Positions 1 through 64,000 of a DNA stretch of 64,000 bases are shown here, piece after piece (within the stretch, counting starts at the first letter, position 1; every line of letters starts with the position of its first letter). The notes under the pieces are model-generated. The model worked only from the letters and a program-made list of their open reading frames with translations, was not told the origin of the DNA and made no database searches. A program made the translations under genes and the position numbers. Source of the stretch: Nitrospirota bacterium (GTDB lineage Bacteria; Nitrospirota; Thermodesulfovibrionia; Thermodesulfovibrionales; UBA6898); the NCBI GenBank assembly GCA_003252075.1, contig QKDO01000102.1, positions 1 to 64,000 of the forward strand, written 5' to 3'.

Positions 1-494
1 GTGCCTATGCTGGTCTGTGTCACATTTCGCGTCTTGACTATCTGGTCGCTCAGTTTCCATTGGTCAAGCCTCTTGTTGTAGCTCTCGTTCACGTCGAACT
101 CTACGCCGAGGATTGTTGCCAGCATCTGGGCCGCGATATCCTCAGCATAGTCTCCGGTTGTTTTATCGTCATCCCCGAAGCTGTGGTGCTCCGAAAGATA
201 GCCGATATGGGTCCGATCCTTGGGGATCGCGATGCCGATGGAAGCACCAATGAGGCGGTGACGTTCGTTTGTGGCGGACTCGGCAAGGACTGCATGAACG
301 ATCTGCCCCGGCGACAGTTTTTTGATCCCCTTCTGCATGGTAATGATCTCACAGTGAGGAGGGAAGATGCTCGAAACCCTGACGATATTGAACGGGGCGA
401 GCTTTGCATCACGGAGCGCAAGCTCGAAGCTGACCAGCTTTTCCTTGCTCTTGCCCACGCCTTTTGTGAGGAACAGCTTGGAAGCTACGTACAT
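1..494 (-). CDS. Pyruvoyl-dependent arginine decarboxylase, partial (C-terminal end runs off the window)
   Basis: Decarboxylates arginine to agmatine, the first step of an agmatine route to polyamines. About 164 codons are visible before the reading frame leaves the window. The frame starts MYVASKLFLTKGVGKSKEKL and contains VSSIFPPHCEII. The Ser in this family's S-S motif is the self-cleavage site that yields the pyruvoyl cofactor, so no PLP is needed. Further on are GQIVHAVLAESATN, IGASIGIAIP and HIGYLSEHHSFG, all typical of PvlArgDC. The ATG is preceded by an AAGGAG Shine-Dalgarno sequence about 8 nt away. A likely promoter lies at 547-576. The family is usually 150-190 residues, so little is missing. 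Confidence 0.9.
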   Translation of the reverse strand, partial: MYVASKLFLTKGVGKSKEKLVSFELALRDAKLAPFNIVRVSSIFPPHCEIITMQKGIKKLSPGQIVHAVLAESATNERHRLIGASIGIAIPKDRTHIGYLSEHHSFGDDDKTTGDYAEDIAAQMLATILGVEFDVNESYNKRLDQWKLSDQIVKTRNVTQTSIG

Positions 495-546
495 GCCTGG
501 TGTCTCCTTCCAAGAAAGCCATGCCAATGTGCCGCACGTGATGAAT

Positions 547-576
547 ATCATACGAAAAAAACGTTCTAAAGCGCAA
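547..576 (-). promoter_or_regulatory. Sigma-70-like promoter for the arginine decarboxylase gene
   Basis: Read on the minus strand: TTGCGC at 576-571, an 18-bp spacer and TATGAT at 552-547. The gene's ATG is about 50 nt downstream and has its own AAGGAG, so this transcript would carry a normal 5' leader. Confidence 0.45.
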
Positions 577-678
577 CAGCAAAGCGAGAGCCAAAGCGCA
601 TACGAACGCCGGACCCGCAACGCATGAAGTTTGCTGCTGACCCTTGTTATGACCTCTGATACTGTCGCCGTTGAGGTG

Positions 679-687
679 TGATAAAAT
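679..687 (+). promoter_or_regulatory. Extended -10 element just before the RMD1-like gene
   Basis: TGA followed by TAAAAT (682-687) ends only 6 nt before the ATG at 694. There is no Shine-Dalgarno sequence in that gap. If used, transcription would begin at or next to the start codon. No convincing -35 box was seen. Confidence 0.35.
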
Positions 688-693
688 CATTCC

Positions 694-1791
694 ATGGAAC
701 GTGCCGGATCAACGCTCACGGGCAGCATTCTCATGTACAGACTCTATGACGTTGCTTGGGACATTGACCTGAAAAAAGTCGAAGAACGCGTTCGGGAGTT
801 CAAACGCCAGAGCATTGACAGAAAACGCTTCAGCAAGGCCTTTGAATTTGCAAACCCGCCGCTTTCCCTGAAGCTCAAGTCCTTTGAGAAAACCCTGCAG
901 GGGAAACCATACCTCATCAATGCCTATGCCAAGGCCTATGATTATGGCGTCCTGACCATTATTTTCGAGATACCGGTGAAAGATATGGAGATGGCTGCGT
1001 TTGAGGCGCTTGCGAAGATTTGTGATGAGCCGTTACGCGGTGACTTCAACGAGGAACTCGACCACCTCGTCCGTGATCTCGGGGATGCGCTCCATAACGT
1101 CAACCAGCAGAAGATGGAGGAGGACTATACCGTCTATTACCTGCGGCAGTTCGCTCCCGCTGCGTCTGCTCATGATCTTGTCAGGACTTTCGATATCGGC
1201 AACCTCCTTCTGTACGAGGAGGGAGAAACACCGCCGAGCAGGGCGACCACGGAGGAGCTACTCTCCGTAAGCTTTTCCTATTCCGACAATGACCTTGTTG
1301 TCCTGAGCTGGGACAGGGCCTTCGTGCTCGAACCGGGAGGGAGCATGGACATCCCTGACCTGCTTGAGTTCGCCAATGCCCAGCTTCTCGAACTACGGGT
1401 ATACGATGATATGGTCGACCGGGAACTTGACAGCATCAACGAACGCATCATGACCGAAGTTCCGCCGTCCATCTGGAAGATCAAACGGTATGAGAAGCTT
1501 GCTGCGCGGGCGATGCGGACGGTCATGGACCTGACCGGTATCACCGAGAAGATCGACAACTCTCTGAAAGTGACTGAGGATGTTTACTATGCGAGGATCT
1601 ACTCTTCCGCGCTTTCTCTTTTTAAGGTCAAGGAATGGGATACAAGCATTGAAAGAAAGATAATTATCGTGTCACGGGTATACGACATGCTGTACCGTGA
1701 GATAGCGAACAAAAGGACCGAGCTTCTTGAGGCCATAATCATCGTCCTGATCGCCGTCGAGATCCTGTTGTTCCTTATGATGAAGATCTGA
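694..1791 (+). CDS. RMD1/YagE-like (DUF155-type) membrane-anchored protein
   Basis: A 365-residue protein with a mostly soluble body and a single C-terminal membrane helix (about residues 344-362, rich in Ile, Leu and Val). The order of elements matches the DUF155/RMD1 family as I remember it: a central VLSWDRAFVLEPGG stretch, DLLEFANAQLLELRVYDDMV, then a long helical part with KIDNSLKVTEDVYYARIY before the anchor. The function in bacteria is unknown. The ATG at 694 lacks a ribosome site but sits 6 nt after a -10 box. A second ATG at 733 (MYRLYDVAWDID) is an alternative start near the point where similarity would be expected to begin. It stands alone, and the next 400 bp downstream are decayed. 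Confidence 0.6.
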   Translation: MERAGSTLTGSILMYRLYDVAWDIDLKKVEERVREFKRQSIDRKRFSKAFEFANPPLSLKLKSFEKTLQGKPYLINAYAKAYDYGVLTIIFEIPVKDMEMAAFEALAKICDEPLRGDFNEELDHLVRDLGDALHNVNQQKMEEDYTVYYLRQFAPAASAHDLVRTFDIGNLLLYEEGETPPSRATTEELLSVSFSYSDNDLVVLSWDRAFVLEPGGSMDIPDLLEFANAQLLELRVYDDMVDRELDSINERIMTEVPPSIWKIKRYEKLAARAMRTVMDLTGITEKIDNSLKVTEDVYYARIYSSALSLFKVKEWDTSIERKIIIVSRVYDMLYREIANKRTELLEAIIIVLIAVEILLFLMMKI

Positions 1792-1840
1792 GGGATGGAA
1801 TCATCATCCCGGGAGAGATTACCGTTTCCGGCAACCCTTG

Positions 1841-2122
1841 TCAGAGGCAGACGATGTCGTCTGCAAGCCCGGTGAAGACTTCGCCTCGCTTCTCTATGAG
1901 TTCGAATGTGTTTTCTCTGCCTAGGGCTCCCTTGCCCGGAAAGAGGAACTTCTGCTCAACGGCTATCACGTTCCCTGTCTGAAGAGGGGCCTTGAACTTG
2001 GCGCATGGACCGGCAGTTCGTTCAGCTCAAGACCCACGCCGTAACCCACGAACTTTCCGACTCTTCCGGAAGTCCCATGAAAGAACGTGTTTACACCATG
2101 GTCTCTTGCTTTCCGGCGCGAT
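1841..2122 (-). pseudogene. Relic of an M24 (Xaa-Pro aminopeptidase-like) peptidase, C-terminal part
   Basis: Read on the minus strand, one frame gives KARDHGVNTFFHGTSG and then KFVGYGVGLELNELPV, before stopping. A neighbouring frame continues with PLQTGNVIAVEQKFLFPGKG, then GRENTFELIEKRGEVFTGL and a stop at 1841. Together these read as the last ~90 residues of a pita-bread-fold M24 peptidase: the G-HG-G-E-P block and the E-F-PG-G--ENTF metal-site block. A frameshift lies near 1990. No N-terminal part is visible and the frame hits a stop immediately upstream, so this is a truncated, frameshifted remnant. Confidence 0.75.
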
Positions 2123-2197
2123 TAGTCTTTAAGTTAATATACATGCAGTGAGTTTTCCCGGAGAGGCACGTACCGTTGATTTTATGGGGGTGAAATT

Positions 2198-3052
2198 ATG
2201 AAAAGAGGTTTTTACATCGGCGATTTTGAGTTCATATGGCTCAACGGGGGAATGTTCGCACTGGATGGCGGTGCAATGTTCGGTGTTGTTCCGAAAGCGT
2301 TATGGGCACGGAAATATCCGGCAGACCATGATAATACAATTCCTATGGTGGCATGGCCGCTCCTTATCAAAACCCCGGACTCGCTGGTTATCATAGAAAC
2401 TGGGCTGGGAAACAAGCTGACGGAAAAGCAGAAGCAGATATTCAGGGTGAACGAAGAATGGAACCTGATAGCCGAGTTACGCGACCTTGGCATAGAGAGA
2501 GATGACATCAGTCATGTAATTTTGACCCATTACGATTTTGATCATGCCGGGGGAGTGGTAATGCGGGAGGAATCCGGGTCGTTCTGCCTTACTTTTCCCA
2601 GGGCAAAGCATTACATTCAGGCTACGGAATGGGAAGATGTCATGTGTCCGAATATCCGCTCCATCAATACCTATTGGCCCATTAATAATGAACTCCTCAG
2701 GGGTACCCCGAACCTCGAGCTCGTAAATGGGGAGGCAGAGATTGTGAGGGGAGTCAGGGTAATCCATACCGGAGGACATACAAAGGGCTACCAGATAGTG
2801 ACCATGGAATCCGGAGGACAGTCAGCAGTCTATCCGTGCGATCTCTTGCCGACGCATGTCCACTTCAATCCTTTATGGGTGATGGCCTATGATAATTTTC
2901 CCTTAGATTCTATTCAACAGAAAGAAGATCTCGAAAGAGTGCATGTCGGGAAAGAAGCATGGTTCATCTTCTATCATGATCCTTTCGTACCTGCTTGTAA
3001 GTTTGATGTAAAAGGGAATATCGCAGAGAAGTGGACTGGGGAGAATGCGTAA
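2198..3052 (+). CDS. Metallo-beta-lactamase-fold hydrolase (AHL-lactonase-like group)
   Basis: A 284-residue MBL-fold hydrolase with no signal peptide. The usual metal motif HxHxDH appears as HYDFDH (around residue 110), with Asp replacing the second His; this is followed by AGG. Later metal ligands are plausible at HTGGHTKGY (His) and YPCDLLPTHV (Asp). The length and the N-terminal style resemble lactonase-type members such as AiiA relatives, but the substrate cannot be read from sequence. The ATG follows GGGGGTGA at a suitable distance. Neighbours are a peptidase relic and malQ, which give no functional clue. Confidence 0.7.
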   Translation: MKRGFYIGDFEFIWLNGGMFALDGGAMFGVVPKALWARKYPADHDNTIPMVAWPLLIKTPDSLVIIETGLGNKLTEKQKQIFRVNEEWNLIAELRDLGIERDDISHVILTHYDFDHAGGVVMREESGSFCLTFPRAKHYIQATEWEDVMCPNIRSINTYWPINNELLRGTPNLELVNGEAEIVRGVRVIHTGGHTKGYQIVTMESGGQSAVYPCDLLPTHVHFNPLWVMAYDNFPLDSIQQKEDLERVHVGKEAWFIFYHDPFVPACKFDVKGNIAEKWTGENA

Positions 3053-3219
3053 TCTCCTGGCAACTATTCATTAATCAAGAGTTTTCGCAGAGTGAACTCG
3101 CATCAATTTGATTTTTATTACATATGATGTTAGAGATTTCTTAACTCCTCATGTGCTGTCAACAAAGAGAAATGTCCGGCTATAGAGCACACCAACGGTC
3201 CTGTGGTAGCAGGTAAATA

Positions 3220-3360
3220 TTAGGCAGCCTTCTTATGCGAGATGACGACCTCTTCCTGCGTCAATCTCCCCTTGCCTTTGTTCATGTGCCTCTTCAGACC
3301 TCGTTTTACGTGCCTCCTGCAGTAGTTCCGTGCTCTCCATGAATGGCACCTCTTTGCCAT
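3220..3360 (-). CDS. Very basic 46-residue Cys/His-containing small protein (hypothetical)
   Basis: An open frame of 46 codons starting MAKRCHSWRARNYCRRHVKR. It is strongly basic in its first 32 residues and has C-H and C-x2-H pairs that could bind metal or nucleic acid. The C-terminus is more balanced (LTQEEVVISHKKAA). It lies in a 395-bp gap between the MBL hydrolase and malQ and has only a weak ribosome site. I do not recognise the family. It could be a genuine small gene or the tail of a decayed one. Nothing else was recognised in the rest of this gap except the malQ promoter. Confidence 0.35.
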   Translation of the reverse strand: MAKRCHSWRARNYCRRHVKRGLKRHMNKGKGRLTQEEVVISHKKAA

Positions 3361-3412
3361 CAAATGGTAACCTGACAGTTTATGTGCCCGCTACAGACGC
3401 GGCCTTTCGCAG

Positions 3413-3441
3413 TTGCGCTTATGTGAAAGGTCGCGTATCAT
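3413..3441 (+). promoter_or_regulatory. malQ promoter placed for a leaderless transcript
   Basis: TTGCGC (3413-3418), a 17-bp spacer and TATCAT (3436-3441). The malQ ATG starts 6 nt after the -10 box and no Shine-Dalgarno sequence precedes it, so the mRNA should begin at or very near the start codon. Confidence 0.5.
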
Positions 3442-3447
3442 AACTTC

Positions 3448-5676
3448 ATGGATCAGGACACGGCTGAACAGCGCATCAATGAACTGGCGGACCTGTACGG
3501 AATACTCCACGGCTACTGGGATATCTTCGGGACCTGGCATGCGATAACCCCTGAAGCGAAAAAGGCGATACTTACAGCAATGAAGCTAAAGGTCGACACA
3601 GTAGATGATATTGAAAAGGAGATCTATGAAAAGAAGACCAAGGTCTGGAGATCTCATCTGGCGCCGGTATACGTGATCTCAGAACAAGAACAGCCTCTGT
3701 CGTGCCCGCTCTTTATTCCTGTCAAGGAAGGTGCAGAAGGCAGGCTTTCTGTTTCATGCAGCATGAAAGATGAGCAGGGCTTATCCGGTGATGTCACCCT
3801 GTCGGGAGATTCGCTTTCAGTGTCCGAAGAACTCATTATCGATGGACAGCGCTATGTCAGAATAATGCTGACTGACACGGCCAGGAGGGAGCCCGGTTAT
3901 TATACGTTAACGGTCACTGTCCGTAACCATACCCAAGGTTTGGGCATGCTGAAGAAGACGATGAATGTGATCATCGCGCCGGAAACCTGCTATTTGCCGG
4001 AAGATAATGGTGAACATGGCCTCTGGGGACTTGCCGTAAACCTTTATGCCCTGCGCTCTGCGCGGAACTGGGGTGTCGGTGATTTCAGGGACCTCAGGGA
4101 AGTCTGCACAAGCGTTGCCGGCCTGAGCGGCAGTTTTGTCGGTATCAATCCGCTGCATGCGATACCCAATGCCAGCCCTTACGGATTGAGCCCTTACTCG
4201 CCGATCAGCAGGCTTTTCAGAAATGTGATCTATCTCGAGGTCGAAGCGGTAGCGGATGTTGTTGAATCGGCTGCTGCCCGAAGTGCCATGCAGGCTGAAT
4301 TGTTCAAAGCTGCGTTAAAAGAGCTCAGGGATGCCGCTTCAGTTGATTATGAGAAGGCTGCTGCCCTCAAGATGGAAATTCTGAGATATGCCTTTGACCA
4401 CTTCCATGAAACGCACTATGTACAGGACACTGTACGCGGAAGAGATTTCAGGACCTATTTGGAGGGAGAAGGCGAGACCCTCGAATCCTTCAGCCTGTAT
4501 CTTGCGCTCCGTGAGCATTTTGTGCGAACACGTCATGTCTATTCCTGGCAGGAGTGGCCGGAAGCCTACCGTGACCTAAAACGCGAAGCGGTCAAGCTAT
4601 ACCGGGACAACCATGAGAAAGAGATACTTTTTCATTGCTATATCCAGTGGCTGATCGACGGGCAGCTTGCCGAGGTGCAGTCCCTCTGCCGCACGTCCGG
4701 GATGAAGGTGGGGCTGTACCATGACCTTGCCATCGGTGCGGTCGGCGGTGGCGGCGATATATGGGTGTATCAGGACGTCGCGGGAGGGGCTGATGTAGGG
4801 GCTCCGCCGGATGATTTCAATCCGAACGGTCAGAACTGGGGCTTTCCTGCGCTTATCCCGGAGATGCTGAAAGAGACAGGGTATGAACTGTTCATCCAGA
4901 CCCTGAGAAAGAACATGAGACACGGCGGGGCCCTGAGGATCGACCATGCACTTGGTCTTTTCCGCCTTTTCTGGATACCGTCCGGGATGTCGCCGAAGCA
5001 GGGGGGATATGTCCTTCAGCCTTCGCTCGATCTTTTGAGGATCATAGCGCTCGAAAGCCGGAGGAACAGGACTGTTGTCATTGCCGAGGATCTCGGCACC
5101 ATTGATGAGCAATTCAGGAACATGCTGCAGCGGTTCAGGATGCTTTCATACCGCCTATTCTACTTTGAAAGGAATTACCCCGACGTTTCCTTCAAGCTGC
5201 CGGGGCAGTATGTCCCAACGGCATTATGTGCTGTCACGACGCATGATCTGCCGACACTCTACGGGTACTGGGAAGGTCACGATATTGACGTAAAAAGCAG
5301 GATTGGGATCTATCCTGACGATCTTGCGCAGGAACAGGACCGTGCTGCACGGCAGAGGGACCGGGGTCTTATTCTTGATGCTTTGAAAACGGAGAACCTG
5401 CTTCCTGATGGTGTCCCTGAGGATCCCGCTCTTGTGCCCCGCATGACACCGCGGCTCTGCAGCGCTATTTACCGCTACCTGGCAAAGACACCCTGCAGGA
5501 TGGTCCTGGTGAGCCTTGACGACGTCATCGGGACCATGGACCAGCAGAACCTGCCCGGAACGGTTGACCAGCATCCCAATTGGATACAGAAGACCCCACT
5601 GACGGTCGAGGCTATCATCAGCGATAAGCGATTTCGGGACCTCAAGGAGGTTTTCAGGGGGCTGTCAGGTCCGTGA
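3448..5676 (+). CDS. malQ: 4-alpha-glucanotransferase (amylomaltase, GH77)
   Basis: Transfers alpha-1,4-glucan segments between maltodextrins, releasing glucose, in the cytoplasm. At 742 residues it is the long form: a ~190-residue N-terminal region with a beta-rich domain, as in E. coli MalQ, precedes the GH77 barrel. Barrel motifs include INPLHAIPNASPYGLSPYSP, DLAIGAVGGGGDIW, DDFNPNGQNWGFP, RIDHALGLFRLFWIP (nucleophile Asp), VVIAEDLGTI (acid/base Glu) and TTHDLPTLYGYW. The C-terminal NLPGTVDQHPNW block is also present. It stands alone on the plus strand and converges with greB, with only 19 bp between stop codons. No other glycogen or maltose genes are in the window. Confidence 0.95.
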   Translation: MDQDTAEQRINELADLYGILHGYWDIFGTWHAITPEAKKAILTAMKLKVDTVDDIEKEIYEKKTKVWRSHLAPVYVISEQEQPLSCPLFIPVKEGAEGRLSVSCSMKDEQGLSGDVTLSGDSLSVSEELIIDGQRYVRIMLTDTARREPGYYTLTVTVRNHTQGLGMLKKTMNVIIAPETCYLPEDNGEHGLWGLAVNLYALRSARNWGVGDFRDLREVCTSVAGLSGSFVGINPLHAIPNASPYGLSPYSPISRLFRNVIYLEVEAVADVVESAAARSAMQAELFKAALKELRDAASVDYEKAAALKMEILRYAFDHFHETHYVQDTVRGRDFRTYLEGEGETLESFSLYLALREHFVRTRHVYSWQEWPEAYRDLKREAVKLYRDNHEKEILFHCYIQWLIDGQLAEVQSLCRTSGMKVGLYHDLAIGAVGGGGDIWVYQDVAGGADVGAPPDDFNPNGQNWGFPALIPEMLKETGYELFIQTLRKNMRHGGALRIDHALGLFRLFWIPSGMSPKQGGYVLQPSLDLLRIIALESRRNRTVVIAEDLGTIDEQFRNMLQRFRMLSYRLFYFERNYPDVSFKLPGQYVPTALCAVTTHDLPTLYGYWEGHDIDVKSRIGIYPDDLAQEQDRAARQRDRGLILDALKTENLLPDGVPEDPALVPRMTPRLCSAIYRYLAKTPCRMVLVSLDDVIGTMDQQNLPGTVDQHPNWIQKTPLTVEAIISDKRFRDLKEVFRGLSGP

Positions 5677-5695
5677 ACCCGAGAGGCCGTGCGGA

Positions 5696-6181
5696 TCAAT
5701 ATCGGATGGACAGAATAACAAAGGCAGACGTGCCGCTTGGCCTGCTCACGGTCACATCATCGCCATCCGTCCTTCGTAGCAGGGCCATGGCCATCGGTGA
5801 ATCAATGCTGATGAAATTCCTTTTGGGGTCGATCTCGTCAGCGCCGACGATCCGGTATTCGTAAACATTTCCTTCCTCGTCCTCGAGCTCAACCCACGCG
5901 CCGAAAAAAACTCTTGAAGTGTCCGCGGGCTTTCTGTCAATGACCTTCAGCTCGCTCAGCCTTTTCGAGAGGTAACGGATACGAGCGTCTATCTGGCGCA
6001 GCTGTTTTTTTCCGTAGATATACTCGGCATTTTCTGAGCGATCGCCCATGGCTGCCGCATCCGCAACCGCCTGTGTGACTTGCGGCCGCTTGGTCTTCCA
6101 GAGGTAGGAAAGCTCATCGCTCAGGCTCTTATGTCCCTCAGGGGTAATATAAGGCGATCTTCTGTATGCATGTCCCGTCAT
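5696..6181 (-). CDS. greB: Transcription elongation factor GreB
   Basis: Rescues backtracked RNA polymerase by stimulating cleavage of the 3' RNA end. The 161 residues match GreB: an N-terminal coiled-coil hairpin with YITPEGHKSL, the loop AAAMGDRSENAEYIYGKK that carries the acidic tip residues and the GreB-typical basic patch, and a C-terminal FKBP-like domain (GAWVELEDEEGN to SRPSGTSAFVI). An internal GAGGGA site precedes the ATG. It converges with malQ and lies downstream of an unknown Cys-rich gene on the same strand (36 bp gap). Confidence 0.92.
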   Translation of the reverse strand: MTGHAYRRSPYITPEGHKSLSDELSYLWKTKRPQVTQAVADAAAMGDRSENAEYIYGKKQLRQIDARIRYLSKRLSELKVIDRKPADTSRVFFGAWVELEDEEGNVYEYRIVGADEIDPKRNFISIDSPMAMALLRRTDGDDVTVSRPSGTSAFVILSIRY

Positions 6182-6217
6182 GATTTCCCTCGTGAATCGT
6201 TATGCGGGCCAAACTTC

Positions 6218-6877
6218 CTATGCCGGTGGTGTGAGCCGGTCCTTTTCGACAAAGACCATATTGATGCGGACCATTTCCAACTGGATCTTACGGTAATTGA
6301 TACCATAGGAACGCTGGAGTTCAACGGCAATGTCAGCATAGCGGTTAAATACTTCCCCCAGCGCAGTTGTCGGGTACTGATGCCTGAAGTTCCCGCACAG
6401 GAGATGTGCGCTGTCAGATTCCACATGCGGTGTGCGCTGAAGGGCCTGGTCAATGTGGTACGCGATCTCCTTTTTCAGTTGATCGGTCTCTTCGCCTTCA
6501 GCGCGCCTGCGGAAAAGGTTTCCAATAGGCATATTTTCCACGCTCAGGCAGGCAGAGAAGTTCATGCAGTTGGAGCAGCAGTATCTCAGCTCGTCGTTCA
6601 TCGTTTCGATCAGGCACGCTTCGAGGACATCCTTGAATGCATCGTCCTGCTCCGGTCCCGCCATGTCCAGCAGCTTTGCGACAAACTCATTTCCGTCGGC
6701 AACAACAGCGGCAGGAGTCTCTTTCACTCTGCCGGCGTTCTGTACACCTATGATACTGCTTGCCAGGACGACCTGATAGCGCTGATCCTCCGGAAAGAGT
6801 GAGAGGCGTCTCCTGAATTCTCTGCTGTTCAGTTCGCACATGACGGCATATGTGGCGTATGTTCTGTTGTCCTGCAT
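6218..6877 (-). CDS. Cys-cluster protein of unknown function
   Basis: A 219-residue soluble protein that I do not recognise. Its most telling feature is a Cys cluster near the middle, RYCCSNCMNFSACL (CC-x2-C-x5-C), with another Cys about 60 residues later (LLCGNFRHQY). That is enough ligands for an Fe-S cluster or zinc. The N-terminus (YATYAVMCELNSREFRRRL) and C-terminus are ordinary alpha/beta-like sequence. The gene is divergent from the ferredoxin-like gene at 7027 across about 150 bp and probably co-transcribed with greB. The start has no clear ribosome site, so the exact N-terminus is uncertain. Confidence 0.6.
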   Translation of the reverse strand: MQDNRTYATYAVMCELNSREFRRRLSLFPEDQRYQVVLASSIIGVQNAGRVKETPAAVVADGNEFVAKLLDMAGPEQDDAFKDVLEACLIETMNDELRYCCSNCMNFSACLSVENMPIGNLFRRRAEGEETDQLKKEIAYHIDQALQRTPHVESDSAHLLCGNFRHQYPTTALGEVFNRYADIAVELQRSYGINYRKIQLEMVRINMVFVEKDRLTPPA

Positions 6878-6967
6878 GGTTCTCGTATGCGGTATCCGTC
6901 CTTCCCGGATATACAGAAGTATAACTGTGCATACCCTATTATGTCATGCCTTTCTGCGTATTCCGGA

Positions 6968-6997
6968 TTGCGGCAATTTTACGAAAGAGCGTACAAT
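6968..6997 (+). promoter_or_regulatory. Promoter for the 4Fe-4S protein gene
   Basis: TTGCGG (6968-6973), an 18-bp spacer and TACAAT (6992-6997), about 29 nt before the ATG at 7027. It lies in the divergent region shared with the Cys-cluster gene on the other strand. Confidence 0.4.
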
Positions 6998-7026
6998 ATC
7001 TGTGATGATATTCACGGTGATACGAG

Positions 7027-7836
7027 ATGTGTGAGTTCTGCACGACACATGGTGAAGGCAAGGTCTGGTACAAGAACGCTGCTAACTATGCGAATGACCT
7101 GCTGTCCGACCTTAACCGCAGGAAATATATCGAAAACTTCCTCACCACTGCATTTTCCGAGGGTTTTCAGACCCTCGGAAGGCTGGAGGCCATTTACCGG
7201 AAAAAAGGACACCTCCCAAAGGCCGTGGAAGCAGCACTGATAGCCAAGGCAAAAACAGAGCATTTTGGTCAGGTGCTGCCCATAGAAGAGATCAACGTGC
7301 TGGTGCGAAAGGCAAGGACCGTCGTGCGTATGCCCTGTGCCTGTCGCTGGGACATGGAGAAAAAGGATGAGCGCTGCTGTTACGCGGTCAGTTACGGTTC
7401 GGAGGCCTGGTATAACAGCATCGACATGAGCTACTTCGGCAAGGCATCAGATGAAGGGCTGGAATCCCTGACCGGTGAGATTGCGGTGAAGCAGATGGAA
7501 GAGATGGAGGGACGGGGCGCTGTCCATACCATATGGACGATGATGACCCCCTTCATCGGTGCCATCTGCAACTGTTCTGCTGGGGGATGCCTTGCGATGA
7601 GGACACTGTCCGGCATCAATGTCGAGACCATGGCGCGGGCTGAACATGTCGCCAGGGTCGATGCATTGCTCTGCAGCGGCTGCGGCCTCTGTGATGCAGC
7701 TTGTCATTTTAAGGCCATCGAAAGCGTTACGGTGGGAGGCCGCTCGATCTCTCGTATCAATGCCCAAAAATGCTTTGGCTGCGGCCTCTGCCGCAGGGTT
7801 TGCTCTGCTGCTGCAATATCATTGGTCCTGCGGTGA
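7027..7836 (+). CDS. 4Fe-4S dicluster ferredoxin-like protein with extra Cys motifs
   Basis: A 269-residue cytoplasmic Fe-S protein. The C-terminus (about residues 215-265) has two classic [4Fe-4S] sites, CSGCGLCDAAC and CFGCGLCRRVC. Before them are several further Cys groups: CEFC at the very N-terminus, MPCACRWDM and RCCYAV near residues 100-120, and CNCSAGGCLAM near 190. These could bind an additional cluster or a metal. The arrangement suggests an electron-transfer or redox-sensing module rather than a simple ferredoxin. It is followed by the small exported protein at 7932 and divergent from another Cys-rich gene. The specific partner is unknown. Confidence 0.75.
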   Translation: MCEFCTTHGEGKVWYKNAANYANDLLSDLNRRKYIENFLTTAFSEGFQTLGRLEAIYRKKGHLPKAVEAALIAKAKTEHFGQVLPIEEINVLVRKARTVVRMPCACRWDMEKKDERCCYAVSYGSEAWYNSIDMSYFGKASDEGLESLTGEIAVKQMEEMEGRGAVHTIWTMMTPFIGAICNCSAGGCLAMRTLSGINVETMARAEHVARVDALLCSGCGLCDAACHFKAIESVTVGGRSISRINAQKCFGCGLCRRVCSAAAISLVLR

Positions 7837-7931
7837 CGGGGACATCTTTCTTCAATTGAGAGATGAGTGCGAATACCGTAGGGGAAGGGAATAGTGATGC
7901 ATAAAAAAACCCATGCGAGGAGGAAACAACC

Positions 7932-8234
7932 ATGCGACTGCGCGGAATGATTCTTGGAGCGGTCATCATCATTGCCGGACTTATTCTGTCCCAAGGTGCT
8001 GCCATTGCGGAAGAGAGGCCTGAATTCAACCCTCTTGTGAGCATCAAGGAGAACTTTCAGGTGAATGTCGGCAAGCGTATTTCTGTCAGGACAGAGTCTG
8101 GAGATACGATCGACGGCACCATAGCAAGGGTAGGGGACCATAACGTGCATATTTCGAAACTCACGGGGAAGGATTTCTATGATGCGATCGTCCGCATAGA
8201 TAAAATAGAATCATTCACCTTCAGGGCCCGGTGA
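7932..8234 (+). CDS. Small exported Sm-like/SH3-like protein (hypothetical)
   Basis: A 100-residue protein with a Sec signal peptide: MRLRG, a hydrophobic stretch and a cleavage-like site at AIAEE near residue 27. The mature ~73 residues read as a short all-beta barrel, GKRISVRTESGDTIDGTIAR and then VRIDKIESFTFR, in the rhythm of Sm/LSm or KOW-like small barrels. The start has an excellent AGGAGG site. Likely periplasmic. It lies about 95 bp downstream of the Fe-S protein gene on the same strand and may share its transcript. The 230 bp downstream hold only short broken frames. Confidence 0.65.
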   Translation: MRLRGMILGAVIIIAGLILSQGAAIAEERPEFNPLVSIKENFQVNVGKRISVRTESGDTIDGTIARVGDHNVHISKLTGKDFYDAIVRIDKIESFTFRAR

Positions 8235-8426
8235 CAGTGCGATAACGTGCGGGTGGTGCCGTATACAGCTGACGAATACAAAAGACTGCTCAGAGAATCA
8301 GGAAAAAGTACGGACGGACTGTCTGCTGTCTTGGTGAACACTGCGGCCACGATCTTGTCCCGACCATATCAACGAATATGAGAAGGTTCACGGAATTGCG
8401 GACGGTCGCGCTGACAGGGCTGTTTG

Positions 8427-8455
8427 TTGACTAATGTTGCAGGCTGTCCGATAAT
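8427..8455 (+). promoter_or_regulatory. Promoter immediately upstream of the YycJ-like gene
   Basis: TTGACT (8427-8432), a 17-bp spacer and GATAAT (8450-8455). The ATG at 8467 follows after 11 nt with no Shine-Dalgarno sequence, predicting a 5' leader of only about 4-5 nt. Confidence 0.5.
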
Positions 8456-8466
8456 ACACAATCATC

Positions 8467-9234
8467 ATGCTGACATTTTCTCTGCAATCCGGAAGCAACG
8501 GCAACTGCATCTATGTGGAAACAGGTGGAGTAAGACTCCTGTTTGACGCGGGGATAAACGGCGTCCAGGCCGAAAAAAAGCTGGCAGCACGGGGACGCTC
8601 GATCCGAGATATCGACGCCGTCATCATTTCCCATGATCACGGTGACCATATCAGGCATGCCGGCATCTATCAGAGGAAGTACGGACTTCCCCTCCACGTA
8701 ACCCGCAAGACTCTGGCAATCGCTGAGCAGCGCCATTCCCTTGGCAAACTCCATGATGTGCATCACTTTTATCCCGGCGGCTTCATGGACTTTGGGACCG
8801 TCAGGGTCCATGCCATCCCCACGCCGCATGACGGTGCAGACGGATCAGCCTTCGTCATTACCTCCGGGAGGAAACGGCTCGGCATCATGACCGACCTTGG
8901 ACATGTATTCGATGGCCTGGCAGAAACGATCGCTACCCTCGACGCAGTGTTTATCGAGAGCAATTACGATCCTGGCATGCTCGCGCGAGGGCCCTATCCT
9001 GCATTCCTGAAGAAACGCATCACAGGGCCCGAGGGCCATCTTTCGAACGCCGAGGCAGCGGAACTGCTGAAGCAGGCATCAGCCGGAAGGTTGAAGTGGG
9101 CATGTCTGGCGCACCTGTCGGAGCAAAACAACAAGGCATCTCTGGCAGTAGAAACGCACCGGAAGGTCCTTTTTCCCGGCCTGCCGCTCTATATCGCGAG
9201 CAGGTACGCCTCTTCCGACATTCTGAAAATCTGA
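8467..9234 (+). CDS. YycJ/WalJ-type metallo-beta-lactamase-fold nuclease
   Basis: A 255-residue MBL-fold protein of the YycJ family, known in Bacillus as a DNA 5'-3' exonuclease acting in mismatch repair. Metal motif SHDHGDH occurs around residue 57, with further ligand regions at PTPHDGAD and TDLGHV. Family-typical ESNYDPGML, GHLSNAEAAELL and LAHLSEQNN follow. The N-terminus LQSGSNGNCIYVE is also characteristic. It is monocistronic here, with a promoter only 11 nt before the ATG. The DNA-repair role is inferred from the family. Confidence 0.85.
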   Translation: MLTFSLQSGSNGNCIYVETGGVRLLFDAGINGVQAEKKLAARGRSIRDIDAVIISHDHGDHIRHAGIYQRKYGLPLHVTRKTLAIAEQRHSLGKLHDVHHFYPGGFMDFGTVRVHAIPTPHDGADGSAFVITSGRKRLGIMTDLGHVFDGLAETIATLDAVFIESNYDPGMLARGPYPAFLKKRITGPEGHLSNAEAAELLKQASAGRLKWACLAHLSEQNNKASLAVETHRKVLFPGLPLYIASRYASSDILKI

Positions 9235-9430
9235 CCCCCAGAGGCATGTGCTGGCGACTCTGCAAAGAATGTCGGGGCATACTGCTGAAGTCTGCAGCGG
9301 GTATTTGACCGTTAGCTGAATTTTCTTCTCACAGACTGCCGAATAAGGTACAATTTGATTACATCATGCGTCCCGCTCTCCTGTCATCGTGCAGTATACC
9401 AAGGATTGCGGAATAGAGGGGTGCAGAACG

Positions 9431-10930
9431 GTGAAAAATATACTCAGAGAGATGAATCCCAAACGGAAATTTACCATCATCCTCCTGATGATCCATTTTG
9501 TTGCGCTCCCGGCAATATCGGTGACCACCTATGTCATTGTAAAGCAAAATGCTATCCGCGCAGTGTATAATACCGGTCGCCTGTATCTCGCCGCCATAGG
9601 TTCGATAAAGCATTACGTATCAGAGGAATTACGGCCCGTCTTTTACCGGGAAATGCCCGGCAGGTTCATTGTGCAGGGAATGTCTCGCTCATATGTCTCG
9701 TCTCAGATTGCGTTACGGGTCATGCATGATCTGCCTAATTATATCTACAAGAATGCTTCTCTGAATCCGAAAAAAAAGCCTCAGAACATGGCTGACACCT
9801 TTGAGAGCGGTATTATTGAACTCTTCGAACGAAACAGGATGAACAAAGAATGGCGCGGTTTAGTTGAAAAGGACGGGAACGATTATTACGTCATTGCAAG
9901 GCCTGGAGATCCTTTCAGCGCAGATTGTCTCAGGTGTCATGGTGACCCGAGGTCAGCGCCACCCGAACTGATAGCCGTCTACGGAACGACTGCCGGATTT
10001 CATCATAAGGTGAATGATCTCGTCGATGCAACGTTTGTGTATATTCCCATAGGCGTGCCCCTGTTGGCAGCTCGAAAGATCGTGGCTTATTTTGTGGGAA
10101 GCTACATCCTGGTCGGCACGGTGATCCTTATGGTCATCAACGTAAGGTTCTCGAAGCTTTATAACGAGATAGATGCCGAAAAGCAGATGGTTGAGAATAT
10201 CAACCTCGAAGTCCTCAACATGAATCATGATATGGAATCGATGATATCAGAGCGGGCCATGAACCTGCTGGCTCTCAGTGTGGCTGACCGGGTGAGAAAC
10301 CCGGCGACAGCCGTAGCCGGCACGATAAAACGACTTCTGAAGCGGGAAGACCTTTCACCGCAGATCAGGGAAAAACTCGCATTCATCGTACCCGAGGCGG
10401 ACAAGCTCGAGGCCATTGTGAGCGACTATGAATCGATCCTGAAGACCCGCCATATCATGTTCAAGATGGAAGACCTGAATGAGATGATAGGGAGCATTTT
10501 GCCGCTCATAGAAGAAGAGCGGATGATCAGGGATGTCACGATATCGCTGAGGCTTTCGGAAATGCCGCCGCGGTGCATGGCAAACCGGCAGCTTCTCCGG
10601 GTGGCGATCCTCCATGTTCTGAAAAATGCCTTGGAGGCAGTTCCTGAGGGCGGAAGTATTACGGTCGAGACCGGCGTTGAAGACGACCATGTTTTCATCG
10701 GTGTGGCAGACAGCGGCAAAGGAATTCCACCTGAAGATATGAAGAAAATATTCGACCTCTTCTACAGCATGAAGAGGCGCAGAATAGGAATGGGCCTTCC
10801 CATAGTAAAACAGATCATGGAAGAGCACAGGGGCATCATAACCGCGGAAAGCGCCCCGGGCAGGACAGTTTTCAGGCTATCCTTTCCATCGCGATGGTCT
10901 GAGAAAGAACTTACGGACGGAACAGGGTAA
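9431..10930 (+). CDS. Membrane c-haem (DUF3365/Tll0287-like) sensor kinase homologue lacking the phospho-accepting His
   Basis: About 499 residues. An N-terminal membrane helix (KRKFTIILLMIHFVALP) is followed by a periplasmic Tll0287-like DUF3365 domain with a c-type haem motif CLRCHGDP at residue ~166. A second helix (VAYFVGSYILVGTVILMV) and a cytoplasmic coiled coil come next. The dimerisation segment reads SVADRVRNPAT where an active kinase has AHEVRNP-like sequence, so Asp (~286) stands where the phosphorylated His is expected. The ATPase domain looks intact: VLKNALEAVPEGG (N box), DSGKGIP (G1) and MGLPIVKQI. I chose GTG 9431 because AGAGGGG lies ~9 nt upstream; GTG 9389 and ATG 9452 are alternatives. 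No response regulator is adjacent. Confidence 0.85.
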   Translation: MKNILREMNPKRKFTIILLMIHFVALPAISVTTYVIVKQNAIRAVYNTGRLYLAAIGSIKHYVSEELRPVFYREMPGRFIVQGMSRSYVSSQIALRVMHDLPNYIYKNASLNPKKKPQNMADTFESGIIELFERNRMNKEWRGLVEKDGNDYYVIARPGDPFSADCLRCHGDPRSAPPELIAVYGTTAGFHHKVNDLVDATFVYIPIGVPLLAARKIVAYFVGSYILVGTVILMVINVRFSKLYNEIDAEKQMVENINLEVLNMNHDMESMISERAMNLLALSVADRVRNPATAVAGTIKRLLKREDLSPQIREKLAFIVPEADKLEAIVSDYESILKTRHIMFKMEDLNEMIGSILPLIEEERMIRDVTISLRLSEMPPRCMANRQLLRVAILHVLKNALEAVPEGGSITVETGVEDDHVFIGVADSGKGIPPEDMKKIFDLFYSMKRRRIGMGLPIVKQIMEEHRGIITAESAPGRTVFRLSFPSRWSEKELTDGTG

Positions 10931-11166
10931 TGCATACGCCTTGTCTGGACTGGTTTTTTATTCGGCGGAAATGAGAGCGGTTCCAGCTCCTGCCTGATGT
11001 AAAGGTGCACGCATGATGGCGGAGGGCCACAACGTGGGCATGACGCGATAGCGAGCATGCGCTGACAGCAGGAACTCTTCCTGCTCGGACTGTACGGGAC
11101 TTTCTGAGGACAGCGATATTGAGCATATTGAAATAACGTGATTTTTTTTCAGGGGGAGATACTTTC

Positions 11167-11241
11167 ATGAGCACCAGGAAAGGAGCAATCTTGATTTTCC
11201 GGTGCAGTATTACGTGCATGACGTTCACAGGAGGATTCTGA
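11167..11241 (+). CDS. 24-codon upstream frame coupled to the cytochrome c gene
   Basis: ATG at 11167, preceded by a strong GGGGGAG site, opens a 24-residue frame (MSTRKGAILIFRCSITCMTF...). Its TGA stop shares its last base with the ATG of the cytochrome c gene (TGATG). The peptide resembles no known family. The tight stop-start overlap suggests a leader peptide for translational coupling, or the remnant of a longer gene. The rest of the 310-bp gap from 10931 shows nothing recognisable. Confidence 0.35.
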   Translation: MSTRKGAILIFRCSITCMTFTGGF

Positions 11242-11666
11242 TGAAGAAAACTGCAGGGTGCGATCATGATCGTGCGCAAAAGCAAAGGGCAAGAATCAGC
11301 GCTGTGATGTTCGGGGTGATGATTGCGTCCATACTGGTCACGTATGCTCACATCGGTGGAACAATATGGGCCGGCAACCAGCCACCTGCCAAGCCTGAGG
11401 TGACCTGCCCCTATAGGGGCGATGCCGCTGCGATAGCCGAGGGCAAGAAATTCTTCGACCGGAACTGTGCAGAATGTCACGGTGACGGCACGGGCGGAAG
11501 CGGTCCTGACCTTACGGACAATGAGTGGCTTTGCGGCGGTTCCGACGCCCAGATCTTCGCGACCGTATCTAATGGCCGGCCAGGGGGCATGCCGTCATGG
11601 AGCAGTGACCTGAAGGATGACGAGATCTGGAAGATCATCGCTTTTATCAGGAGCCTCAAGAGATAA
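11241..11666 (+). CDS. Membrane-anchored or exported class I cytochrome c
   Basis: A 141-residue electron carrier. A basic N-terminus is followed by one hydrophobic segment (VMFGVMIASILVTYAHI), which is either a signal peptide or an uncleaved anchor. The cytochrome c domain then has one haem motif CAECHG at about residue 76 and the axial Met likely in GRPGGMPSW. The C-terminal helix DDEIWKIIAFIRSLK is typical of CcoP/cbb3-associated or free class I cytochromes. AGGAGG lies 5 nt before the ATG at 11241. It follows the c-haem sensor gene on the same strand by about 300 bp, so that sensor may report on the same redox pool (inference). Confidence 0.88.
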   Translation: MKKTAGCDHDRAQKQRARISAVMFGVMIASILVTYAHIGGTIWAGNQPPAKPEVTCPYRGDAAAIAEGKKFFDRNCAECHGDGTGGSGPDLTDNEWLCGGSDAQIFATVSNGRPGGMPSWSSDLKDDEIWKIIAFIRSLKR

Positions 11667-11735
11667 TAGCGGATCATCTTTTTTCCGACATGGGAACAAG
11701 GGAGTTATGCGTGCGTTGTGCGATAGGCTGTTCGG

Positions 11736-12611
11736 GTGAACCGTCCGATGACTAAGACAGTAAGCCTGGCAGCTTCCTATCTTAACCTTGCAGTATTTGT
11801 ATGCCTTGCCGCTGTTCTCATAGCATCAGCTGCCGGGGCGGACATACCGTATTCCGCGATGATCATCCAGGTGTTCCTGGGAGGGTTCATCGGGGGCGTT
11901 ACCAACAAGATCGCGATCACGATGCTGTTCGAGCGGAGATGGTTCCTGCCGGGTTCGGGGGTGCTTCTTAAGGAACACCACAGAATTGTCCATTCACTTG
12001 CCCGGACCGTTGAGTCCCACCTTATCAGCAGTGAAATGATACAGGAAGAGCTTCGGAAGCTGCTTCAGCCGGTGAAGATCGAGAAGGCCGAAAAGATCCT
12101 GAACAGCGTGATCAACGAGTTTCGGGATGACGTTATCGGCTACCTGAGATCAGAGAATGTCCGGCACGAGATCACCGATGGCCTGAGGAATAATCTGGGA
12201 TTTCTGGGAAAATTTCTTAATGTAACGCGCATCAAGGAATACGAGGAGATGGCCGATACTATCATTGCGGAGCTGGAATCGAGGCTTTCCGGTTTCAGGG
12301 TGTCGCGACAGATGCTTGCAAAGACCATTCAACGGATTGGCACACTTGAAGATTTTCTCTTCATGCCGCGCAACGAGATCCTTATGAAGCATTATCAGAC
12401 AGATAGGTCTCTCATGCAGCTTCTGTTCGAAAAGATAAACATCAGGGAGATGGTGATCGACCGGCTTTCCACGTACAAGCCTTCGCAGGTGAGGGATATC
12501 ATCGAGGAGAATATCCGGGCGCATCTGCTCTGGCTTGAGGTTTTTGGTGTGATCCTGGGGATGCTCTTTACCGGTGTTCTCTTGCTGGTCATGAATGCAT
12601 TTTCTCGCTGA
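11736..12611 (+). CDS. DUF445 family membrane protein
   Basis: A 291-residue protein with N-terminal helices (NLAVFVCLAAVLIAS and AMIIQVFLGGFIGGVTN), a long soluble helical middle, and a C-terminal helix (VFGVILGMLFTGVLLLVM). The segment GGFIGGVTNKIAITMLF is the signature of DUF445 proteins (YheB in Bacillus), whose biochemical role is unknown. The start is GTG 11736 or ATG 11748; neither has a strong ribosome site. It follows the cytochrome c gene by 69 bp and may be in its transcript. No terminator was recognised downstream. Confidence 0.85.
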   Translation: MNRPMTKTVSLAASYLNLAVFVCLAAVLIASAAGADIPYSAMIIQVFLGGFIGGVTNKIAITMLFERRWFLPGSGVLLKEHHRIVHSLARTVESHLISSEMIQEELRKLLQPVKIEKAEKILNSVINEFRDDVIGYLRSENVRHEITDGLRNNLGFLGKFLNVTRIKEYEEMADTIIAELESRLSGFRVSRQMLAKTIQRIGTLEDFLFMPRNEILMKHYQTDRSLMQLLFEKINIREMVIDRLSTYKPSQVRDIIEENIRAHLLWLEVFGVILGMLFTGVLLLVMNAFSR

Positions 12612-12804
12612 CGATCATCTCTGCTTCGCAGTTGGAGTTTCTTATAGCGCCTGAAAAGTTATTTTGTCCAAGAAGCGGAGTCTCACATTGCAAAAGAACG
12701 AGGGGATTTTCCGCAGCCCTTATTTCTTTACCTGGGGGGTCGTTTTGTCCTGCCGCGAAAGAGGTAACTTGCGCCTATGTCTGGCGAAGCCTGGTAAACA
12801 CAAG
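12612..12804. other. Intergenic stretch without a recognised feature
   Basis: The stretch between the DUF445 gene and the next minus-strand gene holds only short frames without ribosome sites. It has some potential hairpins but no sequence I could match to a known RNA family. Confidence 0.4.
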
Positions 12805-13134
12805 CTATTTCAGGGTGATGTGAAAGCCGAAAAGAGTACGGAAATCATGAGAAGTTTTCTCTTGAGCATCATGATCAAGAGCAGTATGGCTGAAGTCGAC
12901 AAAGGCTTTGAGGTCCCGTGCTAATGGTACGTTGATCACATGTGAGGTCTCACTTTTTCCGGACTTTTCGTCAGATGAACTCTTCCCGTAAACAGCGGGG
13001 CCCACTGCTGCGATATGAAGGACTGACCGGTCAGCGGTCTGTGATTCTGCAGCAGTGAAGGATGGTAGAGAAAGGAAGAATGCAGACAAAATCAGAATGG
13101 GGAGGCCATAAAAGAATGCTAATTTATTTATCAT
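12805..13134 (-). CDS. Small exported protein, possibly outer-membrane-associated (hypothetical)
   Basis: A 109-residue protein with a clear signal peptide (hydrophobic LPILILSAFFLSL, cleavage likely after FTAAES near residue 30). The mature part has a Ser/Lys-rich linker, then a stretch with alternating polarity ending FRTLFGFHITLK. A terminal aromatic-x-hydrophobic pattern like this recalls the last strand of an outer-membrane beta-barrel, but one or two strands alone cannot form one. It may be a truncated barrel protein or a small periplasmic protein. A -10 box lies 8 nt before the ATG, with no Shine-Dalgarno sequence. Confidence 0.5.
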   Translation of the reverse strand: MINKLAFFYGLPILILSAFFLSLPSFTAAESQTADRSVLHIAAVGPAVYGKSSSDEKSGKSETSHVINVPLARDLKAFVDFSHTALDHDAQEKTSHDFRTLFGFHITLK

Positions 13135-13142
13135 CTACTATA

Positions 13143-13148
13143 ATTATA
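13143..13148 (-). promoter_or_regulatory. Perfect TATAAT -10 box 8 nt before the start codon
   Basis: On the minus strand, TATAAT is followed by 8 nt and then the ATG at 13134. No good -35 box and no Shine-Dalgarno sequence are seen. The spacing equals that found at 16983, 26710, 53179 and 56824. Confidence 0.45.
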
Positions 13149-13324
13149 CCCTGACAGGTTTATGCATCACCATTAAGTTTTGTTCATTTTCCATCTCTGT
13201 GCTCCCAAGGGATGTCGTCGTAATCGGTAAATCGTCATACATCCTTGACGCCCTGTAGAAATCATGATAAAAAGGGTTACATATGGTGACATGAGGAAAA
13301 ATATCCCCTATAAGGAGGGTCAGG

Positions 13325-13750
13325 ATGGCAAAAATATCGAAAAAGGAACTGATTAATCTGCTGAACAAGGACCTCGGGCTCGAATATACCGCGATCGTCC
13401 AGTACACCCAGCATCAGGGTACGTTGAAAGGGGCCATATACCAGAGCATCCAGAAGGAACTGGTCATACATGCCCAGGAGGAACTCCAACACGCAATCAT
13501 TCTCGCGTCTCAGATTGATTATCTTGGCGGCGTTCCAACGGTCTCTATGCCGCCGGCAAAGGTCTCAAAGGACAATGTGACCATGCTGAAGCAAGACCTT
13601 GCAGGAGAGAATGATGCGATTGCGCGGTATATTCAGCGGATCAGACAGGCAGAGGAACTGAACCTGTATCATCTTGGCCAGCAGCTGCGGCTGATCCTTG
13701 CCATGGAGCAGGAGCATGCCATGGACCTCGAACAGGCATTAGGGAAATAG
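13325..13750 (+). CDS. Ferritin-like diiron protein
   Basis: A 141-residue four-helix bundle of the ferritin/bacterioferritin superfamily, probably storing iron or removing peroxide. Helix motifs carrying diiron ligands are EYTAIVQYTQH (helix 1), HAQEELQHA (helix 2), ENDAIARYIQR (helix 3) and MEQEHAMDLEQ (helix 4), giving the usual Glu/His ligand set. It is shorter than classic bacterioferritin (~155 residues), and no haem-binding Met is obvious. The start has a strong AAGGAGGG site. It is monocistronic and converges with pilT. Confidence 0.85.
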   Translation: MAKISKKELINLLNKDLGLEYTAIVQYTQHQGTLKGAIYQSIQKELVIHAQEELQHAIILASQIDYLGGVPTVSMPPAKVSKDNVTMLKQDLAGENDAIARYIQRIRQAEELNLYHLGQQLRLILAMEQEHAMDLEQALGK

Positions 13751-13819
13751 CTGCTTCGTGTACGTTCTGCCAGGCGGTTAAGATACAGCGCTGACATCGC
13801 CTCCAGCGGCTTCTGCCCG

Positions 13820-14887
13820 CTAATAATACATCAGTTTTCGCTCCAGATCGGTCGAGTGTGAAATTCGCTTGGCCTCGTCAAGGGTTATGACGTCCTCCCT
13901 GCAGAGCTGGATCAGGTGCTGGTCCATGGTCTGCATGTGGTATTCATCGCGCCCCTTTTCGATATAGTGTTCTATCTCCTCGAGATGGTTGTCGCGGATG
14001 CATGCCTTAATGGTGGATGTAGCGTACATGACTTCCAGGACCGGCAGAACGGATTCACCGCTCTTGCTTCTCACCAACCGCAGAGAAATGGTCGCCAGGA
14101 GCATCTCTGCAAGCCTGTGGCGGATATTTTCCTGTGCTTCCGGAGGAAAATATCCCACGATCCGGTTGATGGTCGAGGCGGCATTGTGCGTATGCAGGGT
14201 TGACAGCACCAGATGTCCTGTCTCCGCTGCTTTCACGCATGAGTCGATGGTCTCGAGGTCGCGCATCTCTCCGACCATGATAACATCCGGATTCATGCGC
14301 ATCGCGGCCTTGAGCGCCCCGCTGAAGCTGTCGGTGTCCAGACCGACTTCCCGTTGGATGATGCAGCTTTTACTGGAGGAGAAGAGAAACTCAATGGGGT
14401 CTTCAATGGTGATAATATTGTACTGATAATTGTCGTTAATATACCGTAGCATTGATGCAAGGGTGGTGGATTTTCCGTTGCCGGTAGGGCCGGTAACAAG
14501 GATCAGTCCGTTTGGAGCCTGGGTGATCTTTCCCAGCACCGGGGGAAGGTTCAGTTCCTGGAACGAACCGATGTGATGAGGTATGACGCGCATGACAATG
14601 CCGATGTTTCCGCGCTGGCGGAAGATGCTGACCCGAAAACGTCCCACATCCGCCAGCATAAAGGATGTGTCAAATTCCTTCAGGTGCTCGGGCAGGCTGC
14701 GGTTGTGCTGTTCCATAACGGTAGCTGCGATGAATTCTGTGTCCTTATTCGTCAGGCTGTTGAGCTTTGACCTGATAAGATGACCGCGTGCCCGGAACAT
14801 GGGTGGATCTCCCACCTCGAAATGGATATCCGAGACCTTTTTTTCAAATGCTATCTGCAGGATCTGGGTAAATGTTGCGTTATCCAT
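13820..14887 (-). CDS. pilT: Type IV pilus retraction ATPase PilT
   Basis: Hexameric ATPase that retracts type IV pili for twitching and surface sensing. The 355 residues have the full family plan: an N-terminal PAS-like domain with KKVSDIHFEVGDPP, Walker A GPTGNGKSTTLAS (Asn where most have Ser), an Asp box, VGEMRDLETI (Walker B) and the His box HLVLSTLHTHNA. The C-terminal AIRNLIRE-type retraction motif region is degenerate (STIKACIRDNHLEEIEHYI). ATG 14887 follows AAAGGAACC. A longer upstream frame exists but is not supported. It lies 50 bp downstream of the DUF4388 gene, forming a two-gene unit. Confidence 0.92.
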   Translation of the reverse strand: MDNATFTQILQIAFEKKVSDIHFEVGDPPMFRARGHLIRSKLNSLTNKDTEFIAATVMEQHNRSLPEHLKEFDTSFMLADVGRFRVSIFRQRGNIGIVMRVIPHHIGSFQELNLPPVLGKITQAPNGLILVTGPTGNGKSTTLASMLRYINDNYQYNIITIEDPIEFLFSSSKSCIIQREVGLDTDSFSGALKAAMRMNPDVIMVGEMRDLETIDSCVKAAETGHLVLSTLHTHNAASTINRIVGYFPPEAQENIRHRLAEMLLATISLRLVRSKSGESVLPVLEVMYATSTIKACIRDNHLEEIEHYIEKGRDEYHMQTMDQHLIQLCREDVITLDEAKRISHSTDLERKLMYY

Positions 14888-14937
14888 TATGGTTCCTTTC
14901 GCGATTTTCCTGACGCTGCTTCTGTCAGGAAAGGTGA

Positions 14938-16740
14938 TTACTTCTGCATTGACTTTAGTATCTGTTCGCGGTACATAGTATTTTCCAGACGCAGGCCTGC
15001 ATGCTGAACCTCGATCTGGAAAAACTCTACAGGCACCGGTGATACATTTTTCTGCCCGAAATCCCCGTAGATGATCGTCCTTACCTGACCGAGGCACTTG
15101 AGCGGAAGAAGGAAAATGGTCTGTCTGAGAGGCGTACCGATTCTTGCAAAAAGACTTTCCCGCAGTACCTCGTCGTCGCTCTCGCCGAAGAACGGCTCCC
15201 CCCCTTCGATAACATCGCGAAAGACCGAGTAGCCGACCAACGGTATCTTCAGGCCCATAGACGGGTCACTTCTTCCCGAACCCACACCAAACGCACGGTC
15301 GGCGGCAAGCGCCTCAGGAAGCACGAAGAAGACTATCGATCGTTCGAATACCTGCGAGAACGACTGAAGGAGCAGGTGCGATATGTCCGTGAGCTTTTCC
15401 CGGGTCTGTAGCGCGGTGAAAAGGCCCATAAGTCTTTTTATCGCAGATGCTTCAGAGTTGATGTTTGTTTCATACAGGAAGTTCCGAACTAATGATCTGA
15501 ATGACTCCAGAAATACTGTCATATCTTCGATGAACGTCTCTTTGCCGCCTTCCCTGTCCGGTTTCGGGAGTACCGCCCGCATACCGTCACGAAAGGACTG
15601 CAGGGTAAAAAGGTAATCCTGCGGTTCAGAAAGCTGGAACATAGGAACGCTTTGATGACGTTCCCGTGCCCTGAGCCGCAACGAGGCAACGTTTTCTTTC
15701 TGCAAGCTGCTGCCGAAGCTTCCCGGCGAATCGAAAACAAGCGCCGGCACTATTCTCAAGGCCTGACACTGGTCGATAATGCGGTCAAGATCGTCTTCTT
15801 CGGAGGTCGTAAATACAAGGATTCCGTCGTTCTTGCAGATGGTCATGGCTGCATGTGCCAGGAGCGTATCCACACTGAAGAGGACGACTGCCCTGCCATA
15901 TCCTTCCCGTTGTGCAGAAATCACGGGGCTGCTGGCACAATCGGTTGCCGTTCTCAGGAATGCGACAAACGCCTCTTGCCGGTCAGCAGGGAAATCGGTT
16001 AGGATTTCCCGGATCTTCTGGCGGTGTATTTCCACGGGGTCGAAGATCTCCGGCACGGGTGTGGGCGGCGCTATCTTGTTCTCCATCCGGTCAAGATCTG
16101 CCAGCCCCAGTATGTCGGCCGTAATAGCTGGGGTTATCTTTACCGCAACTTCCCTATCTTCTTGAGGGAGCACATCAGAAAAGATAATTTCGTATGACGG
16201 TACCTTCTGCCCGGCCTGCTTGTCACGTTCCCGCTCGTCAAAGACCCGAAGGGAATCCATCAATACCATCTGGGCATCAAGGCTTATCTCCTGCTCCATA
16301 ACGCCGGGCTGATAGCTGCATTCAGGAGAGACAGCAATGGCTTGGTCATCGAACATGAAGGTTCCTCCCGTCCAGCTGATCAGTTCGACAATGGTTATCT
16401 CAATCAGCTTTTTGAGCCCTTTGAATGCTGCATCGTCCGATACCTTTCCCATCTGCATGAGTGTTCTGAGCAGGGGTTCCCGGTTCTTCCCTGCATATTT
16501 CTGCGCATCAAGTGCGTTTTTGAGATCTTCAGGGGTAATAACGTGCATCTTCACCAGGACCGTGCCGATGCGTATGCGGTTGTTGAGATGGCTGGCTCCG
16601 ACGAGGTAACCGTTGCTGAATATGATCCGGCTTTCTCCCTTCTCTCCTGTCACGGTGAGGGTTCCGGACTTCCGAGTTGTGTGTATCAACTGAATGATGT
16701 CAGCGATATGTAGTTGCGTTAAATCTCCGGTCAGTGCCAT
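14938..16740 (-). CDS. DUF4388 (PATAN-like) and GAF-like regulator next to pilT
   Basis: A 600-residue cytoplasmic protein. The N-terminus (LTGDLTQLHIADIIQLIHTT and then KSGTLTVTG) is a DUF4388/PATAN domain, followed by a helical part with a GGTFMFDDQAI repeat-like element. A central Rossmann-like receiver-type region (about residues 280-420, AVVLFSVDTLLAHAAM) follows. The C-terminal ~150 residues have a GAF-like rhythm (VFFVLPEALAADRAFGVG to FLLPLKCLGQVRTIIYGDFG). Such proteins accompany gliding or pilus systems in Deltaproteobacteria and Nitrospirota. It sits directly upstream of pilT, so a role in controlling pilus retraction is likely (inference). An upstream GTG at 16764 is an alternative start. 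Confidence 0.75.
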   Translation of the reverse strand: MALTGDLTQLHIADIIQLIHTTRKSGTLTVTGEKGESRIIFSNGYLVGASHLNNRIRIGTVLVKMHVITPEDLKNALDAQKYAGKNREPLLRTLMQMGKVSDDAAFKGLKKLIEITIVELISWTGGTFMFDDQAIAVSPECSYQPGVMEQEISLDAQMVLMDSLRVFDERERDKQAGQKVPSYEIIFSDVLPQEDREVAVKITPAITADILGLADLDRMENKIAPPTPVPEIFDPVEIHRQKIREILTDFPADRQEAFVAFLRTATDCASSPVISAQREGYGRAVVLFSVDTLLAHAAMTICKNDGILVFTTSEEDDLDRIIDQCQALRIVPALVFDSPGSFGSSLQKENVASLRLRARERHQSVPMFQLSEPQDYLFTLQSFRDGMRAVLPKPDREGGKETFIEDMTVFLESFRSLVRNFLYETNINSEASAIKRLMGLFTALQTREKLTDISHLLLQSFSQVFERSIVFFVLPEALAADRAFGVGSGRSDPSMGLKIPLVGYSVFRDVIEGGEPFFGESDDEVLRESLFARIGTPLRQTIFLLPLKCLGQVRTIIYGDFGQKNVSPVPVEFFQIEVQHAGLRLENTMYREQILKSMQK

Positions 16741-16945
16741 GGTAAAACCACTCGTAAAAATCACTTATGAACTGCAGAAAAAGCATAGCATAAGAGACCC
16801 GTGCGGGTAAATCTGCGAGGGAGATGTATGCTACTGACCGTCAGAGTGTGTCCGTGAGAAGCGTCGTGACCCTGCCTTGCCTCGCTGTTACTGCTGCACG
16901 GCGACACATCAGCGGATCATACAACGACCGGGAGCTTTTTTTCTA

Positions 16946-16974
16946 TTGACCGCCGACTGCTGGAAAATTAGTAT
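16946..16974 (+). promoter_or_regulatory. Strong promoter for the second ferritin-like gene, leaderless arrangement
   Basis: TTGACC (16946-16951), a 17-bp spacer, TAGTAT (16969-16974), then 8 nt and the ATG at 16983. There is no Shine-Dalgarno sequence in the gap. Confidence 0.6.
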
Positions 16975-16982
16975 ATCCGCGT

Positions 16983-17468
16983 ATGGAACAACTAACGCCC
17001 GAATATGTTGCACGACAGAAGATACTCCTTGACTGTGTTGATCTTGAGATTGCGGTTTCCCTGATTTACCGGGAATTTACGAGATTGTTCCCTGCAGAGA
17101 GCGATTTCTGGATGCAGCTTTCGCTTGAGGAGGAAGACCATGCGCGGCTGTACCTTGCTGCTGACCTGCTGCAGGTCACCGGAGAATACGCAGGGATCCG
17201 GTTTCCACCGGCTGCATACATCACGAAGACCCTTGCCTTTATCGAACAGATCAAGGATCAATTGCGTAAACGCCCTTTCAGTCTGCATGACGCCCTGGAT
17301 ATCGCGCTGAAACTGGAGAAGACCGTTGCGGAAAGTATCGTGTTCGAATTGCCGGAGAGCAGCGATCCGGTCATTGCAAACCTTCGGAAGATTATCAGCG
17401 ATACTGAAGCGCATATCGACAGGATCGACCGTTTCATGGTGGAAAAGGGATATTCCCTGCGAGGCTGA
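16983..17468 (+). CDS. Rubrerythrin-type ferritin-like protein
   Basis: A 161-residue helical protein. The first helices read CVDLEIAVSLIYREFTRLFP and SLEEEDHARLYLAAD. The latter carries the E-x2-H of a diiron site, and E in DLEIA is a likely bridging ligand. The second half repeats the pattern (ALKLEKTVAESIVFEL and ISDTEAHIDRIDRFM), as in rubrerythrin or Mn-catalase relatives. No rubredoxin-like CxxC domain is present. It may remove peroxide or bind iron. A strong promoter ends 8 nt before the ATG. Confidence 0.7.
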   Translation: MEQLTPEYVARQKILLDCVDLEIAVSLIYREFTRLFPAESDFWMQLSLEEEDHARLYLAADLLQVTGEYAGIRFPPAAYITKTLAFIEQIKDQLRKRPFSLHDALDIALKLEKTVAESIVFELPESSDPVIANLRKIISDTEAHIDRIDRFMVEKGYSLRG

Positions 17469-17627
17469 AAGGGGATTCCGCCTTTCCTTGTTGTACGGTC
17501 GATGCCGCGGTGGACATTTTCCATCAGGTAATGCTTTTCCGGGCCCCCGCTCTCATATCAATCAATAAACATGGTAGCATCTTCACAATGCCGAGCACCT
17601 GCGATAAAATAAGAATAGGAGGCTGTT

Positions 17628-17789
17628 ATGGATGCCACGCTCGACAGGATCGATCGGCTGATCATGATGGCCCTGGAGCACCTTGACCATGTCAGGGGCA
17701 CAGCATGCGAACGATACGCAGAGAACGTGCTCGACTCGTTGGTCTGCGAAAGAAAGCGCTACACCTTCTACCTTAGCCTCCTGAACTGA
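17628..17789 (+). CDS. 53-residue small protein (hypothetical)
   Basis: A short gene with a perfect AGGAGG 6 nt upstream of the ATG. The product begins MDATLDRIDRLIMMALEHLD. It looks largely helical, with two Cys (TACERYAE and LVCERKR) spaced about 21 residues apart. I do not recognise it. The strong ribosome site and clean frame argue for a real gene. A small four-helix or dimeric protein working with the neighbouring ferritin-like protein is possible but speculative. Confidence 0.6.
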   Translation: MDATLDRIDRLIMMALEHLDHVRGTACERYAENVLDSLVCERKRYTFYLSLLN

Positions 17790-17898
17790 TGTCCCCTGCC
17801 TGACTGTAGGAGAAAACATAACGCGGTGGCATGCGCGGCGGCGCGATCCGGAACAGGTGGTTCGACCGTCGGACCCCATCGCACGAGGGGAGATCTTT

Positions 17899-18645
17899 TT
17901 GTCTGAGCGTACACGAGCCTTTATTGAAAAGATCATCGCCGCCCATGGAGGCAGGGAGCAGTGGAGCAACATAGGCTGTCTGGAAGCCGAACTTTCCGCG
18001 TACGGTTTCCTGTTCACGGCAAAGAAGCGGCAGGTGCTGCGCAATGTCATCGTACGGGCGTCATCCCGTGTTCCCTTCCTGCAATTCTGTGATTTTCCCG
18101 ACACCGGCAAGACCGGAGAACTGCGGGGTGAAGAAGAGGTGCGTATTGTCAGCACTGACGGCAGCGTGCTTGAAAGGCGTTATCATCCCCGGGCGGCATT
18201 TCAGGGGCTGCGCAGAAATCTCTGGTGGGATGACCTTGATTTCATATACTTCGGGGGTTATGCGACCTGGAATTACCTGGTAACGCCTTTTCTCTTTATG
18301 CAAGAAGGGTTTGTCTTTGAATATCCGGGAGAGGTGCTGCTTCCGGAAGGGAAGTTTTCCTGCCTGCGCGCGACATTCCCTGCAGCACTGCCCGTACACT
18401 GCCGAACGCAGACATTCTATTTCGATGCGTGCGGTCTGCTCTTCCGTTTTGATTATACTGCCGAAGTTGTTGGGGGCTGGGCGCACGCCGCTCATTTCTG
18501 CTCTGGATACCGGGATTTTTCCGGGCTTCAGGTCTCTACGCAGCGTCGTGTGAGGCCGCTTCTGTTCGGGCGGGTGTTGAGCATGCCGACGCTTGTAGCG
18601 CTGGACATTCACGACGTGCGGACCCTTCCGGATAGTCCCCTTTGA
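17899..18645 (+). CDS. Conserved uncharacterised protein (LolA/LppX-like shape)
   Basis: About 248 residues, beginning LSERTRAFIEKIIAAHGG. The body is beta-rich with aromatic patches (FIYFGGYATWNYL, RTQTFYFDACGLLFRFDYT). It ends with VVGGWAHAAHFCSGYRDFSG and MPTLVALDIHDV, features I recall from an unnamed conserved family in Actinobacteria and Proteobacteria. The overall shape resembles lipid-carrier (LolA-like) folds, but no signal peptide is seen. I prefer TTG 17899 because GAGGGGAGA lies 6-7 nt upstream; GTG 17857 is the longer alternative. Confidence 0.65.
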   Translation: MSERTRAFIEKIIAAHGGREQWSNIGCLEAELSAYGFLFTAKKRQVLRNVIVRASSRVPFLQFCDFPDTGKTGELRGEEEVRIVSTDGSVLERRYHPRAAFQGLRRNLWWDDLDFIYFGGYATWNYLVTPFLFMQEGFVFEYPGEVLLPEGKFSCLRATFPAALPVHCRTQTFYFDACGLLFRFDYTAEVVGGWAHAAHFCSGYRDFSGLQVSTQRRVRPLLFGRVLSMPTLVALDIHDVRTLPDSPL

Positions 18646-18727
18646 GAGAATACCGTTGAGGGTTCCTGCTTTTTGCTCGGCCGGGAAACTCATGGTATGA
18701 TAAAAAAAAGAGATAACGAGGCCGATT

Positions 18728-18913
18728 ATGAAAGAATGTCCCCGCTGCGGGAAAAGGTTCAATCTGCTCCAGCGCATAACAGGTGAGGCAAGAGAGCATA
18801 TCATCAACTGTACGGTTGCCGAGAAGAAAAAAGACCTTTCATATCTTGCCGGAACATGCCGTGGCTGTCCGGCAAATTGTTTTGAAAAGGGTGAGTTTGG
18901 CAATAAGGAATAA
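18728..18913 (+). CDS. 61-residue zinc-ribbon-like small protein
   Basis: Begins MKECPRCGKRFNLLQRITGE, with a CxxC knuckle at the N-terminus and a second group, CRGCPANC, near the C-terminus. This gives enough Cys for one zinc ribbon or cluster. A modest AACGAGG site precedes the ATG. It lies between a conserved hypothetical gene and a large c-di-GMP gene. The function is unknown; nucleic-acid or protein binding is typical for such ribbons. Confidence 0.6.
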   Translation: MKECPRCGKRFNLLQRITGEAREHIINCTVAEKKKDLSYLAGTCRGCPANCFEKGEFGNKE

Positions 18914-18957
18914 TACTCCTCCCTGCTGCCTGTCCCGCACCTTCTGAATCCTTACCC

Positions 18958-21900
18958 ATGGAGCCGGCCTCCCGGCCTGACAGCCGCATGCCCTTATACA
19001 GTGGTCCAGAACCGGGCCAAAGTCAATGGAAAATGGCGATATTTTGTGATACAGTGAAATCGAAGAGGGAGTTGCGCGTTTCTCTGACGGGAACCTCAAC
19101 GCGGGATAAGCAGGTGAAAGATCAGGTCCCATCGAAAATGGAGAGACAGAAGGAACTGCACCGGCTCAGAAAGAAGGTCGCCGAACTGAAAGATCTGCAG
19201 TCTACCCATACGGACATGGGCAAGCAGATCAGACATACCATATCACTGCTCAATGCTACGCTTGAATCTGCAGCAAACGGGCTGCTTGTCATAGACAACT
19301 CGGGCAAGATCGCAAGCTATAACAAGAATTTTCTGAAGATGTGGCGAATTCCGGCAGACCTTGCAGGGCAGGGGGATGACCGGGCGCTGGTCGACTTTGT
19401 GCTGGACCAGTTGAAGGAACCCGATGCGTTTCTGAAAAAGGTCCACTATTTATATGCACATCCTGAAAAAGAAAGCTTTGATGTTATTACGTTCAAGGAC
19501 GGACGCGTCTTTGAACGGTTTTCGCGGCCGCAGAAGGTCGGCAGCGATATTGTCGGCCGGGTATGGAGTTTTCATGATGTTACAGAACGCATGCAGACCG
19601 CGGCAGCACTGGAACGAAGCAGGGCGGAATTTGAAGCTATCTTCAATTCGATTGCTGATGCGGCCATTCTTGTTGATACAGGGCTGCGTATTGTCCTGAT
19701 CAACCCGGCGTTCACCCGGGTGTTCGGATACCGGCTCAGGGAGTTGAAAGGGAAAAGCACCAGGAAGTTGTATGCGGATAAGGCCGACTATGCAGCAGAA
19801 GACATGAAACGGCTGCATAGGGACACCACCCGGAAAATACCGGCATTCGAGTGCCGGTATCGCCGAAAGGACGGTACGGTGTTCCCGGGTGAAACCGTAG
19901 GAGCTCCGGTTATCGACGCGAGAGGCCTGAACATCGGCTTTTTGTCGATACACCGGGATATTACCGAGAGAAAGCGTATCGAGGAAGCCCTTCGGGAAAG
20001 CGAAGAACGGTTTCGTATGCTGCTGAATTCCACGGCCGAGGCCATCTACGGAATTGATATGCACGGCAACTGCACGTTCTGCAACACCTCCTTTCTCCGG
20101 CAGATGTTGTATGAAACAGAAGAAGATGTGCTTGGGAAGAACATGCATGAACTGATCCACGATAAAGGGCCTGATGGCGCTGCATATCCGTTCAGGGAGT
20201 GCAGAATATGTAAAGGATTTGCCAGAGGGAAGGGCGTCCACCGTGATGACGAGGTCTTATGGCGGGCTGACGGGAGTCCTTTCCACGCAGAATACTGGTC
20301 ATATCCTGTCCGGCACAGGGGAGTTGTTATCGGGGCAGTCGTGACTTTCCTTGATATTTCAGAGCGTAAGAGGATCGGAGATGCATTGAAGAGCAGCGAG
20401 GCAAAATACCGTACACTTTTTACAGAAATGCTGAATGGATTTGCCTATCACAAAATCATTGTTGACGAACATGGCATGCCCTCAGACTACGTTTTTCTCG
20501 AGGTAAACGAGGCTTTTGAAAAGCTCACCGGGCTGAAAAAGAAAGACATCATCGGCAGGGCAGTGACTGAGGTCATCCCCGGCATCCGGGAAGCCGACTT
20601 TGACTGGATAGGAACGTATGGAAAGGTCGCGCTCACCGGAGAGGGAGTAAAATTCGAACAGTTCTTCTCCGCGTTCAATCGGTGGTATTCGGTTTCGGCC
20701 TTTTGCACGGAAAAAGGATACTTCGGCGCGGTATTTGAGGATGTAACCGAACGCAGGAGAATGGAAGACGACATCAGATACCTGGCATATCATGATACCC
20801 TTACCGGGCTGTCGAACAGAGGTGTCTTCATAGACCATCTTGACCTCGCCATAACACAGGCCCATCGCGACAGCTATATGCTTGCCGTGCTTTTTCTGGA
20901 CCTGGACCGGTTTAAGCATATCAACGATGCATTCGGGCACGCGGCGGGGGATCAGCTGCTCAAAGAGGTGGCCGCACGCCTGAGAAAATGTGTTCGTGAA
21001 ACCGATACCGTGTCCCGCATCGGCGGCGATGAGTTCAGCGTTCTCCTGCACCATGTCAGGCATGCAGAAGACGCCGCGGTAATCGCGGAAAAGATCATCT
21101 CGGCAGTGCAGAAACCCTATCTTATTGATGCCCATGAGCTGCACATCTCCACGAGCATCGGCATCAGCACATACCCCGACGACAGCATTCGGCCGGAAAC
21201 GCTCTTGAACAGCGCTGATATTGCCATGTACCATGCAAAGGAGATGGGAAGGGGCAGCTACCAGTTCTACAGCCCGGTCATGAAGGTCAGGACGATCGAA
21301 CGAATGATTTTTGAGAAGAGCATGCGCACGGCGCTCGACCGGGGGGAATTCCTGGTCTATTATCAGCCCCAGGTGGATATCATGACCAAACGGATGGTCT
21401 GTGCAGAGGCCCTGGTACGCTGGCAGCATCCGGAAATGGGTCTTGTAGCCCCCGGCCGGTTCATCCCGCTGGCCGAAGCCAGCGGGGTCATTAAAGTCAT
21501 CGGTGATTACGTTCTCCAGACCGCATGTATGCAGAACAGGATCTGGCAGGAAGCAGGACGTTTTTCCCTCTGCGTGACCGTGAACCTCTCGACACATGAG
21601 TTTCAGAGTCCCGGAATCGTGGATCGGATCTCCCGGGTATTGAAAGAAACCGGTCTTGAGCCGCACTTGCTGGAGCTGGAGATTACGGAAAGCACCGCCA
21701 TGCAGGATGCAACGCGCACGATCAGAAAACTGCAGGAACTCGCAGATATGGGCATACGGTTCTCTCTGGACGATTTTGGCATTGGGTATTCGTCACTGAG
21801 TTATCTCAAGAAATTCCCCATCAACAAGCTGAAGATCGACCAGTCGTTTATCCGGAGCATTAAAGAAGATCAGGATGCCCGGGCAATTGTGTATGCTGTA

Positions 21901-22065
21901 ATCGCGCTGGCGCACTCCCTGAATCTCAGCGTTGTTGCAGAGGGCGTGGAGACCGATGAACAGATGCATTTTCTGCAGTCATGTCAATGCGACCAGATAC
22001 AGGGATATCTCTTCAGCAAGCCCCTGCCTGTCGCTGATTTCCAGGAATTTGCCTTGACACACTGA
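18958..22065 (+). CDS. Multi-PAS GGDEF-EAL c-di-GMP turnover protein
   Basis: A 1035-residue cytoplasmic sensor with, in order, a coiled coil (~55-90), four PAS-like domains (around 90-210, 215-340, 345-465 and 475-595), a GGDEF domain and an EAL domain. GGDEF is intact (RIGGDEFSVLL, ~689) with the inhibitory I-site RETD five residues before it. EAL also looks active (CAEALVRWQHP near 817, LDDFGIGYSSLSYL). It could both make and degrade c-di-GMP. No membrane segment is seen. The third PAS has several Cys (CTFCNTSF and ECRICKGFARG). The true start is uncertain: ATG 18958 has no ribosome site, and downstream starts near 19033 or 19138 are possible. Confidence 0.88.
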   Translation: MEPASRPDSRMPLYSGPEPGQSQWKMAIFCDTVKSKRELRVSLTGTSTRDKQVKDQVPSKMERQKELHRLRKKVAELKDLQSTHTDMGKQIRHTISLLNATLESAANGLLVIDNSGKIASYNKNFLKMWRIPADLAGQGDDRALVDFVLDQLKEPDAFLKKVHYLYAHPEKESFDVITFKDGRVFERFSRPQKVGSDIVGRVWSFHDVTERMQTAAALERSRAEFEAIFNSIADAAILVDTGLRIVLINPAFTRVFGYRLRELKGKSTRKLYADKADYAAEDMKRLHRDTTRKIPAFECRYRRKDGTVFPGETVGAPVIDARGLNIGFLSIHRDITERKRIEEALRESEERFRMLLNSTAEAIYGIDMHGNCTFCNTSFLRQMLYETEEDVLGKNMHELIHDKGPDGAAYPFRECRICKGFARGKGVHRDDEVLWRADGSPFHAEYWSYPVRHRGVVIGAVVTFLDISERKRIGDALKSSEAKYRTLFTEMLNGFAYHKIIVDEHGMPSDYVFLEVNEAFEKLTGLKKKDIIGRAVTEVIPGIREADFDWIGTYGKVALTGEGVKFEQFFSAFNRWYSVSAFCTEKGYFGAVFEDVTERRRMEDDIRYLAYHDTLTGLSNRGVFIDHLDLAITQAHRDSYMLAVLFLDLDRFKHINDAFGHAAGDQLLKEVAARLRKCVRETDTVSRIGGDEFSVLLHHVRHAEDAAVIAEKIISAVQKPYLIDAHELHISTSIGISTYPDDSIRPETLLNSADIAMYHAKEMGRGSYQFYSPVMKVRTIERMIFEKSMRTALDRGEFLVYYQPQVDIMTKRMVCAEALVRWQHPEMGLVAPGRFIPLAEASGVIKVIGDYVLQTACMQNRIWQEAGRFSLCVTVNLSTHEFQSPGIVDRISRVLKETGLEPHLLELEITESTAMQDATRTIRKLQELADMGIRFSLDDFGIGYSSLSYLKKFPINKLKIDQSFIRSIKEDQDARAIVYAVIALAHSLNLSVVAEGVETDEQMHFLQSCQCDQIQGYLFSKPLPVADFQEFALTH

Positions 22066-22155
22066 GACCGTCTCCGCTCCAATGCTGCTCTTCTTCACGA
22101 TCCGTCTCCTTTTCGGCCATCCCGGAGAAAAAAAACGTTCCCGCTGCATCTCCTG

Positions 22156-22929
22156 TTATCTTCGGGCAATCTTTTTCTCAACCTGGCAGCAGATCCCTTT
22201 CAGCATCGTACGTTCGGCTTCTGTAAGTCCTGCCCTTCCGATAAAATGCCTCAGGTCAAGCATGATTTTTTTCTTCATGTTTCTGTCCCCTTTCGGGATA
22301 TAGTCGAGAAGCTCCAATGCCCCTGATATTTTTTCGTACAGTTCTGCACTTTCTCCATACCGCTGCAGAGGTGGTGCCACGCCCGGGTCGGGTTGTATGA
22401 CATAGGGCCCCCCGGCTTTCGCCGCATTTGATCTGCCCGGATCTGCCAGAAAAAGCTCGTAGGCGATTATCAAGACTGCGTGGGACAGGTTCAGGGAAGG
22501 TTGTTGCGTGCTGCTCGGGATGGTAAGCATGCATCCGCATTCGTCAATTTCCCTGCGCAACAATCCCCGTGCCTCTCGCCCAAAAAGGATCGCTATGGTG
22601 TTGTTGGCTGCCATCGCGAACAGTTTGGCTGCTCCTTCATCAGCAGGCAACATGATGCCCCGCCGTTTTCCCGGTATCCGTGTCGTCCCTACAACAAGAG
22701 ATCTGTCCTTGACGGCATCGGCAACACTGCTGAAGATCCCGGCCGAATCGAGTACGTCGTGGGAATTGCGTGCAAACCATCTTCCTTCATTCGTCATCTC
22801 AGGAGGAGGGTTGACCAGGCAGAGGTTCCGGAAGCCCATGTTCTTGATGGCACGTGCCGAGGCCCCGATGTTGCCCGGCTCTTTCGGCTCCACAAGAACG
22901 AAATAGATATTATCCTTCCAGCCGGCCAT
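22156..22929 (-). CDS. TrmJ-type tRNA/rRNA 2'-O-methyltransferase (SPOUT)
   Basis: A 257-residue RNA methyltransferase. SPOUT motifs are present: VLVEPKEPGNIGASARAIKN (motif 1), LFGREARGLLRREID (motif 2) and PSLNLSHAVLIIAYELF (motif 3, AdoMet knot). A C-terminal helical extension (LLDYIPKGDRN...) is typical of TrmJ, which 2'-O-methylates position 32 of tRNAs. The ATG at 22929 has GGGGGAG about 6 nt upstream, so a longer upstream frame is rejected. It lies 37 bp downstream of the CvfB-like gene in a three-gene minus-strand run. Confidence 0.85.
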   Translation of the reverse strand: MAGWKDNIYFVLVEPKEPGNIGASARAIKNMGFRNLCLVNPPPEMTNEGRWFARNSHDVLDSAGIFSSVADAVKDRSLVVGTTRIPGKRRGIMLPADEGAAKLFAMAANNTIAILFGREARGLLRREIDECGCMLTIPSSTQQPSLNLSHAVLIIAYELFLADPGRSNAAKAGGPYVIQPDPGVAPPLQRYGESAELYEKISGALELLDYIPKGDRNMKKKIMLDLRHFIGRAGLTEAERTMLKGICCQVEKKIARR

Positions 22930-22966
22930 GATATACTCCCCCGTATTCGTGCCCGCGCGGGCAGAA

Positions 22967-23827
22967 TCAGGCTTTGCCGATGAGGCGTATCCCCTGCTCC
23001 TCAATGGCAATAACCCGTCTTTTGTACAGAAGGCCGATTGCCTTCTTATAGGTCTTCTTGCTCATCCCGAACACATGGTAGATGGCCTCGGAAGGACTTT
23101 TGTCCGTCATCGGGAGGAACCCGCCCCGAGACTTCAGGGTCATGATGATCCGCTCCGCTGCATCCCCGATCTGCGCATATCCCGGCAGCTGAAGACAGAG
23201 GTCTATCTTCCCGTCATCCCGTACTTTTTTGATGAACCCCGGCAAGTGCTGCCCTTTCCTGAGCTGCTGGAAGACCTCGTTCTTGTAGAGAATGCCCCAT
23301 CGGGTATTATCGATGATGGCTTTATAGCCGATCTCGGTCTGGCTGCAGATCAGCAGATCCACGCTTTGCCCCTCAGCGAAGCCCGCCGCCTGTGCATTCA
23401 TGAAGCGGTTCAGTTTCGAAGAAGCAACGATACGGTTGGTGCGCTCGTCTAGATGCACGTACACAATGTACGATCTCCCTTCTTCCATCTTTTCTTTCTG
23501 CTCACTGAACGGCGCGAGCAGGTCCTTTTTCAGTCCCCAGTCCAGGAATGCCCCTACCGGAGTGACCGAAGCCACCTTCAGCAGCGCATATTCGTTGATC
23601 ATGGCGTACGGCCGTTTCGTCGTAGCAAGGATCTCACCCTCAGAACCGGGAAAGATAAAGACATCGATATCATCTCCGGTCACGCAGTTTATTCCCGCAT
23701 AACTGCGCGGCATGAATAACTCTCCGCGATCTTTTCCGTCGAGCCAGACGCCGGCGTCAGATATCCTAAGGACCCGCAGCCTGTTGAGTCTTCCAATCTC
23801 CACCGTCTCTGCAGGGAGCTTCCTCAT
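22967..23827 (-). CDS. CvfB-like S1-domain RNA-binding protein
   Basis: About 286 residues with the CvfB/YitL layout: tandem S1-type barrels (VEIGRLNRLRVLRISDAGVW, LLKVASVTPVGAFLDWGLKK and GFIKKVRDDGKIDLCL) and a C-terminal winged helix (IYHVFGMSKKTYKKAIGLLY). CvfB proteins bind RNA and affect virulence-gene expression in Gram-positives; the role elsewhere is unknown. ATG 23827 begins the conserved part. A GTG at 23887 overlaps the stop of the upstream gene (GTGA) and would add 20 Arg-rich residues. That coupling is attractive, so the start is undecided. Confidence 0.82.
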   Translation of the reverse strand: MRKLPAETVEIGRLNRLRVLRISDAGVWLDGKDRGELFMPRSYAGINCVTGDDIDVFIFPGSEGEILATTKRPYAMINEYALLKVASVTPVGAFLDWGLKKDLLAPFSEQKEKMEEGRSYIVYVHLDERTNRIVASSKLNRFMNAQAAGFAEGQSVDLLICSQTEIGYKAIIDNTRWGILYKNEVFQQLRKGQHLPGFIKKVRDDGKIDLCLQLPGYAQIGDAAERIIMTLKSRGGFLPMTDKSPSEAIYHVFGMSKKTYKKAIGLLYKRRVIAIEEQGIRLIGKA

Positions 23828-23883
23828 TTCAGAGCCCGTTATGCGTTCCGTGTGCCTCTTGCTGCTCTGTATCCTCCGGCGAT

Positions 23884-25374
23884 TCACGGGAAAAGGGTTG
23901 CCTGGTCTTTCCGTAACTGTGCAAAACTCTCTTCCGGCAGATCAAAGCTGTTTTTGAAGAGCCTGTTCATCACCGAGACCAGCTGACGGAATTTATACGC
24001 GTCATGATGGGAGTCTCCCTTCTGTTCGGATGTGCGCCAACTTTGCTCGTCGGATATGCGCAGCTCGACACCAAGCGTGTGCTGCTGGGTTTTTTTGCTG
24101 ATCCGGTCCCGTTTTGCAAAGAGAGGCGTGCCTGGGATCATGATGTTGTTTGTTGCGGTCGCCCGATGGAGCGGCAGGGAAAAGGCTATCTTGCACTGGA
24201 ACTTTCTGTGTCCCCGCGAAGAGTGCAGATTCTTTGCCGCGTTTACGCTCAGTGCTTCATAGAACTTTCTCGCATTGGCAAGCAGTTCCTCTTCACCCGG
24301 CACGGTATCGCGGCCCTCGCTCCGGGAAAGGCTTATCATAAGCTTCCTCACGGCCCCGATCATGCTTTCCGGATCATCGAACAGTGTCTGGGTTATGGAA
24401 TGGGAGGCAGTGATTTCCTGCAGGATGACACCCCGCTTCTGGAGTGCGTGAAAAAGCTTCAGCGTATCGTCCATGCTTTTAAGGATGAACGTTATAGCTA
24501 GGATATCCCGGATGTCGTACGCCTCTCCTTCCACATCCTTACCTAGCTTGGTGAACATGCTCTCCGGGCTCTTCAGCCTGGCCTTGATTTCGGCTATGTC
24601 GACCTCAACGCCGTCTCCGCTGTTGAATACCAGGCATCCTTTCTCATCGTCGAACGACAACGACTCATTCAGCTTGTGGAAAAATGTTGAAATCTTTACG
24701 AAAGCCCTTTGGCCTGACTCGCTGTCAGGTATATGCTGCGGGTGTTCCCAGTCATAATGGTACAGGTCATCAAGGCTCTGTCCCTGCATTTCAAGGAAAA
24801 AGCCTAGCTGCGCGTAATCATTAATGTCCTGGCTGTCCTCCTCGATCGATTTGATGAGGTGGCCCATCTTAAGCATGGAACAGGCTGTCTGCTGCCAAGC
24901 AGGCGGGACGTTTTCGGTGCTGTCATGATACCCGTAAAAAACATGCGGATACTTTCGCGATGAAGCAAGAAGGAAGAGGTGCCGTGGGTCCTCGCTGACG
25001 ATCTGCTGAAACTCTGCGCTCTGCAGCACGGAGACAGTCTGACCGATGGCCTGCAGACACCTCTGGTAAAGACCGGCATTGGGAGAGTTAAGGGCGGCAA
25101 GGCCTTCCAACTGCGTTCTGACAAAGGGGAAAAGCCAGTTCAAAAAGTAACGATAGACTTGTTCGACAAACTTTTGCGCTCTGTCTTTCTCGCTCGACTG
25201 CAGTTCATCATGAAGAATGTCGAATCCACGGTTTCCCATCATTCTGGTCGCCTGGCAGAGCGCTTCCCCATAATTTTCGGTGCGCAACAGGAGAAACGGG
25301 GTCATCTCGGTCCTGTCCAGTACAGAGCCGAAGATCTCGTGGTGAAGCTCCTGTCTTTGTGATGTCAGTTCCAT
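23884..25374 (-). CDS. RelA/SpoT-like nucleotidyltransferase-fold protein with a large N-terminal domain
   Basis: A 496-residue protein. The C-terminal half carries pieces of the (p)ppGpp-synthetase fold: LKSPESMFTKLG followed by YDIRDILAITFILKSMDD (compare the K-S-x-S-x--K and D-x-R-D segments of Rel synthetases), and later VELRISDEQSW and GDSHHDAYKFRQ (compare EVQIRT and the following H--YK). The central GYxSLH-type segment is replaced by SSRGHRKFQCKIAFSLP. The N-terminal ~250 residues are helical and unrecognised. I recall related uncharacterised families in Myxococcota (TIGR04552/TIGR04562 type). Whether it makes an alarmone is unknown. It is first in a run with cvfB and trmJ. Confidence 0.6.
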   Translation of the reverse strand: MELTSQRQELHHEIFGSVLDRTEMTPFLLLRTENYGEALCQATRMMGNRGFDILHDELQSSEKDRAQKFVEQVYRYFLNWLFPFVRTQLEGLAALNSPNAGLYQRCLQAIGQTVSVLQSAEFQQIVSEDPRHLFLLASSRKYPHVFYGYHDSTENVPPAWQQTACSMLKMGHLIKSIEEDSQDINDYAQLGFFLEMQGQSLDDLYHYDWEHPQHIPDSESGQRAFVKISTFFHKLNESLSFDDEKGCLVFNSGDGVEVDIAEIKARLKSPESMFTKLGKDVEGEAYDIRDILAITFILKSMDDTLKLFHALQKRGVILQEITASHSITQTLFDDPESMIGAVRKLMISLSRSEGRDTVPGEEELLANARKFYEALSVNAAKNLHSSRGHRKFQCKIAFSLPLHRATATNNIMIPGTPLFAKRDRISKKTQQHTLGVELRISDEQSWRTSEQKGDSHHDAYKFRQLVSVMNRLFKNSFDLPEESFAQLRKDQATLFP

Positions 25375-25502
25375 ATACAGTTTCCGGAGAAAAGTAACTG
25401 CCGGCTGTTTGCGGGCCCACAGGTCTCTTCTGTTGCTACCGGAATATTATAACTTAATTGTTCTGAGGTTGAAGATGCGGTTTGTGGAATGTCCACCCGG
25501 AT

Positions 25503-25583
25503 ATGAGAAAAATCATACTGACGAAGGAAGAAATTGGGTATCATTTCCGTGTGAACATTGAGCCCAGGGAGGTCGTAGTATGA
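25503..25583 (+). CDS. 26-codon frame whose stop overlaps the cytochrome c'-like start (ATGA)
   Basis: Opens at ATG 25503 (MRKIILTKEEIGYHFRVNIE...) and ends in TGA at 25581-25583, overlapping the ATG at 25580. It has no convincing ribosome site of its own, while its last third contains the AGGGAGG used by the downstream gene. It may be a leader or a chance frame. Confidence 0.25.
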   Translation: MRKIILTKEEIGYHFRVNIEPREVVV

Positions 25584-26047
25584 GAAAAAAGACAGGAATG
25601 ATAGCGGTAATTGCGCTGATTGTCTCGGTTGTGGTTATGCCGCGGCTTCTGACCGCCGGCCAGGGCGAACATCAGCATGCGCAGCAGGAACAACGGCATC
25701 AACAGGGGAAAAATCCTCTTCTTGAAGAGATGGCACTATTGGACAATGCGTTCCGTGAAATCGTCTCCGCCGTGTCCCTGGGAGAGGGCGAGCGGGTACA
25801 TAATGCGCTGGAGGCCCTGCATGGAACCATGGAAAAGACCCATGCAGGAGTTCATTCAGGAGCGGTAAGAATCCCGAAAAACGCTGACCGTACTGCTGAA
25901 TTTGTGAATATGGATACGGAATTTCATGGAGATCTCGAAGCATTGGCACAGTCAGCGCAGACGGGCAATCAGAAGGACATGCTGTCACTCACCAAAAAGC
26001 TCCTCGATGGCTGTGTGAACTGTCATCAGACGTTCAGAAAACCGTGA
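25580..26047 (+). CDS. Exported cytochrome c'-like protein
   Basis: A 155-residue protein with a signal peptide (hydrophobic MIAVIALIVSVVVMP, cleavage near TAGQGEH). The His/Gln-rich linker (EHQHAQQEQRHQQG) could bind metal. The rest is helical, and a single haem motif CVNCHQTF lies only about 8 residues from the C-terminus, as in four-helix cytochrome c' and related small haem carriers. Periplasmic electron transfer or gas binding is likely. AGGGAGG precedes the ATG. Confidence 0.8.
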   Translation: MRKKTGMIAVIALIVSVVVMPRLLTAGQGEHQHAQQEQRHQQGKNPLLEEMALLDNAFREIVSAVSLGEGERVHNALEALHGTMEKTHAGVHSGAVRIPKNADRTAEFVNMDTEFHGDLEALAQSAQTGNQKDMLSLTKKLLDGCVNCHQTFRKP

Positions 26048-26101
26048 ATCACGCGCCGAAGGAGGCAAGTGCGCTGCTCTCATCCGGAGGTGAGAAGGTG
26101 T

Positions 26102-26578
26102 TTAAGCCGGGTTGCAGAGGATGTCGAGCTGTTTCTGCAGATCAGCAGGTGAAAGGTTGTCAGCCAACTTTGTATCCACCAGAGAGGTAGCATTGATCCT
26201 TTTTACCATACCTTTGACCGCAAACCCGACCACCTCCTCAGGCGTCATGCTGCCGGGATTTTCGATGAGCAGAGGCTCGGTGTACCACCCTTCCTTTGTG
26301 GGGGCTATTCCGGCACAGCCGATATTGCAGTAATGCTCTTTCGGTACGGCTCCTTTTGCGTGTGCCAGCGTGCAAAGGTCGTACTTCACCAGCTGGAGGC
26401 CGCTCACGATAGGGTTTGAGCCAAGACCCAAGCGGCCCTTCATCATCGGAAGGAACCGGGTGACGTTGATGCCTGAGCAATAGATCAGGACATCCCTGCC
26501 ATCTTTTTTCTCGGACCGCACAACAACATAGAAATAATCGTTCTTGAATTCATCTTTCAAAGTGCGTGAGTATACCAC
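26102..26578 (-). CDS. Conserved-looking protein with Cys pairs (hypothetical)
   Basis: A 158-residue soluble protein that I do not recognise. It contains YCSGINVTRFLPMMKGRLG, KYDLCTLAHAKG and HYCNIGCAGIAP, the last with a C-x3-C group. The C-terminus (NLSPADLQKQLDILCNPA) has another Cys. The start is probably GTG 26578, though TTG further in is possible, and no strong ribosome site exists. It is divergent from the DUF255 gene at 26710, with about 130 bp between. Confidence 0.5.
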   Translation of the reverse strand: MVYSRTLKDEFKNDYFYVVVRSEKKDGRDVLIYCSGINVTRFLPMMKGRLGLGSNPIVSGLQLVKYDLCTLAHAKGAVPKEHYCNIGCAGIAPTKEGWYTEPLLIENPGSMTPEEVVGFAVKGMVKRINATSLVDTKLADNLSPADLQKQLDILCNPA

Positions 26579-26672
26579 GACTTCCGCTGCGAAGTCTTCA
26601 CATATGAAGACGTTTCCGTTTTTCCCTGCTGTGTAAGGGCTTCCGTAAGATGTGTTCTCGTGAGGTTCTTTT

Positions 26673-26701
26673 TTGCATGATCCTGGGCATTAGGATATGA
26701 T
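26673..26701 (+). promoter_or_regulatory. Promoter of the DUF255 gene, 8 nt before the ATG
   Basis: TTGCAT (26673-26678), a 17-bp spacer, TATGAT (26696-26701), 8 nt, then ATG 26710. A GGAG lies between -10 and ATG, but only 4 nt from the ATG and within 3 nt of the -10 box, so it would lie at or before the transcription start. Confidence 0.55.
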
Positions 26702-26709
26702 GGAGTCAT

Positions 26710-28539
26710 ATGAAGAAGATATCTGTCCTTACCCTGAGTATTCTCCTCATTCTCTCGCAGCTGGCTGCAGCTGCTGAATTCAGGTTTTCGCCCCGCCCGA
26801 ACAGGGCCCACCAGATCTCCTGGAGAGCATGGAGCCGTGGGGCGCTTCAGGAGGCGCGGCGATCTCAGCGCCCGGTGCTGCTTGCTCTGAGTGCGGTCTG
26901 GTGCCACTGGTGCCATGTGATGGACGAAACGACCTATTCGGACCCCGCGGTGATAGCCTTCATTCAGAAAAACTTCATTGCCGTGCGCGTTGATGCTGAC
27001 CGGAGGCCGGATATCGATGCCCTGTATAATCAAGGCGGCTGGCCGAGCACGGTCATACTGACTCCTGAAGGAGAGGTGATGGCGGGTGCCACCTATCTGC
27101 CGCCCGATGAAATGCTTCCCTGGCTTATGAAGCATGCCGCAGTAGGTACGCGGGAAAAAGACAAGCCTGCGGAAGATCAGGATTCATCCGGTCAGGCTGC
27201 GCCGACGCAAAGTGTCGAAGATTTCCCCGCTGAAACGGACATAGCCGAGGTAGCAGCCATGCTGCTGAGGCAGCATGATGACCACTGGGGAGGGTTCGGC
27301 GAGTGGCAGAAGTTCCCGAATCCCGATGCCGTCGATTTTCTCCTCGCAGAATATCGGCAGACCGGAAAACCGGAGTACCGGCGTATCATTGCCATCACGC
27401 TCGACCGGATGGAGCGCGGTTATATCCAGGATCACGTAGAAGGCGGTTTCTTCCGCTACGCCACACGTACGGATTGGTCGGAACCTCATTATGAGAAGAT
27501 GCTGGCATCCAATGCGGGAATTATAAGAAACTACGCCATCGCGTCCATGCTGCTAGGTGACGGCACGTACCGGAAGACCATGCTGAAGACCGTGGGCTAT
27601 GTCATGGCAAATCTGTACGACAGAAAGTCCGGTGTGTTCTATGGCAGCCAGGACGCTGATGAGACATACTACCGAAAGAAGGATCGGAAGGGTCTTGCGA
27701 CTCCCTTCGTGGACAAGACGGTCTATGCCGATGCGAACGGTCGTATGATATCAGCTCTTCTGGCGGTCTATCAGGCGGCGGGGGATGCGCAGTACCTGGT
27801 CATGGCACGTAACGCTGCAGATTACATCATTGCGAGGCTCTACACAGCCGAGGATGGCGTATATCATTATTTGCTGGACAACAAGAGAGCGGTGCCGGGG
27901 CTGTTGCCGGACAATGTTCTTGTCGGCCTTGCCATGATCGACCTGTATCAGGCCACGGGTGATAGCAGATACCTGAAAACGGCCGAGATGATCGCCCGCC
28001 GTGTTGCCGAGCATTTTTTTGACATATCCAGAGGACGGTTCATGCTTCATGCCGGGTCGACGATTGTTTCCCCTTCAACTGCCGGTATGCTCCAAAAGGC
28101 GCAGACGGACATCACCAATTATCTGGCGGTCATCCTCCTGAGCAGGGTGGGCAGGTACGGGGAAAGTGAGCGATTTCGGCATATTATCAGGCAGGCCCTG
28201 GTAAGTCTCAGGACTAGCCGCATCCGCTTTACCCCATCGGGTGCTCATTACGGCACTGCCCTCAGCTGGAATGTGCGGGAGGTGGTGGAGGTTACAGTAA
28301 TTGCAGACGGCAAGCGCCGCAAGGCGTATCTGGCTGCACTGCAGCGGGTGTACATACCGCAGTCGGTCCTGCGGGTCTATTCACCAAAGGCCGATAGGGA
28401 GCGCATTCGTAAGTCAGGCTATCCCCTAAAGGAAGCTGTCTACGTCTGCAGAAAGAAGAAATGCTCGCCGGCATTCTCGCAGCCTGCAGGCATGCCGAAG
28501 CTGATAAATGCGTTTCTGGCATATCCCTCCCCACCATGA
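26710..28539 (+). CDS. Exported DUF255/YyaL-type thioredoxin-domain protein
   Basis: A 609-residue protein with an N-terminal signal peptide (VLTLSILLILSQLAAAAE). The thioredoxin-like DUF255 domain has WCHWCHVM as its redox motif near residue 65, then DRRPDIDALYNQGGWPST. The remaining ~450 residues form an (alpha/alpha)6 barrel of the glucosidase-like kind (GGFFRYATRTDWSEPHYEKM, YGSQDADET). YyaL/SSP411 proteins are usually ~650-700 residues and cytosolic; here the signal peptide places it in the periplasm and the length is reduced. Two Cys near the C-terminus (VCRKKKC) form another CxnC pair. The substrate is unknown. Confidence 0.85.
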   Translation: MKKISVLTLSILLILSQLAAAAEFRFSPRPNRAHQISWRAWSRGALQEARRSQRPVLLALSAVWCHWCHVMDETTYSDPAVIAFIQKNFIAVRVDADRRPDIDALYNQGGWPSTVILTPEGEVMAGATYLPPDEMLPWLMKHAAVGTREKDKPAEDQDSSGQAAPTQSVEDFPAETDIAEVAAMLLRQHDDHWGGFGEWQKFPNPDAVDFLLAEYRQTGKPEYRRIIAITLDRMERGYIQDHVEGGFFRYATRTDWSEPHYEKMLASNAGIIRNYAIASMLLGDGTYRKTMLKTVGYVMANLYDRKSGVFYGSQDADETYYRKKDRKGLATPFVDKTVYADANGRMISALLAVYQAAGDAQYLVMARNAADYIIARLYTAEDGVYHYLLDNKRAVPGLLPDNVLVGLAMIDLYQATGDSRYLKTAEMIARRVAEHFFDISRGRFMLHAGSTIVSPSTAGMLQKAQTDITNYLAVILLSRVGRYGESERFRHIIRQALVSLRTSRIRFTPSGAHYGTALSWNVREVVEVTVIADGKRRKAYLAALQRVYIPQSVLRVYSPKADRERIRKSGYPLKEAVYVCRKKKCSPAFSQPAGMPKLINAFLAYPSPP

Positions 28540-28587
28540 CCGGCATCGCCGTGACGTCATCTGCTTCTATCGCGTCATGCGGAAGTG

Positions 28588-28733
28588 TTGATGTGTGCTG
28601 CATCTGGTATAAAAGGAGATAGCGTGGGGAGGAGGTGAAGTTTCCCCGGAAGCCCGCTGCCATGGTGCCCGGGTCTGTAAGCAGCGCTTCAGCTGCAAGG
28701 GGAAAAGGCTATCAGCGTGAGAGTGCGGCTGCA
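28588..28733 (+). ncRNA. Cobalamin-riboswitch-like element without an obvious target gene
   Basis: The core carries, in the expected order, pieces of the cobalamin (B12-box) consensus: a TATAAAAGGAGA box, GGTGAAGTTTCC, a GC plus CCGC segment, then CCCGGGTCTGTAAGC and, later, GGGGAAAAGGC. The 5' and 3' peripheral stems look shortened compared with the Rfam model as I remember it. No B12 transport or synthesis gene follows. Downstream on the plus strand come the back of a small minus-strand gene and decayed sequence. It may be a relic left after its gene was lost, or may act against the antisense gene at 28735. Similarity is by eye only. Confidence 0.38.
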
Positions 28734-28734
28734 G

Positions 28735-28929
28735 CTAGGTTTTGACTGCCACAAGAACAACACCGAGCTTTTTCTCGGCCTCAGCTATCTGGCTGATTTC
28801 ATCCTTGCTCAGATCAGCAGGTGAAACATTGTAGCAGCTGTAAGCGAGCAGCGTCTTCCCAACCTTCTGTTCGACTGTCCTGATCTCCCGAAGCTTACCT
28901 TCATCGAGTTTGGAGAGATTGCATAGCAT
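28735..28929 (-). CDS. 64-residue small protein (hypothetical)
   Basis: A clean small gene with AGGAGG 8 nt before the ATG. The product starts MLCNLSKLDEGKLREIRTVE and ends in a hydrophobic strand (KKLGVVLVAVKT). It looks like two or three helices plus a strand, with two Cys. I do not recognise it. It is the only intact frame in an otherwise decayed 1.5-kb patch and lies back-to-back with the riboswitch-like element. The phrase VSPADLSKDE recalls LSPADLQKQ at the end of the 26102 gene product, though this may be chance. Confidence 0.6.
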   Translation of the reverse strand: MLCNLSKLDEGKLREIRTVEQKVGKTLLAYSCYNVSPADLSKDEISQIAEAEKKLGVVLVAVKT

Positions 28930-28997
28930 GATGGTTTCCTCCTTTGTTGCGGGCTTAGTTACACCCTACCGCTTTTTGGTCATTGCGTCAACAGGGA

Positions 28998-29028
28998 AAA
29001 AGCAGCAAGGTTCCAACTTGCTGTTTTA
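28998..29028. terminator. Hairpin terminator active on either strand
   Basis: CAGCAAG and CTTGCTG flank a 7-nt loop and are extended by A/T pairs. The stem is followed by TTTT on the plus strand and by CTTTTT on the minus strand. It would end minus-strand transcription from the pseudogene at 29075 before the 64-residue gene. Confidence 0.55.
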
Positions 29029-29074
29029 ACGCAAATTATGGGTAATCAGCCTTTTTTTCAGCAACCGTTGTCCA

Positions 29075-29556
29075 TCAAAAGCGGGCTTCCTTCATTTCTG
29101 CAGGTGTGCGCTCCCAATAGGACTTTTCAAAACAGAACGCCGTCTTTTCCTCATCAACATAAACGAAGTTGAGATTGAAGTAGGCGTACACAGCCTTGCG
29201 CAGAGATGGGTCGTGGACAACAAAACCCTTTGGTTGCTCGTATCTGTCCAACAGCCTGCGCTATGTGTCGGTCGGTTCCCATCCTGTCTGGTGGAAAGTG
29301 ATTCTGCTGCCGAACTCATGCAACATGTCCTGGTGAATCTTCCACTGTTTAACCCAGATCTCAGACACGCCGCGTGTTCCGTATCCTGCCAACTTCTTTA
29401 GGCTGCGGCATCGCTCCGTTCCCGCTATAAACGCTCGTCAAGCGTTTTCATCACCTCGCCCGCATTTTCTACCATGATCTGCCGAATCTCACTCAGTCAT
29501 TGCTCATGCCCGTTCGTAAAACGGTAATCCTGTTTAATCTGCTCGAATGAACGCAC
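29075..29556 (-). pseudogene. Decayed gene with a protoglobin/globin-sensor-like N-terminus
   Basis: Starts at GTG 29556 with GGAGG upstream: RSFEQIKQDYRFT, then a stop. In shifted frames it continues with SEIRQIMVENAGEVMKTLDE, GVSEIWVKQWKIHQDMLHEF, YEQPKGFVVHDPSLRKAVYA and, at the end, YWERTPAEMKEARF. At least two frameshifts and several stops interrupt it. The start (F-IK--Y-FT---E--L-E-R--M) resembles the first helices of protoglobin-type globin sensors. The C-terminal part (DPSLRKAVYAYFN-NFVYVDEEKTAF) is not recognised. It is clearly non-functional as one protein. Confidence 0.6.
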
Positions 29557-29649
29557 TAACTATGCCTCCCTGTACAAGTGTTTCGTCTCCCGCAGCCCGC
29601 TGATTTATTCTGCAACGGTTTTGAAGAAAATCTCACTTTTATAAATACG

Positions 29650-30023
29650 ATCAGAAAACCACGAGATGTCAAACTCGGACAGAATCTCATAGGAGACATC
29701 GGCTTCTGTACCACTGGGCATGGATACCCAAATAGCGGAAGAGGGTTTTGAAAGGCAAAATAGCTGCTCGCCTGAATCGTATGCTGTATGATGCGTGCAA
29801 GATAAACGACTGCCCGACCAACAAACCGGGCGTCCAAGAGGATTATATGTAAGCAATCATCCAGCTCAATGTAGCCCATTGTGTGGCGGATGCAGTCAAG
29901 CGTTTCAGCGGCGGCACAAGCAGCGTCATACGGAAAGAATATCCGGAGCTGGAAGAATTTCTGTGTGGCGATGGTTTCCGGGATGACGGATATAAGGAAG
30001 CCATATTATACCAGTGGCCCTGA
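29650..30023 (+). mobile_element. Relic of an IS200/IS605-family transposase (TnpA)
   Basis: In one plus-strand frame the sequence reads RLLYHWAWIPK, stop, RKRVLKGKIAARLNRMLYDA, then GVQEDYM, stop, AIIQLNVAHCVADAVKRF and GGTSSVIRKEYPELEEFL, with GFRDDGYKEAILYQW and a final stop. These match the TnpA blocks YHLVWIPKYRKRVL, the HUH region and the FKGGTSR-IRKE-PEL end. The HUH motif itself, where DHVHL is expected, is destroyed (DYM plus stop), and the catalytic Tyr region is absent. No intact flanking hairpins were found. It is a long-dead insertion. Confidence 0.7.
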
Positions 30024-30110
30024 AACTCCGGACTTCAGTCAGGGGATATGTTCATTAGCTGTTAACATTCTACCATGTTCTGCGTCAGGGTCATTGCCGG
30101 TCTGCAGCGG

Positions 30111-30656
30111 TCATCGTTTTCTGCAGACGAGCTGTGCTATCGCCTTCGGCGGTTCACCGGTGATGCCCTCAAAGCGATGGATTATCTCCCAATCGCGAAA
30201 CCATGCTGCAAGCTCTCCCGGCCTCAGCAGATGGTCGGGATTGCGCGGTCTGCCGAATTGCGCCTGGTCCATGGTGAATGTTTCGTAGAGCACGAGACCA
30301 CCCGGCAACAGCGAGTCCCTTATAAAGGGGATCAGCGGCCGATGCAGGTAGCGGAAGACGAGGATCGCCGAAAAGGTCTGTCCAGGTAAGAAATCCCGAT
30401 TCGATACTTCGAGGTCTATCTGCAAGAGTTCTGCCGCAATGCCTGCGGTCTCTGCCCGTTTGCGCACCTCTTCAAGAGCTTCTTTTGAGCGGTCAGCGAA
30501 GATAACGCGAAACCCCAGAGCCGCAAGGAAGAGACCGTTATGCCCATCCCCGCAGGCCAGATCGAGGACCGGGTGTTGCTTCAGATCTGCGGTGAAGAGA
30601 TGAACATGGTCGCGAACAAGGCTGTCCGGCTCCTTGCATATCCGATATGTGGTCAC
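30111..30656 (-). CDS. Class I SAM-dependent methyltransferase (TehB-like)
   Basis: A 181-residue methyltransferase. AdoMet motifs: VLDLACGDGHNGLFLA (motif I, about residue 30), VIFADRSKEAL (motif II acidic residue) and LLQIDLEVSN. LLPGGLVLYETFT follows, with GRPRNPDHLLRPGEL near the C-terminus. This last block is common in small TehB-type or tellurite-resistance-like methyltransferases, whose true substrates vary. It is last in the minus-strand run from 34612 and begins 5 bp after the ZIP transporter gene. Confidence 0.78.
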   Translation of the reverse strand: MTTYRICKEPDSLVRDHVHLFTADLKQHPVLDLACGDGHNGLFLAALGFRVIFADRSKEALEEVRKRAETAGIAAELLQIDLEVSNRDFLPGQTFSAILVFRYLHRPLIPFIRDSLLPGGLVLYETFTMDQAQFGRPRNPDHLLRPGELAAWFRDWEIIHRFEGITGEPPKAIAQLVCRKR

Positions 30657-30661
30657 AAGAA

Positions 30662-31477
30662 CTATCCGAGCGCTACATCGAGGATCATCATCATGGTGAA
30701 GCCCAGCAGCGCTCCGTAGGTGGCTATGTCTGAATTTTTTTCCTGTTGGGATTCGGGAATGAGCTCTTCGACCACGACAAAGATCATAGCCCCCGCGGCA
30801 AAGGCAAGGGCGTAAGGGAGGATGGGCCTGAATACGACAACTGCATAGGCGCCTACAAATGCAGCAATCGGTTCGACAATGCCGGAGAGCTGGCCGTACC
30901 AGAAGCTCTTAAGTCTCGATATGCCCTCTCTCCGCAGCGGGACGGAAACGGCAGTTCCTTCAGGGAAGTTTTGGATGCCGATGCCGATGGCAAGCGCTAT
31001 GGCCCCGGTGAGGGAGGCTGAGGAGATATCTGCGGCAAGCGCACCGAAGGCAACCCCAACAGCAAGCCCTTCAGGGATGTTATGAAGTGTTATCGCCAGG
31101 ACGAGGAGAATACTTCTTTGCCAGTTCGTCCTGATGCCCTCTGCTTCATTGAGGGGAAATCCGGGATGCAGGTGCGGAAGGAGTTTGTCGATGATCGAGA
31201 GAAATAATCCTCCGGCCATAAAGCCGACAGCGGCCGGAATCCAGGGAGAGGACCCGGATGATTCAGCCATCTGGATGGCAGGAGCCAAAAGGGACCAAAA
31301 GCTTGCAGCGATCATGACTCCTGCTGCAAAGCCAAGCATACCATCCAGAAGCTTCCGGTTAAACGTTTTAAAGAAGAAAACTACTGCAGCGCCCAAGGCT
31401 GTCATAAGCCATGTAAAACAGGTCGCTATAACGGCCTGTGTGACCGGATGGAGCTCGTTAAACCACGTCAGCGTCAT
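30662..31477 (-). CDS. ZIP-family divalent metal transporter
   Basis: A 271-residue inner-membrane protein with about eight helices, importing Zn2+ or Fe2+. Signature metal-site motifs lie in helices 4 and 5: [17 protein letters not shown] and [18 protein letters not shown] His-containing loop ([17 protein letters not shown]) sits between helices 3 and 4, as expected. Closest in style to the GufA/ZupT group. It lies 12 bp after the acetyltransferase gene in the same run. Confidence 0.88.
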
Positions 31478-31489
31478 CTTATGAAAGGG

Positions 31490-31954
31490 CTACGTATTGC
31501 TTGAGACGTCCCTGATAAGCGCGAGTTCGTCGCATTCTGGGAACTTGGGACACCGGATGCAGTCCCCCCATATCTTCTGCGGGAGGGCTGCTTTATCCGT
31601 ATCCCTGAACTTGAGCTTCCGGAAAAAATCAGGCTGATACGTGAGGACAAACACTCTCTTGATGCCGAGCGCCCGGGCATCCCTGAGGCAGTTGTTTACC
31701 ATCTTCCTGCCGATACCTTTTCCCTGAAATTCCTTTCGGACGGCCAAAGAACGGACTTCCGCAAGATCCTCCCAGAGGACATGGAGCGCGCATGCGCCAA
31801 CGATATCGTGCTTATCAACTGCTACAACAAAGTCCCTGATGTTCTCATAGAGTTCGTTCACGGACCGTGGAATCATCTGTTCTTTGCGGGCATAGTCGTT
31901 CACCAGATTCTGAATCTCTTTGATGTCGCTGATCAACGCCTTACGTATTTTCAA
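31490..31954 (-). CDS. N-acetyltransferase of the short ArgA type
   Basis: A 154-residue GNAT protein resembling the small amino-acid N-acetyltransferases that can serve as N-acetylglutamate synthase, the first step of arginine synthesis. The acetyl-CoA loop reads VRKEFQGKGIGRKM. VLTYQPDFFRKLKFRDTDK and the terminal KIWGDCIRCPKFPECDE, with three Cys, are characteristic of the short ArgA group. It overlaps the korC-like gene by 14 nt. argH occurs elsewhere in the window (51806). Confidence 0.82.
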   Translation of the reverse strand: MKIRKALISDIKEIQNLVNDYARKEQMIPRSVNELYENIRDFVVAVDKHDIVGACALHVLWEDLAEVRSLAVRKEFQGKGIGRKMVNNCLRDARALGIKRVFVLTYQPDFFRKLKFRDTDKAALPQKIWGDCIRCPKFPECDELALIRDVSSNT

Positions 31955-32483
31955 TATAGTCTATTCCTTTTCTGACGAGTTCCTTGTTTGCCCTGAACGC
32001 CTCTATCTTTCGCGGGTCGGTGGCATCATCGAAGATGCTAATAATGGATGTTTTCCTAAGGATGCCGGTCTTCGCTATGAAAGCTCCCAGCATCACCATG
32101 TTTGCCGACTTGGGGTTGCCCATGTCTCCTGCAATGTTCGTGGAAGGAACGGGCACTGCTATGATGTCCTTCTTCGCCAACTTCTCGGTTATCAGGGAGG
32201 AATCATAAAAGAGCATGCCTTTTTTCCTGAGGCTTGGCCGAAAGCGATCGAGCGACGCCCTGTTCATAACGATGAGAATATCAGGTATCATTACCACCGG
32301 GGAGCCGATCATTTCGTCGGAGATGATAACCGTGCAGTTTGCCGTGCCACCCCGCATCTCAGCACCATAGGAAGGGAACCAGGTCACCTCTTTTCTCTCG
32401 ATCATGCTCGCAGACGTCAATACTCTCCCGAGAAAAAGGATGCCCTGTCCTCCTGATCCTGCAATGATAATGCTTTTCTGCAC
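31941..32483 (-). CDS. 2-oxoacid:ferredoxin oxidoreductase, gamma subunit
   Basis: A 180-residue subunit of a pyruvate/2-oxoglutarate/2-ketoisovalerate:ferredoxin oxidoreductase. It begins with the family's hallmark IIAGSGGQGILFLGRVL, then VTWFPSYGAEMRGGTANC, both typical of KorC/VorC-like gamma chains. It starts 1 nt after the beta subunit stop. The alpha subunit is not encoded upstream or anywhere in the window. Confidence 0.9.
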   Translation of the reverse strand: MQKSIIIAGSGGQGILFLGRVLTSASMIERKEVTWFPSYGAEMRGGTANCTVIISDEMIGSPVVMIPDILIVMNRASLDRFRPSLRKKGMLFYDSSLITEKLAKKDIIAVPVPSTNIAGDMGNPKSANMVMLGAFIAKTGILRKTSIISIFDDATDPRKIEAFRANKELVRKGIDYIENT

Positions 32484-32484
32484 C

Positions 32485-33234
32485 TCAGGGATTCTCCTGG
32501 TACCGGTCTTTGATGAGTCCCAGAGGAAAGGTCTGCGAAAGGGTGGTCCTCATCCATTCGGCTGCCGCAGCCGGACTCATGCCCCAGTCCGTGGGGCATG
32601 GCGAAAGAATCTCGACCATGCCGAATCCCTTCCCTTCGATCTGATAGGAAAAGGCCTTGGAAATCGCTTTTTTCGCCGCAACGAGGTTCTTGTAGGAATC
32701 CACAGAAACACGCTGGACATAAGAAACTCCTTCAATAGTGGCAAGAAGCTCTGAGACCCTGAGCGGATACCCAGCCGTCTTGATATCCCTTCCCTTCGGC
32801 GTGGTCGTTGTCTTCTGTCCGGTAAGGGTGGTAGGTGCCATCTGTCCGCCAGTCATGCCGTATGTTGCGTTATTGATGAAAAATACCGACAAGTTCTCTC
32901 CCCTGTTTGCAGCATGGATGATCTCTGCTGTGCCGATCGCGGCAAGATCACCGTCGCCCTGGTAGGAAAAGATGATCCTGTCCGGCAGGACCCGTTTCAT
33001 TCCCGTCGCAACAGCCGGTGGTCTGCCATGGGCAACCTCAATGATATCGAAGTCAAAGTAGTCGTACGCAAAGACCGCGCATCCGACAGGCGCTATGCCG
33101 ATCACCCTTTCCCGGATGTCGAGAGCGTCGATACACTCCGCAATGAGTCGATGAACAAGGCTGTGTCCACATCCTGGGCAGTAGCGGAAAGGTGCGGCCT
33201 TCAGGCTTTTCGGCCGATCAAATATTTTATTCAT
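32485..33234 (-). CDS. 2-oxoacid:ferredoxin oxidoreductase, beta (TPP-binding) subunit
   Basis: A 249-residue subunit that binds thiamine pyrophosphate and a [4Fe-4S] cluster. Visible are the CPGCGH cluster/TPP motif, PVGCAVFAYDYFDFD, HGRPPAVATGMKR, the TPP-Mg block YQGDGDLAAIGTAEII with NATYGMTGGQMAPTT, and SPCPTDWGM near the end. The style matches KorB/VorA-like enzymes for 2-oxoglutarate or branched 2-oxoacids, but the substrate cannot be fixed. Its ATG overlaps the upstream GGDEF gene stop by 8 nt, with AGGAGAAG before it. No alpha subunit lies upstream. Confidence 0.9.
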   Translation of the reverse strand: MNKIFDRPKSLKAAPFRYCPGCGHSLVHRLIAECIDALDIRERVIGIAPVGCAVFAYDYFDFDIIEVAHGRPPAVATGMKRVLPDRIIFSYQGDGDLAAIGTAEIIHAANRGENLSVFFINNATYGMTGGQMAPTTLTGQKTTTTPKGRDIKTAGYPLRVSELLATIEGVSYVQRVSVDSYKNLVAAKKAISKAFSYQIEGKGFGMVEILSPCPTDWGMSPAAAAEWMRTTLSQTFPLGLIKDRYQENP

Positions 33235-34612
33235 GCATCTTCTCCTGAAAATAGATCACGGTATTTTTTCCTGCCGCTTTTGCTGCAGATAGGGCATTAT
33301 CAGCCGCGCTGAGCAGGGCCTTGGCTGAAGATGCGTTCTGGGGAAAAGTTGCTATGCCGCCACTGAGCGTGATGCTCACTCCCGCGGACGAGCTGATCCT
33401 AATCTTTGTCTCCTGCACGGTATGCAATATCCTGCCGGCAAGCGCTGTGGCCTCTTCCATCGCGGTATTGGGCAGCATGATAATAAACTCCTCTCCCCCA
33501 TATCTAACTACCACATCTGTTTCGCGGGAAACAGACGTGAGCGTGCGCGCAAGACCCTGCAGCAGTTCATCACCTTCCTGACGGCCGTAGGTGTCATTCA
33601 TACTCTTGAAGTTGTCGATGTCAAAAAGCATGAGCGACAAGGAGTTGCCGTATCTCTTGGCTCTGGCGACCTCGATATCAAGGTGTTTGTAAAAATATCT
33701 GCTGTTGTAGAGGCCGGTAAGGCTGTCCGTTATGGCGAGCCTCCTGGTCTCCTGGAAAAATTTTATCTTGTCTATGATATGAGAAACATGATTGCCCACA
33801 AGTGGCAGGAGCACAGAGAAATCAAAGCCCAGTTCTGTGCCGGAGCTGTTCGCTAGAAAAAGCAGTCCTGTCACCTGATAGTTTGACGCAAGCGGAATGA
33901 TGGCAAGAAAAGCAATGTTTTCATCACGAAGGACCGGCGTCTCAGCTATTGCGGATGATTCCATGATGTAAAGTGGATCCTTGGTTTTGCGTGCATCGTT
34001 GCAGAAATGATCAAAGCCGCCCTCATCAATGTGCTGCTGAAGTTCAGGAGAGATGCCCCGGCACGTTCTGAGCCTGAAATCCTTAGCATCACAGATGAGC
34101 AGCCAACCCATGGGAAAGTCGGTTATGAGCATGACCTTTTCCATCAGGTCTTCCAGTACCAGGTCGATGTCTTCGGACGAGATAAATGCGCTCGAAAGCG
34201 TATTGACAATGATCAGTTCCTTATTCCTCTTGAGAAGTTCCTTCTCGATGCTTATGAAACTCGTAATATCCCTGAACACTACCCGGATGAGCCAGGAGTT
34301 CGGCTCATGCATGAACGGCAGGAGCAGCACCTCAAAATGCCTGTTATGCAGGGTGATTCGCTCGGACATTTCAGTTCCCAAAGACAGGGATTCGGAAACT
34401 TTTTTCTCGATTTCATGCAATAGGCTGATGTCATGAAAATCCCTGCCCATCGCTTCTTCCCTGCTCAGGCCGACCAGGGTGAAAAAACGCATATTAGCAT
34501 CAAGGATCGTTCCATCGCTCCTGAGAATGATGAACGGATCAGGAATCAAGTCCAGAGAGATATATTCTGCTCCGCCCAGCCCGTCGTCTTTGGCAGTATT
34601 AATTATCTTCAT
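33227..34612 (-). CDS. PAS-GAF-GGDEF diguanylate cyclase
   Basis: A 461-residue soluble c-di-GMP synthase. It has a PAS domain at ~20-130 (LDLIPDPFIILRSDGTILDA), a GAF-like domain at ~150-295 (SAFISSEDIDLVLEDLMEKV with Cys at CDAKDFRLRTCRG), a linker helix and a GGDEF domain. The active site is RYGGEEFIIML, with I-site RETD five residues upstream, so it should be active and product-inhibited. It is the first gene of the minus-strand run, and its stop overlaps the start of the oxidoreductase beta-subunit gene, an unusual pairing of signalling with carbon metabolism. Confidence 0.9.
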   Translation of the reverse strand: MKIINTAKDDGLGGAEYISLDLIPDPFIILRSDGTILDANMRFFTLVGLSREEAMGRDFHDISLLHEIEKKVSESLSLGTEMSERITLHNRHFEVLLLPFMHEPNSWLIRVVFRDITSFISIEKELLKRNKELIIVNTLSSAFISSEDIDLVLEDLMEKVMLITDFPMGWLLICDAKDFRLRTCRGISPELQQHIDEGGFDHFCNDARKTKDPLYIMESSAIAETPVLRDENIAFLAIIPLASNYQVTGLLFLANSSGTELGFDFSVLLPLVGNHVSHIIDKIKFFQETRRLAITDSLTGLYNSRYFYKHLDIEVARAKRYGNSLSLMLFDIDNFKSMNDTYGRQEGDELLQGLARTLTSVSRETDVVVRYGGEEFIIMLPNTAMEEATALAGRILHTVQETKIRISSSAGVSITLSGGIATFPQNASSAKALLSAADNALSAAKAAGKNTVIYFQEKMHE

Positions 34613-34727
34613 TCTGTATGCGTTTCCTTGCCACCAGCAAGGTTTTCAGCTGATATTATTATATCTTACGCCGATAAACTCAATACCTATTTTGTTAAAA
34701 GACGTGGACGATTGTAAAACTGACGGT

Positions 34728-34768
34728 ACGCCCCATAAGATGCGATACCCCTTATCATCTTGGGGCGT
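34728..34768. repeat. Long inverted repeat between the GGDEF gene and rimP
   Basis: Arms ACGCCCC-x2-AAGATG (34728-34742) and CATCTTGGGGCGT (34756-34768) are exact complements apart from two unpaired bases, around a 13-bp centre. The right arm touches the -35 box of the rimP promoter. It could be a protein-binding operator or an RNA hairpin; no poly-T follows. Confidence 0.5.
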
Positions 34769-34797
34769 TGCAATTTATTATCGGTTGTTGCTATAAT
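34768..34797 (+). promoter_or_regulatory. Promoter of the rimP-nusA-recG run
   Basis: TTGCAA (34768-34773), an 18-bp spacer and a perfect TATAAT (34792-34797). The transcription start would be near 34804, giving a ~70-nt leader that contains the hairpin at 34831-34858. Confidence 0.65.
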
Positions 34798-34830
34798 TAA
34801 AAAAGAAATTCATCCGGAATTTTTTGCGAA

Positions 34831-34858
34831 AAGAGTGGGTCTTCCCACTCTTTTGTTT
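34831..34858 (+). ncRNA. rimP leader hairpin (terminator-like)
   Basis: AAAAGAGTGGG-TCTT-CCCACTCTTTT, followed by GTTTT, directly upstream of rimP. It resembles the rimP-leader family: a short GC stem with a T-rich 3' side in front of rimP-nusA operons. It may attenuate the operon, plausibly with NusA feedback (inference). Confidence 0.6.
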
Positions 34859-34873
34859 TATAGGGTGTTTTAC

Positions 34874-35335
34874 ATGGATACGGTGCAGGAAAAGATCAGC
34901 GCTCTGGCAGAATCACTGGCGGAATCTCATGGGGTCATGGTCCTTGACGTTGAGATGACCGGCAGTGTGACTCGGCCCCAGGTCAGGGTATTCATTGACC
35001 GGGAGGGCGGGGTAACGCTGGACGAATGTGCCAAGTTCAGCCGGGCGCTTTCAGCGCTTTTTGATGTCGAGGATCCGATACCGACATCCTATACGCTCGA
35101 GGTGTCGTCACCGGGGCTTGACAGGCCGCTGAAGAAGCTGAAGCATTTTGAGCAGTCGAAAGGCAAGCTGGCAAAGGTCGTACTGAAACAGAAAATCGAC
35201 GGTGAGTATGTGCATCTCGGAAGAATAATGGATATCCGGGAGGGAGTCATTACCCTGAAGACCCCGGAAGGAAAAGAAGTTCTCGTGCCGTTTGATATCA
35301 TCTCTCGCGCAAGATTGGAGATAGAACCGAAATGA
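34874..35335 (+). CDS. rimP: Ribosome maturation factor RimP
   Basis: A 153-residue 30S assembly factor. The N-terminal domain has ESHGVMVLDVEMTG, RPQVRVFIDREGGVTLDEC and the linker TYTLEVSSPGLDRPLK; the C-terminal SH3-like barrel spans GRIMDIREGVITLKTPEGK. The ATG at 34874 follows AGGGTG. A longer frame would start inside the leader and is rejected. It is the first gene of the rimP-nusA pair, and its TGA overlaps the nusA ATG (ATGA). Confidence 0.95.
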   Translation: MDTVQEKISALAESLAESHGVMVLDVEMTGSVTRPQVRVFIDREGGVTLDECAKFSRALSALFDVEDPIPTSYTLEVSSPGLDRPLKKLKHFEQSKGKLAKVVLKQKIDGEYVHLGRIMDIREGVITLKTPEGKEVLVPFDIISRARLEIEPK

Positions 35336-36459
35336 CAAAAGAACTGTGCCATGTGATTGAACAGATCAGCAGGGAAAAAGGCATCTCAAAGGAGACAATG
35401 GTTGAAGCGCTCGAGTCGGCTCTTCTTTCCGCCATGAGAAAGAAGTACGGCGGAAGAACGAATATAAATCTTACGATCGACAGGAAGAAGTGCACCATTC
35501 GCGTGTTTGAGAGCAAGCAGGTCGTTGCCGAGGTAACTGACCCGGACCTCGAGATATCTGTCAAGGATGGCGTGAAGATAGATCCTTCCAAGAAGGAAGG
35601 CGACACGATCGAGTTTCCGCTCGATCTTCAGGACCTGGGCAGGATTGCCGCGCAGACGGCAAAGCAGGTGATCTTCCAGCGAGTGAGAGAGGCGGAACGC
35701 GATGTCATTTACAGCGAGTTCAAGGACAAAGCAGGCCAGATCGTGAGCGGAACCGTGATGAGGAGAGAAAAGGGCGCCTATTTCATAAACCTTGGCAAGA
35801 CCGAGGCTTACCTTGCGATCAAGGACACGCTCCCGAACGAGAACCTGAAACGGGGTGATACCGTTAAGGCGATTATCGAGGAAGTGAAGGTCACATCAAA
35901 AGGCCCTGAGATCATCGTCAGCCGTTCTACGCCGCAATTTGTTGCTGAGCTTTTCAAGATGGAGGTACCGGAGATAAGCGAAGGACTGGTAATCATAAAA
36001 AACATTGTACGGGAGCCGGGGGAGCGTACCAAGATTGCGGTGACATCCAAAGACACTGCCGTTGATCCTGTGGGATCCTGTGTAGGCATGAAGGGAACGA
36101 GGGTGCAGGCAATTGTCCGTGAACTCAGGGGAGAGAGGATAGATATCATTCCCTGGACGGATGATGCGAGGACACTTCTTGCGCGAGCGCTCAGTCCTGC
36201 CACCGTCGAAAAGATCGGAATAAACGAAGAAGACAAGACTGCCATGGTTGTGGTAAACGACCAGCAGCTGTCTCTCGCCATCGGCAAAAAAGGACAGAAT
36301 GTCAGACTTGCCATGAAACTTACCGGCTGGGATATCGACATCATCAGTGACACAGAATATTCGAAAATACGAATGGAAGAGACAGACAAGGCTCTTGAGG
36401 ACTCCCTGCGCAAGGAAGCTTCGAAACCAGAAACGCCGTCTGTTGATGAAGAGCAGTAA
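35332..36459 (+). CDS. nusA: Transcription termination/antitermination factor NusA
   Basis: A 375-residue factor that binds RNA polymerase and modulates pausing, termination and antitermination. In order: the N-terminal polymerase-binding domain, an S1 domain (GQIVSGTVMRREKGAYFINL), KH1 (REPGERTKIAV, GSCVGMKGTRVQAIV) and KH2 (LSLAIGKKGQNVRLA). A short acidic tail ends at PSVDEEQ. No C-terminal acidic repeats of the gamma-proteobacterial type are present. It overlaps rimP by 4 nt and recG by 14 nt. infB, the usual follower, is absent. Confidence 0.96.
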   Translation: MTKELCHVIEQISREKGISKETMVEALESALLSAMRKKYGGRTNINLTIDRKKCTIRVFESKQVVAEVTDPDLEISVKDGVKIDPSKKEGDTIEFPLDLQDLGRIAAQTAKQVIFQRVREAERDVIYSEFKDKAGQIVSGTVMRREKGAYFINLGKTEAYLAIKDTLPNENLKRGDTVKAIIEEVKVTSKGPEIIVSRSTPQFVAELFKMEVPEISEGLVIIKNIVREPGERTKIAVTSKDTAVDPVGSCVGMKGTRVQAIVRELRGERIDIIPWTDDARTLLARALSPATVEKIGINEEDKTAMVVVNDQQLSLAIGKKGQNVRLAMKLTGWDIDIISDTEYSKIRMEETDKALEDSLRKEASKPETPSVDEEQ

Positions 36460-38536
36460 AGCAGATCTTTCTATTCAGCAGGTAAAGGGAGTCGGACCCC
36501 AGCGGACCCGGCTCCTTGCAAAGCTCGGTATCGCAACGATCAGGGACGCCCTTGCATATCTGCCTTTCCGCTACGAAGACCGCTCACACCTCATATCTGT
36601 CGGTGAACTCCGGCCTGGGAATGTGGCGACCGTTATGGGAAAGGTCGCTGCCTGCAATATTCTGAGACGGAGGGGGAAAAAGTTCAGCATCTTCGATGCA
36701 ACCCTTCACGATGGCGGGAGTTACCTGACGGTCAAATGGTTCAACCAGCCATTTATGCAGAAACATGTTGCTCTTGGCCGAACCATGGTCGTCTACGGCA
36801 TGGTAAAGGAAAACACCCGCGGTATACCGCCACTGGAGATGGAAAACCCTGAGTATGAACTTCTCATCGATGATGCAGATTCCCAGATCCATACCAATCG
36901 TGTCGTCCCGGTATATCGCATAACGGAAGGGATCAGCCAGAAGCAATTTAGGAAGATCATGTTCACTCTTGTGCAGGAACATGCTGCCGCCATGGAGGAT
37001 CCTGTACCGCTTCACATTACCGTGCGGAATGGCCTGCCGGGACTGGGTGAAACTCTGTGCGAACTGCATTTTCCTGAGAACGCCGGGAATATCGTTGAGC
37101 TCAACAGCGGCAGAAGCCGGTATCACAGAAGGCTTGCGTTCGATGAGTTCTTCTTTCTTGCGATGGGCCTTGCCGTTTTCAAAAAGAGCGGCCATAGGGA
37201 AAAAGGCATCAGTTTTTGTCCTGCGGGAGGCCTGAGACGCGATCTTCTGAAGCTGCTGCCGTTTACGCTTACCGCTGCCCAGCAGCGTGTGATGGAGCAG
37301 ATCGACCGTGATATGAGACAGCCCTACCCCATGAACCGCCTTCTCCAGGGTGATGTAGGATGCGGTAAAACGGTGGTCGCATTTGCAGCCATGTTGGATG
37401 CCGTGGAATGCGGCTACCAGGCGGCACTTATGGCACCCACCGAAACCCTTGCTGAACAGCATTACCTTAACATTCGCGGGATGATTGAAATGTTCGGTCT
37501 TTCCGGTGATTTGCGCACGGGCGGTTCCGGGGCGAGGGGAAAGGAACGTACCGGTGAATGCACGTCTGATATCATCGTAGGCACCCATGCACTTATCCAG
37601 GAACGACTGACGTTCAGGAAACTTGGCCTGGTCGTAATCGATGAACAGCATAAGTTCGGCGTGATGCAACGGGCCCTGCTCAGAAAAAAAGGTGTGCATC
37701 CCGATGTGTTGATTATGACAGCGACCCCGATTCCTCGCTCTCTCGCGCTTACTCTCTATGGCGACCTGGATTGTTCCGTGATAAGCGAACTGCCGCCGGG
37801 CAGGAAAGGGATTGCTACGGCATGGGTTGAAGCTGATCGCAAGGATGAGATATTTGCTGTCCTGAAGCAGGAGATCAGCCGGGGACGGCAGGCATATGTC
37901 GTATATCCCGCGATTGAGGAGTCCGAGACTGCGGGGTTACGATCTGTCACCCGGGGACATGAGGCATTTCAAAGAAAATTCCCGGAATACCGGATCGGGA
38001 TGCTGCACGGCAGGATGAGGCCAGAGGAACGTGAGCAGATCATGGAGCGTTTCAGAATGCGGGAAATCGATATCCTCGTGAGCACGACGGTAATAGAAGT
38101 GGGTGTTGACGTGCCGAATGCGACGGTGATGCTTATTGTCCATGCAGAGCGCTTCGGGCTCAGTCAACTGCACCAGTTGCGAGGAAGGGTTGGCAGGGGA
38201 GTTGACAGTTCTCGCTGCATACTTATCGCATATCCGCCGGTAAGCGAAGATGCCCGCCGCAGGCTGAACGTCATGATCCAGACGAACGATGGATTCAGGA
38301 TCGCCGAAGAAGACCTTAAGCTCAGGGGAGCAGGAGAGTTTCTGGGAACCCGTCAGGCGGGGCTGCCCGATCTGAAAAATGCGGATCTGATCAGGGATGC
38401 GGCAATCCTTGATACCGCAAGACAGGAGGCGTCTGATCTCATAGCTCACGACGAAAGATTGCTAAAATACTCTTTTCTAAAACAGCGGCTTGATGTATTC
38501 TGGAAAGAGAAGATGGATATATTCAACACAGGGTAA
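36446..38536 (+). CDS. recG: ATP-dependent DNA helicase RecG
   Basis: A 696-residue helicase that regresses stalled forks and branch-migrates junctions. It has an N-terminal helix-hairpin-helix-like segment (IQQVKGVGPQRTRLLAKLG), the wedge OB domain (SVGELRPGNVATVMGKVAA), Walker A LLQGDVGCGKTVVAF, DEQH box VVIDEQHKFGV, TATPIPRSLALTLYGDLD, and the motif VI region QLRGRVGRGV. The C-terminal RecG finger GAGEFLGTRQAGLPD is present. The start is placed at ATG 36446, inside the end of nusA (14-nt overlap), since longer frames run through nusA. Confidence 0.95.
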   Translation: MKSSKADLSIQQVKGVGPQRTRLLAKLGIATIRDALAYLPFRYEDRSHLISVGELRPGNVATVMGKVAACNILRRRGKKFSIFDATLHDGGSYLTVKWFNQPFMQKHVALGRTMVVYGMVKENTRGIPPLEMENPEYELLIDDADSQIHTNRVVPVYRITEGISQKQFRKIMFTLVQEHAAAMEDPVPLHITVRNGLPGLGETLCELHFPENAGNIVELNSGRSRYHRRLAFDEFFFLAMGLAVFKKSGHREKGISFCPAGGLRRDLLKLLPFTLTAAQQRVMEQIDRDMRQPYPMNRLLQGDVGCGKTVVAFAAMLDAVECGYQAALMAPTETLAEQHYLNIRGMIEMFGLSGDLRTGGSGARGKERTGECTSDIIVGTHALIQERLTFRKLGLVVIDEQHKFGVMQRALLRKKGVHPDVLIMTATPIPRSLALTLYGDLDCSVISELPPGRKGIATAWVEADRKDEIFAVLKQEISRGRQAYVVYPAIEESETAGLRSVTRGHEAFQRKFPEYRIGMLHGRMRPEEREQIMERFRMREIDILVSTTVIEVGVDVPNATVMLIVHAERFGLSQLHQLRGRVGRGVDSSRCILIAYPPVSEDARRRLNVMIQTNDGFRIAEEDLKLRGAGEFLGTRQAGLPDLKNADLIRDAAILDTARQEASDLIAHDERLLKYSFLKQRLDVFWKEKMDIFNTG

Positions 38537-38548
38537 GGGAGGCGAAAA

Positions 38549-38860
38549 ATGAAAAAAATATTTGAAGATTTCAGAAAAGGAATAAGAAAAATACGCTGGT
38601 TTGCAAAGCTCATTGCCGAGCGCCTGAAGATCGAGATCGCCATATTCAGACTCCTCTATGACGCTGACAGGATGCACGAGACACGGGAGGAACTGCTGAA
38701 AAAGATAGGTGAACGCGTCATGGATCTGAAAGGACACCACGATAAGAACATACTCAGGGATACCGTGATCGCGGAGGCTCTCAGCGAGATCGATAAGCTG
38801 GAGAAGAGCATGGAAGAGACGCGCACCAAGGTCTCTGATATAGGCAGGGTAACGGAATAA
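38549..38860 (+). CDS. Small coiled-coil protein between recG and pilD (hypothetical)
   Basis: A 103-residue, almost entirely helical, highly charged protein (MKKIFEDFRKGIRKIRWFAK to EETRTKVSDIGRVTE). The first 45 residues are basic and amphipathic; the rest has coiled-coil heptads. GGGAGG precedes the ATG. Its TAA is immediately followed by the prepilin peptidase GTG, so the two are probably translated together. The function is unknown. Confidence 0.7.
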   Translation: MKKIFEDFRKGIRKIRWFAKLIAERLKIEIAIFRLLYDADRMHETREELLKKIGERVMDLKGHHDKNILRDTVIAEALSEIDKLEKSMEETRTKVSDIGRVTE

Positions 38861-39646
38861 GTGCTTCTGTACGCAATAGTCATTATCTTTGGCGCTCTCA
38901 TCGGATCGTTTCTGAATGTGTGCATATACCGGATACCACGTGGCATTTCGATTGTCTGGCCTTCTTCACGGTGTCCTTCCTGCAGTGCGCCGATCAGGGC
39001 ATGGGACAATATTCCCGTGCTCAGTTTTCTTCTGCTGGGGGGCGCGTGCCGGAACTGCGGGGAGCGGATACCTTATCGGTATCCACTAGTCGAAGCCCTC
39101 AATGCCGCTTTCTATCTGGTACTCTTGTGGAGGTTCGGCCCGGGATGGCCTTTTCTGGTCTATGCCCTGTTCTGCTCAGGATTGATCGTCATCACATTCA
39201 TAGATCTTGATTTTCAGATCATTCCTGACCGGATCACGCTGCCTGGTATTCCGATCGGGCTTCTCGCCGGGTCACTGCTTTTGCCGGACCCTTTTCTCAG
39301 GGCTGTATCGCTGGGCTGGAGGAGTTCGCTCATTGGCGCAGTTTCGGGATTTGTCTTTTTTTACCTGATAGCAGTAGCCGGCGAAAAAATATTCAAGAAA
39401 GAGGCTATGGGTGGTGGTGATATAAAGATGATGGCAATGGTCGGAGGGTTTATCGGCTGGAAGGGTATCATTCTTACAACGTTTCTCGGGAGCCTCCTTG
39501 GTTCGGTCATCGGGGTTCTGACGATGATCTTTGCGGGAAAGGAACGGGGGAGTCTTATCCCCTTTGGTCCGTTCCTTGCTGCAGGTGCCGCAGTCTCTCT
39601 GATCTTCGGGCAGGAGATCATATTCTGGTATCTTTTTCGCGGATGA
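38861..39646 (+). CDS. pilD: Prepilin leader peptidase / N-methyltransferase (A24)
   Basis: A 261-residue polytopic inner-membrane enzyme that cleaves type IV prepilin leaders and N-methylates the new terminus. Both catalytic Asp motifs are seen: FIDLDFQIIPDRITLPG and GGGDIKMMAMVGG. The N-terminal methylase-associated zinc site has CPSC and CRNC pairs (RCPSCSAPIRAWDN, ACRNCGERIPYRYP). The start is GTG 38861, directly after the previous stop. It supports pilus assembly with pilT at 13820. Confidence 0.94.
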   Translation: MLLYAIVIIFGALIGSFLNVCIYRIPRGISIVWPSSRCPSCSAPIRAWDNIPVLSFLLLGGACRNCGERIPYRYPLVEALNAAFYLVLLWRFGPGWPFLVYALFCSGLIVITFIDLDFQIIPDRITLPGIPIGLLAGSLLLPDPFLRAVSLGWRSSLIGAVSGFVFFYLIAVAGEKIFKKEAMGGGDIKMMAMVGGFIGWKGIILTTFLGSLLGSVIGVLTMIFAGKERGSLIPFGPFLAAGAAVSLIFGQEIIFWYLFRG

Positions 39647-39676
39647 AGCTGAAATGGGTATGGTGAGATAACTGCC

Positions 39677-40933
39677 ATGGATGTCCATCGAATCCAGTTC
39701 CTGCTGTTCACCGCGATTTCCCTGCTGATCTTCATCATGATGATCGTCATTATCAAGAACCTTCTTGCTTATCACAAGAAACAAGCGGAACAAGATCATA
39801 AAGATACTACCCAAGTCGGCTTTGTTGTTGATACATTCCACGAGCTGGTCTCGAAGCTCAAGGAAAAGGAGCGAGAGCTTGAATTCCTGAGAAGCAGAGC
39901 TGAGGAGCGCGCCTCGTCGATCGAGGTCTACAATGAGAACATCTTTCAGTCTGTGCCGAGCGGTGTGGTGAGCTTTGATCAGGACCTCAGGATAACGCGG
40001 CTGAATGCCGCTGCAATGAAGATTCTCGGTCTCCGGGAAGAGGTTGTCGGCAGGGGCCATGCAGAGATATTCCAGAGCCCCCTACGCGATATGATTGCTG
40101 AACGAAAGGTCATGGGAAGGGTTGAGACTGCTTATACAGATGGCAGCGGTAAGAGGCTGTGGATCGGGCTTGCGCTTTCTCCGCTGAAAGACAGCATGGA
40201 CACCATTATCGGCCAGCTCCTTGTCTTTACCGATCTTACTGAATTGAAGGCTTTCCAGTCGCAGCGGGAGCTGAGGGATAGACTCTCGACTCTGGGCGAG
40301 ATGTCCGCCGGCATCGCCCATGAGCTGCGAAATCCTATGGGAGTCATTTCCGGCTATACCAAGATCCTTTCGAGAAAAGTTGATGATGCGCTGAAACCTG
40401 CGGTAATGGCGATCAACGGGGAGATCGATGTCATGAACAGGATTATAACCGACTTTCTTACCTTTGCCCATCCTGCTGAACCGGTTTTGGGAAATGTCGA
40501 CCTTGCGGCTCTTGCAGAAAGCTGCATCGAAATGCTCGATGACGCTGCGCGAAAGGTCATTTTGCCGGCTGACGTATCGTGCCTTCCGGTGATCCGGGGC
40601 GATGAGGTCCTGCTCAGGCAGGCATTGACGAATCTGTTCGTAAACGCTGTTGAGGCCATGCCTGACGGCGGATCGATCAGTATCTCATGTTCCATGAACG
40701 GGCCGAACGCTCTCCTCTGTATAACAGATACCGGACATGGCATACCGGAAAACATTAGAGACCGTATATTCCTTCCTTTCTATACGACAAAGGAGCGCGG
40801 TACGGGGCTTGGGCTTGCAATCGTCCATAAGATCATCGTCTCGCACGGCGGATCGATCAGGGTAGAGTCCTCTTCAGGGGGCACGGCATTCCTCATTACC
40901 CTTCCCAAAGAGATAATCCTCAGCAGCATCTGA
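39677..40933 (+). CDS. PAS-containing sensor histidine kinase
   Basis: A 418-residue kinase. One N-terminal membrane helix (FLLFTAISLLIFIMMIVII) is followed by a coiled coil, a PAS domain (VPSGVVSFDQDLRITRLNAA), HisKA with intact H box GIAHELRNPMGVISGY, and an HATPase domain (NLFVNAVEAMPDGG, DTGHGIPENI, GTGLGLAIV). No periplasmic domain is present, so sensing is cytoplasmic or at the membrane. It lies 30 bp after pilD on the same strand. No response regulator is adjacent, although NtrC-type partners of such kinases are common in this kind of organism. Confidence 0.9.
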   Translation: MDVHRIQFLLFTAISLLIFIMMIVIIKNLLAYHKKQAEQDHKDTTQVGFVVDTFHELVSKLKEKERELEFLRSRAEERASSIEVYNENIFQSVPSGVVSFDQDLRITRLNAAAMKILGLREEVVGRGHAEIFQSPLRDMIAERKVMGRVETAYTDGSGKRLWIGLALSPLKDSMDTIIGQLLVFTDLTELKAFQSQRELRDRLSTLGEMSAGIAHELRNPMGVISGYTKILSRKVDDALKPAVMAINGEIDVMNRIITDFLTFAHPAEPVLGNVDLAALAESCIEMLDDAARKVILPADVSCLPVIRGDEVLLRQALTNLFVNAVEAMPDGGSISISCSMNGPNALLCITDTGHGIPENIRDRIFLPFYTTKERGTGLGLAIVHKIIVSHGGSIRVESSSGGTAFLITLPKEIILSSI

Positions 40934-41042
40934 TCATCGTTTTGGCTGTTTCGGTACAAGCTCTCGCGTCGGTAATCGTGACCGGAAGGAAGACCACCAG
41001 ACAAAGATTCCGGAAAGCAGAAAAAACGTGCGATGCCCCGTG

Positions 41043-41741
41043 TCAGTAGAAAAGCCGGAATAGCAGAAAGGTGAGCGTTGCCCCCATTACCGCACCCAGA
41101 ATGACTTCCCATATGGTGTGCGCCCGAACGGCAAGCCTGCTCTGGGCGATCCAAACGGAAAGGAGTAAGCAGAGCATGGAAATGTAGACATTTTCCGTAA
41201 TGAACGTTACCGAGACCCAAACCGAGAAGGCGAGCGCTGAGTGGCCGCTCGGCATGCCGCCGCTCAGGGGCAGCCCCTTGCCGAAATATGCTTTGGTGAT
41301 GATCACGGCAATCATGACAAGAATAAAGGCGATCAGAGAAATTTCTTCCTTCGAATGCTTTGCAACATGGAACCCTTCGCTGAAGATCGTTTTCACATAG
41401 GGGAACAACACAACATAGCCGAGGAGAGCTGCGCCGAAGGCGGTAATGAGGACCGCTCCTGCCGCGATGTCCTTGGCGATGCGTGCCTTTTCGGAATAAT
41501 CCGGAGAAATCAGGTCGACAACTGCCTCTATGGCGCTGTTCATCATCTCGGCCCCAAGGACGAGAATGACCGCAAGAGAGATAATGATGAGTTCCTCATT
41601 CGAGACGCCGACCATATAACTGAAAAAAAGCACTGCTGCAGCACAGAGGAAATGATACCGGAGATGCCGCTGCGTCTTGACCCCGTGCAGAATCCCCTCT
41701 ATGGCAAAATTTGCGCTCTTAATCCATTTCCTGAAGGGCAT
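41043..41741 (-). CDS. Fusion of DgkA-like diacylglycerol/undecaprenol kinase and PAP2 phosphatase
   Basis: A 232-residue membrane protein joining two opposing activities. Residues ~1-120 are a DgkA-family kinase (SANFAIEGILHGVKTQRHLR, the signature ILVLGAEMMNSAIEAVVDLI, KIAKDIAAGAVLI-like). Residues ~135-232 are a PAP2 phosphatase lacking a clear first motif but with GGMPSGHSALAFS and SRLAVRAHTIWEV (Glu where Asp is usual in motif 3). The likely substrates are undecaprenol/diacylglycerol and their phosphates, linking it to peptidoglycan lipid recycling. It overlaps ybeY by 23 nt and ends the long minus-strand run. Confidence 0.85.
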   Translation of the reverse strand: MPFRKWIKSANFAIEGILHGVKTQRHLRYHFLCAAAVLFFSYMVGVSNEELIIISLAVILVLGAEMMNSAIEAVVDLISPDYSEKARIAKDIAAGAVLITAFGAALLGYVVLFPYVKTIFSEGFHVAKHSKEEISLIAFILVMIAVIITKAYFGKGLPLSGGMPSGHSALAFSVWVSVTFITENVYISMLCLLLSVWIAQSRLAVRAHTIWEVILGAVMGATLTFLLFRLFY

Positions 41742-42177
41742 GGCGCAGCTCCTGCTCCTTTCTTTTCATGAGCGCCTTCCGGTGCCGTCCCTTTTCATGG
41801 TCATAGCCCGCGAGATGGAGCAGTCCGTGTATGAGAAGTCTGCGGAGTTCTTCACAAAACGAAATACCGCATGCATGCGCCTGCTCTGCCGCCCGCGGGA
41901 CGGAAATGACAATATCGCCGAGCATACGTGGCACGAGATGACCAGGAGACGGAAATCGCTCCGACGGTGCGTCCATGGGAAAGGAAAGTACGTCCGTATC
42001 CTTCGGGATACCGCGATAGTGGGCATTGAGAGACTTCATCCTCATGCTACCGATGAAGACGACGCTGAGTTCGGCGTCGTCAAGACAGAGCATGGCAGCG
42101 GCCTTGGCGAGGTCCTTTCGGAGCTTACGCAAGTTTAGTTTTTTCGATCTTTGCAGGTTCCTTATGCGAATTACCAT
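41719..42177 (-). CDS. ybeY: Endoribonuclease YbeY (16S rRNA 3'-end maturation)
   Basis: A 152-residue zinc-dependent RNase used in 16S rRNA maturation and ribosome quality control. The metal motif HGLLHLAGYDHE is intact, preceded by DVLSFPMDAPSE and LGDIVISVPRA. The start at 42177 lies inside the end of the HD gene (53-nt overlap) and no strong ribosome site is visible, so coupling to the upstream gene is likely. The phoH-HD-ybeY-dgkA order is a widely conserved cluster. Confidence 0.93.
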   Translation of the reverse strand: MVIRIRNLQRSKKLNLRKLRKDLAKAAAMLCLDDAELSVVFIGSMRMKSLNAHYRGIPKDTDVLSFPMDAPSERFPSPGHLVPRMLGDIVISVPRAAEQAHACGISFCEELRRLLIHGLLHLAGYDHEKGRHRKALMKRKEQELRHALQEMD

Positions 42178-43609
42178 TGCCGAAGTCAAATCCCGGATAG
42201 TCGATCCTCTTATGGAGTATGCCGGTAAGAATATAAATAAAGCGTTTCTTGATCTCCGAGATGTCCTTGAGGGTAAGCTCGCACTCGTCGAGCTGGCCAT
42301 CGAGGAAGATGTGATTGATGATCTTTTCAACCAGCGCGGAAATCCTGGCCGGCGTGGGATCATTCAGCACCTTCGAGGATGCCTCTACGGCATCGGCCAT
42401 CATGACCAGCGCAGCAACGCGAGTCTGCGGTTTGGGCCCGGGGTACTTGTATTCGTCTTCAGCAGGCAAGGAATCCTGGCCCCTGTCTTTCGCCTTCTGG
42501 TAGAAGAAACTGATGAGTGCCGTGCCGTGATGCTGTTTAATGATGTCGATGATCGTCTGCGGCAATTTGTACTGTCGAGCAAGCTCGACGCCTTCTTTCA
42601 CATGACTGATAATGATCATGCTGCTCATGTGCGGGGTGAGCTTGTCATGCCTGCTTGGTGCACTACTCTGGTTTTCCACAAAATAATCGGGCATCTTTGC
42701 CTTCCCGATATCGTGGTAGTAGGAGCTTACCCGGGCAAGCAGGGGATTGACGCCGACGGCCTCAGCCGCCGACTCCACGAGGTTGCCAACGATCACGCTG
42801 TGATGATATGTTCCGGGCGCATTGATCATCAGCATCTTCATGAGCGGCTGGTTCAGGTCAAGGAGCTCGAGCAGGCTGATGTCTGTCGTTATCTTGAACG
42901 CATATTCAAGGAGCGGCAGCAGAAGGGATACAAGCGCCGAGACCGATACGCCCGAAAAAACCGCCAGGATAATCGCAACAGGCGTCGTGTCAGTGAATAT
43001 TTCTCCGCGGGAGATGAGAAAGATGAGTACAAGACAGATGTTGACGAGGATCACATACAGACCGCCCCGGAGAAGCGCAGTCCGTTTTTTGCATCGTATC
43101 ACGCTGAATGCAGCAGTGAGGCTCGATACGAACGTATAGATCGGAAAGAAGGCATCCCGCAGCCAATAGCCGGTCAGCAAGCTCACGGTGAAAGAGAACG
43201 TGATGGCGGTATGGAAATCGAAGAGGAGCGTCACCAGCATCGCTCCCGTGGCGATAGGGATTCCGTATACCACAATGCCGGTATCAGTGATACCGAGTCC
43301 CTTCATCATACCCGTCAGGACATATTCGGATGACCTGCCGATCAGGAGCGTGCCGATGATCATGAGGCTCAGAAGCAGCAGCATCGCGTAATTGTTGACG
43401 TATGCCGGCTTATAACGCATGATGTCGCGATAGAACACAAAGAGCAGTACGAAGGATACGAGTGTGCCGCCAATGAAACGGGCAGGTGTGGCATCAACCG
43501 TGAGCAGCAGTGAAGCAATAAGTGCCACAGCGGAAAGGCACCCGATCATGACCAGGCGGGACCTGACTGCAGGAAAATAGGATTTAGTTGTCGATATTTC
43601 TGCTTTCAT
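42125..43609 (-). CDS. 7TM-HD family phosphohydrolase, short form without the extracellular HDED domain
   Basis: About 494 residues. The N-terminal ~230 residues contain seven or so membrane helices (LVMIGCLSAVALIASLLL and following). The C-terminal HD domain reads TYHHSVIVGNLVESAAEAVG, SSYYHDIGKAKMPDYF, HVKEGVELA and DIIKQHHGTALISFFY. This matches PgpH, a c-di-AMP phosphodiesterase in Gram-positives, but typical PgpH is ~700-850 residues with an extracytoplasmic 7TMR-HDED domain, missing here. ATG 43609 (MKAEISTTKS) was chosen; upstream in-frame starts at 43618 and 43660 lie in the end of phoH. Confidence 0.85.
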   Translation of the reverse strand: MKAEISTTKSYFPAVRSRLVMIGCLSAVALIASLLLTVDATPARFIGGTLVSFVLLFVFYRDIMRYKPAYVNNYAMLLLLSLMIIGTLLIGRSSEYVLTGMMKGLGITDTGIVVYGIPIATGAMLVTLLFDFHTAITFSFTVSLLTGYWLRDAFFPIYTFVSSLTAAFSVIRCKKRTALLRGGLYVILVNICLVLIFLISRGEIFTDTTPVAIILAVFSGVSVSALVSLLLPLLEYAFKITTDISLLELLDLNQPLMKMLMINAPGTYHHSVIVGNLVESAAEAVGVNPLLARVSSYYHDIGKAKMPDYFVENQSSAPSRHDKLTPHMSSMIIISHVKEGVELARQYKLPQTIIDIIKQHHGTALISFFYQKAKDRGQDSLPAEDEYKYPGPKPQTRVAALVMMADAVEASSKVLNDPTPARISALVEKIINHIFLDGQLDECELTLKDISEIKKRFIYILTGILHKRIDYPGFDFGNGNSHKEPAKIEKTKLA

Positions 43610-44549
43610 GCCGTTCATATGCCTTGATGATTGCCTGTACCAGCTTATGCCGGACGACATCGCGTTCGGAAAAATTCACAAAGGTTATACCCTCAACGCC
43701 ATCGAGTATCCTGATGACCTCAACAAGTCCTGACGGCCTGCCGGTCGGCAGGTCGATCTGCGTGACGTCACCGGTGATAACAGCCTTTGCGTTGAAGCCG
43801 AGACGCGTCAGGAACATCTTCATCTGTTCCGCGGTCGTGTTCTGAGCCTCGTCGAGGATAACAAAGGCGTCATTCAGGGTGCGGCCTCTCATGAACGCAA
43901 GCGGAGCGATCTCGATTACCCCGCGCTCGATAAGTTTGAGCGCCTTCTCTGCCTCCATCATGTCATAGAGTGCGTCGTAGAGCGGTCTCAAGTACGGGTT
44001 GACCTTTTCCTGGATATCGCCCGGCAGAAATCCGAGTTTCTCTCCTGCCTCTATGGCCGGTCGCGCCAGTACGATCCTGCTGATCTGTTTTTTCAGGAGG
44101 GCATTTACCGCCATCGCCATGGCAAGATAAGTCTTACCGGTACCGGCAGGGCCTATGCCGAAAACGATGTCATATTCCCTGATCGAATCGAGATAACGTT
44201 TCTGGTTATCTGTCTTAGGTATGATAAAACGCCGCTTTGAAGATACCGGGATGTTGTTGGTGAAGAGGTCCTTGAGAGATACGGTCTCGCCATCAGCAAT
44301 TGCCCTGACTGCAAAACGAATATCTTCCGGTCTGAGCGTATATCCCTGGAAGCTGATGTCCCTTAGGTCCATGATGAGCTTTTCTGCAGTCCTGACACGG
44401 TCATCATCTCCCTTAAGAAAGATCCTGTCACCCCGGTAGCTCGCAGTAATGCCCAAAGATTCTTCAATGAGTTTCAGGTTCTTCTCGAGGCTGGTAAAGA
44501 GAAAGGGCAATTCCCTTTCGCTGTCAAAGGCTATTTCAACGGTATTCGT
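43584..44549 (-). CDS. PhoH-like ATPase with a probable ACG start codon
   Basis: An RNA-associated P-loop ATPase. Walker A is FGIGPAGTGKTYLAMAMAV, Walker B FVILDEAQNTTAEQMKMFL, with GDVTQIDLPTGRPSGL after it. The N-terminal KH-like part reads NTVEIAFDSERELPFLF. The only standard start in frame is TTG 44510, which would cut off this conserved stretch and has a ribosome site only 3 nt away. Thirteen codons earlier, ACG 44549 is preceded by GGAGCAGGT at ideal spacing, and a stop lies just beyond. I place the start there, giving 321 residues. Position 4 of the phoH-HD-ybeY-dgkA cluster read from that end. Confidence 0.88.
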   Translation of the reverse strand, partial: TNTVEIAFDSERELPFLFTSLEKNLKLIEESLGITASYRGDRIFLKGDDDRVRTAEKLIMDLRDISFQGYTLRPEDIRFAVRAIADGETVSLKDLFTNNIPVSSKRRFIIPKTDNQKRYLDSIREYDIVFGIGPAGTGKTYLAMAMAVNALLKKQISRIVLARPAIEAGEKLGFLPGDIQEKVNPYLRPLYDALYDMMEAEKALKLIERGVIEIAPLAFMRGRTLNDAFVILDEAQNTTAEQMKMFLTRLGFNAKAVITGDVTQIDLPTGRPSGLVEVIRILDGVEGITFVNFSERDVVRHKLVQAIIKAYERHESRNIDN

Positions 44550-44558
44550 ACCTGCTCC

Positions 44559-45251
44559 TTATTCTGATCTCGTCGTGACATAGCTGTGTAATCCCTCAGT
44601 CTTCTTGAGTTTCAGGGCGAGCACTTCGGCGTCTTTTTTGTCACTGAATTCTCCCGTTTTGACCTTGTAGATCTTACGGCCTTTCGGGTCCTTGACCTGA
44701 GAAATAAACGGCTTGTATCCTTTTTTCTCGAACGTTGTCTTCAGATAGTTTGCGTCAGATGCACTCTTGAATGCGCCGATCTGAACAGTATAGAATGTGG
44801 CCTTTTCAGCTGGTGCTGTCCCGGAACGGGCCGTAGCGATAGTTTTTTCCGCGCCGGAATGTGAGGCAGCATTCTCTTCATCTTTTGGCTGAGCAGCAGG
44901 TTTTTCCTGTTCGTGCGAAACCGCCACGGTGTTTTTATTGTCACGCCTGTCCTGCGTGGCAAAAACGGGCATGGCTTCTGTTGCAATCTCCTGGGCTGCC
45001 TGCGGAGAGGAGCCCACCTCGGCAATTTCTGCTTTCAGGTCGGGCGGAGCAGGCAGAGGCTCCTGCCGGTTCTGTTGAGCAGTTCCTTCCGCAGCCTGCA
45101 GTGGAGAAACCGTTTCATAGTCGACAGTGTTCTTGCCGACAAAATACCCAAGAGTAAAGCTTAGGCCGGAAAAAACAATGACAAGAACGATAATGAATTC
45201 TTTGCCGAGAAGGAATCCGGAAGGCTGTTCTGGATACTCACCTTCAGTCAT
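44559..45251 (-). CDS. SPOR-domain cell-envelope protein
   Basis: A 230-residue inner-membrane protein. There is one membrane helix (FIIVLVIVFSGLSFTLGYFV), a long low-complexity periplasmic linker rich in Pro, Ala, Glu and Gln, and a C-terminal SPOR domain (TFYTVQIGAFKSASDANYLK to KKDAEVLALKLKKTEGLHSY). SPOR domains bind denuded peptidoglycan at the division septum. Its ATG overlaps the queA stop (ATGA). Confidence 0.85.
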   Translation of the reverse strand: MTEGEYPEQPSGFLLGKEFIIVLVIVFSGLSFTLGYFVGKNTVDYETVSPLQAAEGTAQQNRQEPLPAPPDLKAEIAEVGSSPQAAQEIATEAMPVFATQDRRDNKNTVAVSHEQEKPAAQPKDEENAASHSGAEKTIATARSGTAPAEKATFYTVQIGAFKSASDANYLKTTFEKKGYKPFISQVKDPKGRKIYKVKTGEFSDKKDAEVLALKLKKTEGLHSYVTTRSE

Positions 45252-46255
45252 AAAAGAAGCATAGCATCTCCGTAGGAAAAAAATCTATATCCTCTGGAAA
45301 TGGCTTCCTCGTAAGCATGAAGCAGCTTTTCCCTCCCTGCAAAAGCCGCAGTAAGCATGAGCGGAGTTGAGCACGGAAGATGAAAATTCGTTATCAGGAC
45401 ATCTGTCGCCCTAAAGCAGTGGCCTTCATGGATAAAGACATCCGTCGAACCCGTGATTTTTCCATTCACCTGTCGGCATGAACTCCTTCCGGAGAAATAT
45501 CCCTCCAGCGTTCGCGTGGTCGTGGTACCGACGGTTATCACCCTTCGGCCGGTCTTTTTCGCCTCTTCGATCTCCGCGATGACCGCTACCGGGATCTCAA
45601 AATGCTCCTCATCCATGATGTGGTCCTCCAGGTGGTCAGCTTTTACCGGCCGGAAGGTACCAGTACCAACGTGGAGCGTGATCATATGTACCTGTATGGA
45701 ACGTTGGCGGATGTCAGCGAGGAGTTCGTGGGTGAAATGGATGCCCGCCGTCGGCGCAGCAATGGAGCCTTCTGCAACAGCATAAACTGTCTGGTAGCGC
45801 TGCTTGTCATCATCGTCAGGTTCTCTCCTGATATAGGGCGGCAGCGGCATCTGACCGTGTTTCCAAATAATCGTCTGCAGCTCAGCATCGTTATGGAACC
45901 TGACCGTCTTCCCTCTGCTCATGTGGGCGAAAAACCGACCGGCGATGACCAATTCTCCCGTGTAATGTTCCCGTGACAGGACATTCCATGATCCGTCAGG
46001 ATTTCTGGTCACCAGCAGAAACTCCACCTTCCCGCTGGTAGGCTTTCTGGCGGTAATACGGGCGGGAAAGACCTTGGTATTATTAAGGACGAGCAGATCA
46101 CCCGGTTCCAGATATGTGGGCAGGTCAGAGAACCTCCTGTGTTCCACGTCTCCGTCTTTATGCAGTACCAGAAGGCGCGAACCGTCCCGTTTTTCTGCCG
46201 GCCTCGCCGCTATCAGTCCGGGGGGAAGGGAAAAATCATATTCAGCGGTTCTCAT
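45248..46255 (-). CDS. queA: S-adenosylmethionine:tRNA ribosyltransferase-isomerase QueA
   Basis: A 335-residue enzyme transferring the ribosyl moiety of AdoMet to 7-aminomethyl-7-deazaguanine in tRNA, giving epoxyqueuosine. Family blocks: YDFSLPPGLIAARPAEKRDG, DLLVLNNTKVFPARI, AAPTAGIHFTHELL, LHVGTGTFRPVKADHLEDH and NFHLPCSTPLMLTAAFAG. It overlaps the spoIID-like gene by 14 nt and the SPOR gene by 4 nt. queH, the next pathway step, lies two genes upstream. Confidence 0.96.
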   Translation of the reverse strand: MRTAEYDFSLPPGLIAARPAEKRDGSRLLVLHKDGDVEHRRFSDLPTYLEPGDLLVLNNTKVFPARITARKPTSGKVEFLLVTRNPDGSWNVLSREHYTGELVIAGRFFAHMSRGKTVRFHNDAELQTIIWKHGQMPLPPYIRREPDDDDKQRYQTVYAVAEGSIAAPTAGIHFTHELLADIRQRSIQVHMITLHVGTGTFRPVKADHLEDHIMDEEHFEIPVAVIAEIEEAKKTGRRVITVGTTTTRTLEGYFSGRSSCRQVNGKITGSTDVFIHEGHCFRATDVLITNFHLPCSTPLMLTAAFAGREKLLHAYEEAISRGYRFFSYGDAMLLL

Positions 46256-47222
46256 AGGCCTGGATGACGGTACCCGGGTAGAAGTACGAGAGGATATCTC
46301 TGTAGTTCATGCCGCTCCTTGCCATTTCGAGCGAACTCCACTGGCAGAGGCCCACACCGTGACCGTAGCCTTTCCCGTCAAAGACAAAAGTGCCGGTGTC
46401 GCGACTCAGAGAAAAATTCGTGCTCGGTAGCCTGTTCCAGCCCAGCATCTTTCTCAGATCCGTGGCCTTGACCGTTATGGTACCGCTGCCCAGGAGCACG
46501 TCAACGGTCTTGACTCTCCTGGTAGAAGTGTACGAGGAGATTCTCACGTCACGTATCCCCGACACGTTGAGCACCTTTTCAATCTCCTCAACAGGAATCC
46601 TTCTCTCCCAGATCCAGTAGGGTGACGTCTCACAGCTCCCCATAACCGGCTTAAGGTAAGGATAGCTTCTGCCGAAGACCTCATCAGCGGCCTCTGTCAT
46701 GCCCCCTGATGTGGAGTGATAGAATGCTTCAATTGGCTTCCCGTTGTAGGTGAGCACTTCTCCTTCTGTGTTCATGACCGCATAGGTTATGCGGGCGTTC
46801 TCATTGGTCCCCTTGTAAACCTGATGAAGTACCGATGACGTAATGTCATAGTTTGGGTTACTGTTCTGGAGCTTCTGAAATATCGCATAGGTGCGCGCTA
46901 TGACGGCCTGTACCTTGAGCGCTTCCATATCCCAGTCAGCTCCCACTTCGGCACTTACCACATTCTTGATGTATTCCTCAAGCGGCAGTTCATTAATAAG
47001 AAAGAGTCCGCTGGTTCCTTTCCATATCTCGATATCACCGGGATAGTGCGTGCCATTGACCAGAAGGTCACCTTTGAGCTTTCCCATCCGTTCTATCCTT
47101 TCGTCCTTTGCAGGGATGCTCTGGAATACATCGTCAAGAATGAGGACCTTTATGGCTGTGCCCGCCTCCGCACGGGTACAGAGCAGTACCACAAACAGCA
47201 CGAAGGATAGGAAAGTGTGCAC
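46242..47222 (-). CDS. SpoIID/LytB-domain protein
   Basis: About 326 residues with a signal peptide (VHTFLSFVLFVVLLCTRAEA) and a SpoIID domain. In sporulating bacteria SpoIID is a lytic transglycosylase acting on denuded peptidoglycan; here it is in a non-sporulating envelope context. Motifs: LPLEEYIKNVVSAEVGADWD (with the family Glu), KVQAVIARTYAIFQK, YHSTSGGMTEAADEVFG, and GYGHGVGLCQWSSLEMA near the end. GTG 47222 is chosen because AAGGAGAT precedes it; the longer frame lacks a signal peptide. It starts 2 bp after the DUF2905 stop. Confidence 0.88.
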   Translation of the reverse strand: MHTFLSFVLFVVLLCTRAEAGTAIKVLILDDVFQSIPAKDERIERMGKLKGDLLVNGTHYPGDIEIWKGTSGLFLINELPLEEYIKNVVSAEVGADWDMEALKVQAVIARTYAIFQKLQNSNPNYDITSSVLHQVYKGTNENARITYAVMNTEGEVLTYNGKPIEAFYHSTSGGMTEAADEVFGRSYPYLKPVMGSCETSPYWIWERRIPVEEIEKVLNVSGIRDVRISSYTSTRRVKTVDVLLGSGTITVKATDLRKMLGWNRLPSTNFSLSRDTGTFVFDGKGYGHGVGLCQWSSLEMARSGMNYRDILSYFYPGTVIQAYENR

Positions 47223-47224
47223 AG

Positions 47225-47461
47225 CTATCTCCTTCCCAGAAACCAGAAGAGGAGGGAAAGAATGATACTGATAAGGATGCTGGTAGCCAAGGGAAAATAG
47301 AAGGTGAAGTTCTTCTTCTGGATAAGGATATCGCCCGGTAGCCTGCCGATCCAAGGTATCCTGCCGGCAATAAGGATGATGGCGCCTAAGGCAGCGACGA
47401 TAATCCCTATGAGGAGCAACACCTTGCCGATATGCTGCATGCCGTCATCCATTATGGTCAT
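47225..47461 (-). CDS. DUF2905 small membrane protein
   Basis: A 78-residue protein with two membrane helices (VLLLIGIIVAALGAIILIAG and ATSILISIILSLLFWFLG) joined by RIPWIGRLPGDILIQKKNFT, the DUF2905 signature. The function is unknown. It overlaps the end of queH by 17 nt and precedes the spoIID-like gene. Starts at 47452 or 47440 are alternatives. Confidence 0.85.
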   Translation of the reverse strand: MTIMDDGMQHIGKVLLLIGIIVAALGAIILIAGRIPWIGRLPGDILIQKKNFTFYFPLATSILISIILSLLFWFLGRR

Positions 47462-48005
47462 GTTCTCTTCTTTTTTTCCCTGCTGCATAGCGCTCCATCT
47501 CCGAATATATGCAGCCGCAGTATTTCTGCCGATACATACCGAGTTCCCGGGAAAGGACCTGCGCAGTCTTCCATCCATCCCTGTAGTCGGCCGCATGGAA
47601 CGCAATGCCGTGCCGCTTCGCCGTCTCCCGGCCAATGGCGTGTATCATATCAAATTTCTGATAAGGACTTGCAAGCAGTGAGGTTGTGAAGCCGTCGAGA
47701 TGCATTCGTTTTGCTGTCCGGGCTGTCCTGTCGAGCCGCATGGTGTAACAGATCGAACAGCGTTCTGCTCCCTTGCCGGCAACTGATGCAAGGAACGCAT
47801 CAAGCGCATAGTCATCGTCATATGCGATATCTATGTTCCAGAGCTTCTCCAGGGTCGTGAGCGATCCGAGCCTCGCCGTATATTCGGCATAGGGGTGTAT
47901 GTTCGGATTGAACCAGAACCCCCGGATATCGATTCCTTCAAGAAGGAGAGACTGCAAAGGATGGACGCTGCAGTTCGAGCAACAGATATGCATGAGCAGT
48001 TTCAT
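47445..48005 (-). CDS. queH: Epoxyqueuosine reductase QueH
   Basis: A 186-residue, cobalamin-independent enzyme reducing epoxyqueuosine to queuosine in tRNA. Cys motifs for the Fe-S cluster and adjacent metal site are visible: HICCSNCSVHPLQ, RCSICYTMRLDRTA and KYCGCIYSE. LLASPYQKFDMIHAIG is also typical. ATG 48005 begins the conserved MKLLMHICC and lies 16 bp after the ruvB stop. It supplies the step following QueA. Confidence 0.9.
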   Translation of the reverse strand: MKLLMHICCSNCSVHPLQSLLLEGIDIRGFWFNPNIHPYAEYTARLGSLTTLEKLWNIDIAYDDDYALDAFLASVAGKGAERCSICYTMRLDRTARTAKRMHLDGFTTSLLASPYQKFDMIHAIGRETAKRHGIAFHAADYRDGWKTAQVLSRELGMYRQKYCGCIYSEMERYAAGKKRREHDHNG

Positions 48006-48021
48006 CACAAACGTTCCGGGG

Positions 48022-49059
48022 TCAGAACAGTCCCTGCGGGATGTCCCTGCCAAGATGGGAGAATGCATTCCGTGTCGCCATCCTGCCACGAGGAGTTCTC
48101 TCAAGAAAACCCTCCTGAAGCAGATACGGTTCATAGACATCCTCAATCGTTTCCCTGTCTTCTCTCAGCGATGCAGCTATCGTATCAATCCCTGCGGGTC
48201 CACCGCTGAATTTATCAATAAGGGTCAACAGGAGTTTTCGGTCCATATCATCCAAACCCCGCTCGTCGACATCGAGAGAAACGAGAGAGCTTCTGGTTAT
48301 CGCAAGGTTAATCTTTCCGTTGCCCAAAACCTGAGCAAAATCCCTGATGCGTTTCAGAAGTCTGTTCGCGATGCGCGGCGTGCCGCGGGAACGCTTCGCG
48401 ATCTCAAGAGCTGCATCTTTTTCGGTCGAGACCCTGAGAATAGCTGCAGAACGTGTGATGATCTTTTCCAGTTCGTCGCAGGCATAGAAGCTGAGCCTGT
48501 TCACGATGCCGAACCTGTCCCTGAGCGGCGAGGTGAGCAGACCGGTCCGGGTCGTCGCACCGATCAGGGTGAACTTGGGGAGATTGAGTTTGAGTGTTCG
48601 CGCATTGGGTCCCTGTCCGATGATGATATCCAGCTGATAGTCCTCCATGGCCGGATACAGCACTTCTTCCACAATGCGGGGCAGTCGGTGTATTTCATCT
48701 ATGAAGAGTATGTCGCGTTCCGAGAGGTTGGTGAGGATTGCAGCAAGGTCCCCGGGTCGTTCGAGCATGGGACCGGACGTGGACTTGATGCTTACCATCA
48801 GTTCATTGGAGATGATATGGGCAAGGGTCGTCTTGCCGAGTCCCGGTGGTCCGCTGAAGAGCAGATGGTCGAGGGGCTCCTTCCGTTGGTTTGCTGCGGC
48901 GATGAATATCTTCAGATTTTCCTTGAGCTTTTCCTGTCCCACAAATTCATTGAGTGAGCCCGGCCTGAGGCTAATATCAATTGTCTGTTCATCGTCGGCA
49001 GCTCCCGGACTGACGAGTCTGCCCGCGATCTCCGGATTGTCTATCTGATGTTCATCCAT
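48022..49059 (-). CDS. ruvB: Holliday junction branch-migration ATPase RuvB
   Basis: A 345-residue AAA+ motor that drives branch migration with RuvA. Walker [17 protein letters not shown], Walker [17 protein letters not shown], sensor [19 protein letters not shown], and the C-terminal winged helix with [17 protein letters not shown]. The extra N-terminal [13 protein letters not shown] is short, as usual. It overlaps ruvA by 8 nt. Confidence 0.97.
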
Positions 49060-49630
49060 GTTTCTTCTCCGACATGAGCTTCAGGGTCTCCCGGATGAGG
49101 GTTTCGATGTCTGTCTCCCCCTGTTTGTACACCTGCTCAAGGAACTCCTGTGCGACGTTTTTCTTATATCCCAGGTTGACAAGCGCTGAAAGAGCATCAT
49201 CAAATGCGCGGTCCTTTGAGCCTGAAACCGAAGGGAGCTTTTCCCGGAGTTCGAGGATAAGGCGGTGAGCAGTCTTCTTGCCGAGACCGGGTATCCTGCA
49301 GAGCATGGCAACATCTTCGCTCTCGAGTGCGGAGAGGAAGTCATCGAGGGAGAGGCCTGAAAGCACATTCAGCGCCATCCTGGGGCCGATGCCGCTAATG
49401 CCCAGCAGCGTGGTGAAAATCCTCTTTTCGTCCTCCGCCTGAAAGCCATAGAGCTGAAGAGCGTCCTCCCTGACATGCGTATGGATATGGAGGAATATCT
49501 CCTGTCCCTCGTTCGGCATACGGGAGAGGAGGTTCAGGGGGACATGCACCTGGTAACCGACACCACATGCCTCGACAAGGATATTGTCAGGCTTCTTCGA
49601 AAGCAATTTGCCTCTGAGCGATCCGATCAC
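49052..49630 (-). CDS. ruvA: Holliday junction-binding protein RuvA
   Basis: A 192-residue tetrameric junction-recognition subunit. Domain I is an OB fold ([35 protein letters not shown]), domain II has two HhH motifs ([38 protein letters not shown]), and domain III is the C-terminal RuvB-binding helix set ([20 protein letters not shown]). It lies between ruvC (64-bp gap) and ruvB. Confidence 0.97.
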
Positions 49631-49694
49631 GGTCCGTATGTATCCTTTTCTCGTGCGCAGAAGGGGGCAGGGTACAGCGAAGATGAGAGCAGGA

Positions 49695-50192
49695 TCAGGG
49701 TTTGCCGCCTTTCAGCGCTTCGTTGAATTTTATCGCATTTGCGTAGCATAGGGCAAGGGCGAGCGCATCAGCGCTGTCCGGTGAAAGTTCTCCCTGCAGG
49801 TTCAGGATCAGCCTGACCATCTTTTCCACTTGCTTTTTTTCTGCTCTGCCGTAACCTACAACGGACTTTTTCACTTCAAGGGCGCTCCGTTCCTGCAGAT
49901 CAATACTCTCTGACGCTGCGGCAAGGAGAACAATGGCTCGGGCATATCCGAGACTTATTGCGGCACGCACGCTTTTAGCGAAAAAGATCTTCTCAACCAC
50001 GAGATGGTCAGGGCGGTAGGTGCGGATGATCCCGGTAATCCCCTCATAGATATACCGGAGACGTTCATGGAGCGGCTTGGCCTGGGCAGGTGATATCGTG
50101 CCCGATGTTATGTAATAAGCTCCGCGGTTCTGCAGTCTGATGAGACCATAACCGCATCTGATGCTTCCGGGGTCTATACCGAGAATCTTCAC
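49695..50192 (-). CDS. ruvC: Crossover junction endodeoxyribonuclease RuvC
   Basis: A 165-residue RNase-H-fold resolvase. Catalytic acids are in LGIDPGSIRCGYG (Asp), VVEKIFFAKSVRAA (Glu) and SPDSADALALALCYA (two Asp). The start is ATG 50192, 6 bp after gmhA. It is first of the ruvC-ruvA-ruvB set. Confidence 0.96.
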   Translation of the reverse strand: MKILGIDPGSIRCGYGLIRLQNRGAYYITSGTISPAQAKPLHERLRYIYEGITGIIRTYRPDHLVVEKIFFAKSVRAAISLGYARAIVLLAAASESIDLQERSALEVKKSVVGYGRAEKKQVEKMVRLILNLQGELSPDSADALALALCYANAIKFNEALKGGKP

Positions 50193-50198
50193 GCAGGA

Positions 50199-50783
50199 CT
50201 ATTTTTTTCTTGGATGCTCAAAAAGTATCTCTTCCACCATAAGACAGAGCACATGGCCGAGCGTGATATGCGTCTCCTGTATCCTCGGTGTGTTGTCCGA
50301 GGGTACCACAAAGGAAAAGGTCGCCTTGGCCGCCGCTTTTTCGCCCTTCAAGCCCGTGAGGAACACGGTTTTGAGCTTCTTCTTCTTGGCCACATCAAGG
50401 GCCTTGAGGATATTGACAGACTGACCGCTGGTGCTGAACGCGATAGCGATGTCTCCCTCAGTGCCGAGGGATTTCAACTGGCGCGCAAAAATCTCTGCGT
50501 AGTCATAGTCGTTTGCTATCGATGTTATGACCGCCATGTCGGTAGCAAGAGAAAGTGCCGGAAGACCGGGACGTTCGCGTTTGAAGCGGTTTACGAATTC
50601 TGCGGCGATATGCGAAGCATCGCTTGCACTCCCGCCGTTCCCGAAGAGAATCACCTTATTGCCTTCATTGAAAGCCGAAGCAATCGCTTTTGAGACCTCG
50701 ACGATCGTTTCGATGTGTCCGTGCACGAACTTCTCCTTGATCTCGATGCTGTCCCTGAATTCCTTTAGGATCTTTTCTTTCAT
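50199..50783 (-). CDS. gmhA: SIS-domain sugar isomerase, phosphoheptose isomerase (GmhA) family
   Basis: A 194-residue SIS protein. GmhA converts sedoheptulose 7-phosphate to D-glycero-D-manno-heptose 7-phosphate for lipopolysaccharide. Motifs: LFGNGGSASDASHIAAEFVN, RPGLPALSLATDMAVITSIA, FSTSGQSVNILKA, and a C-terminal helix with QETHITLGHVLCLMVEEI including the catalytic His/Glu region. DiaA-type SIS proteins are close relatives, so heptose specificity is likely but not proven. It supports a Gram-negative outer membrane. Confidence 0.9.
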   Translation of the reverse strand: MKEKILKEFRDSIEIKEKFVHGHIETIVEVSKAIASAFNEGNKVILFGNGGSASDASHIAAEFVNRFKRERPGLPALSLATDMAVITSIANDYDYAEIFARQLKSLGTEGDIAIAFSTSGQSVNILKALDVAKKKKLKTVFLTGLKGEKAAAKATFSFVVPSDNTPRIQETHITLGHVLCLMVEEILFEHPRKK

Positions 50784-50852
50784 AATTTCCGCGTCCCGAA
50801 GATGGGATATGTATAGGACAATAGCCTAATGCAAATGTGCGATCAAGTCAAA

Positions 50853-51809
50853 TTATCGCTGCGGTGTATACACGACATTCGTTATCTCTGCCGGAGGCCC
50901 TTCCTTGGCAGGACCGACAGCCGTGATGCGGTAATCCCTGCGGGCTGCGGAACGGTCATTGTCTACAAAGGTCGGTATCTGGGTCTTGCCGATGAGGATA
51001 AACTCACCTCTGCCCGTCCTCTTATACACCCGGAAGCCCGTGACCCAGGGTTCTGCAGGTTCGGACCACGAGAGGAATATCCTGTCAGATGCCGGATATG
51101 CCTGAACATTTTCGGGTCGCGCGGGCACAAGGTCAGCAGGATCCACGGCAAGTTCTTCTGATGCCTCTCCTTCATCGCGGATGTCACCGCCGATAAGGCT
51201 TCTTACCGTGTAATACACTATACTATTGACCGAGAAAGCATCCGTAAAGACAGCCTCGGAGAGTGGGGCCTGATTCGCCGGCATCAGGCCGTAGGCGCCT
51301 TGTTTATTGGCCTTATAGACGTTGAATTTGTCTCCGGTGTTCCGGGGTGTCCATGACAGGATGACGCTATTTCCTTCCACGACATAGGAAAGGCTCGCGG
51401 GAGGCAACGGTGCCGGCGCGGGAGTTGCCTCAACGACAGGGGAGTCATTACTATATACACCCCGGGAGTTCTGCGAGATGACCTTATAGCGGTAGGTAAT
51501 ACCCGTCTCGATATCATGATCAACAAATGCCCTCTTATCCTTATCCAGATGAGAAAGCTTCTCGAAATCGGCTCCGGTTGCACGAAGGACGATGAATTCA
51601 GCGATAACCCCCTCCTGTTTGCGAGGATAGTTCCATCGGAGCGTCATGGATCCCCCGCGGTGTACCGCGGTGACGGACGAAGGGGCATCGGGTTTCTCGA
51701 AGGACGTGAGCGTGGGCGGTCCCTTCTTGCCGCAGGCGGAAAGAAAGACGATCTGCAGGCAGAGCATAGCGATCAGGAGCAGGCAGGAGTTTCCAGCCGG
51801 TCTGCTCAT
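50853..51809 (-). CDS. Fibronectin type III-repeat lipoprotein
   Basis: A 318-residue exported lipoprotein. Lipobox LSAC (VFLSACGKKGPP) follows a hydrophobic signal. The mature protein has about three fn3-like units: SVTAVHRGGSMTLRWNYPR, SLSYVVEGNSVILSWTP and ENVQAYPASDRIFLSWSEPA. These are protein- or glycan-binding scaffolds; no catalytic domain is seen. Its ATG overlaps the argH stop (ATGA). The short CGKKGPP start resembles LptM-like tethers. Confidence 0.82.
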   Translation of the reverse strand: MSRPAGNSCLLLIAMLCLQIVFLSACGKKGPPTLTSFEKPDAPSSVTAVHRGGSMTLRWNYPRKQEGVIAEFIVLRATGADFEKLSHLDKDKRAFVDHDIETGITYRYKVISQNSRGVYSNDSPVVEATPAPAPLPPASLSYVVEGNSVILSWTPRNTGDKFNVYKANKQGAYGLMPANQAPLSEAVFTDAFSVNSIVYYTVRSLIGGDIRDEGEASEELAVDPADLVPARPENVQAYPASDRIFLSWSEPAEPWVTGFRVYKRTGRGEFILIGKTQIPTFVDNDRSAARRDYRITAVGPAKEGPPAEITNVVYTPQR

Positions 51810-53179
51810 CTCAGGAGTCTCCGATAATGCCTGAGCTGCCTCTTTACCTCTGACGGAGATGTGCCGCCAAACGAGGATCGTGCCTTTACAGAAGCTGCCG
51901 GATCCAGGACTGCAAGAACATCTGCAGACAGGGCCGGAGAAAATGCCCTGAGTTCCCGGAGAGACAGGGAGGTCAGGGGGATGTTCCGTGAAATGCAGGA
52001 CAGCACAATCCTTCCCGTGATCTCATGGGCGGCCCTGAAGGGTACGCCCTTCCTGACTAAATATTCGGCTATGTCTGTTGCAGTAGCATATCCGCCGGCT
52101 GCGGTCTCCTTGAGCCGTGTGATGTTGAACTTCACTCCCTTCATCATTTTCAGCAGAACCGAGAGGCAGGCTGAGAGGGTCTCTGCAGAATCGAACACCG
52201 GCAGCTTGTCCTCCTGCATATCACGGTTGTAGGCGAGCGGCAGTCCTTTCATAAGGGTAAGGAGGGCCATGAGGTTACCATAGACCCTTCCGGTCTTTCC
52301 CCGCATAAGTTCCATGACATCGGGGTTCTTCTTCTGGGGCATGATGCTTGACCCCGTGGTGAACCTGTCAGAGATCTCCAAAAACCTGAATTCTTCCGTT
52401 GACCAGAGGATAAGCTCCTCCGCAAGGCGTGAAAGGTGCATCATGGAGATCGCAGTGCAGGAAAGGAACTCAAGTGCAAAGTCCCTGTCAGATACCGCAT
52501 CAATGCTGTTGCCCGAAATCTGGCTGAAGCCGAGCAGTTTTGCCGTATATGCCCGGTCGGTGGGGAGGGATGTACCGGCGAGAGCACAGGAACCGAGCGG
52601 GCAGGAGTCCGTCCTCCGTAAACAGTCGCGGAACCGGTCATGGTCCCGCTGGAACATTTCCACATACGCAAGGAGATGATGAGCAAGAAGAATAGGCTGG
52701 GCCCGCTGAAGATGCGTATAGCCGGGCATGACCGTGTCCTGGTGCTGCTCCGCCATAGCAACAAACGTCTTTTGAAGCTTGCGGATAAGAGCGATGATAT
52801 TATGCATCTGCTCCCGGAGATACAGCCTGAGGTCAAGAGCTACCTGGTCGTTCCTAGAACGGGCAGTATGGAGTTTCCTGCCGGGGTCGCCGATCCGGTC
52901 CGTGAGCGATGATTCTATATTCATATGGATATCCTCAAGCTCGGGGGAAAACCTGAATTTCCCCCTTCTGATAGCCTCTGCAGTTTCCGAAAGACCGGCA
53001 ATAATGGATGCTGATTCCTTCGATGTGATGATGCGCTGTTTTGCCAGCATCTTTGCGTGTGCGATGCTCCCTGCGATATCGTGCTTCCAGAGCTTCCGGT
53101 CAAACGAGATGGACTCGGTAAAGGACTCGAGCGCTTCCGAGGTCTTTTGCGCAAATCTGCCCGACCAGGGTTTTTTCAT
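51806..53179 (-). CDS. argH: Argininosuccinate lyase
   Basis: A 457-residue enzyme splitting argininosuccinate into arginine and fumarate, the last step of arginine synthesis. Signature GSSIMPQKKNPDV is intact; also LHTARSRNDQVALDLRLYLR, MPGYTHLQRAQPILLAHHLL and SDRDFALEFL. It is the first gene of the long minus-strand run. The promoter at 53188-53216 ends 8 nt before the ATG and no Shine-Dalgarno sequence is present, so the operon mRNA is predicted to be leaderless. Confidence 0.96.
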   Translation of the reverse strand: MKKPWSGRFAQKTSEALESFTESISFDRKLWKHDIAGSIAHAKMLAKQRIITSKESASIIAGLSETAEAIRRGKFRFSPELEDIHMNIESSLTDRIGDPGRKLHTARSRNDQVALDLRLYLREQMHNIIALIRKLQKTFVAMAEQHQDTVMPGYTHLQRAQPILLAHHLLAYVEMFQRDHDRFRDCLRRTDSCPLGSCALAGTSLPTDRAYTAKLLGFSQISGNSIDAVSDRDFALEFLSCTAISMMHLSRLAEELILWSTEEFRFLEISDRFTTGSSIMPQKKNPDVMELMRGKTGRVYGNLMALLTLMKGLPLAYNRDMQEDKLPVFDSAETLSACLSVLLKMMKGVKFNITRLKETAAGGYATATDIAEYLVRKGVPFRAAHEITGRIVLSCISRNIPLTSLSLRELRAFSPALSADVLAVLDPAASVKARSSFGGTSPSEVKRQLRHYRRLLR

Positions 53180-53187
53180 GATCAGGT

Positions 53188-53216
53188 AAGATAAAATTTT
53201 ACCGGTTTGGTGTCAA
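53188..53216 (-). promoter_or_regulatory. argH promoter, leaderless arrangement
   Basis: On the minus strand: a perfect TTGACA (53216-53211), a 17-bp spacer, TATCTT (53193-53188), 8 nt, then ATG 53179. The predicted transcription start is at or within about 2 nt of the ATG. Confidence 0.65.
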
Positions 53217-53353
53217 GGAATTTATCTGCACAAAAGGTCTGGTACAGTCAAATGGTTGAAGAATGATATGGGGTAAGGTCGCCGGAGCTGATAGCGCTTA
53301 TCTGCAGGGATAAGACACCGTGCATTCAGTCGCTCAATACCTTACAATATACC

Positions 53354-53479
53354 ATGAAGAGTGCGACCTTACAGGCGCTTCAGCAAGCCGTTGATTCGGT
53401 TATCAGGGGCAAGCAGGAGGCTGTCAAAATGGCTATCGTAACACTCCTCGGCAGAAGTAGGTGTCCATCCATTTTTTAA
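53354..53479 (+). pseudogene. N-terminal fragment of a MoxR-type AAA+ ATPase
   Basis: A 41-codon frame (MKSATLQALQQAVDSVIRGK..., then QEAVKMAIVTLLGRS) matches the first ~38 residues of MoxR ATPases, which read VIRGKEEAVKLALVALLARGH just before the Walker A loop. It diverges exactly there and stops at 53477. No downstream ATPase sequence is found. Bases 53480-53673 show nothing else recognisable. Confidence 0.6.
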
Positions 53480-53673
53480 AGCTTATTGAGGTAATCTCAG
53501 CTCTCTTTGCATCCACGACAACGGTCCCCGGGCAACCATATCCCCGACGCGATGCCAGTGATCATTGAGGACCACAATCATGGTACCGACTAGGAAGTTG
53601 AAAAAAAACGTCATCGATCATGCGCAGGTTTCGCACAAGGGCGCGCCAGAACCCGAGACCCGCATGGAAATGA

Positions 53674-54009
53674 TCACTCCAGCTCCACAATCACGATCAA
53701 CTGCTGATCGCCCAGCGAGAAGGCCTCGTGGACAGCGCCTTTTACCGTGATCTTCGAACCTCTTTGCGGAAGCGGTCTTGTGGTTACGACGGTTATTTCC
53801 CCTGTGCTGTCCTTCACAACGAAGTACTTGATGACGAGCAGACTGAATGTCTCGGTGACCTCGCCGTTGACGGTAACGGTTTTGTCACTGTAATCACGCG
53901 GGTTGTCGAGAATCTTCTTTATGGGTGTTGCCATGAGGCTGCCACAGCCGGCGGACAACATCATTGCCAGCATCGCGCTCATGACCCTGACAGAAAGACA
54001 GCTCTTCAT
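53674..54009 (-). CDS. OB-fold lipoprotein (hypothetical)
   Basis: A 111-residue lipoprotein: lipobox LSAGC (MLAMMLSAGCGSLMATP), then an OB-like barrel (NPRDYSDKTVTVNGEVTETF, VVKDSTGEITVVTT, KITVKGAVHEAFSLGDQ). It resembles single-domain OB lipoproteins that bind nothing known. AGGAGG precedes the ATG at 54009; a longer upstream frame is rejected. It follows pcm by 19 bp. Confidence 0.8.
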   Translation of the reverse strand: MKSCLSVRVMSAMLAMMLSAGCGSLMATPIKKILDNPRDYSDKTVTVNGEVTETFSLLVIKYFVVKDSTGEITVVTTRPLPQRGSKITVKGAVHEAFSLGDQQLIVIVELE

Positions 54010-54028
54010 GGGTATGCCTCCTGTGCCA

Positions 54029-54676
54029 TCAAGAATCTTTTTTCCATCCATACTCCCCGATGAGTGGGACAAAGACGCAGGGAGTGTGGTGCTCCTCGAT
54101 CAGTCCTTTTTCGGTCTTCCTGATCTTCAGAAGGATCTGCGAAAAACTGCTTCCTACAGGGATCACAAGGATGCCGTTCATGCCAAGTTGATCCAGAAGT
54201 GGCTCAGGTATCTTCGGGGCTGCTGCCGTGATGATGATCCGGTCAAAGGGAGCCTCTTGCGGCCAGCCGAGGGTCCCGTCACCCGTTCTGACGTGGATAT
54301 TCTGATAGGAAAGGGAGCGAAACCTTGACGCAGCCCTATCCGCCAGTATCGCTATCCGCTCAATGGAGTATACGTCTTTTGCAAGCTCTGCAAGCATTGC
54401 GCCCTGATATCCTGATCCCGTACCTATTTCGAGCACCTTTTCCGTACCTTTGAGTTCCAGGAGTTCCGTCATGACCGCTACCATATAGGGCTGCGATATG
54501 GTCTGTCCCTCTCCGATGGAGAGCGCCATATCGTCATAGGCGTTATGCAGGTTGGCTTCCCCTGCAAAAAGATGCCGGGGAACCCTTCTCATTGCATCAA
54601 GGACCCGATGGTCCTTGATACCCCGTGGTATGAGCTGGGTCGCTACCATCTCTTCTCTCAGTGACTTGGGGTCCAC
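54029..54676 (-). CDS. pcm: Protein-L-isoaspartate O-methyltransferase
   Basis: A 215-residue repair enzyme that methylates isoaspartyl residues in damaged proteins. Motifs: AMRRVPRHLFAGEANLHNAY, DMALSIGEGQTISQPYMVA, VLEIGTGSGYQGAMLAEL (AdoMet loop), GDGTLGWPQEAPFDRII and AAAPKIPEPLLDQL. It starts 2 bp after the FAD dehydrogenase gene and is one of the classic surE-pcm partners. Confidence 0.95.
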   Translation of the reverse strand: MDPKSLREEMVATQLIPRGIKDHRVLDAMRRVPRHLFAGEANLHNAYDDMALSIGEGQTISQPYMVAVMTELLELKGTEKVLEIGTGSGYQGAMLAELAKDVYSIERIAILADRAASRFRSLSYQNIHVRTGDGTLGWPQEAPFDRIIITAAAPKIPEPLLDQLGMNGILVIPVGSSFSQILLKIRKTEKGLIEEHHTPCVFVPLIGEYGWKKDS

Positions 54677-54678
54677 TC

Positions 54679-56058
54679 TCAGGCCCTTTTCAATATCTCA
54701 CGCGCTGCGACGACTCCCGAGGCCGATGCCTGGATAAGCCCTCTGCTTACCCCTGGACCATCGCCGGCAGCAAAGATGTTCTTTATTTCTGTTTCAAGAC
54801 TGTTGGTGAGTTTGAGCTGCATGGAGTAAAACTTTACCTCAACTCCATAGAGTAGGGTATTCCTTGAATTAACACCGGGGGCAATCTTATCGAGTGCTTC
54901 AAGCATCTCGAGGATATTTGATAGGTAACGGTAGGGAAGGGCAAAGCTCAGATCGCCCGGAGTGGCATCAACAAGGGAAGGGCGCACCGTTCCTTTTACG
55001 ATGCGTTCGTAGGTCGACCGTCGCCCCGCATGGAGGTCGCCAAGCCGCTGCACAATGACACCCTTGCCGATAAAGTTTGCAAGCTGGGCGATATATCTTC
55101 CGTAGGAAATGGGTTCGTCAAAAGGTTCGGTAAAATACGTACTTACCAGGAGTGCAAAATTGGTATTGCTTGTCCTCCGGTCAGTATAGCTGTGGCCGTT
55201 GACAGTCCATATGCCTTTTAGGTATTCCTTCACAACTTCTCCATATGGATTGACACAGAATGTTCTGACCCTGTCGTCGAACTTCTTGGAATAAAAGACC
55301 AGTTTTGGTTCATAGGTGATGTTCGTCAACGGTTCGAGTACCGAAGCCGGCAGCTCGACCCTGACGCCGACATCTACGGGGTTCTTAAGCTGGGTGAGTT
55401 CGAGCCTCCGTACTTCTTCCTCGAGCCACTTCGAACCCTCACGGCCCGGGGCAAGAACGAGGAAGTCAGACGAGAAAACCCTGCCATCCCGCAGCTTAAC
55501 CCCTGCGTAGTTCTTGTTCCTGACGATAATCTGTTCCGCCTCTGCCTTGAAGATGATATCGATCTTTTTGCTGATCTCGTCCTTCATATTCCTGAGCACA
55601 ACACCGCAGCGGTCAGTTCCTATATGGCGTATCCGTGAGGGAATCAGTACAAGATCGTTTTTCGAAGCCATTTTCTTGATGCCCTGTATCTCATCCGGGT
55701 GATCGCCGAAGATCTCGTCAGGAGCGCCATAGGTGATATAGATCCCGTCAACGTAATCGATAAGGGACTGAACTGCATGTTCGTCCATGTAGCGTGAGAG
55801 AAATCCTCCAACGTCAGGGGAGAGACTAAGCTTGCCGTCGCTGTATGCTCCCGCCCCGCCCCAACCGCTGAGCAGATGACATTCACGGCAGGATGCGCAG
55901 GAAATCTTCCTCTCCTTGGAAGGGCACTTCCTGCTGTTGATATCGCGTCCTTTTTCGAGAAGAAGGATCTTTAGGTTCTTCTTTGATTTCAGGAATTCAA
56001 GAGCTGCAAAGATGCCGGCAGGTCCTGAGCCGACGATGATAACATCGAAGTTACTCAT
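54679..56058 (-). CDS. Uncharacterised FAD-dependent dehydrogenase (COG2509 type)
   Basis: A 459-residue flavoprotein. The dinucleotide loop is VIIVGSGPAGIFAALEFL at the N-terminus, followed by a Cys-rich segment (CPSKERKISCASCRECHLLS) and GWGGAGAYSDGKLSLSPDVG, typical of this uncharacterised family. The C-terminus has FAAGDGPGVSRGLIQASASG (second FAD contact). The start at 56058 (MSNFDVIIVG) has GGGCAGGA upstream and overlaps the surE stop by 8 nt. The substrate is unknown; the Cys cluster may be a redox or metal site. Confidence 0.88.
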   Translation of the reverse strand: MSNFDVIIVGSGPAGIFAALEFLKSKKNLKILLLEKGRDINSRKCPSKERKISCASCRECHLLSGWGGAGAYSDGKLSLSPDVGGFLSRYMDEHAVQSLIDYVDGIYITYGAPDEIFGDHPDEIQGIKKMASKNDLVLIPSRIRHIGTDRCGVVLRNMKDEISKKIDIIFKAEAEQIIVRNKNYAGVKLRDGRVFSSDFLVLAPGREGSKWLEEEVRRLELTQLKNPVDVGVRVELPASVLEPLTNITYEPKLVFYSKKFDDRVRTFCVNPYGEVVKEYLKGIWTVNGHSYTDRRTSNTNFALLVSTYFTEPFDEPISYGRYIAQLANFIGKGVIVQRLGDLHAGRRSTYERIVKGTVRPSLVDATPGDLSFALPYRYLSNILEMLEALDKIAPGVNSRNTLLYGVEVKFYSMQLKLTNSLETEIKNIFAAGDGPGVSRGLIQASASGVVAAREILKRA

Positions 56059-56824
56059 TCCTGCCCTCAAGCATGTCGGATACGTTCCATCGCTCTCGCA
56101 GGTAGGCAAGGCCGGTATGGTTCGTAAGGTCAAGATGTATCGGCGTTATCGAAATATAGTTTTCCTGCACCGCCTCCATGTCTGCTTCATCGCCATGTTC
56201 CCAGAATGTCCTGCCTCCGCCAATCCAGTAATATTTTTCCCCCCAGGGATTGAACGTCTCCTGGATAGAGTTTTCGTAGATGCGTTTTCCCTGTCGCGTG
56301 ATCTTGATCCCTTTTATCTCATCTTTGACGATATTTGGGAAATTTACGTTCAGCAGGGTATCAAAGGGCAGGGAGTGCTCAAGTACGTATGAGGCTATCT
56401 TGGTGGCAAAGAACGTTGCGGTATCGTAATGGTAGTTCTTGTCAGCGATAAGGGAGAATGCGATGGATGGTATGCCGAAGATCGTTCCCTCAATGGCTGC
56501 TGAGACCGTTCCGGAATATGTGATATCGTCACCGAGATTAGCGCCTTTATTGATCCCCGAGACGACGAGGTCAGGTTTCCGCGAAAGAAGTTTATTGATC
56601 CCCAGCGTTACGCAGTCCGTTGGCGTGCCGTTCACGCTGAACACCTGCTCCCTGATCTCTTCCACTTTTAGCGGCCTGTGGAGCGTAAGCGAGTGGCCAG
56701 CAGCGCTTCTTTCCCTGTCGGGGGCTACGATCCAGGAGTTGCCAAGCTCTTTCATGGCCATATAAAGGGCCATAAGACCGGGGGAGTGTACCCCATCGTC
56801 ATTCGTTACCAGAATCAGTGCCAT
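56051..56824 (-). CDS. surE: 5'-nucleotidase SurE
   Basis: A 257-residue metal-dependent nucleoside monophosphatase. It begins MALILVTNDDGVHSPGLMAL with the Asp-Asp metal site; LVVSGINKGANLGDDITYSG and LLNVNFPNI complete the family blocks. ATG 56824 is the conserved start and has no Shine-Dalgarno sequence. An extended -10 element ends 8 nt upstream. It is first in the surE-FAD dehydrogenase-pcm-lipoprotein run. Confidence 0.94.
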   Translation of the reverse strand: MALILVTNDDGVHSPGLMALYMAMKELGNSWIVAPDRERSAAGHSLTLHRPLKVEEIREQVFSVNGTPTDCVTLGINKLLSRKPDLVVSGINKGANLGDDITYSGTVSAAIEGTIFGIPSIAFSLIADKNYHYDTATFFATKIASYVLEHSLPFDTLLNVNFPNIVKDEIKGIKITRQGKRIYENSIQETFNPWGEKYYWIGGGRTFWEHGDEADMEAVQENYISITPIHLDLTNHTGLAYLRERWNVSDMLEGRNE

Positions 56825-56832
56825 ACAAATGT

Positions 56833-56841
56833 ATTGTATCA
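56833..56841 (-). promoter_or_regulatory. Extended -10 promoter of surE, leaderless arrangement
   Basis: On the minus strand, TGA-TACAAT (the hexamer at 56838-56833) matches an extended -10. The ATG follows after 8 nt with no ribosome site. No good -35 box is visible. Confidence 0.5.
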
Positions 56842-56904
56842 GAAACAAAATAAGCGGGTCGAAGCTGATCTGGGAATTATATAGCTATATCTATAAAAAA
56901 ACAA

Positions 56905-56961
56905 AAAGCTCTTGCCCTTTCAGGAGGCTTTATGCAGAATATGTATCACATTTACGCATAA
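56905..56961 (+). promoter_or_regulatory. purM leader: SD-sequestering hairpin and 9-residue minicistron
   Basis: AAAGCTCTTG (56905-56914) pairs with CAGGAGGCTTT (56921-56931) around a CCCTTT loop, with one bulged G. This hides an AGGAGG. The ATG at 56932 opens MQNMYHIYA and stops at 56961, 30 nt before purM, which has no clear ribosome site of its own. It may be a translational control element. Confidence 0.4.
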
Positions 56962-56991
56962 CTTATTCCTTCCGACTGAATCAGCATACTT

Positions 56992-58029
56992 ATGACGAAG
57001 AAACAGATTACCTATAAAAAGGCTGGCGTTGATATTGATGAAGGCGACAGGTTTGTCGACCTCATTGGCCCGCTCGTCAAAAAGACTTTCAGACCCGGGG
57101 TAATGACCGACCTCGGCCTCTTTGGCGCACTCTTCCGGCTTGATATCAGAAAATACCGAAAGCCTGTTCTGGTGAGTGGGACTGACGGCGTCGGTACGAA
57201 ACTCAAAGTGGCATTCTTGACCGGCATACACGATACTGTCGGAATCGACCTTGTTGCCATGTGCGTTAATGATATTCTGACAAGTGGAGCAGAGCCGTTG
57301 TTTTTCCTTGACTACTTTGCTACGGGCAGACTGAAGCCAGAGATGGCATCAGAGGTTATCAAAGGTATTGCAAAGGGTTGTCGTGAGGCCCGATGTGCAC
57401 TGGTAGGCGGTGAAACTGCCGAGATGCCTGGGTTTTACGATAAAGGTGAATATGATCTTTCAGGTTTTGCTGTCGGCGTTGTCGATAAAGACAAGATCGT
57501 GGATGGGTCTAAAATCAGGAAAGGGGACGCTATCATTGGCCTAACATCGAGCGGTGTCCACAGTAACGGATATTCACTTGTCCGGAAGATATTTTTTGAT
57601 CATAAGAAAATGCGCGTTGGCAAGTATATGCCGGAGTTTGGCAGGACGCTTGGAGAGGAATTGCTGAAGCCTACTAAGATTTATGTTAAAGCCTATTATA
57701 GATTGATGAAGTACATAAAAGTCAAGGGCATGGCTCACATCACTGGGGGAGGAATATCTGGTAACCTACCAAGGGTAATTCCCAAAGGTCTGGGAGCCAT
57801 ACTTGAAGACAAAGCTTGGCCCGTGCCGGTGGTATTCAGGGTTATTCAGCAGTTGGGTAATGTTCCTGAGGACGATATGAAGAAGACTTTTAATATGGGC
57901 ATTGGATTTGTCATGGTAGTGAGCAAGGAAGAATCGGATAAGGCCCTGATTCTTTTGGAAAAAACAGGGTATAAGGCATATCGTATCGGCAGCATCGAAA
58001 AAGACATTGAGGGGGTGAAGTATGTATAA
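56992..58029 (+). CDS. purM: Phosphoribosylformylglycinamidine cyclo-ligase (AIR synthetase)
   Basis: A 345-residue purine enzyme converting FGAM to AIR with ATP. Family blocks: YKKAGVDIDEGDRFVDLI, LVSGTDGVGTKLKVAFLTG, IGIDLVAMCVNDILTSGAEP, LVGGETAEMPGFYDKGEYDL, GLTSSGVHSNGYSLVR and HITGGGISGNLPRVIPKGLG. It starts the plus-strand run purM-M23 peptidase-bactofilin and overlaps the peptidase gene by 8 nt. Base composition is slightly more A+T-rich than its neighbours. Confidence 0.96.
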   Translation: MTKKQITYKKAGVDIDEGDRFVDLIGPLVKKTFRPGVMTDLGLFGALFRLDIRKYRKPVLVSGTDGVGTKLKVAFLTGIHDTVGIDLVAMCVNDILTSGAEPLFFLDYFATGRLKPEMASEVIKGIAKGCREARCALVGGETAEMPGFYDKGEYDLSGFAVGVVDKDKIVDGSKIRKGDAIIGLTSSGVHSNGYSLVRKIFFDHKKMRVGKYMPEFGRTLGEELLKPTKIYVKAYYRLMKYIKVKGMAHITGGGISGNLPRVIPKGLGAILEDKAWPVPVVFRVIQQLGNVPEDDMKKTFNMGIGFVMVVSKEESDKALILLEKTGYKAYRIGSIEKDIEGVKYV

Positions 58030-58861
58030 GGTCAGAAGATTGCTGAAAAAAGCATTCACACCGATCACCATCATGCTCATCCCGCACACTGATAGGAAGT
58101 CTATCAGTATCAAGGTGCCATCAATAGGCATTCTTGCCTCGATCATCATTTGGTGTATCGGTATGGGGTATGTATTTTCCATTGCAATTAATGCTGTTGA
58201 GTACAACAGCATGAAGCAAAAGGTGAGCTATTATTCGGAAGAATTTGTGGAGATGAGATCTACTATAGCAGCCCTAAAAATGGCAGAAGCAGAGTTTCAT
58301 AGACTTTTTTCCTTTAAATCAAAAGAGAAGGTGCTCGAAAGTATCGATACTTCCGATACCGGGTCTATCGATATCGAAAACTTAAAGCAAGAGATTAAGT
58401 TAAGTATTGAAAATGTAGGAGAAATAAAAGAATATTTAAGGCAGCAGCGCGATTTTTATGTATCAACACCTAAAGGATGGCCTGTCAGTGGCGGGCATAT
58501 CACGTCGTTCTTCGGTAATAGGGAGCACCCGAGAAGCGGTGATCGCCAGTTCCATACTGGTGTTGACATTGCCGTTGATACTGGAAAGCCGGTAAAGGCA
58601 ACGGCTGACGGAGTTGTCAGTTTTGCCAACTGGTCCGGGGGCAGCGGAAACCTCGTCGGAATTGAACATGGTTTTGGCTTTGCGACCTATTACGCGCATA
58701 ATCAAAAGCTTAGGGTAAGGGTTGGACAGACGGTGAAAAGGGGAGATGTCATTGGTTATGTCGGCTCAACCGGAAACTCTACCGGTCCCCATGTTCATTA
58801 TGAGGTCTGGAAAGAGGGCAAACCCGTGAATCCTTCGGGCTATCTTGACGGGAGCGCATGA
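58022..58861 (+). CDS. M23-family peptidoglycan endopeptidase with membrane anchor
   Basis: A 279-residue envelope peptidase. The N-terminal helix (SIGILASIIIWCIGMGYVFS) is an anchor or signal, a coiled coil follows, and an M23 (LytM) domain occupies ~155-279. Zinc ligands lie in RQFHTGVDIAVDTGKPV (HxxxD) and TGPHVHYEVW (HxH); GFATYYAHNQKLRV is also typical. It sits between purM and a bactofilin gene. M23-bactofilin pairs shape the cell wall in other bacteria. Confidence 0.92.
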   Translation: MYKVRRLLKKAFTPITIMLIPHTDRKSISIKVPSIGILASIIIWCIGMGYVFSIAINAVEYNSMKQKVSYYSEEFVEMRSTIAALKMAEAEFHRLFSFKSKEKVLESIDTSDTGSIDIENLKQEIKLSIENVGEIKEYLRQQRDFYVSTPKGWPVSGGHITSFFGNREHPRSGDRQFHTGVDIAVDTGKPVKATADGVVSFANWSGGSGNLVGIEHGFGFATYYAHNQKLRVRVGQTVKRGDVIGYVGSTGNSTGPHVHYEVWKEGKPVNPSGYLDGSA

Positions 58862-59241
58862 TGTTCAGCAAAAATACTGAAAAACTTGAGTCGTTTGTTG
58901 GCACGAATTCCTCCTTCAGGGGGGACGTAAGCACAAAAGGAACGCTTAGGGTCGATGGTGTGGTAGAAGGAAATATCGCAGCCGACTGGGTTGTGCTTGG
59001 GGACAAGGCCCATGTAAAAGGTGATATTGTTGCCCGGGGCATTGTGATCGGAGGACGGGTTGATGGTAATGCCAGGGCCAAAGAAATCGTTGAGATCAAG
59101 AACAAGGGTCATCTGTGTGGTGAGATACATACCCGAAAGCTTGTCATTGTTGAAGGCGGAATCCTTGACGGGCGCTCAAGAATGGAGCAGCATGAAGAGG
59201 CAAAGGTCATTGAGTTCCAAGCCGTAGAAAGAGCGCAGTAA
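58858..59241 (+). CDS. Bactofilin
   Basis: A 127-residue cytoskeletal polymer subunit. The core is a right-handed beta-helix of DUF583 type: GTNSSFRGDVSTKGTLRVDG, VEGNIAADWVVLGDKAHVKG and VIGGRVDGNARAKEIVEI. The ATGATG at 58858-58863 overlaps the stop of the M23 gene, so the two are co-translated. Followed by a strong terminator. Confidence 0.93.
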   Translation: MMFSKNTEKLESFVGTNSSFRGDVSTKGTLRVDGVVEGNIAADWVVLGDKAHVKGDIVARGIVIGGRVDGNARAKEIVEIKNKGHLCGEIHTRKLVIVEGGILDGRSRMEQHEEAKVIEFQAVERAQ

Positions 59242-59269
59242 GGCTGAGCATTCGGATATTCTATAAGGA

Positions 59270-59310
59270 AAAACAAAAGGCAGGGATTTCAGCTTCCTGC
59301 CTTTTGTTTT
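59270..59310. terminator. Strong intrinsic terminator
   Basis: AAAACAAAAGGCAGG and CCTGCCTTTTGTTTT are perfect complements around an 11-nt loop. Both flanks are A/T-rich, so it can end the purM run (plus) and the membrane-protein gene (minus). Confidence 0.85.
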
Positions 59311-59353
59311 AGATCAACAGAAAAATCAGCAATTTCTTCCTTGGCGGTTTTTC

Positions 59354-59800
59354 TTACGTGTCCTTGTTCACTTCTGACTGTTTACTGCTCCGGTTTTCTT
59401 CTTTCACCTTCACCGGCATAGCCATAAATGAGCGGCCCGGCATCCAGTCGAAGCTCGGAAACCGGAATGTCCCACCGAATATATCTCGGACTCCTGCGAT
59501 AAAAAGACCGGTGATGACCGCTATGATAACGGCGAAATCTGCAATAACGTAGGTTCTGACTAAATTTTCGGCATAAGCTGCATAGACCTGAGTGATATAT
59601 TTCGGAAGAACGTACATTAAAAGATGTGCTGCTCCCGCTACGATTGAGAGAATCAGCAAAGGAGGCGCCTTATAATAAGACTGAGAGGGTTTGCCCGGTA
59701 AGGGCCCCCTCTGTTCGATTTTCACCTTTTCTCCCGTCTCAAAATTCCAGTACGTTCCAACGCCTACTGTTTCACCGCCGACTCCCCTGAATCTTGCCAT
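59354..59800 (-). CDS. Two-helix membrane protein (hypothetical)
   Basis: A 148-residue protein. A soluble N-terminal part (MARFRGVGGETVGVGTYWNF), probably cytoplasmic, with a small beta motif is followed by two membrane helices (APPLLILSIVAGAAHLLMYV and YVIADFAVIIAVITGLFIAG) and a charged tail. GGAGAAAGGAAG precedes the ATG at 59800. I do not recognise the family. Confidence 0.65.
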   Translation of the reverse strand: MARFRGVGGETVGVGTYWNFETGEKVKIEQRGPLPGKPSQSYYKAPPLLILSIVAGAAHLLMYVLPKYITQVYAAYAENLVRTYVIADFAVIIAVITGLFIAGVRDIFGGTFRFPSFDWMPGRSFMAMPVKVKEENRSSKQSEVNKDT

Positions 59801-60224
59801 CTTCCTTTCTCCTTTCAGCGAGGTCACCTTCCAGGGTGCCATAGCATTAAAACTTATAAATTCATAAGCTAAACTTATCTTTATCCATAATAATTAATTA
59901 TAAACTTATTGTCAATGCTTATTACTAGAAAATCTATTAAATATAATTATAGATCTTACATTGTTTCTTTATGATTTGTAGGACATGCTGATATCTAAGG
60001 AGAGTCATCAGATGATACGATATGGCCCGCCAAAGAAAACCCTGCGAGGCAGCAGATGCATCTGCGTTTCATCGGTATCGCAGGCAGCCATTTAGCATTG
60101 ATCTGTCTGTCATGGCTGCATCAGGCATGGACCTCTGTATCGAACGTCAGAGTGACGCTTCGTAAAGACCTACGAAATATGCATAAAGAATCATTCTGTG
60201 GGGGGGTGTGTAGTACTGCAATCT

Positions 60225-60440
60225 TCATACATATAGTTTAGTTGGAACTTCCTGTAATACCCTCGCGTAGTGAACTGCTTGTTCACGTCTTCTCGGAGAT
60301 ATGGCATGCGTGTCTTTGTCAAAGATTACCGGACTGAAACTGGAAGTTTCTCCTGCAGTGTCACGAGAGCACATGAAGTGGGCGGCCGACACAGGGGAAC
60401 CATCTGCGCGTGTCACGGTAGCTCCGCCCACTGCGTTCAT
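60225..60440 (-). pseudogene. Possible relic with FlgM-like N-terminal half
   Basis: A 71-codon frame whose second half reads DKDTHAISPRRREQAVHYAR and then VLQEVP before drifting to a stop. The D-x-ISP-RE-A-x-L-x-VP pattern recalls the middle of anti-sigma-28 factor FlgM, but the FlgM C-terminal helices are missing and the start has no good ribosome site. It could equally be a chance frame. Confidence 0.25.
60377..60432. repeat. 9-bp perfect inverted repeat with nested arms
   Basis: AGTGGGCGG (60377-60385) and CCGCCCACT (60424-60432) enclose a second, smaller pairing GACAC/GTGTC. It is about 90 bp upstream of ppdK. No poly-T follows on either strand. Confidence 0.4.
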
Positions 60441-60523
60441 CCATAATATCAGTAAAATATTGAAATTTGCCTGAGTGCTGAGGTAGTCTATACGACTGCA
60501 AAATTATTATCGGGAGGGTCTTT

Positions 60524-63265
60524 ATGGCGAGCAAACCAGCAAAAAAGTATATCTATTTCTTCGGCGCAGGGAAAGCGGATGGAAAATCTGAGATGAAAAA
60601 TCTCCTCGGGGGCAAGGGAGCTAACCTTGCAGAAATGACGAACCTCGGGATTCCGGTACCGGCTGGCTTCACCATTACCACAGAAGTCTGCACACTCTAT
60701 TATAAGAATAAGAGAAAATATCCCGGGGAACTTGCAGGTCAGGTTGAAGCTGCTATCTCTCGGGTTGAGAAGATCATGGGGAAGAAATTTGGCGACCCGG
60801 CAAATCCGCTGCTGGTCTCTGTCCGGTCCGGTGCGCGGAGCTCCATGCCGGGCATGATGGAAACGGTTCTTAATGTCGGTCTCACCACGAAAACCATACC
60901 TGGTTTGATCAGCAAGATGAATAACGAGCGGTTTGTCTATGATGCCTATCGTCGTCTGATGATGATGTACTCTGACGTCGTTATGGAGAAAGCAGCCGGA
61001 ATAGAGCCGAAGGATGGACACGGCATCAGGCACAAGTTGGAACATGCTATGGAAACGATGAAAAAGCGTAAAGGTCACAAGAGTGATACTGATCTTACGG
61101 TCAGCGATCTGAAGCTTCTCTGTGAAGAATTCAAGGAGATTATCAAACAGACGCTTCATAGGGCATTTCCTGATGATCCAAAGGAGCAGCTCTGGGGGGG
61201 AATAAGTGCGGTATTTCAGTCCTGGATGGGGAAACGCGCTGTTTCCTACCGGAAGATTGAGAAGATTCCCGAGGAATGGGGGACAGCAGTAAATGTCCAG
61301 TCCATGGTCTTCGGAAATACGGGCGACGCTTCAGCAACCGGCGTTGCCTTTACCCGCAATCCTGCGACAGGCGAAAATATGTTTTTCGGAGAGTGGCTGC
61401 CGAATGCGCAGGGCGAGGACGTCGTTGCGGGCATCAGAACGCCGAACCCGGTGAACAAGGCCGGCAAAACTGCTGACACAAAACACCTTCCATCATTGGA
61501 AGAGAATATGCCGAAGTTGTATAAGGAGCTTTTCGCTATTGAGAAGAAACTCGAGAAACACTACAGAGATATGCAGGACATAGAGTTCACTATCGAGGAC
61601 GGAAGGCTCTGGATGCTGCAGACCAGGATCGGAAAACGCAACGGACAGGCTGCTATCCGTATGGCAGTTGAAATGGTTAATGAAAAGTTGATAACCAAAG
61701 ACGTGGCGCTCATAAGGGTCAAGCCTGAACAGCTCGATGAGCTCCTGCATCCGAGCGTTGATCCGGTCGCAGAGAAAAATGCTGTTACGCTGGCGAAGGG
61801 CTTGCCGGCAGGTCCCGGCGGAGCTCTTGGAAAAGTGGTATTCACGGCTGACGATGCAGAGGCTTGGGCAAAAAGAGGGGAAAAGGTCATACTTGTCAGA
61901 AACGAGACCTCGCCTGAAGATGTGCACGGAATGCATGCTGCAGAGGCGATCCTGACGGCCAAGGGTGGCATGACAAGTCATGCTGCCCTCGTTGCACGCG
62001 GATGGGGCAAGTGTTGCATCGTCGGCTGTTCGGATCTCGATATCGATGTCAACAAAAAAGAGATCCAGGTGAACGGACACAGCGTAAAAGAAGGCGACTG
62101 GATTACGCTAAACGGCACGAAAGGACGCGTATATGCGGGAAAGCTCGACCTTCTGCCTGCTGACCCTGAGCACAATCCGTGGTACAAGCAGCTTATGAAA
62201 TGGGCTGATGTGTACCGTACTCTCAAGGTCAGGACGAATGCAGACACGCCGAATGATTCCACCATAGCCCGTAACTTCGGTGCCGAGGGCATTGGCCTTT
62301 GCAGGACAGAGCATATGTTCTTCGGACCTGACCGGATAAAAGCAGTGAGAGAAATGATCCTATCGGACAAGATTGAAGGCAGAAAGAAGGCACTTGCAAA
62401 ACTCCTCCCGTTCCAGAAAAGCGACTTCATCGGCATATTCCAGGCGATGGCGGGCTTGCCGGTCACAATCAGACTTCTCGATCCACCTCTCCATGAGTTT
62501 CTGCCGCATACGGATGAGGAACTCAGGGAACTTGCGGATGATATGCATGTTTCGTTTGACAGGCTGAATGCCAAGAACAAGTCCTTGCATGAATTTAACC
62601 CCATGCTGGGACACCGCGGATGCCGACTAGGGGTCACCTATCCGGAGATCTACGAGATGCAGGCACAGGCCATTATGGAGGCGGCCTGCGAGCTGGCAAA
62701 ACAGAAGATAAAGGTGATCCCTGAGATTATGATCCCCCTTGTCGGTCATGTCAACGAGCTCATTGCGATGAAGAAAGTCGTTGTTGATACTGCTGAACGG
62801 GTTAAGAAGACCTATAACGTCAAACTTGCATACACGGTCGGCACCATGATCGAGCTCCCGAGGGCATGCGTGACCTCGGCCGAGATCGCACAGGTCGCTG
62901 ATTTTTATTCATTCGGAACAAATGACCTCACCCAGACCGTCTACGGCCTTTCCCGTGACGATGCCGGCAGGTTCCTGCCATTTTATGTTGAAAACGGCAT
63001 ACTGAAAGACGATCCTTTCATCACTATAGATCAGGAGGGTGTCGGTGCCTTCATGAAGATTGCTGTCGATTATGGCAGGAAGGCAAAGAAGAACCTCAAG
63101 CTTGGAATCTGTGGCGAACATGGCGGAGAGCCAAAATCCGTCGAATTCTGCCATTTCTTAGGACTGAATTACGTTAGCTGCTCCCCGTTCCGTGTCCCGA
63201 TTGCTCGTTTTGCTGCAGCACAGGCAGCGATCAAGGGCAAGGACAAAGGAAAAAAGAAGAAATAG
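60524..63265 (+). CDS. ppdK: Pyruvate, phosphate dikinase
   Basis: A 913-residue enzyme interconverting pyruvate, ATP and Pi with phosphoenolpyruvate, AMP and PPi. N-terminal ATP-grasp domain: LLGGKGANLAEMTNLGIPVP and SVRSGARSSMPGMMETVLNV. Phospho-histidine domain: GGMTSHAALVARGWGK with catalytic His ~486. C-terminal TIM barrel: GIGLCRTEHMFF, PMLGHRGCRLGVTYPEIYEM, SFGTNDLTQTVYGLSRDDAG and LGICGEHGGEP (catalytic Cys). The Lys-rich tail (GKDKGKKKK) is slightly longer than usual. GGGAGGG precedes the ATG. In this kind of organism it probably supports gluconeogenesis or reductive carbon fixation. Confidence 0.97.
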   Translation: MASKPAKKYIYFFGAGKADGKSEMKNLLGGKGANLAEMTNLGIPVPAGFTITTEVCTLYYKNKRKYPGELAGQVEAAISRVEKIMGKKFGDPANPLLVSVRSGARSSMPGMMETVLNVGLTTKTIPGLISKMNNERFVYDAYRRLMMMYSDVVMEKAAGIEPKDGHGIRHKLEHAMETMKKRKGHKSDTDLTVSDLKLLCEEFKEIIKQTLHRAFPDDPKEQLWGGISAVFQSWMGKRAVSYRKIEKIPEEWGTAVNVQSMVFGNTGDASATGVAFTRNPATGENMFFGEWLPNAQGEDVVAGIRTPNPVNKAGKTADTKHLPSLEENMPKLYKELFAIEKKLEKHYRDMQDIEFTIEDGRLWMLQTRIGKRNGQAAIRMAVEMVNEKLITKDVALIRVKPEQLDELLHPSVDPVAEKNAVTLAKGLPAGPGGALGKVVFTADDAEAWAKRGEKVILVRNETSPEDVHGMHAAEAILTAKGGMTSHAALVARGWGKCCIVGCSDLDIDVNKKEIQVNGHSVKEGDWITLNGTKGRVYAGKLDLLPADPEHNPWYKQLMKWADVYRTLKVRTNADTPNDSTIARNFGAEGIGLCRTEHMFFGPDRIKAVREMILSDKIEGRKKALAKLLPFQKSDFIGIFQAMAGLPVTIRLLDPPLHEFLPHTDEELRELADDMHVSFDRLNAKNKSLHEFNPMLGHRGCRLGVTYPEIYEMQAQAIMEAACELAKQKIKVIPEIMIPLVGHVNELIAMKKVVVDTAERVKKTYNVKLAYTVGTMIELPRACVTSAEIAQVADFYSFGTNDLTQTVYGLSRDDAGRFLPFYVENGILKDDPFITIDQEGVGAFMKIAVDYGRKAKKNLKLGICGEHGGEPKSVEFCHFLGLNYVSCSPFRVPIARFAAAQAAIKGKDKGKKKK

Positions 63266-63288
63266 ATTATTCTATACAGGCCTCTTGA

Positions 63289-63317
63289 CGAGGATGGGGC
63301 TCTCAACCCCATCCTCG
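63289..63317 (+). terminator. GC-rich hairpin after ppdK
   Basis: CGAGGATGGGG and CCCCATCCTCG pair perfectly around a 7-nt loop 24 bp after the ppdK stop. Only a short T run follows, so termination may need Rho or be partial. Confidence 0.6.
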
Positions 63318-63480
63318 TTCGCCACAGTTCTTCTGTCTCGGCCATGCTCATTCTACTTGCACTGATTATCGTTAAATGAGTTAATTGTCCCTGATCTGTA
63401 CCTACCTGATAAACACAACTTCAAGTTGACAATGAGCGCAAAAATGCTTTTAAAATAGAGTGCTTTTAAGGGAGATCGTC

Positions 63481-64000
63481 ATGAGACTTTCCGATGCCAG
63501 GAAATACATTCAGCAACTCCACAGGCGGCAGAACAATCCGTTCCTCTGGCCTGATTTCCTTACCGGCCTTCCTGACAAGGTCGCCATTCTCAAGAAGCTG
63601 GAGGATGTCTATCCAAAGCTCGGTAAGATCTCCGTTGCATATGTAAGAATAGCGAACATTCATTCATATGTTATTAAATATGGTCCGAATCATCATGCGG
63701 ATATCATTCAGTGGGCGGCGGCTATTCTTAAGACATCTGCAGATCGGTGCAATAATGGCTTTGCCGGGACCTTAAGCACGCATGATTTTATGGTCATATG
63801 CGAATCCCGGGAGATGACGAAACTTATGGACGAGGCGGCTCGTCTCTTTGAGAAGCAGATGCGTAAGTATTATTCGCAGAAGGATCTGAAGGATCGGACG
63901 ACTCTCTCATTTGCAAGGGACAGGGGGACAGGCATTAGGATTGGACTCGTGAAACTTGTTTACATCATTGCAGACAAGAAACTATCAGTAGAAGGAGGCG
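63481..64000 (+). CDS. Degenerate GGDEF-like protein, partial (C-terminus beyond the window)
   Basis: Starts at ATG 63481 after GGGAGA; 173 codons are visible. After ~45 residues comes KISVAYVRIANIHSYVIKYG, then ADIIQWAAAILKTSA, STHDFMVICES and MRKYYSQKDLKD. The order and hydrophobic pattern match a GGDEF domain (the D-D-F-x-x-N-x-x-YG start and the GG[D/E]EF turn), but the signature turn reads STHDF. It therefore probably cannot synthesise c-di-GMP and may be a receptor or scaffold. The RDRGTGIRIGLV segment is where such proteins often have the second half-domain. Confidence 0.6.
   Translation, partial: MRLSDARKYIQQLHRRQNNPFLWPDFLTGLPDKVAILKKLEDVYPKLGKISVAYVRIANIHSYVIKYGPNHHADIIQWAAAILKTSADRCNNGFAGTLSTHDFMVICESREMTKLMDEAARLFEKQMRKYYSQKDLKDRTTLSFARDRGTGIRIGLVKLVYIIADKKLSVEGG

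Follow-up and report, generated by a model that had tools for sequence, protein, structure and literature searches.

The sensor gene and its domains

From position 9389 to 10930 of the window (the whole stretch of 64,000 nucleotides that was analysed), the forward strand is a single open frame encoding a putative sensor protein. The alignment of homologues favours the GTG start codon at 9431 over the one at 9389, which would give a protein of 513 aa. The features of the gene and its downstream neighbour are as follows.

9431 to 10930, plus strand: gene for a putative sCache_heme pseudo-histidine kinase, 499 aa from GTG at 9431, stop at 10930
9467 to 9544, plus strand: probable first membrane helix, read by eye
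9542 to 10048, plus strand: Tll0287-like (sCache_heme) domain, PF11845, presumably outside the membrane
9926 to 9940, plus strand: CLRCH c-type haem-binding motif; Cys, Cys and His are invariant in 19 haem-type proteins
10073 to 10141, plus strand: probable second membrane helix, read by eye
10265 to 10429, plus strand: DHp (HisKA-like) region, residues 293 to 347, a sub-threshold HisKA match
10280 to 10303, plus strand: altered H box VADRVRNP, with Asp (GAC) at 10286 to 10288, Arg at 10289 to 10291 and the H+4 Asn at 10298 to 10300
10586 to 10888, plus strand: HATPase_c (ATP-binding) domain with N, G1, F and G2 boxes, from Pfam and the homologue alignment
11241 to 11666, plus strand: downstream cytochrome c (CBB3 type) gene, from Pfam Cytochrome_CBB3

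The protein runs from a membrane helix through the Tll0287-like domain, a second membrane helix and a linker to the DHp region and the HATPase_c domain. Pfam assigns the Tll0287-like domain with 93.1 bits (cut-off 24.1) and HATPase_c with 72.4 bits (cut-off 26.4), and HisKA reaches 18.2 bits, under its cut-off of 26.9. The gene is the sole Tll0287-like match in its own genome (E <= 0.001). The ATPase residues N413, D441, G443, G445, G467 and G469 (numbered from 9389) are invariant in 19 aligned haem-type proteins. The DHp helix reads SVADRVRNPAT, and in a profile alignment its VADRVRNP stretch pairs, with no gap, with VAHEIRNP of ZraS (9jfj), VAHEIRNP of 3a0r and ISHEIRNP of KinB (3d36), so that the Asp sits on the phospho-accepting His of the solved kinases and the Arg on the adjacent Glu. 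The haem site, the intact ATPase domain and the unusual H box that the sequence-only reading had described are all borne out by Pfam, codon positions and alignment.

In terms of known classes, the protein has the N, G1, F and G2 boxes of HisKA histidine kinases, the H+4 Asn of HisKA phosphatases, and the profile match and CXXCH motif of sCache_heme (Tll0287-like) proteins. A His in the H box, an acid after it and a HisKA match above threshold, by which a canonical HisKA kinase is recognized, are all missing. The phospho-acceptor is gone and the DHp and ATPase layout is kept across orthologues, as in a pseudo-histidine kinase. An AlphaFold model built from five sequences was set aside, with a mean pLDDT of 44.2, mostly below 50, and values of 70 to 84 in parts of the ATPase region. 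The window also holds a second sensor kinase gene, at 39677 to 40933, with an ordinary H box (SAGIAHELRNPMG).

Conservation of the aspartate

A search of 176 genomes of the order returned 17 other full-length haem-type relatives with 45 to 98% identity. Each of them carries the Asp, including those of the same genus from the Nitrospiraceae MAGs UBA6898 (98% identity) and UBA6905 (87%). One further haem-type relative elsewhere in the class (L143) carries it too. The search of the order with the window protein also returned many relatives of the core with other N termini, and all 29 loci kept from it besides our own read [VIL]AD[RK]xRNP. A profile of the core (A3, 34 rows) was built from Asp-type members with the motif columns included, which biases it slightly toward Asp. 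Against 150 relatives it gave 56 matches of 256 to 397 bits in 44 genomes, with the next score at 185 bits. Against the 229 genomes of a class that we take to be Thermodesulfovibrionia, it gave 114 matches, again of 256 to 397 bits, in 84 genomes, followed by the same drop to 185 bits; here 12 candidates were scored per genome, the window's own genome was outside the 229, and the matches were counted by hand. Because the profile holds only two motif columns of the biased kind, that bias cannot explain a gap of 71 bits.

The H boxes of all 114 class matches were read: 114 have Asp, 113 have the H+4 Asn (the lone exception is Gly, in L161) and 112 have the H+3 Arg. Asp persists in L288, L289 and L161, each of which has lost either the H+3 Arg or the H+4 Asn. 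Below the gap, at 185 bits or less, 16 of the next 17 matches were read (all but G141:C4), and each has His-Glu. The earlier proposal of a non-canonical subfamily that does not autophosphorylate on His is thus upheld by the Asp in every member read, and a close homologue with His, which would have pointed to a local mutation, is absent among them. It is true that GAC is a single base away from CAC. An ordinary kinase altered by a point mutation or a sequencing error can nevertheless be dismissed for all practical purposes, as the 114 relatives in 84 other genomes all share the Asp and include the proteins with 98% and 87% identity.

A first set of 88 Asp-type proteins (78 of a main clade and 10 of a protoglobin clade) was used for finer comparison. 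Asp is present in 88 of 88, although 70 of them came from a DNA pattern for the motif and owe their Asp partly to this selection. The H+1 residue is never acidic: it is R in 56, K in 26, and N, S and Q in 2 each. The ordinary kinases aligned with them have His in 34 of 34 cases, followed by E (28), D (5) or G (1). HATPase_c was matched in all 88, and the ATPase boxes of the main clade are intact apart from 2 of 60 proteins that lack the G2 glycines. Of the 48 HATPase_c matches in the window's own genome, 32 were read: the 30 ordinary ones all have His, and the Asp carriers are the window gene and a gene with a protoglobin domain (L088), which are also the only two sites of the DNA pattern in this genome.

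The pattern matched 82 of 295 Nitrospirota genomes. The motif was rejected as proof by itself, since the sites read outside the class (L058 to L087, 30 of about 40) include no kinase, and for this reason the homology-ranked 114 serve as the main count. Within the class, 77 pattern sites were read; 49 passed a strict filter for ATPase motifs, another 21 lacked a single motif and were retained once read, and the remaining 7 (L098, L102, L115, L123, L134, L135 and L137) were dropped. The dropped L115 resembles a genuine member cut by the end of its contig.

Searches in the following sets beyond the class added no member to the family. The best profile score in 145 Omnitrophota genomes was 171 bits, and the five best matches read have His. 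Six further genomes (two Omnitrophota, Bacteroidetes, Bacilli, Treponema and Synergistaceae) reached at most 148 bits; of their six best loci, four have His and in two the H box was not discernible. A plasmid search, judged by identity only, returned 28 records, all below 60% identity and at 30 to 32% among the 15 matches listed. The 22 motif-pattern matches on viral contigs include no relative.

Domain architectures and phylogeny

The sensory inputs vary across the family, comprising haem Cache, 7-TM, receiver, PAS and dCache domains. Pfam (E <= 0.001) finds, besides the HATPase_c domains, Response_reg in 23 of the 88 proteins, Tll0287-like in 19, Protoglobin in 10, PAS in 9, HAMP in 2, and dCache_1, ABC_sub_bind and MASE3 in one each. 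For the comparisons by type, proteins were sorted by patterns into haem (19), receiver (16), protoglobin (10) and other (43), a sorting coarser than Pfam in which some of the "other" proteins hold receivers. According to loose patterns, 11 of the 16 receiver-type proteins have the phospho-Asp motif, 15 the Thr and 15 the Lys. A 7-TM-like N terminus is common (L091, L094, L095, L099 and others), and L095, the one scanned, has no Pfam match there. In the five genomes of family f8 (L124, L126, L128, L129 and L154), part of a 7-TM sensor is encoded by an open frame of its own, immediately upstream of the one that holds the core. At one locus, L151:5955-8879, an Asp-type module, PAS and an ordinary histidine kinase follow one another in a single polypeptide.

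The protoglobin clade consists of L088:6538-7686 (in the window's own genome, G000:C44), L089, L090, L120 to L122, L125, L127, L138 and L139. In all ten the G1-box Asp is replaced by Asn; the H-box Asp is also present in all ten, by selection, as this clade came from the motif pattern only. In a tree made without the two H-box columns, the main Asp clade (78 rows) has an SH-aLRT support of 99 and the protoglobin clade (10 rows) of 100. The His rows lie on one side of a branch in both trees, with a support of 23 (122 rows) and 76 (56 rows), and a single origin of the two Asp clades is neither shown nor rejected.

Gene neighborhoods

Fifteen of 20 ordinary kinase genes of this genome adjoin a receiver gene on the same strand, compared with 5 of 83 Asp-type genes (Fisher p about 4e-10, a value that overstates independence as the genes are related). 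The two samples differ in origin, the 20 controls being drawn from the best-scoring of the 46 other kinases of this genome and the Asp-type genes from many genomes. Moreover, the ORF caller lost 5 of the 88 Asp-type genes, and contigs that end close to some of the genes reduce the number of receiver neighbours counted for this group. No such neighbour was found for the 17 haem and the 9 protoglobin genes; it was found for 1 among 42 genes of the other type and 4 among 15 of the receiver type.

Other neighbours recur. One or more of the genes for SPFH (15), VTT/DedA (12) and NfeD (7) proteins, named from Pfam on one or two members per cluster, occur upstream, no more than three genes away, in 16 of the 83 contexts, of both haem and 7-TM type (L043, L044, L048, L093 to L096, L099, L104, L108, L110, L124, L126, L128, L129 and L147). 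The distance from the end of the VTT gene to the Asp-type gene is -10 to +15 bases in 10 of the 11 cases measured and 92 bases in L094. Five of the 19 haem-type genes (L050, L052, L055, L056 and L057) are preceded, at a distance of one or two genes, by a K+ channel gene, in three cases with a multihaem cytochrome c gene in between. Protoglobin-type genes precede ECF sigma and zf-HC2 genes at three loci of the genus (L088 to L090; Pfam on L088 only). Directly downstream of the 7-TM Asp-type gene in L091, L092, L108, L110 and L114 is a small conserved protein (96 to 131 aa as called), for which the one member scanned has no Pfam match.

The window gene has neither the SPFH/VTT/NfeD nor the K+ channel neighbours, and a weak scan of the plus strand from 9200 to 11800 found no terminator-like site. 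The gene that starts about 310 bases past it is indeed a cytochrome c gene (Cytochrome_CBB3, 68.5 bits), as had been noted from the sequence. The link to a periplasmic redox state that was drawn from it is not supported, since a tblastn search located this gene close to no more than 3 of the 19 haem-type genes, and these 3 belong to one genus, that of the window (some of the 19 stretches end at contig ends). It was rejected as a general partner and is probably a genus-level neighbour outside the system. The MBL-fold neighbour of the window gene was likewise found only in the three loci of the genus.

A transmitter without the phospho-accepting His

What might such a protein sense and do? PMC12889525 describes DUF3365/Tll0287 domains fused to signalling modules as haem-c Cache domains with the properties of NO sensors, reports covalent haem c and a stable NO complex for a relative, and characterizes the stand-alone copies as redox-related in appearance. 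By analogy, nitric oxide is the most likely ligand of the haem type and is better supported as the signal than a general redox state. Binding of the ligand to the haem-c Cache domain would then be passed through the two membrane helices to the DHp helix bundle. Because the His is replaced by Asp and the catalytic acid by Arg or Lys, neither autophosphorylation nor phosphate transfer is expected from an Asp-type protein. The module may instead bind response regulators phosphorylated by other kinases and remove their phosphate, depending on ligand and nucleotide. We tentatively favour this description, of an ATP-binding pseudo-histidine kinase that acts on response regulators encoded elsewhere and is most likely a switchable phosphatase. 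The low number of adjacent receiver genes speaks for it as well. Both the loss of kinase activity and the phosphatase activity are inferred from sequence. Since the ATP-binding domain and the H+4 Asn are kept, phosphatase action on regulators phosphorylated by others would be the most likely role.

Published work bears on this phosphatase role in both directions. The acid at H+1 is required for kinase but not for phosphatase activity in CrdS, HK853 and two homologues of NtrB, and the Asn or Thr at H+4 for phosphatase activity only (PMC3510030). DrBphP, a HisKA phosphatase, needs ATP; its native H+4 residue is Glu, and Asn at this position abolished its activity (PMC8292422). The His contributes to HisKA phosphatase activity but is not essential, and the distribution of missing His residues is argued not to fit phosphatase action as the general role of pseudo-kinases (both from PMC12632262). 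The H+4 Asn could also have been kept for the structure of the DHp domain. In other kinases, certain positions after the H box choose the regulator. Among 70 members these positions vary (H+7 is T in 40 and A in 19; H+11 is G in 30, A in 12, W in 11 and C in 8), so one common partner is unlikely.

The module may read phosphorylated receivers made elsewhere rather than act on them, as does DivL, the best studied pseudo-histidine kinase. According to PMC4211667, DivL has Tyr at the His site, shows no kinase or phosphatase activity and binds DivK~P, for which its H+3 Arg (R553) is needed, and this Arg is kept in 112 of the 114 proteins here. The fusion of an Asp-type module to an ordinary kinase in L151, and the same-strand kinase gene adjoining 6 of 15 receiver-type members, fit a reader of this kind. 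However, DivL binds ATP weakly (PMC4211667), whereas the ATP-binding motifs are near-invariant in the main Asp clade, and a kinase gene on the same strand adjoins none of 17 haem-type genes (for L044 there is one on the opposite strand). We regard a pure reader as rather unlikely, if still worth serious attention.

Less probable again is that the target lies outside two-component signalling, being for example the product of a neighbouring gene, and is phosphorylated or remodelled by the ATPase domain in the manner of GHKL anti-sigma kinases. The recurrent SPFH, VTT/DedA and NfeD genes, the K+ channel genes before haem-type genes and the ECF sigma and zf-HC2 genes after protoglobin-type genes would all be candidates for such a target, with the Asp-type protein as its ATP-driven partner. 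Yet these neighbours change between subgroups while the module stays constant, the window gene has none of them, and the DHp helix and the Asn, superfluous for a bare GHKL kinase, have been kept. The most far-reaching idea is that the invariant Asp is itself the phospho-acceptor, in an autokinase that forms an acyl phosphate with the help of the mostly basic next residue. The Asp in all 114 proteins, retained also in L288, L289 and L161 despite their loss of one of the other residues, and the kept ATPase motifs agree with this. On the other side, the acid that takes part in the phosphorylation of His has been lost, and we know of no HisKA protein that autophosphorylates on Asp, so we consider it highly improbable. 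If it were true, a whole family would have switched its DHp domain from phosphohistidine to phosphoaspartate, a new kind of relay with haem/NO, 7-TM, receiver, PAS, dCache and perhaps protoglobin inputs.

Comparison with known systems

The family shares with HisKA kinases of the NtrB, ZraS and AtoS kind (ZraS 9jfj; 3a0r) the DHp-HATPase layout, an H box that aligns without gaps, the R-N-P residues and the N, G1, F and G2 boxes. It differs from them in having Asp for His, Arg or Lys for Glu, and seldom an adjacent receiver gene. The window protein has the domain and the CxxCH motif of the sCache_heme sensors; in PMC12889525 the histidine kinase fusions of these sensors are treated as classical outputs, and the excerpts of it do not mention a missing His. 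A HisKA-based census put the missing His sites at 722 of 76,471 (PMC12632262). At least 60 of our 88 members miss even E 0.001 with Pfam HisKA, and censuses of this kind would therefore tend to overlook them. In the open-licence literature, full-text searches found no paper with the H-box motif strings of the family, and searches on pseudo-, degenerate or atypical histidine kinases gave papers on DivL and ChrS and many unrelated ones, with none on the Asp-type family among those listed.

DivL of Caulobacter (PDB 4q20) resembles the family in its replaced phospho-acceptor, its kept DHp and ATPase fold and its H+3 Arg. It is no close relative, with 74.6 bits in the profile alignment, below many ordinary kinases, and it is a cell-cycle protein with Tyr550 and weak ATP binding (PMC4211667), whereas the Asp-type family has Asp and many inputs. 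DrBphP is alike in the mode proposed here, as it has no kinase activity and is an ATP-dependent phosphatase, but its phospho-accepting His is retained, the H+1 residue is His and the H+4 residue Glu, and its input is a phytochrome (PMC8292422).

Pseudo-histidine kinases are known from DivL, and the conserved variant with Asp and a basic residue behind many sensors appears to be new. In the literature examined they are mostly single cases such as DivL; here, one double replacement is fixed throughout a clade whose 114 genes, spread over 84 of the 229 class genomes, are joined to various kinds of sensor and mostly lack a neighbouring receiver gene. A familiar component of signalling is apparently put to an unusual use in these cells, and the clade offers ready material for the question of how a transmitter works when it passes on no phosphate.
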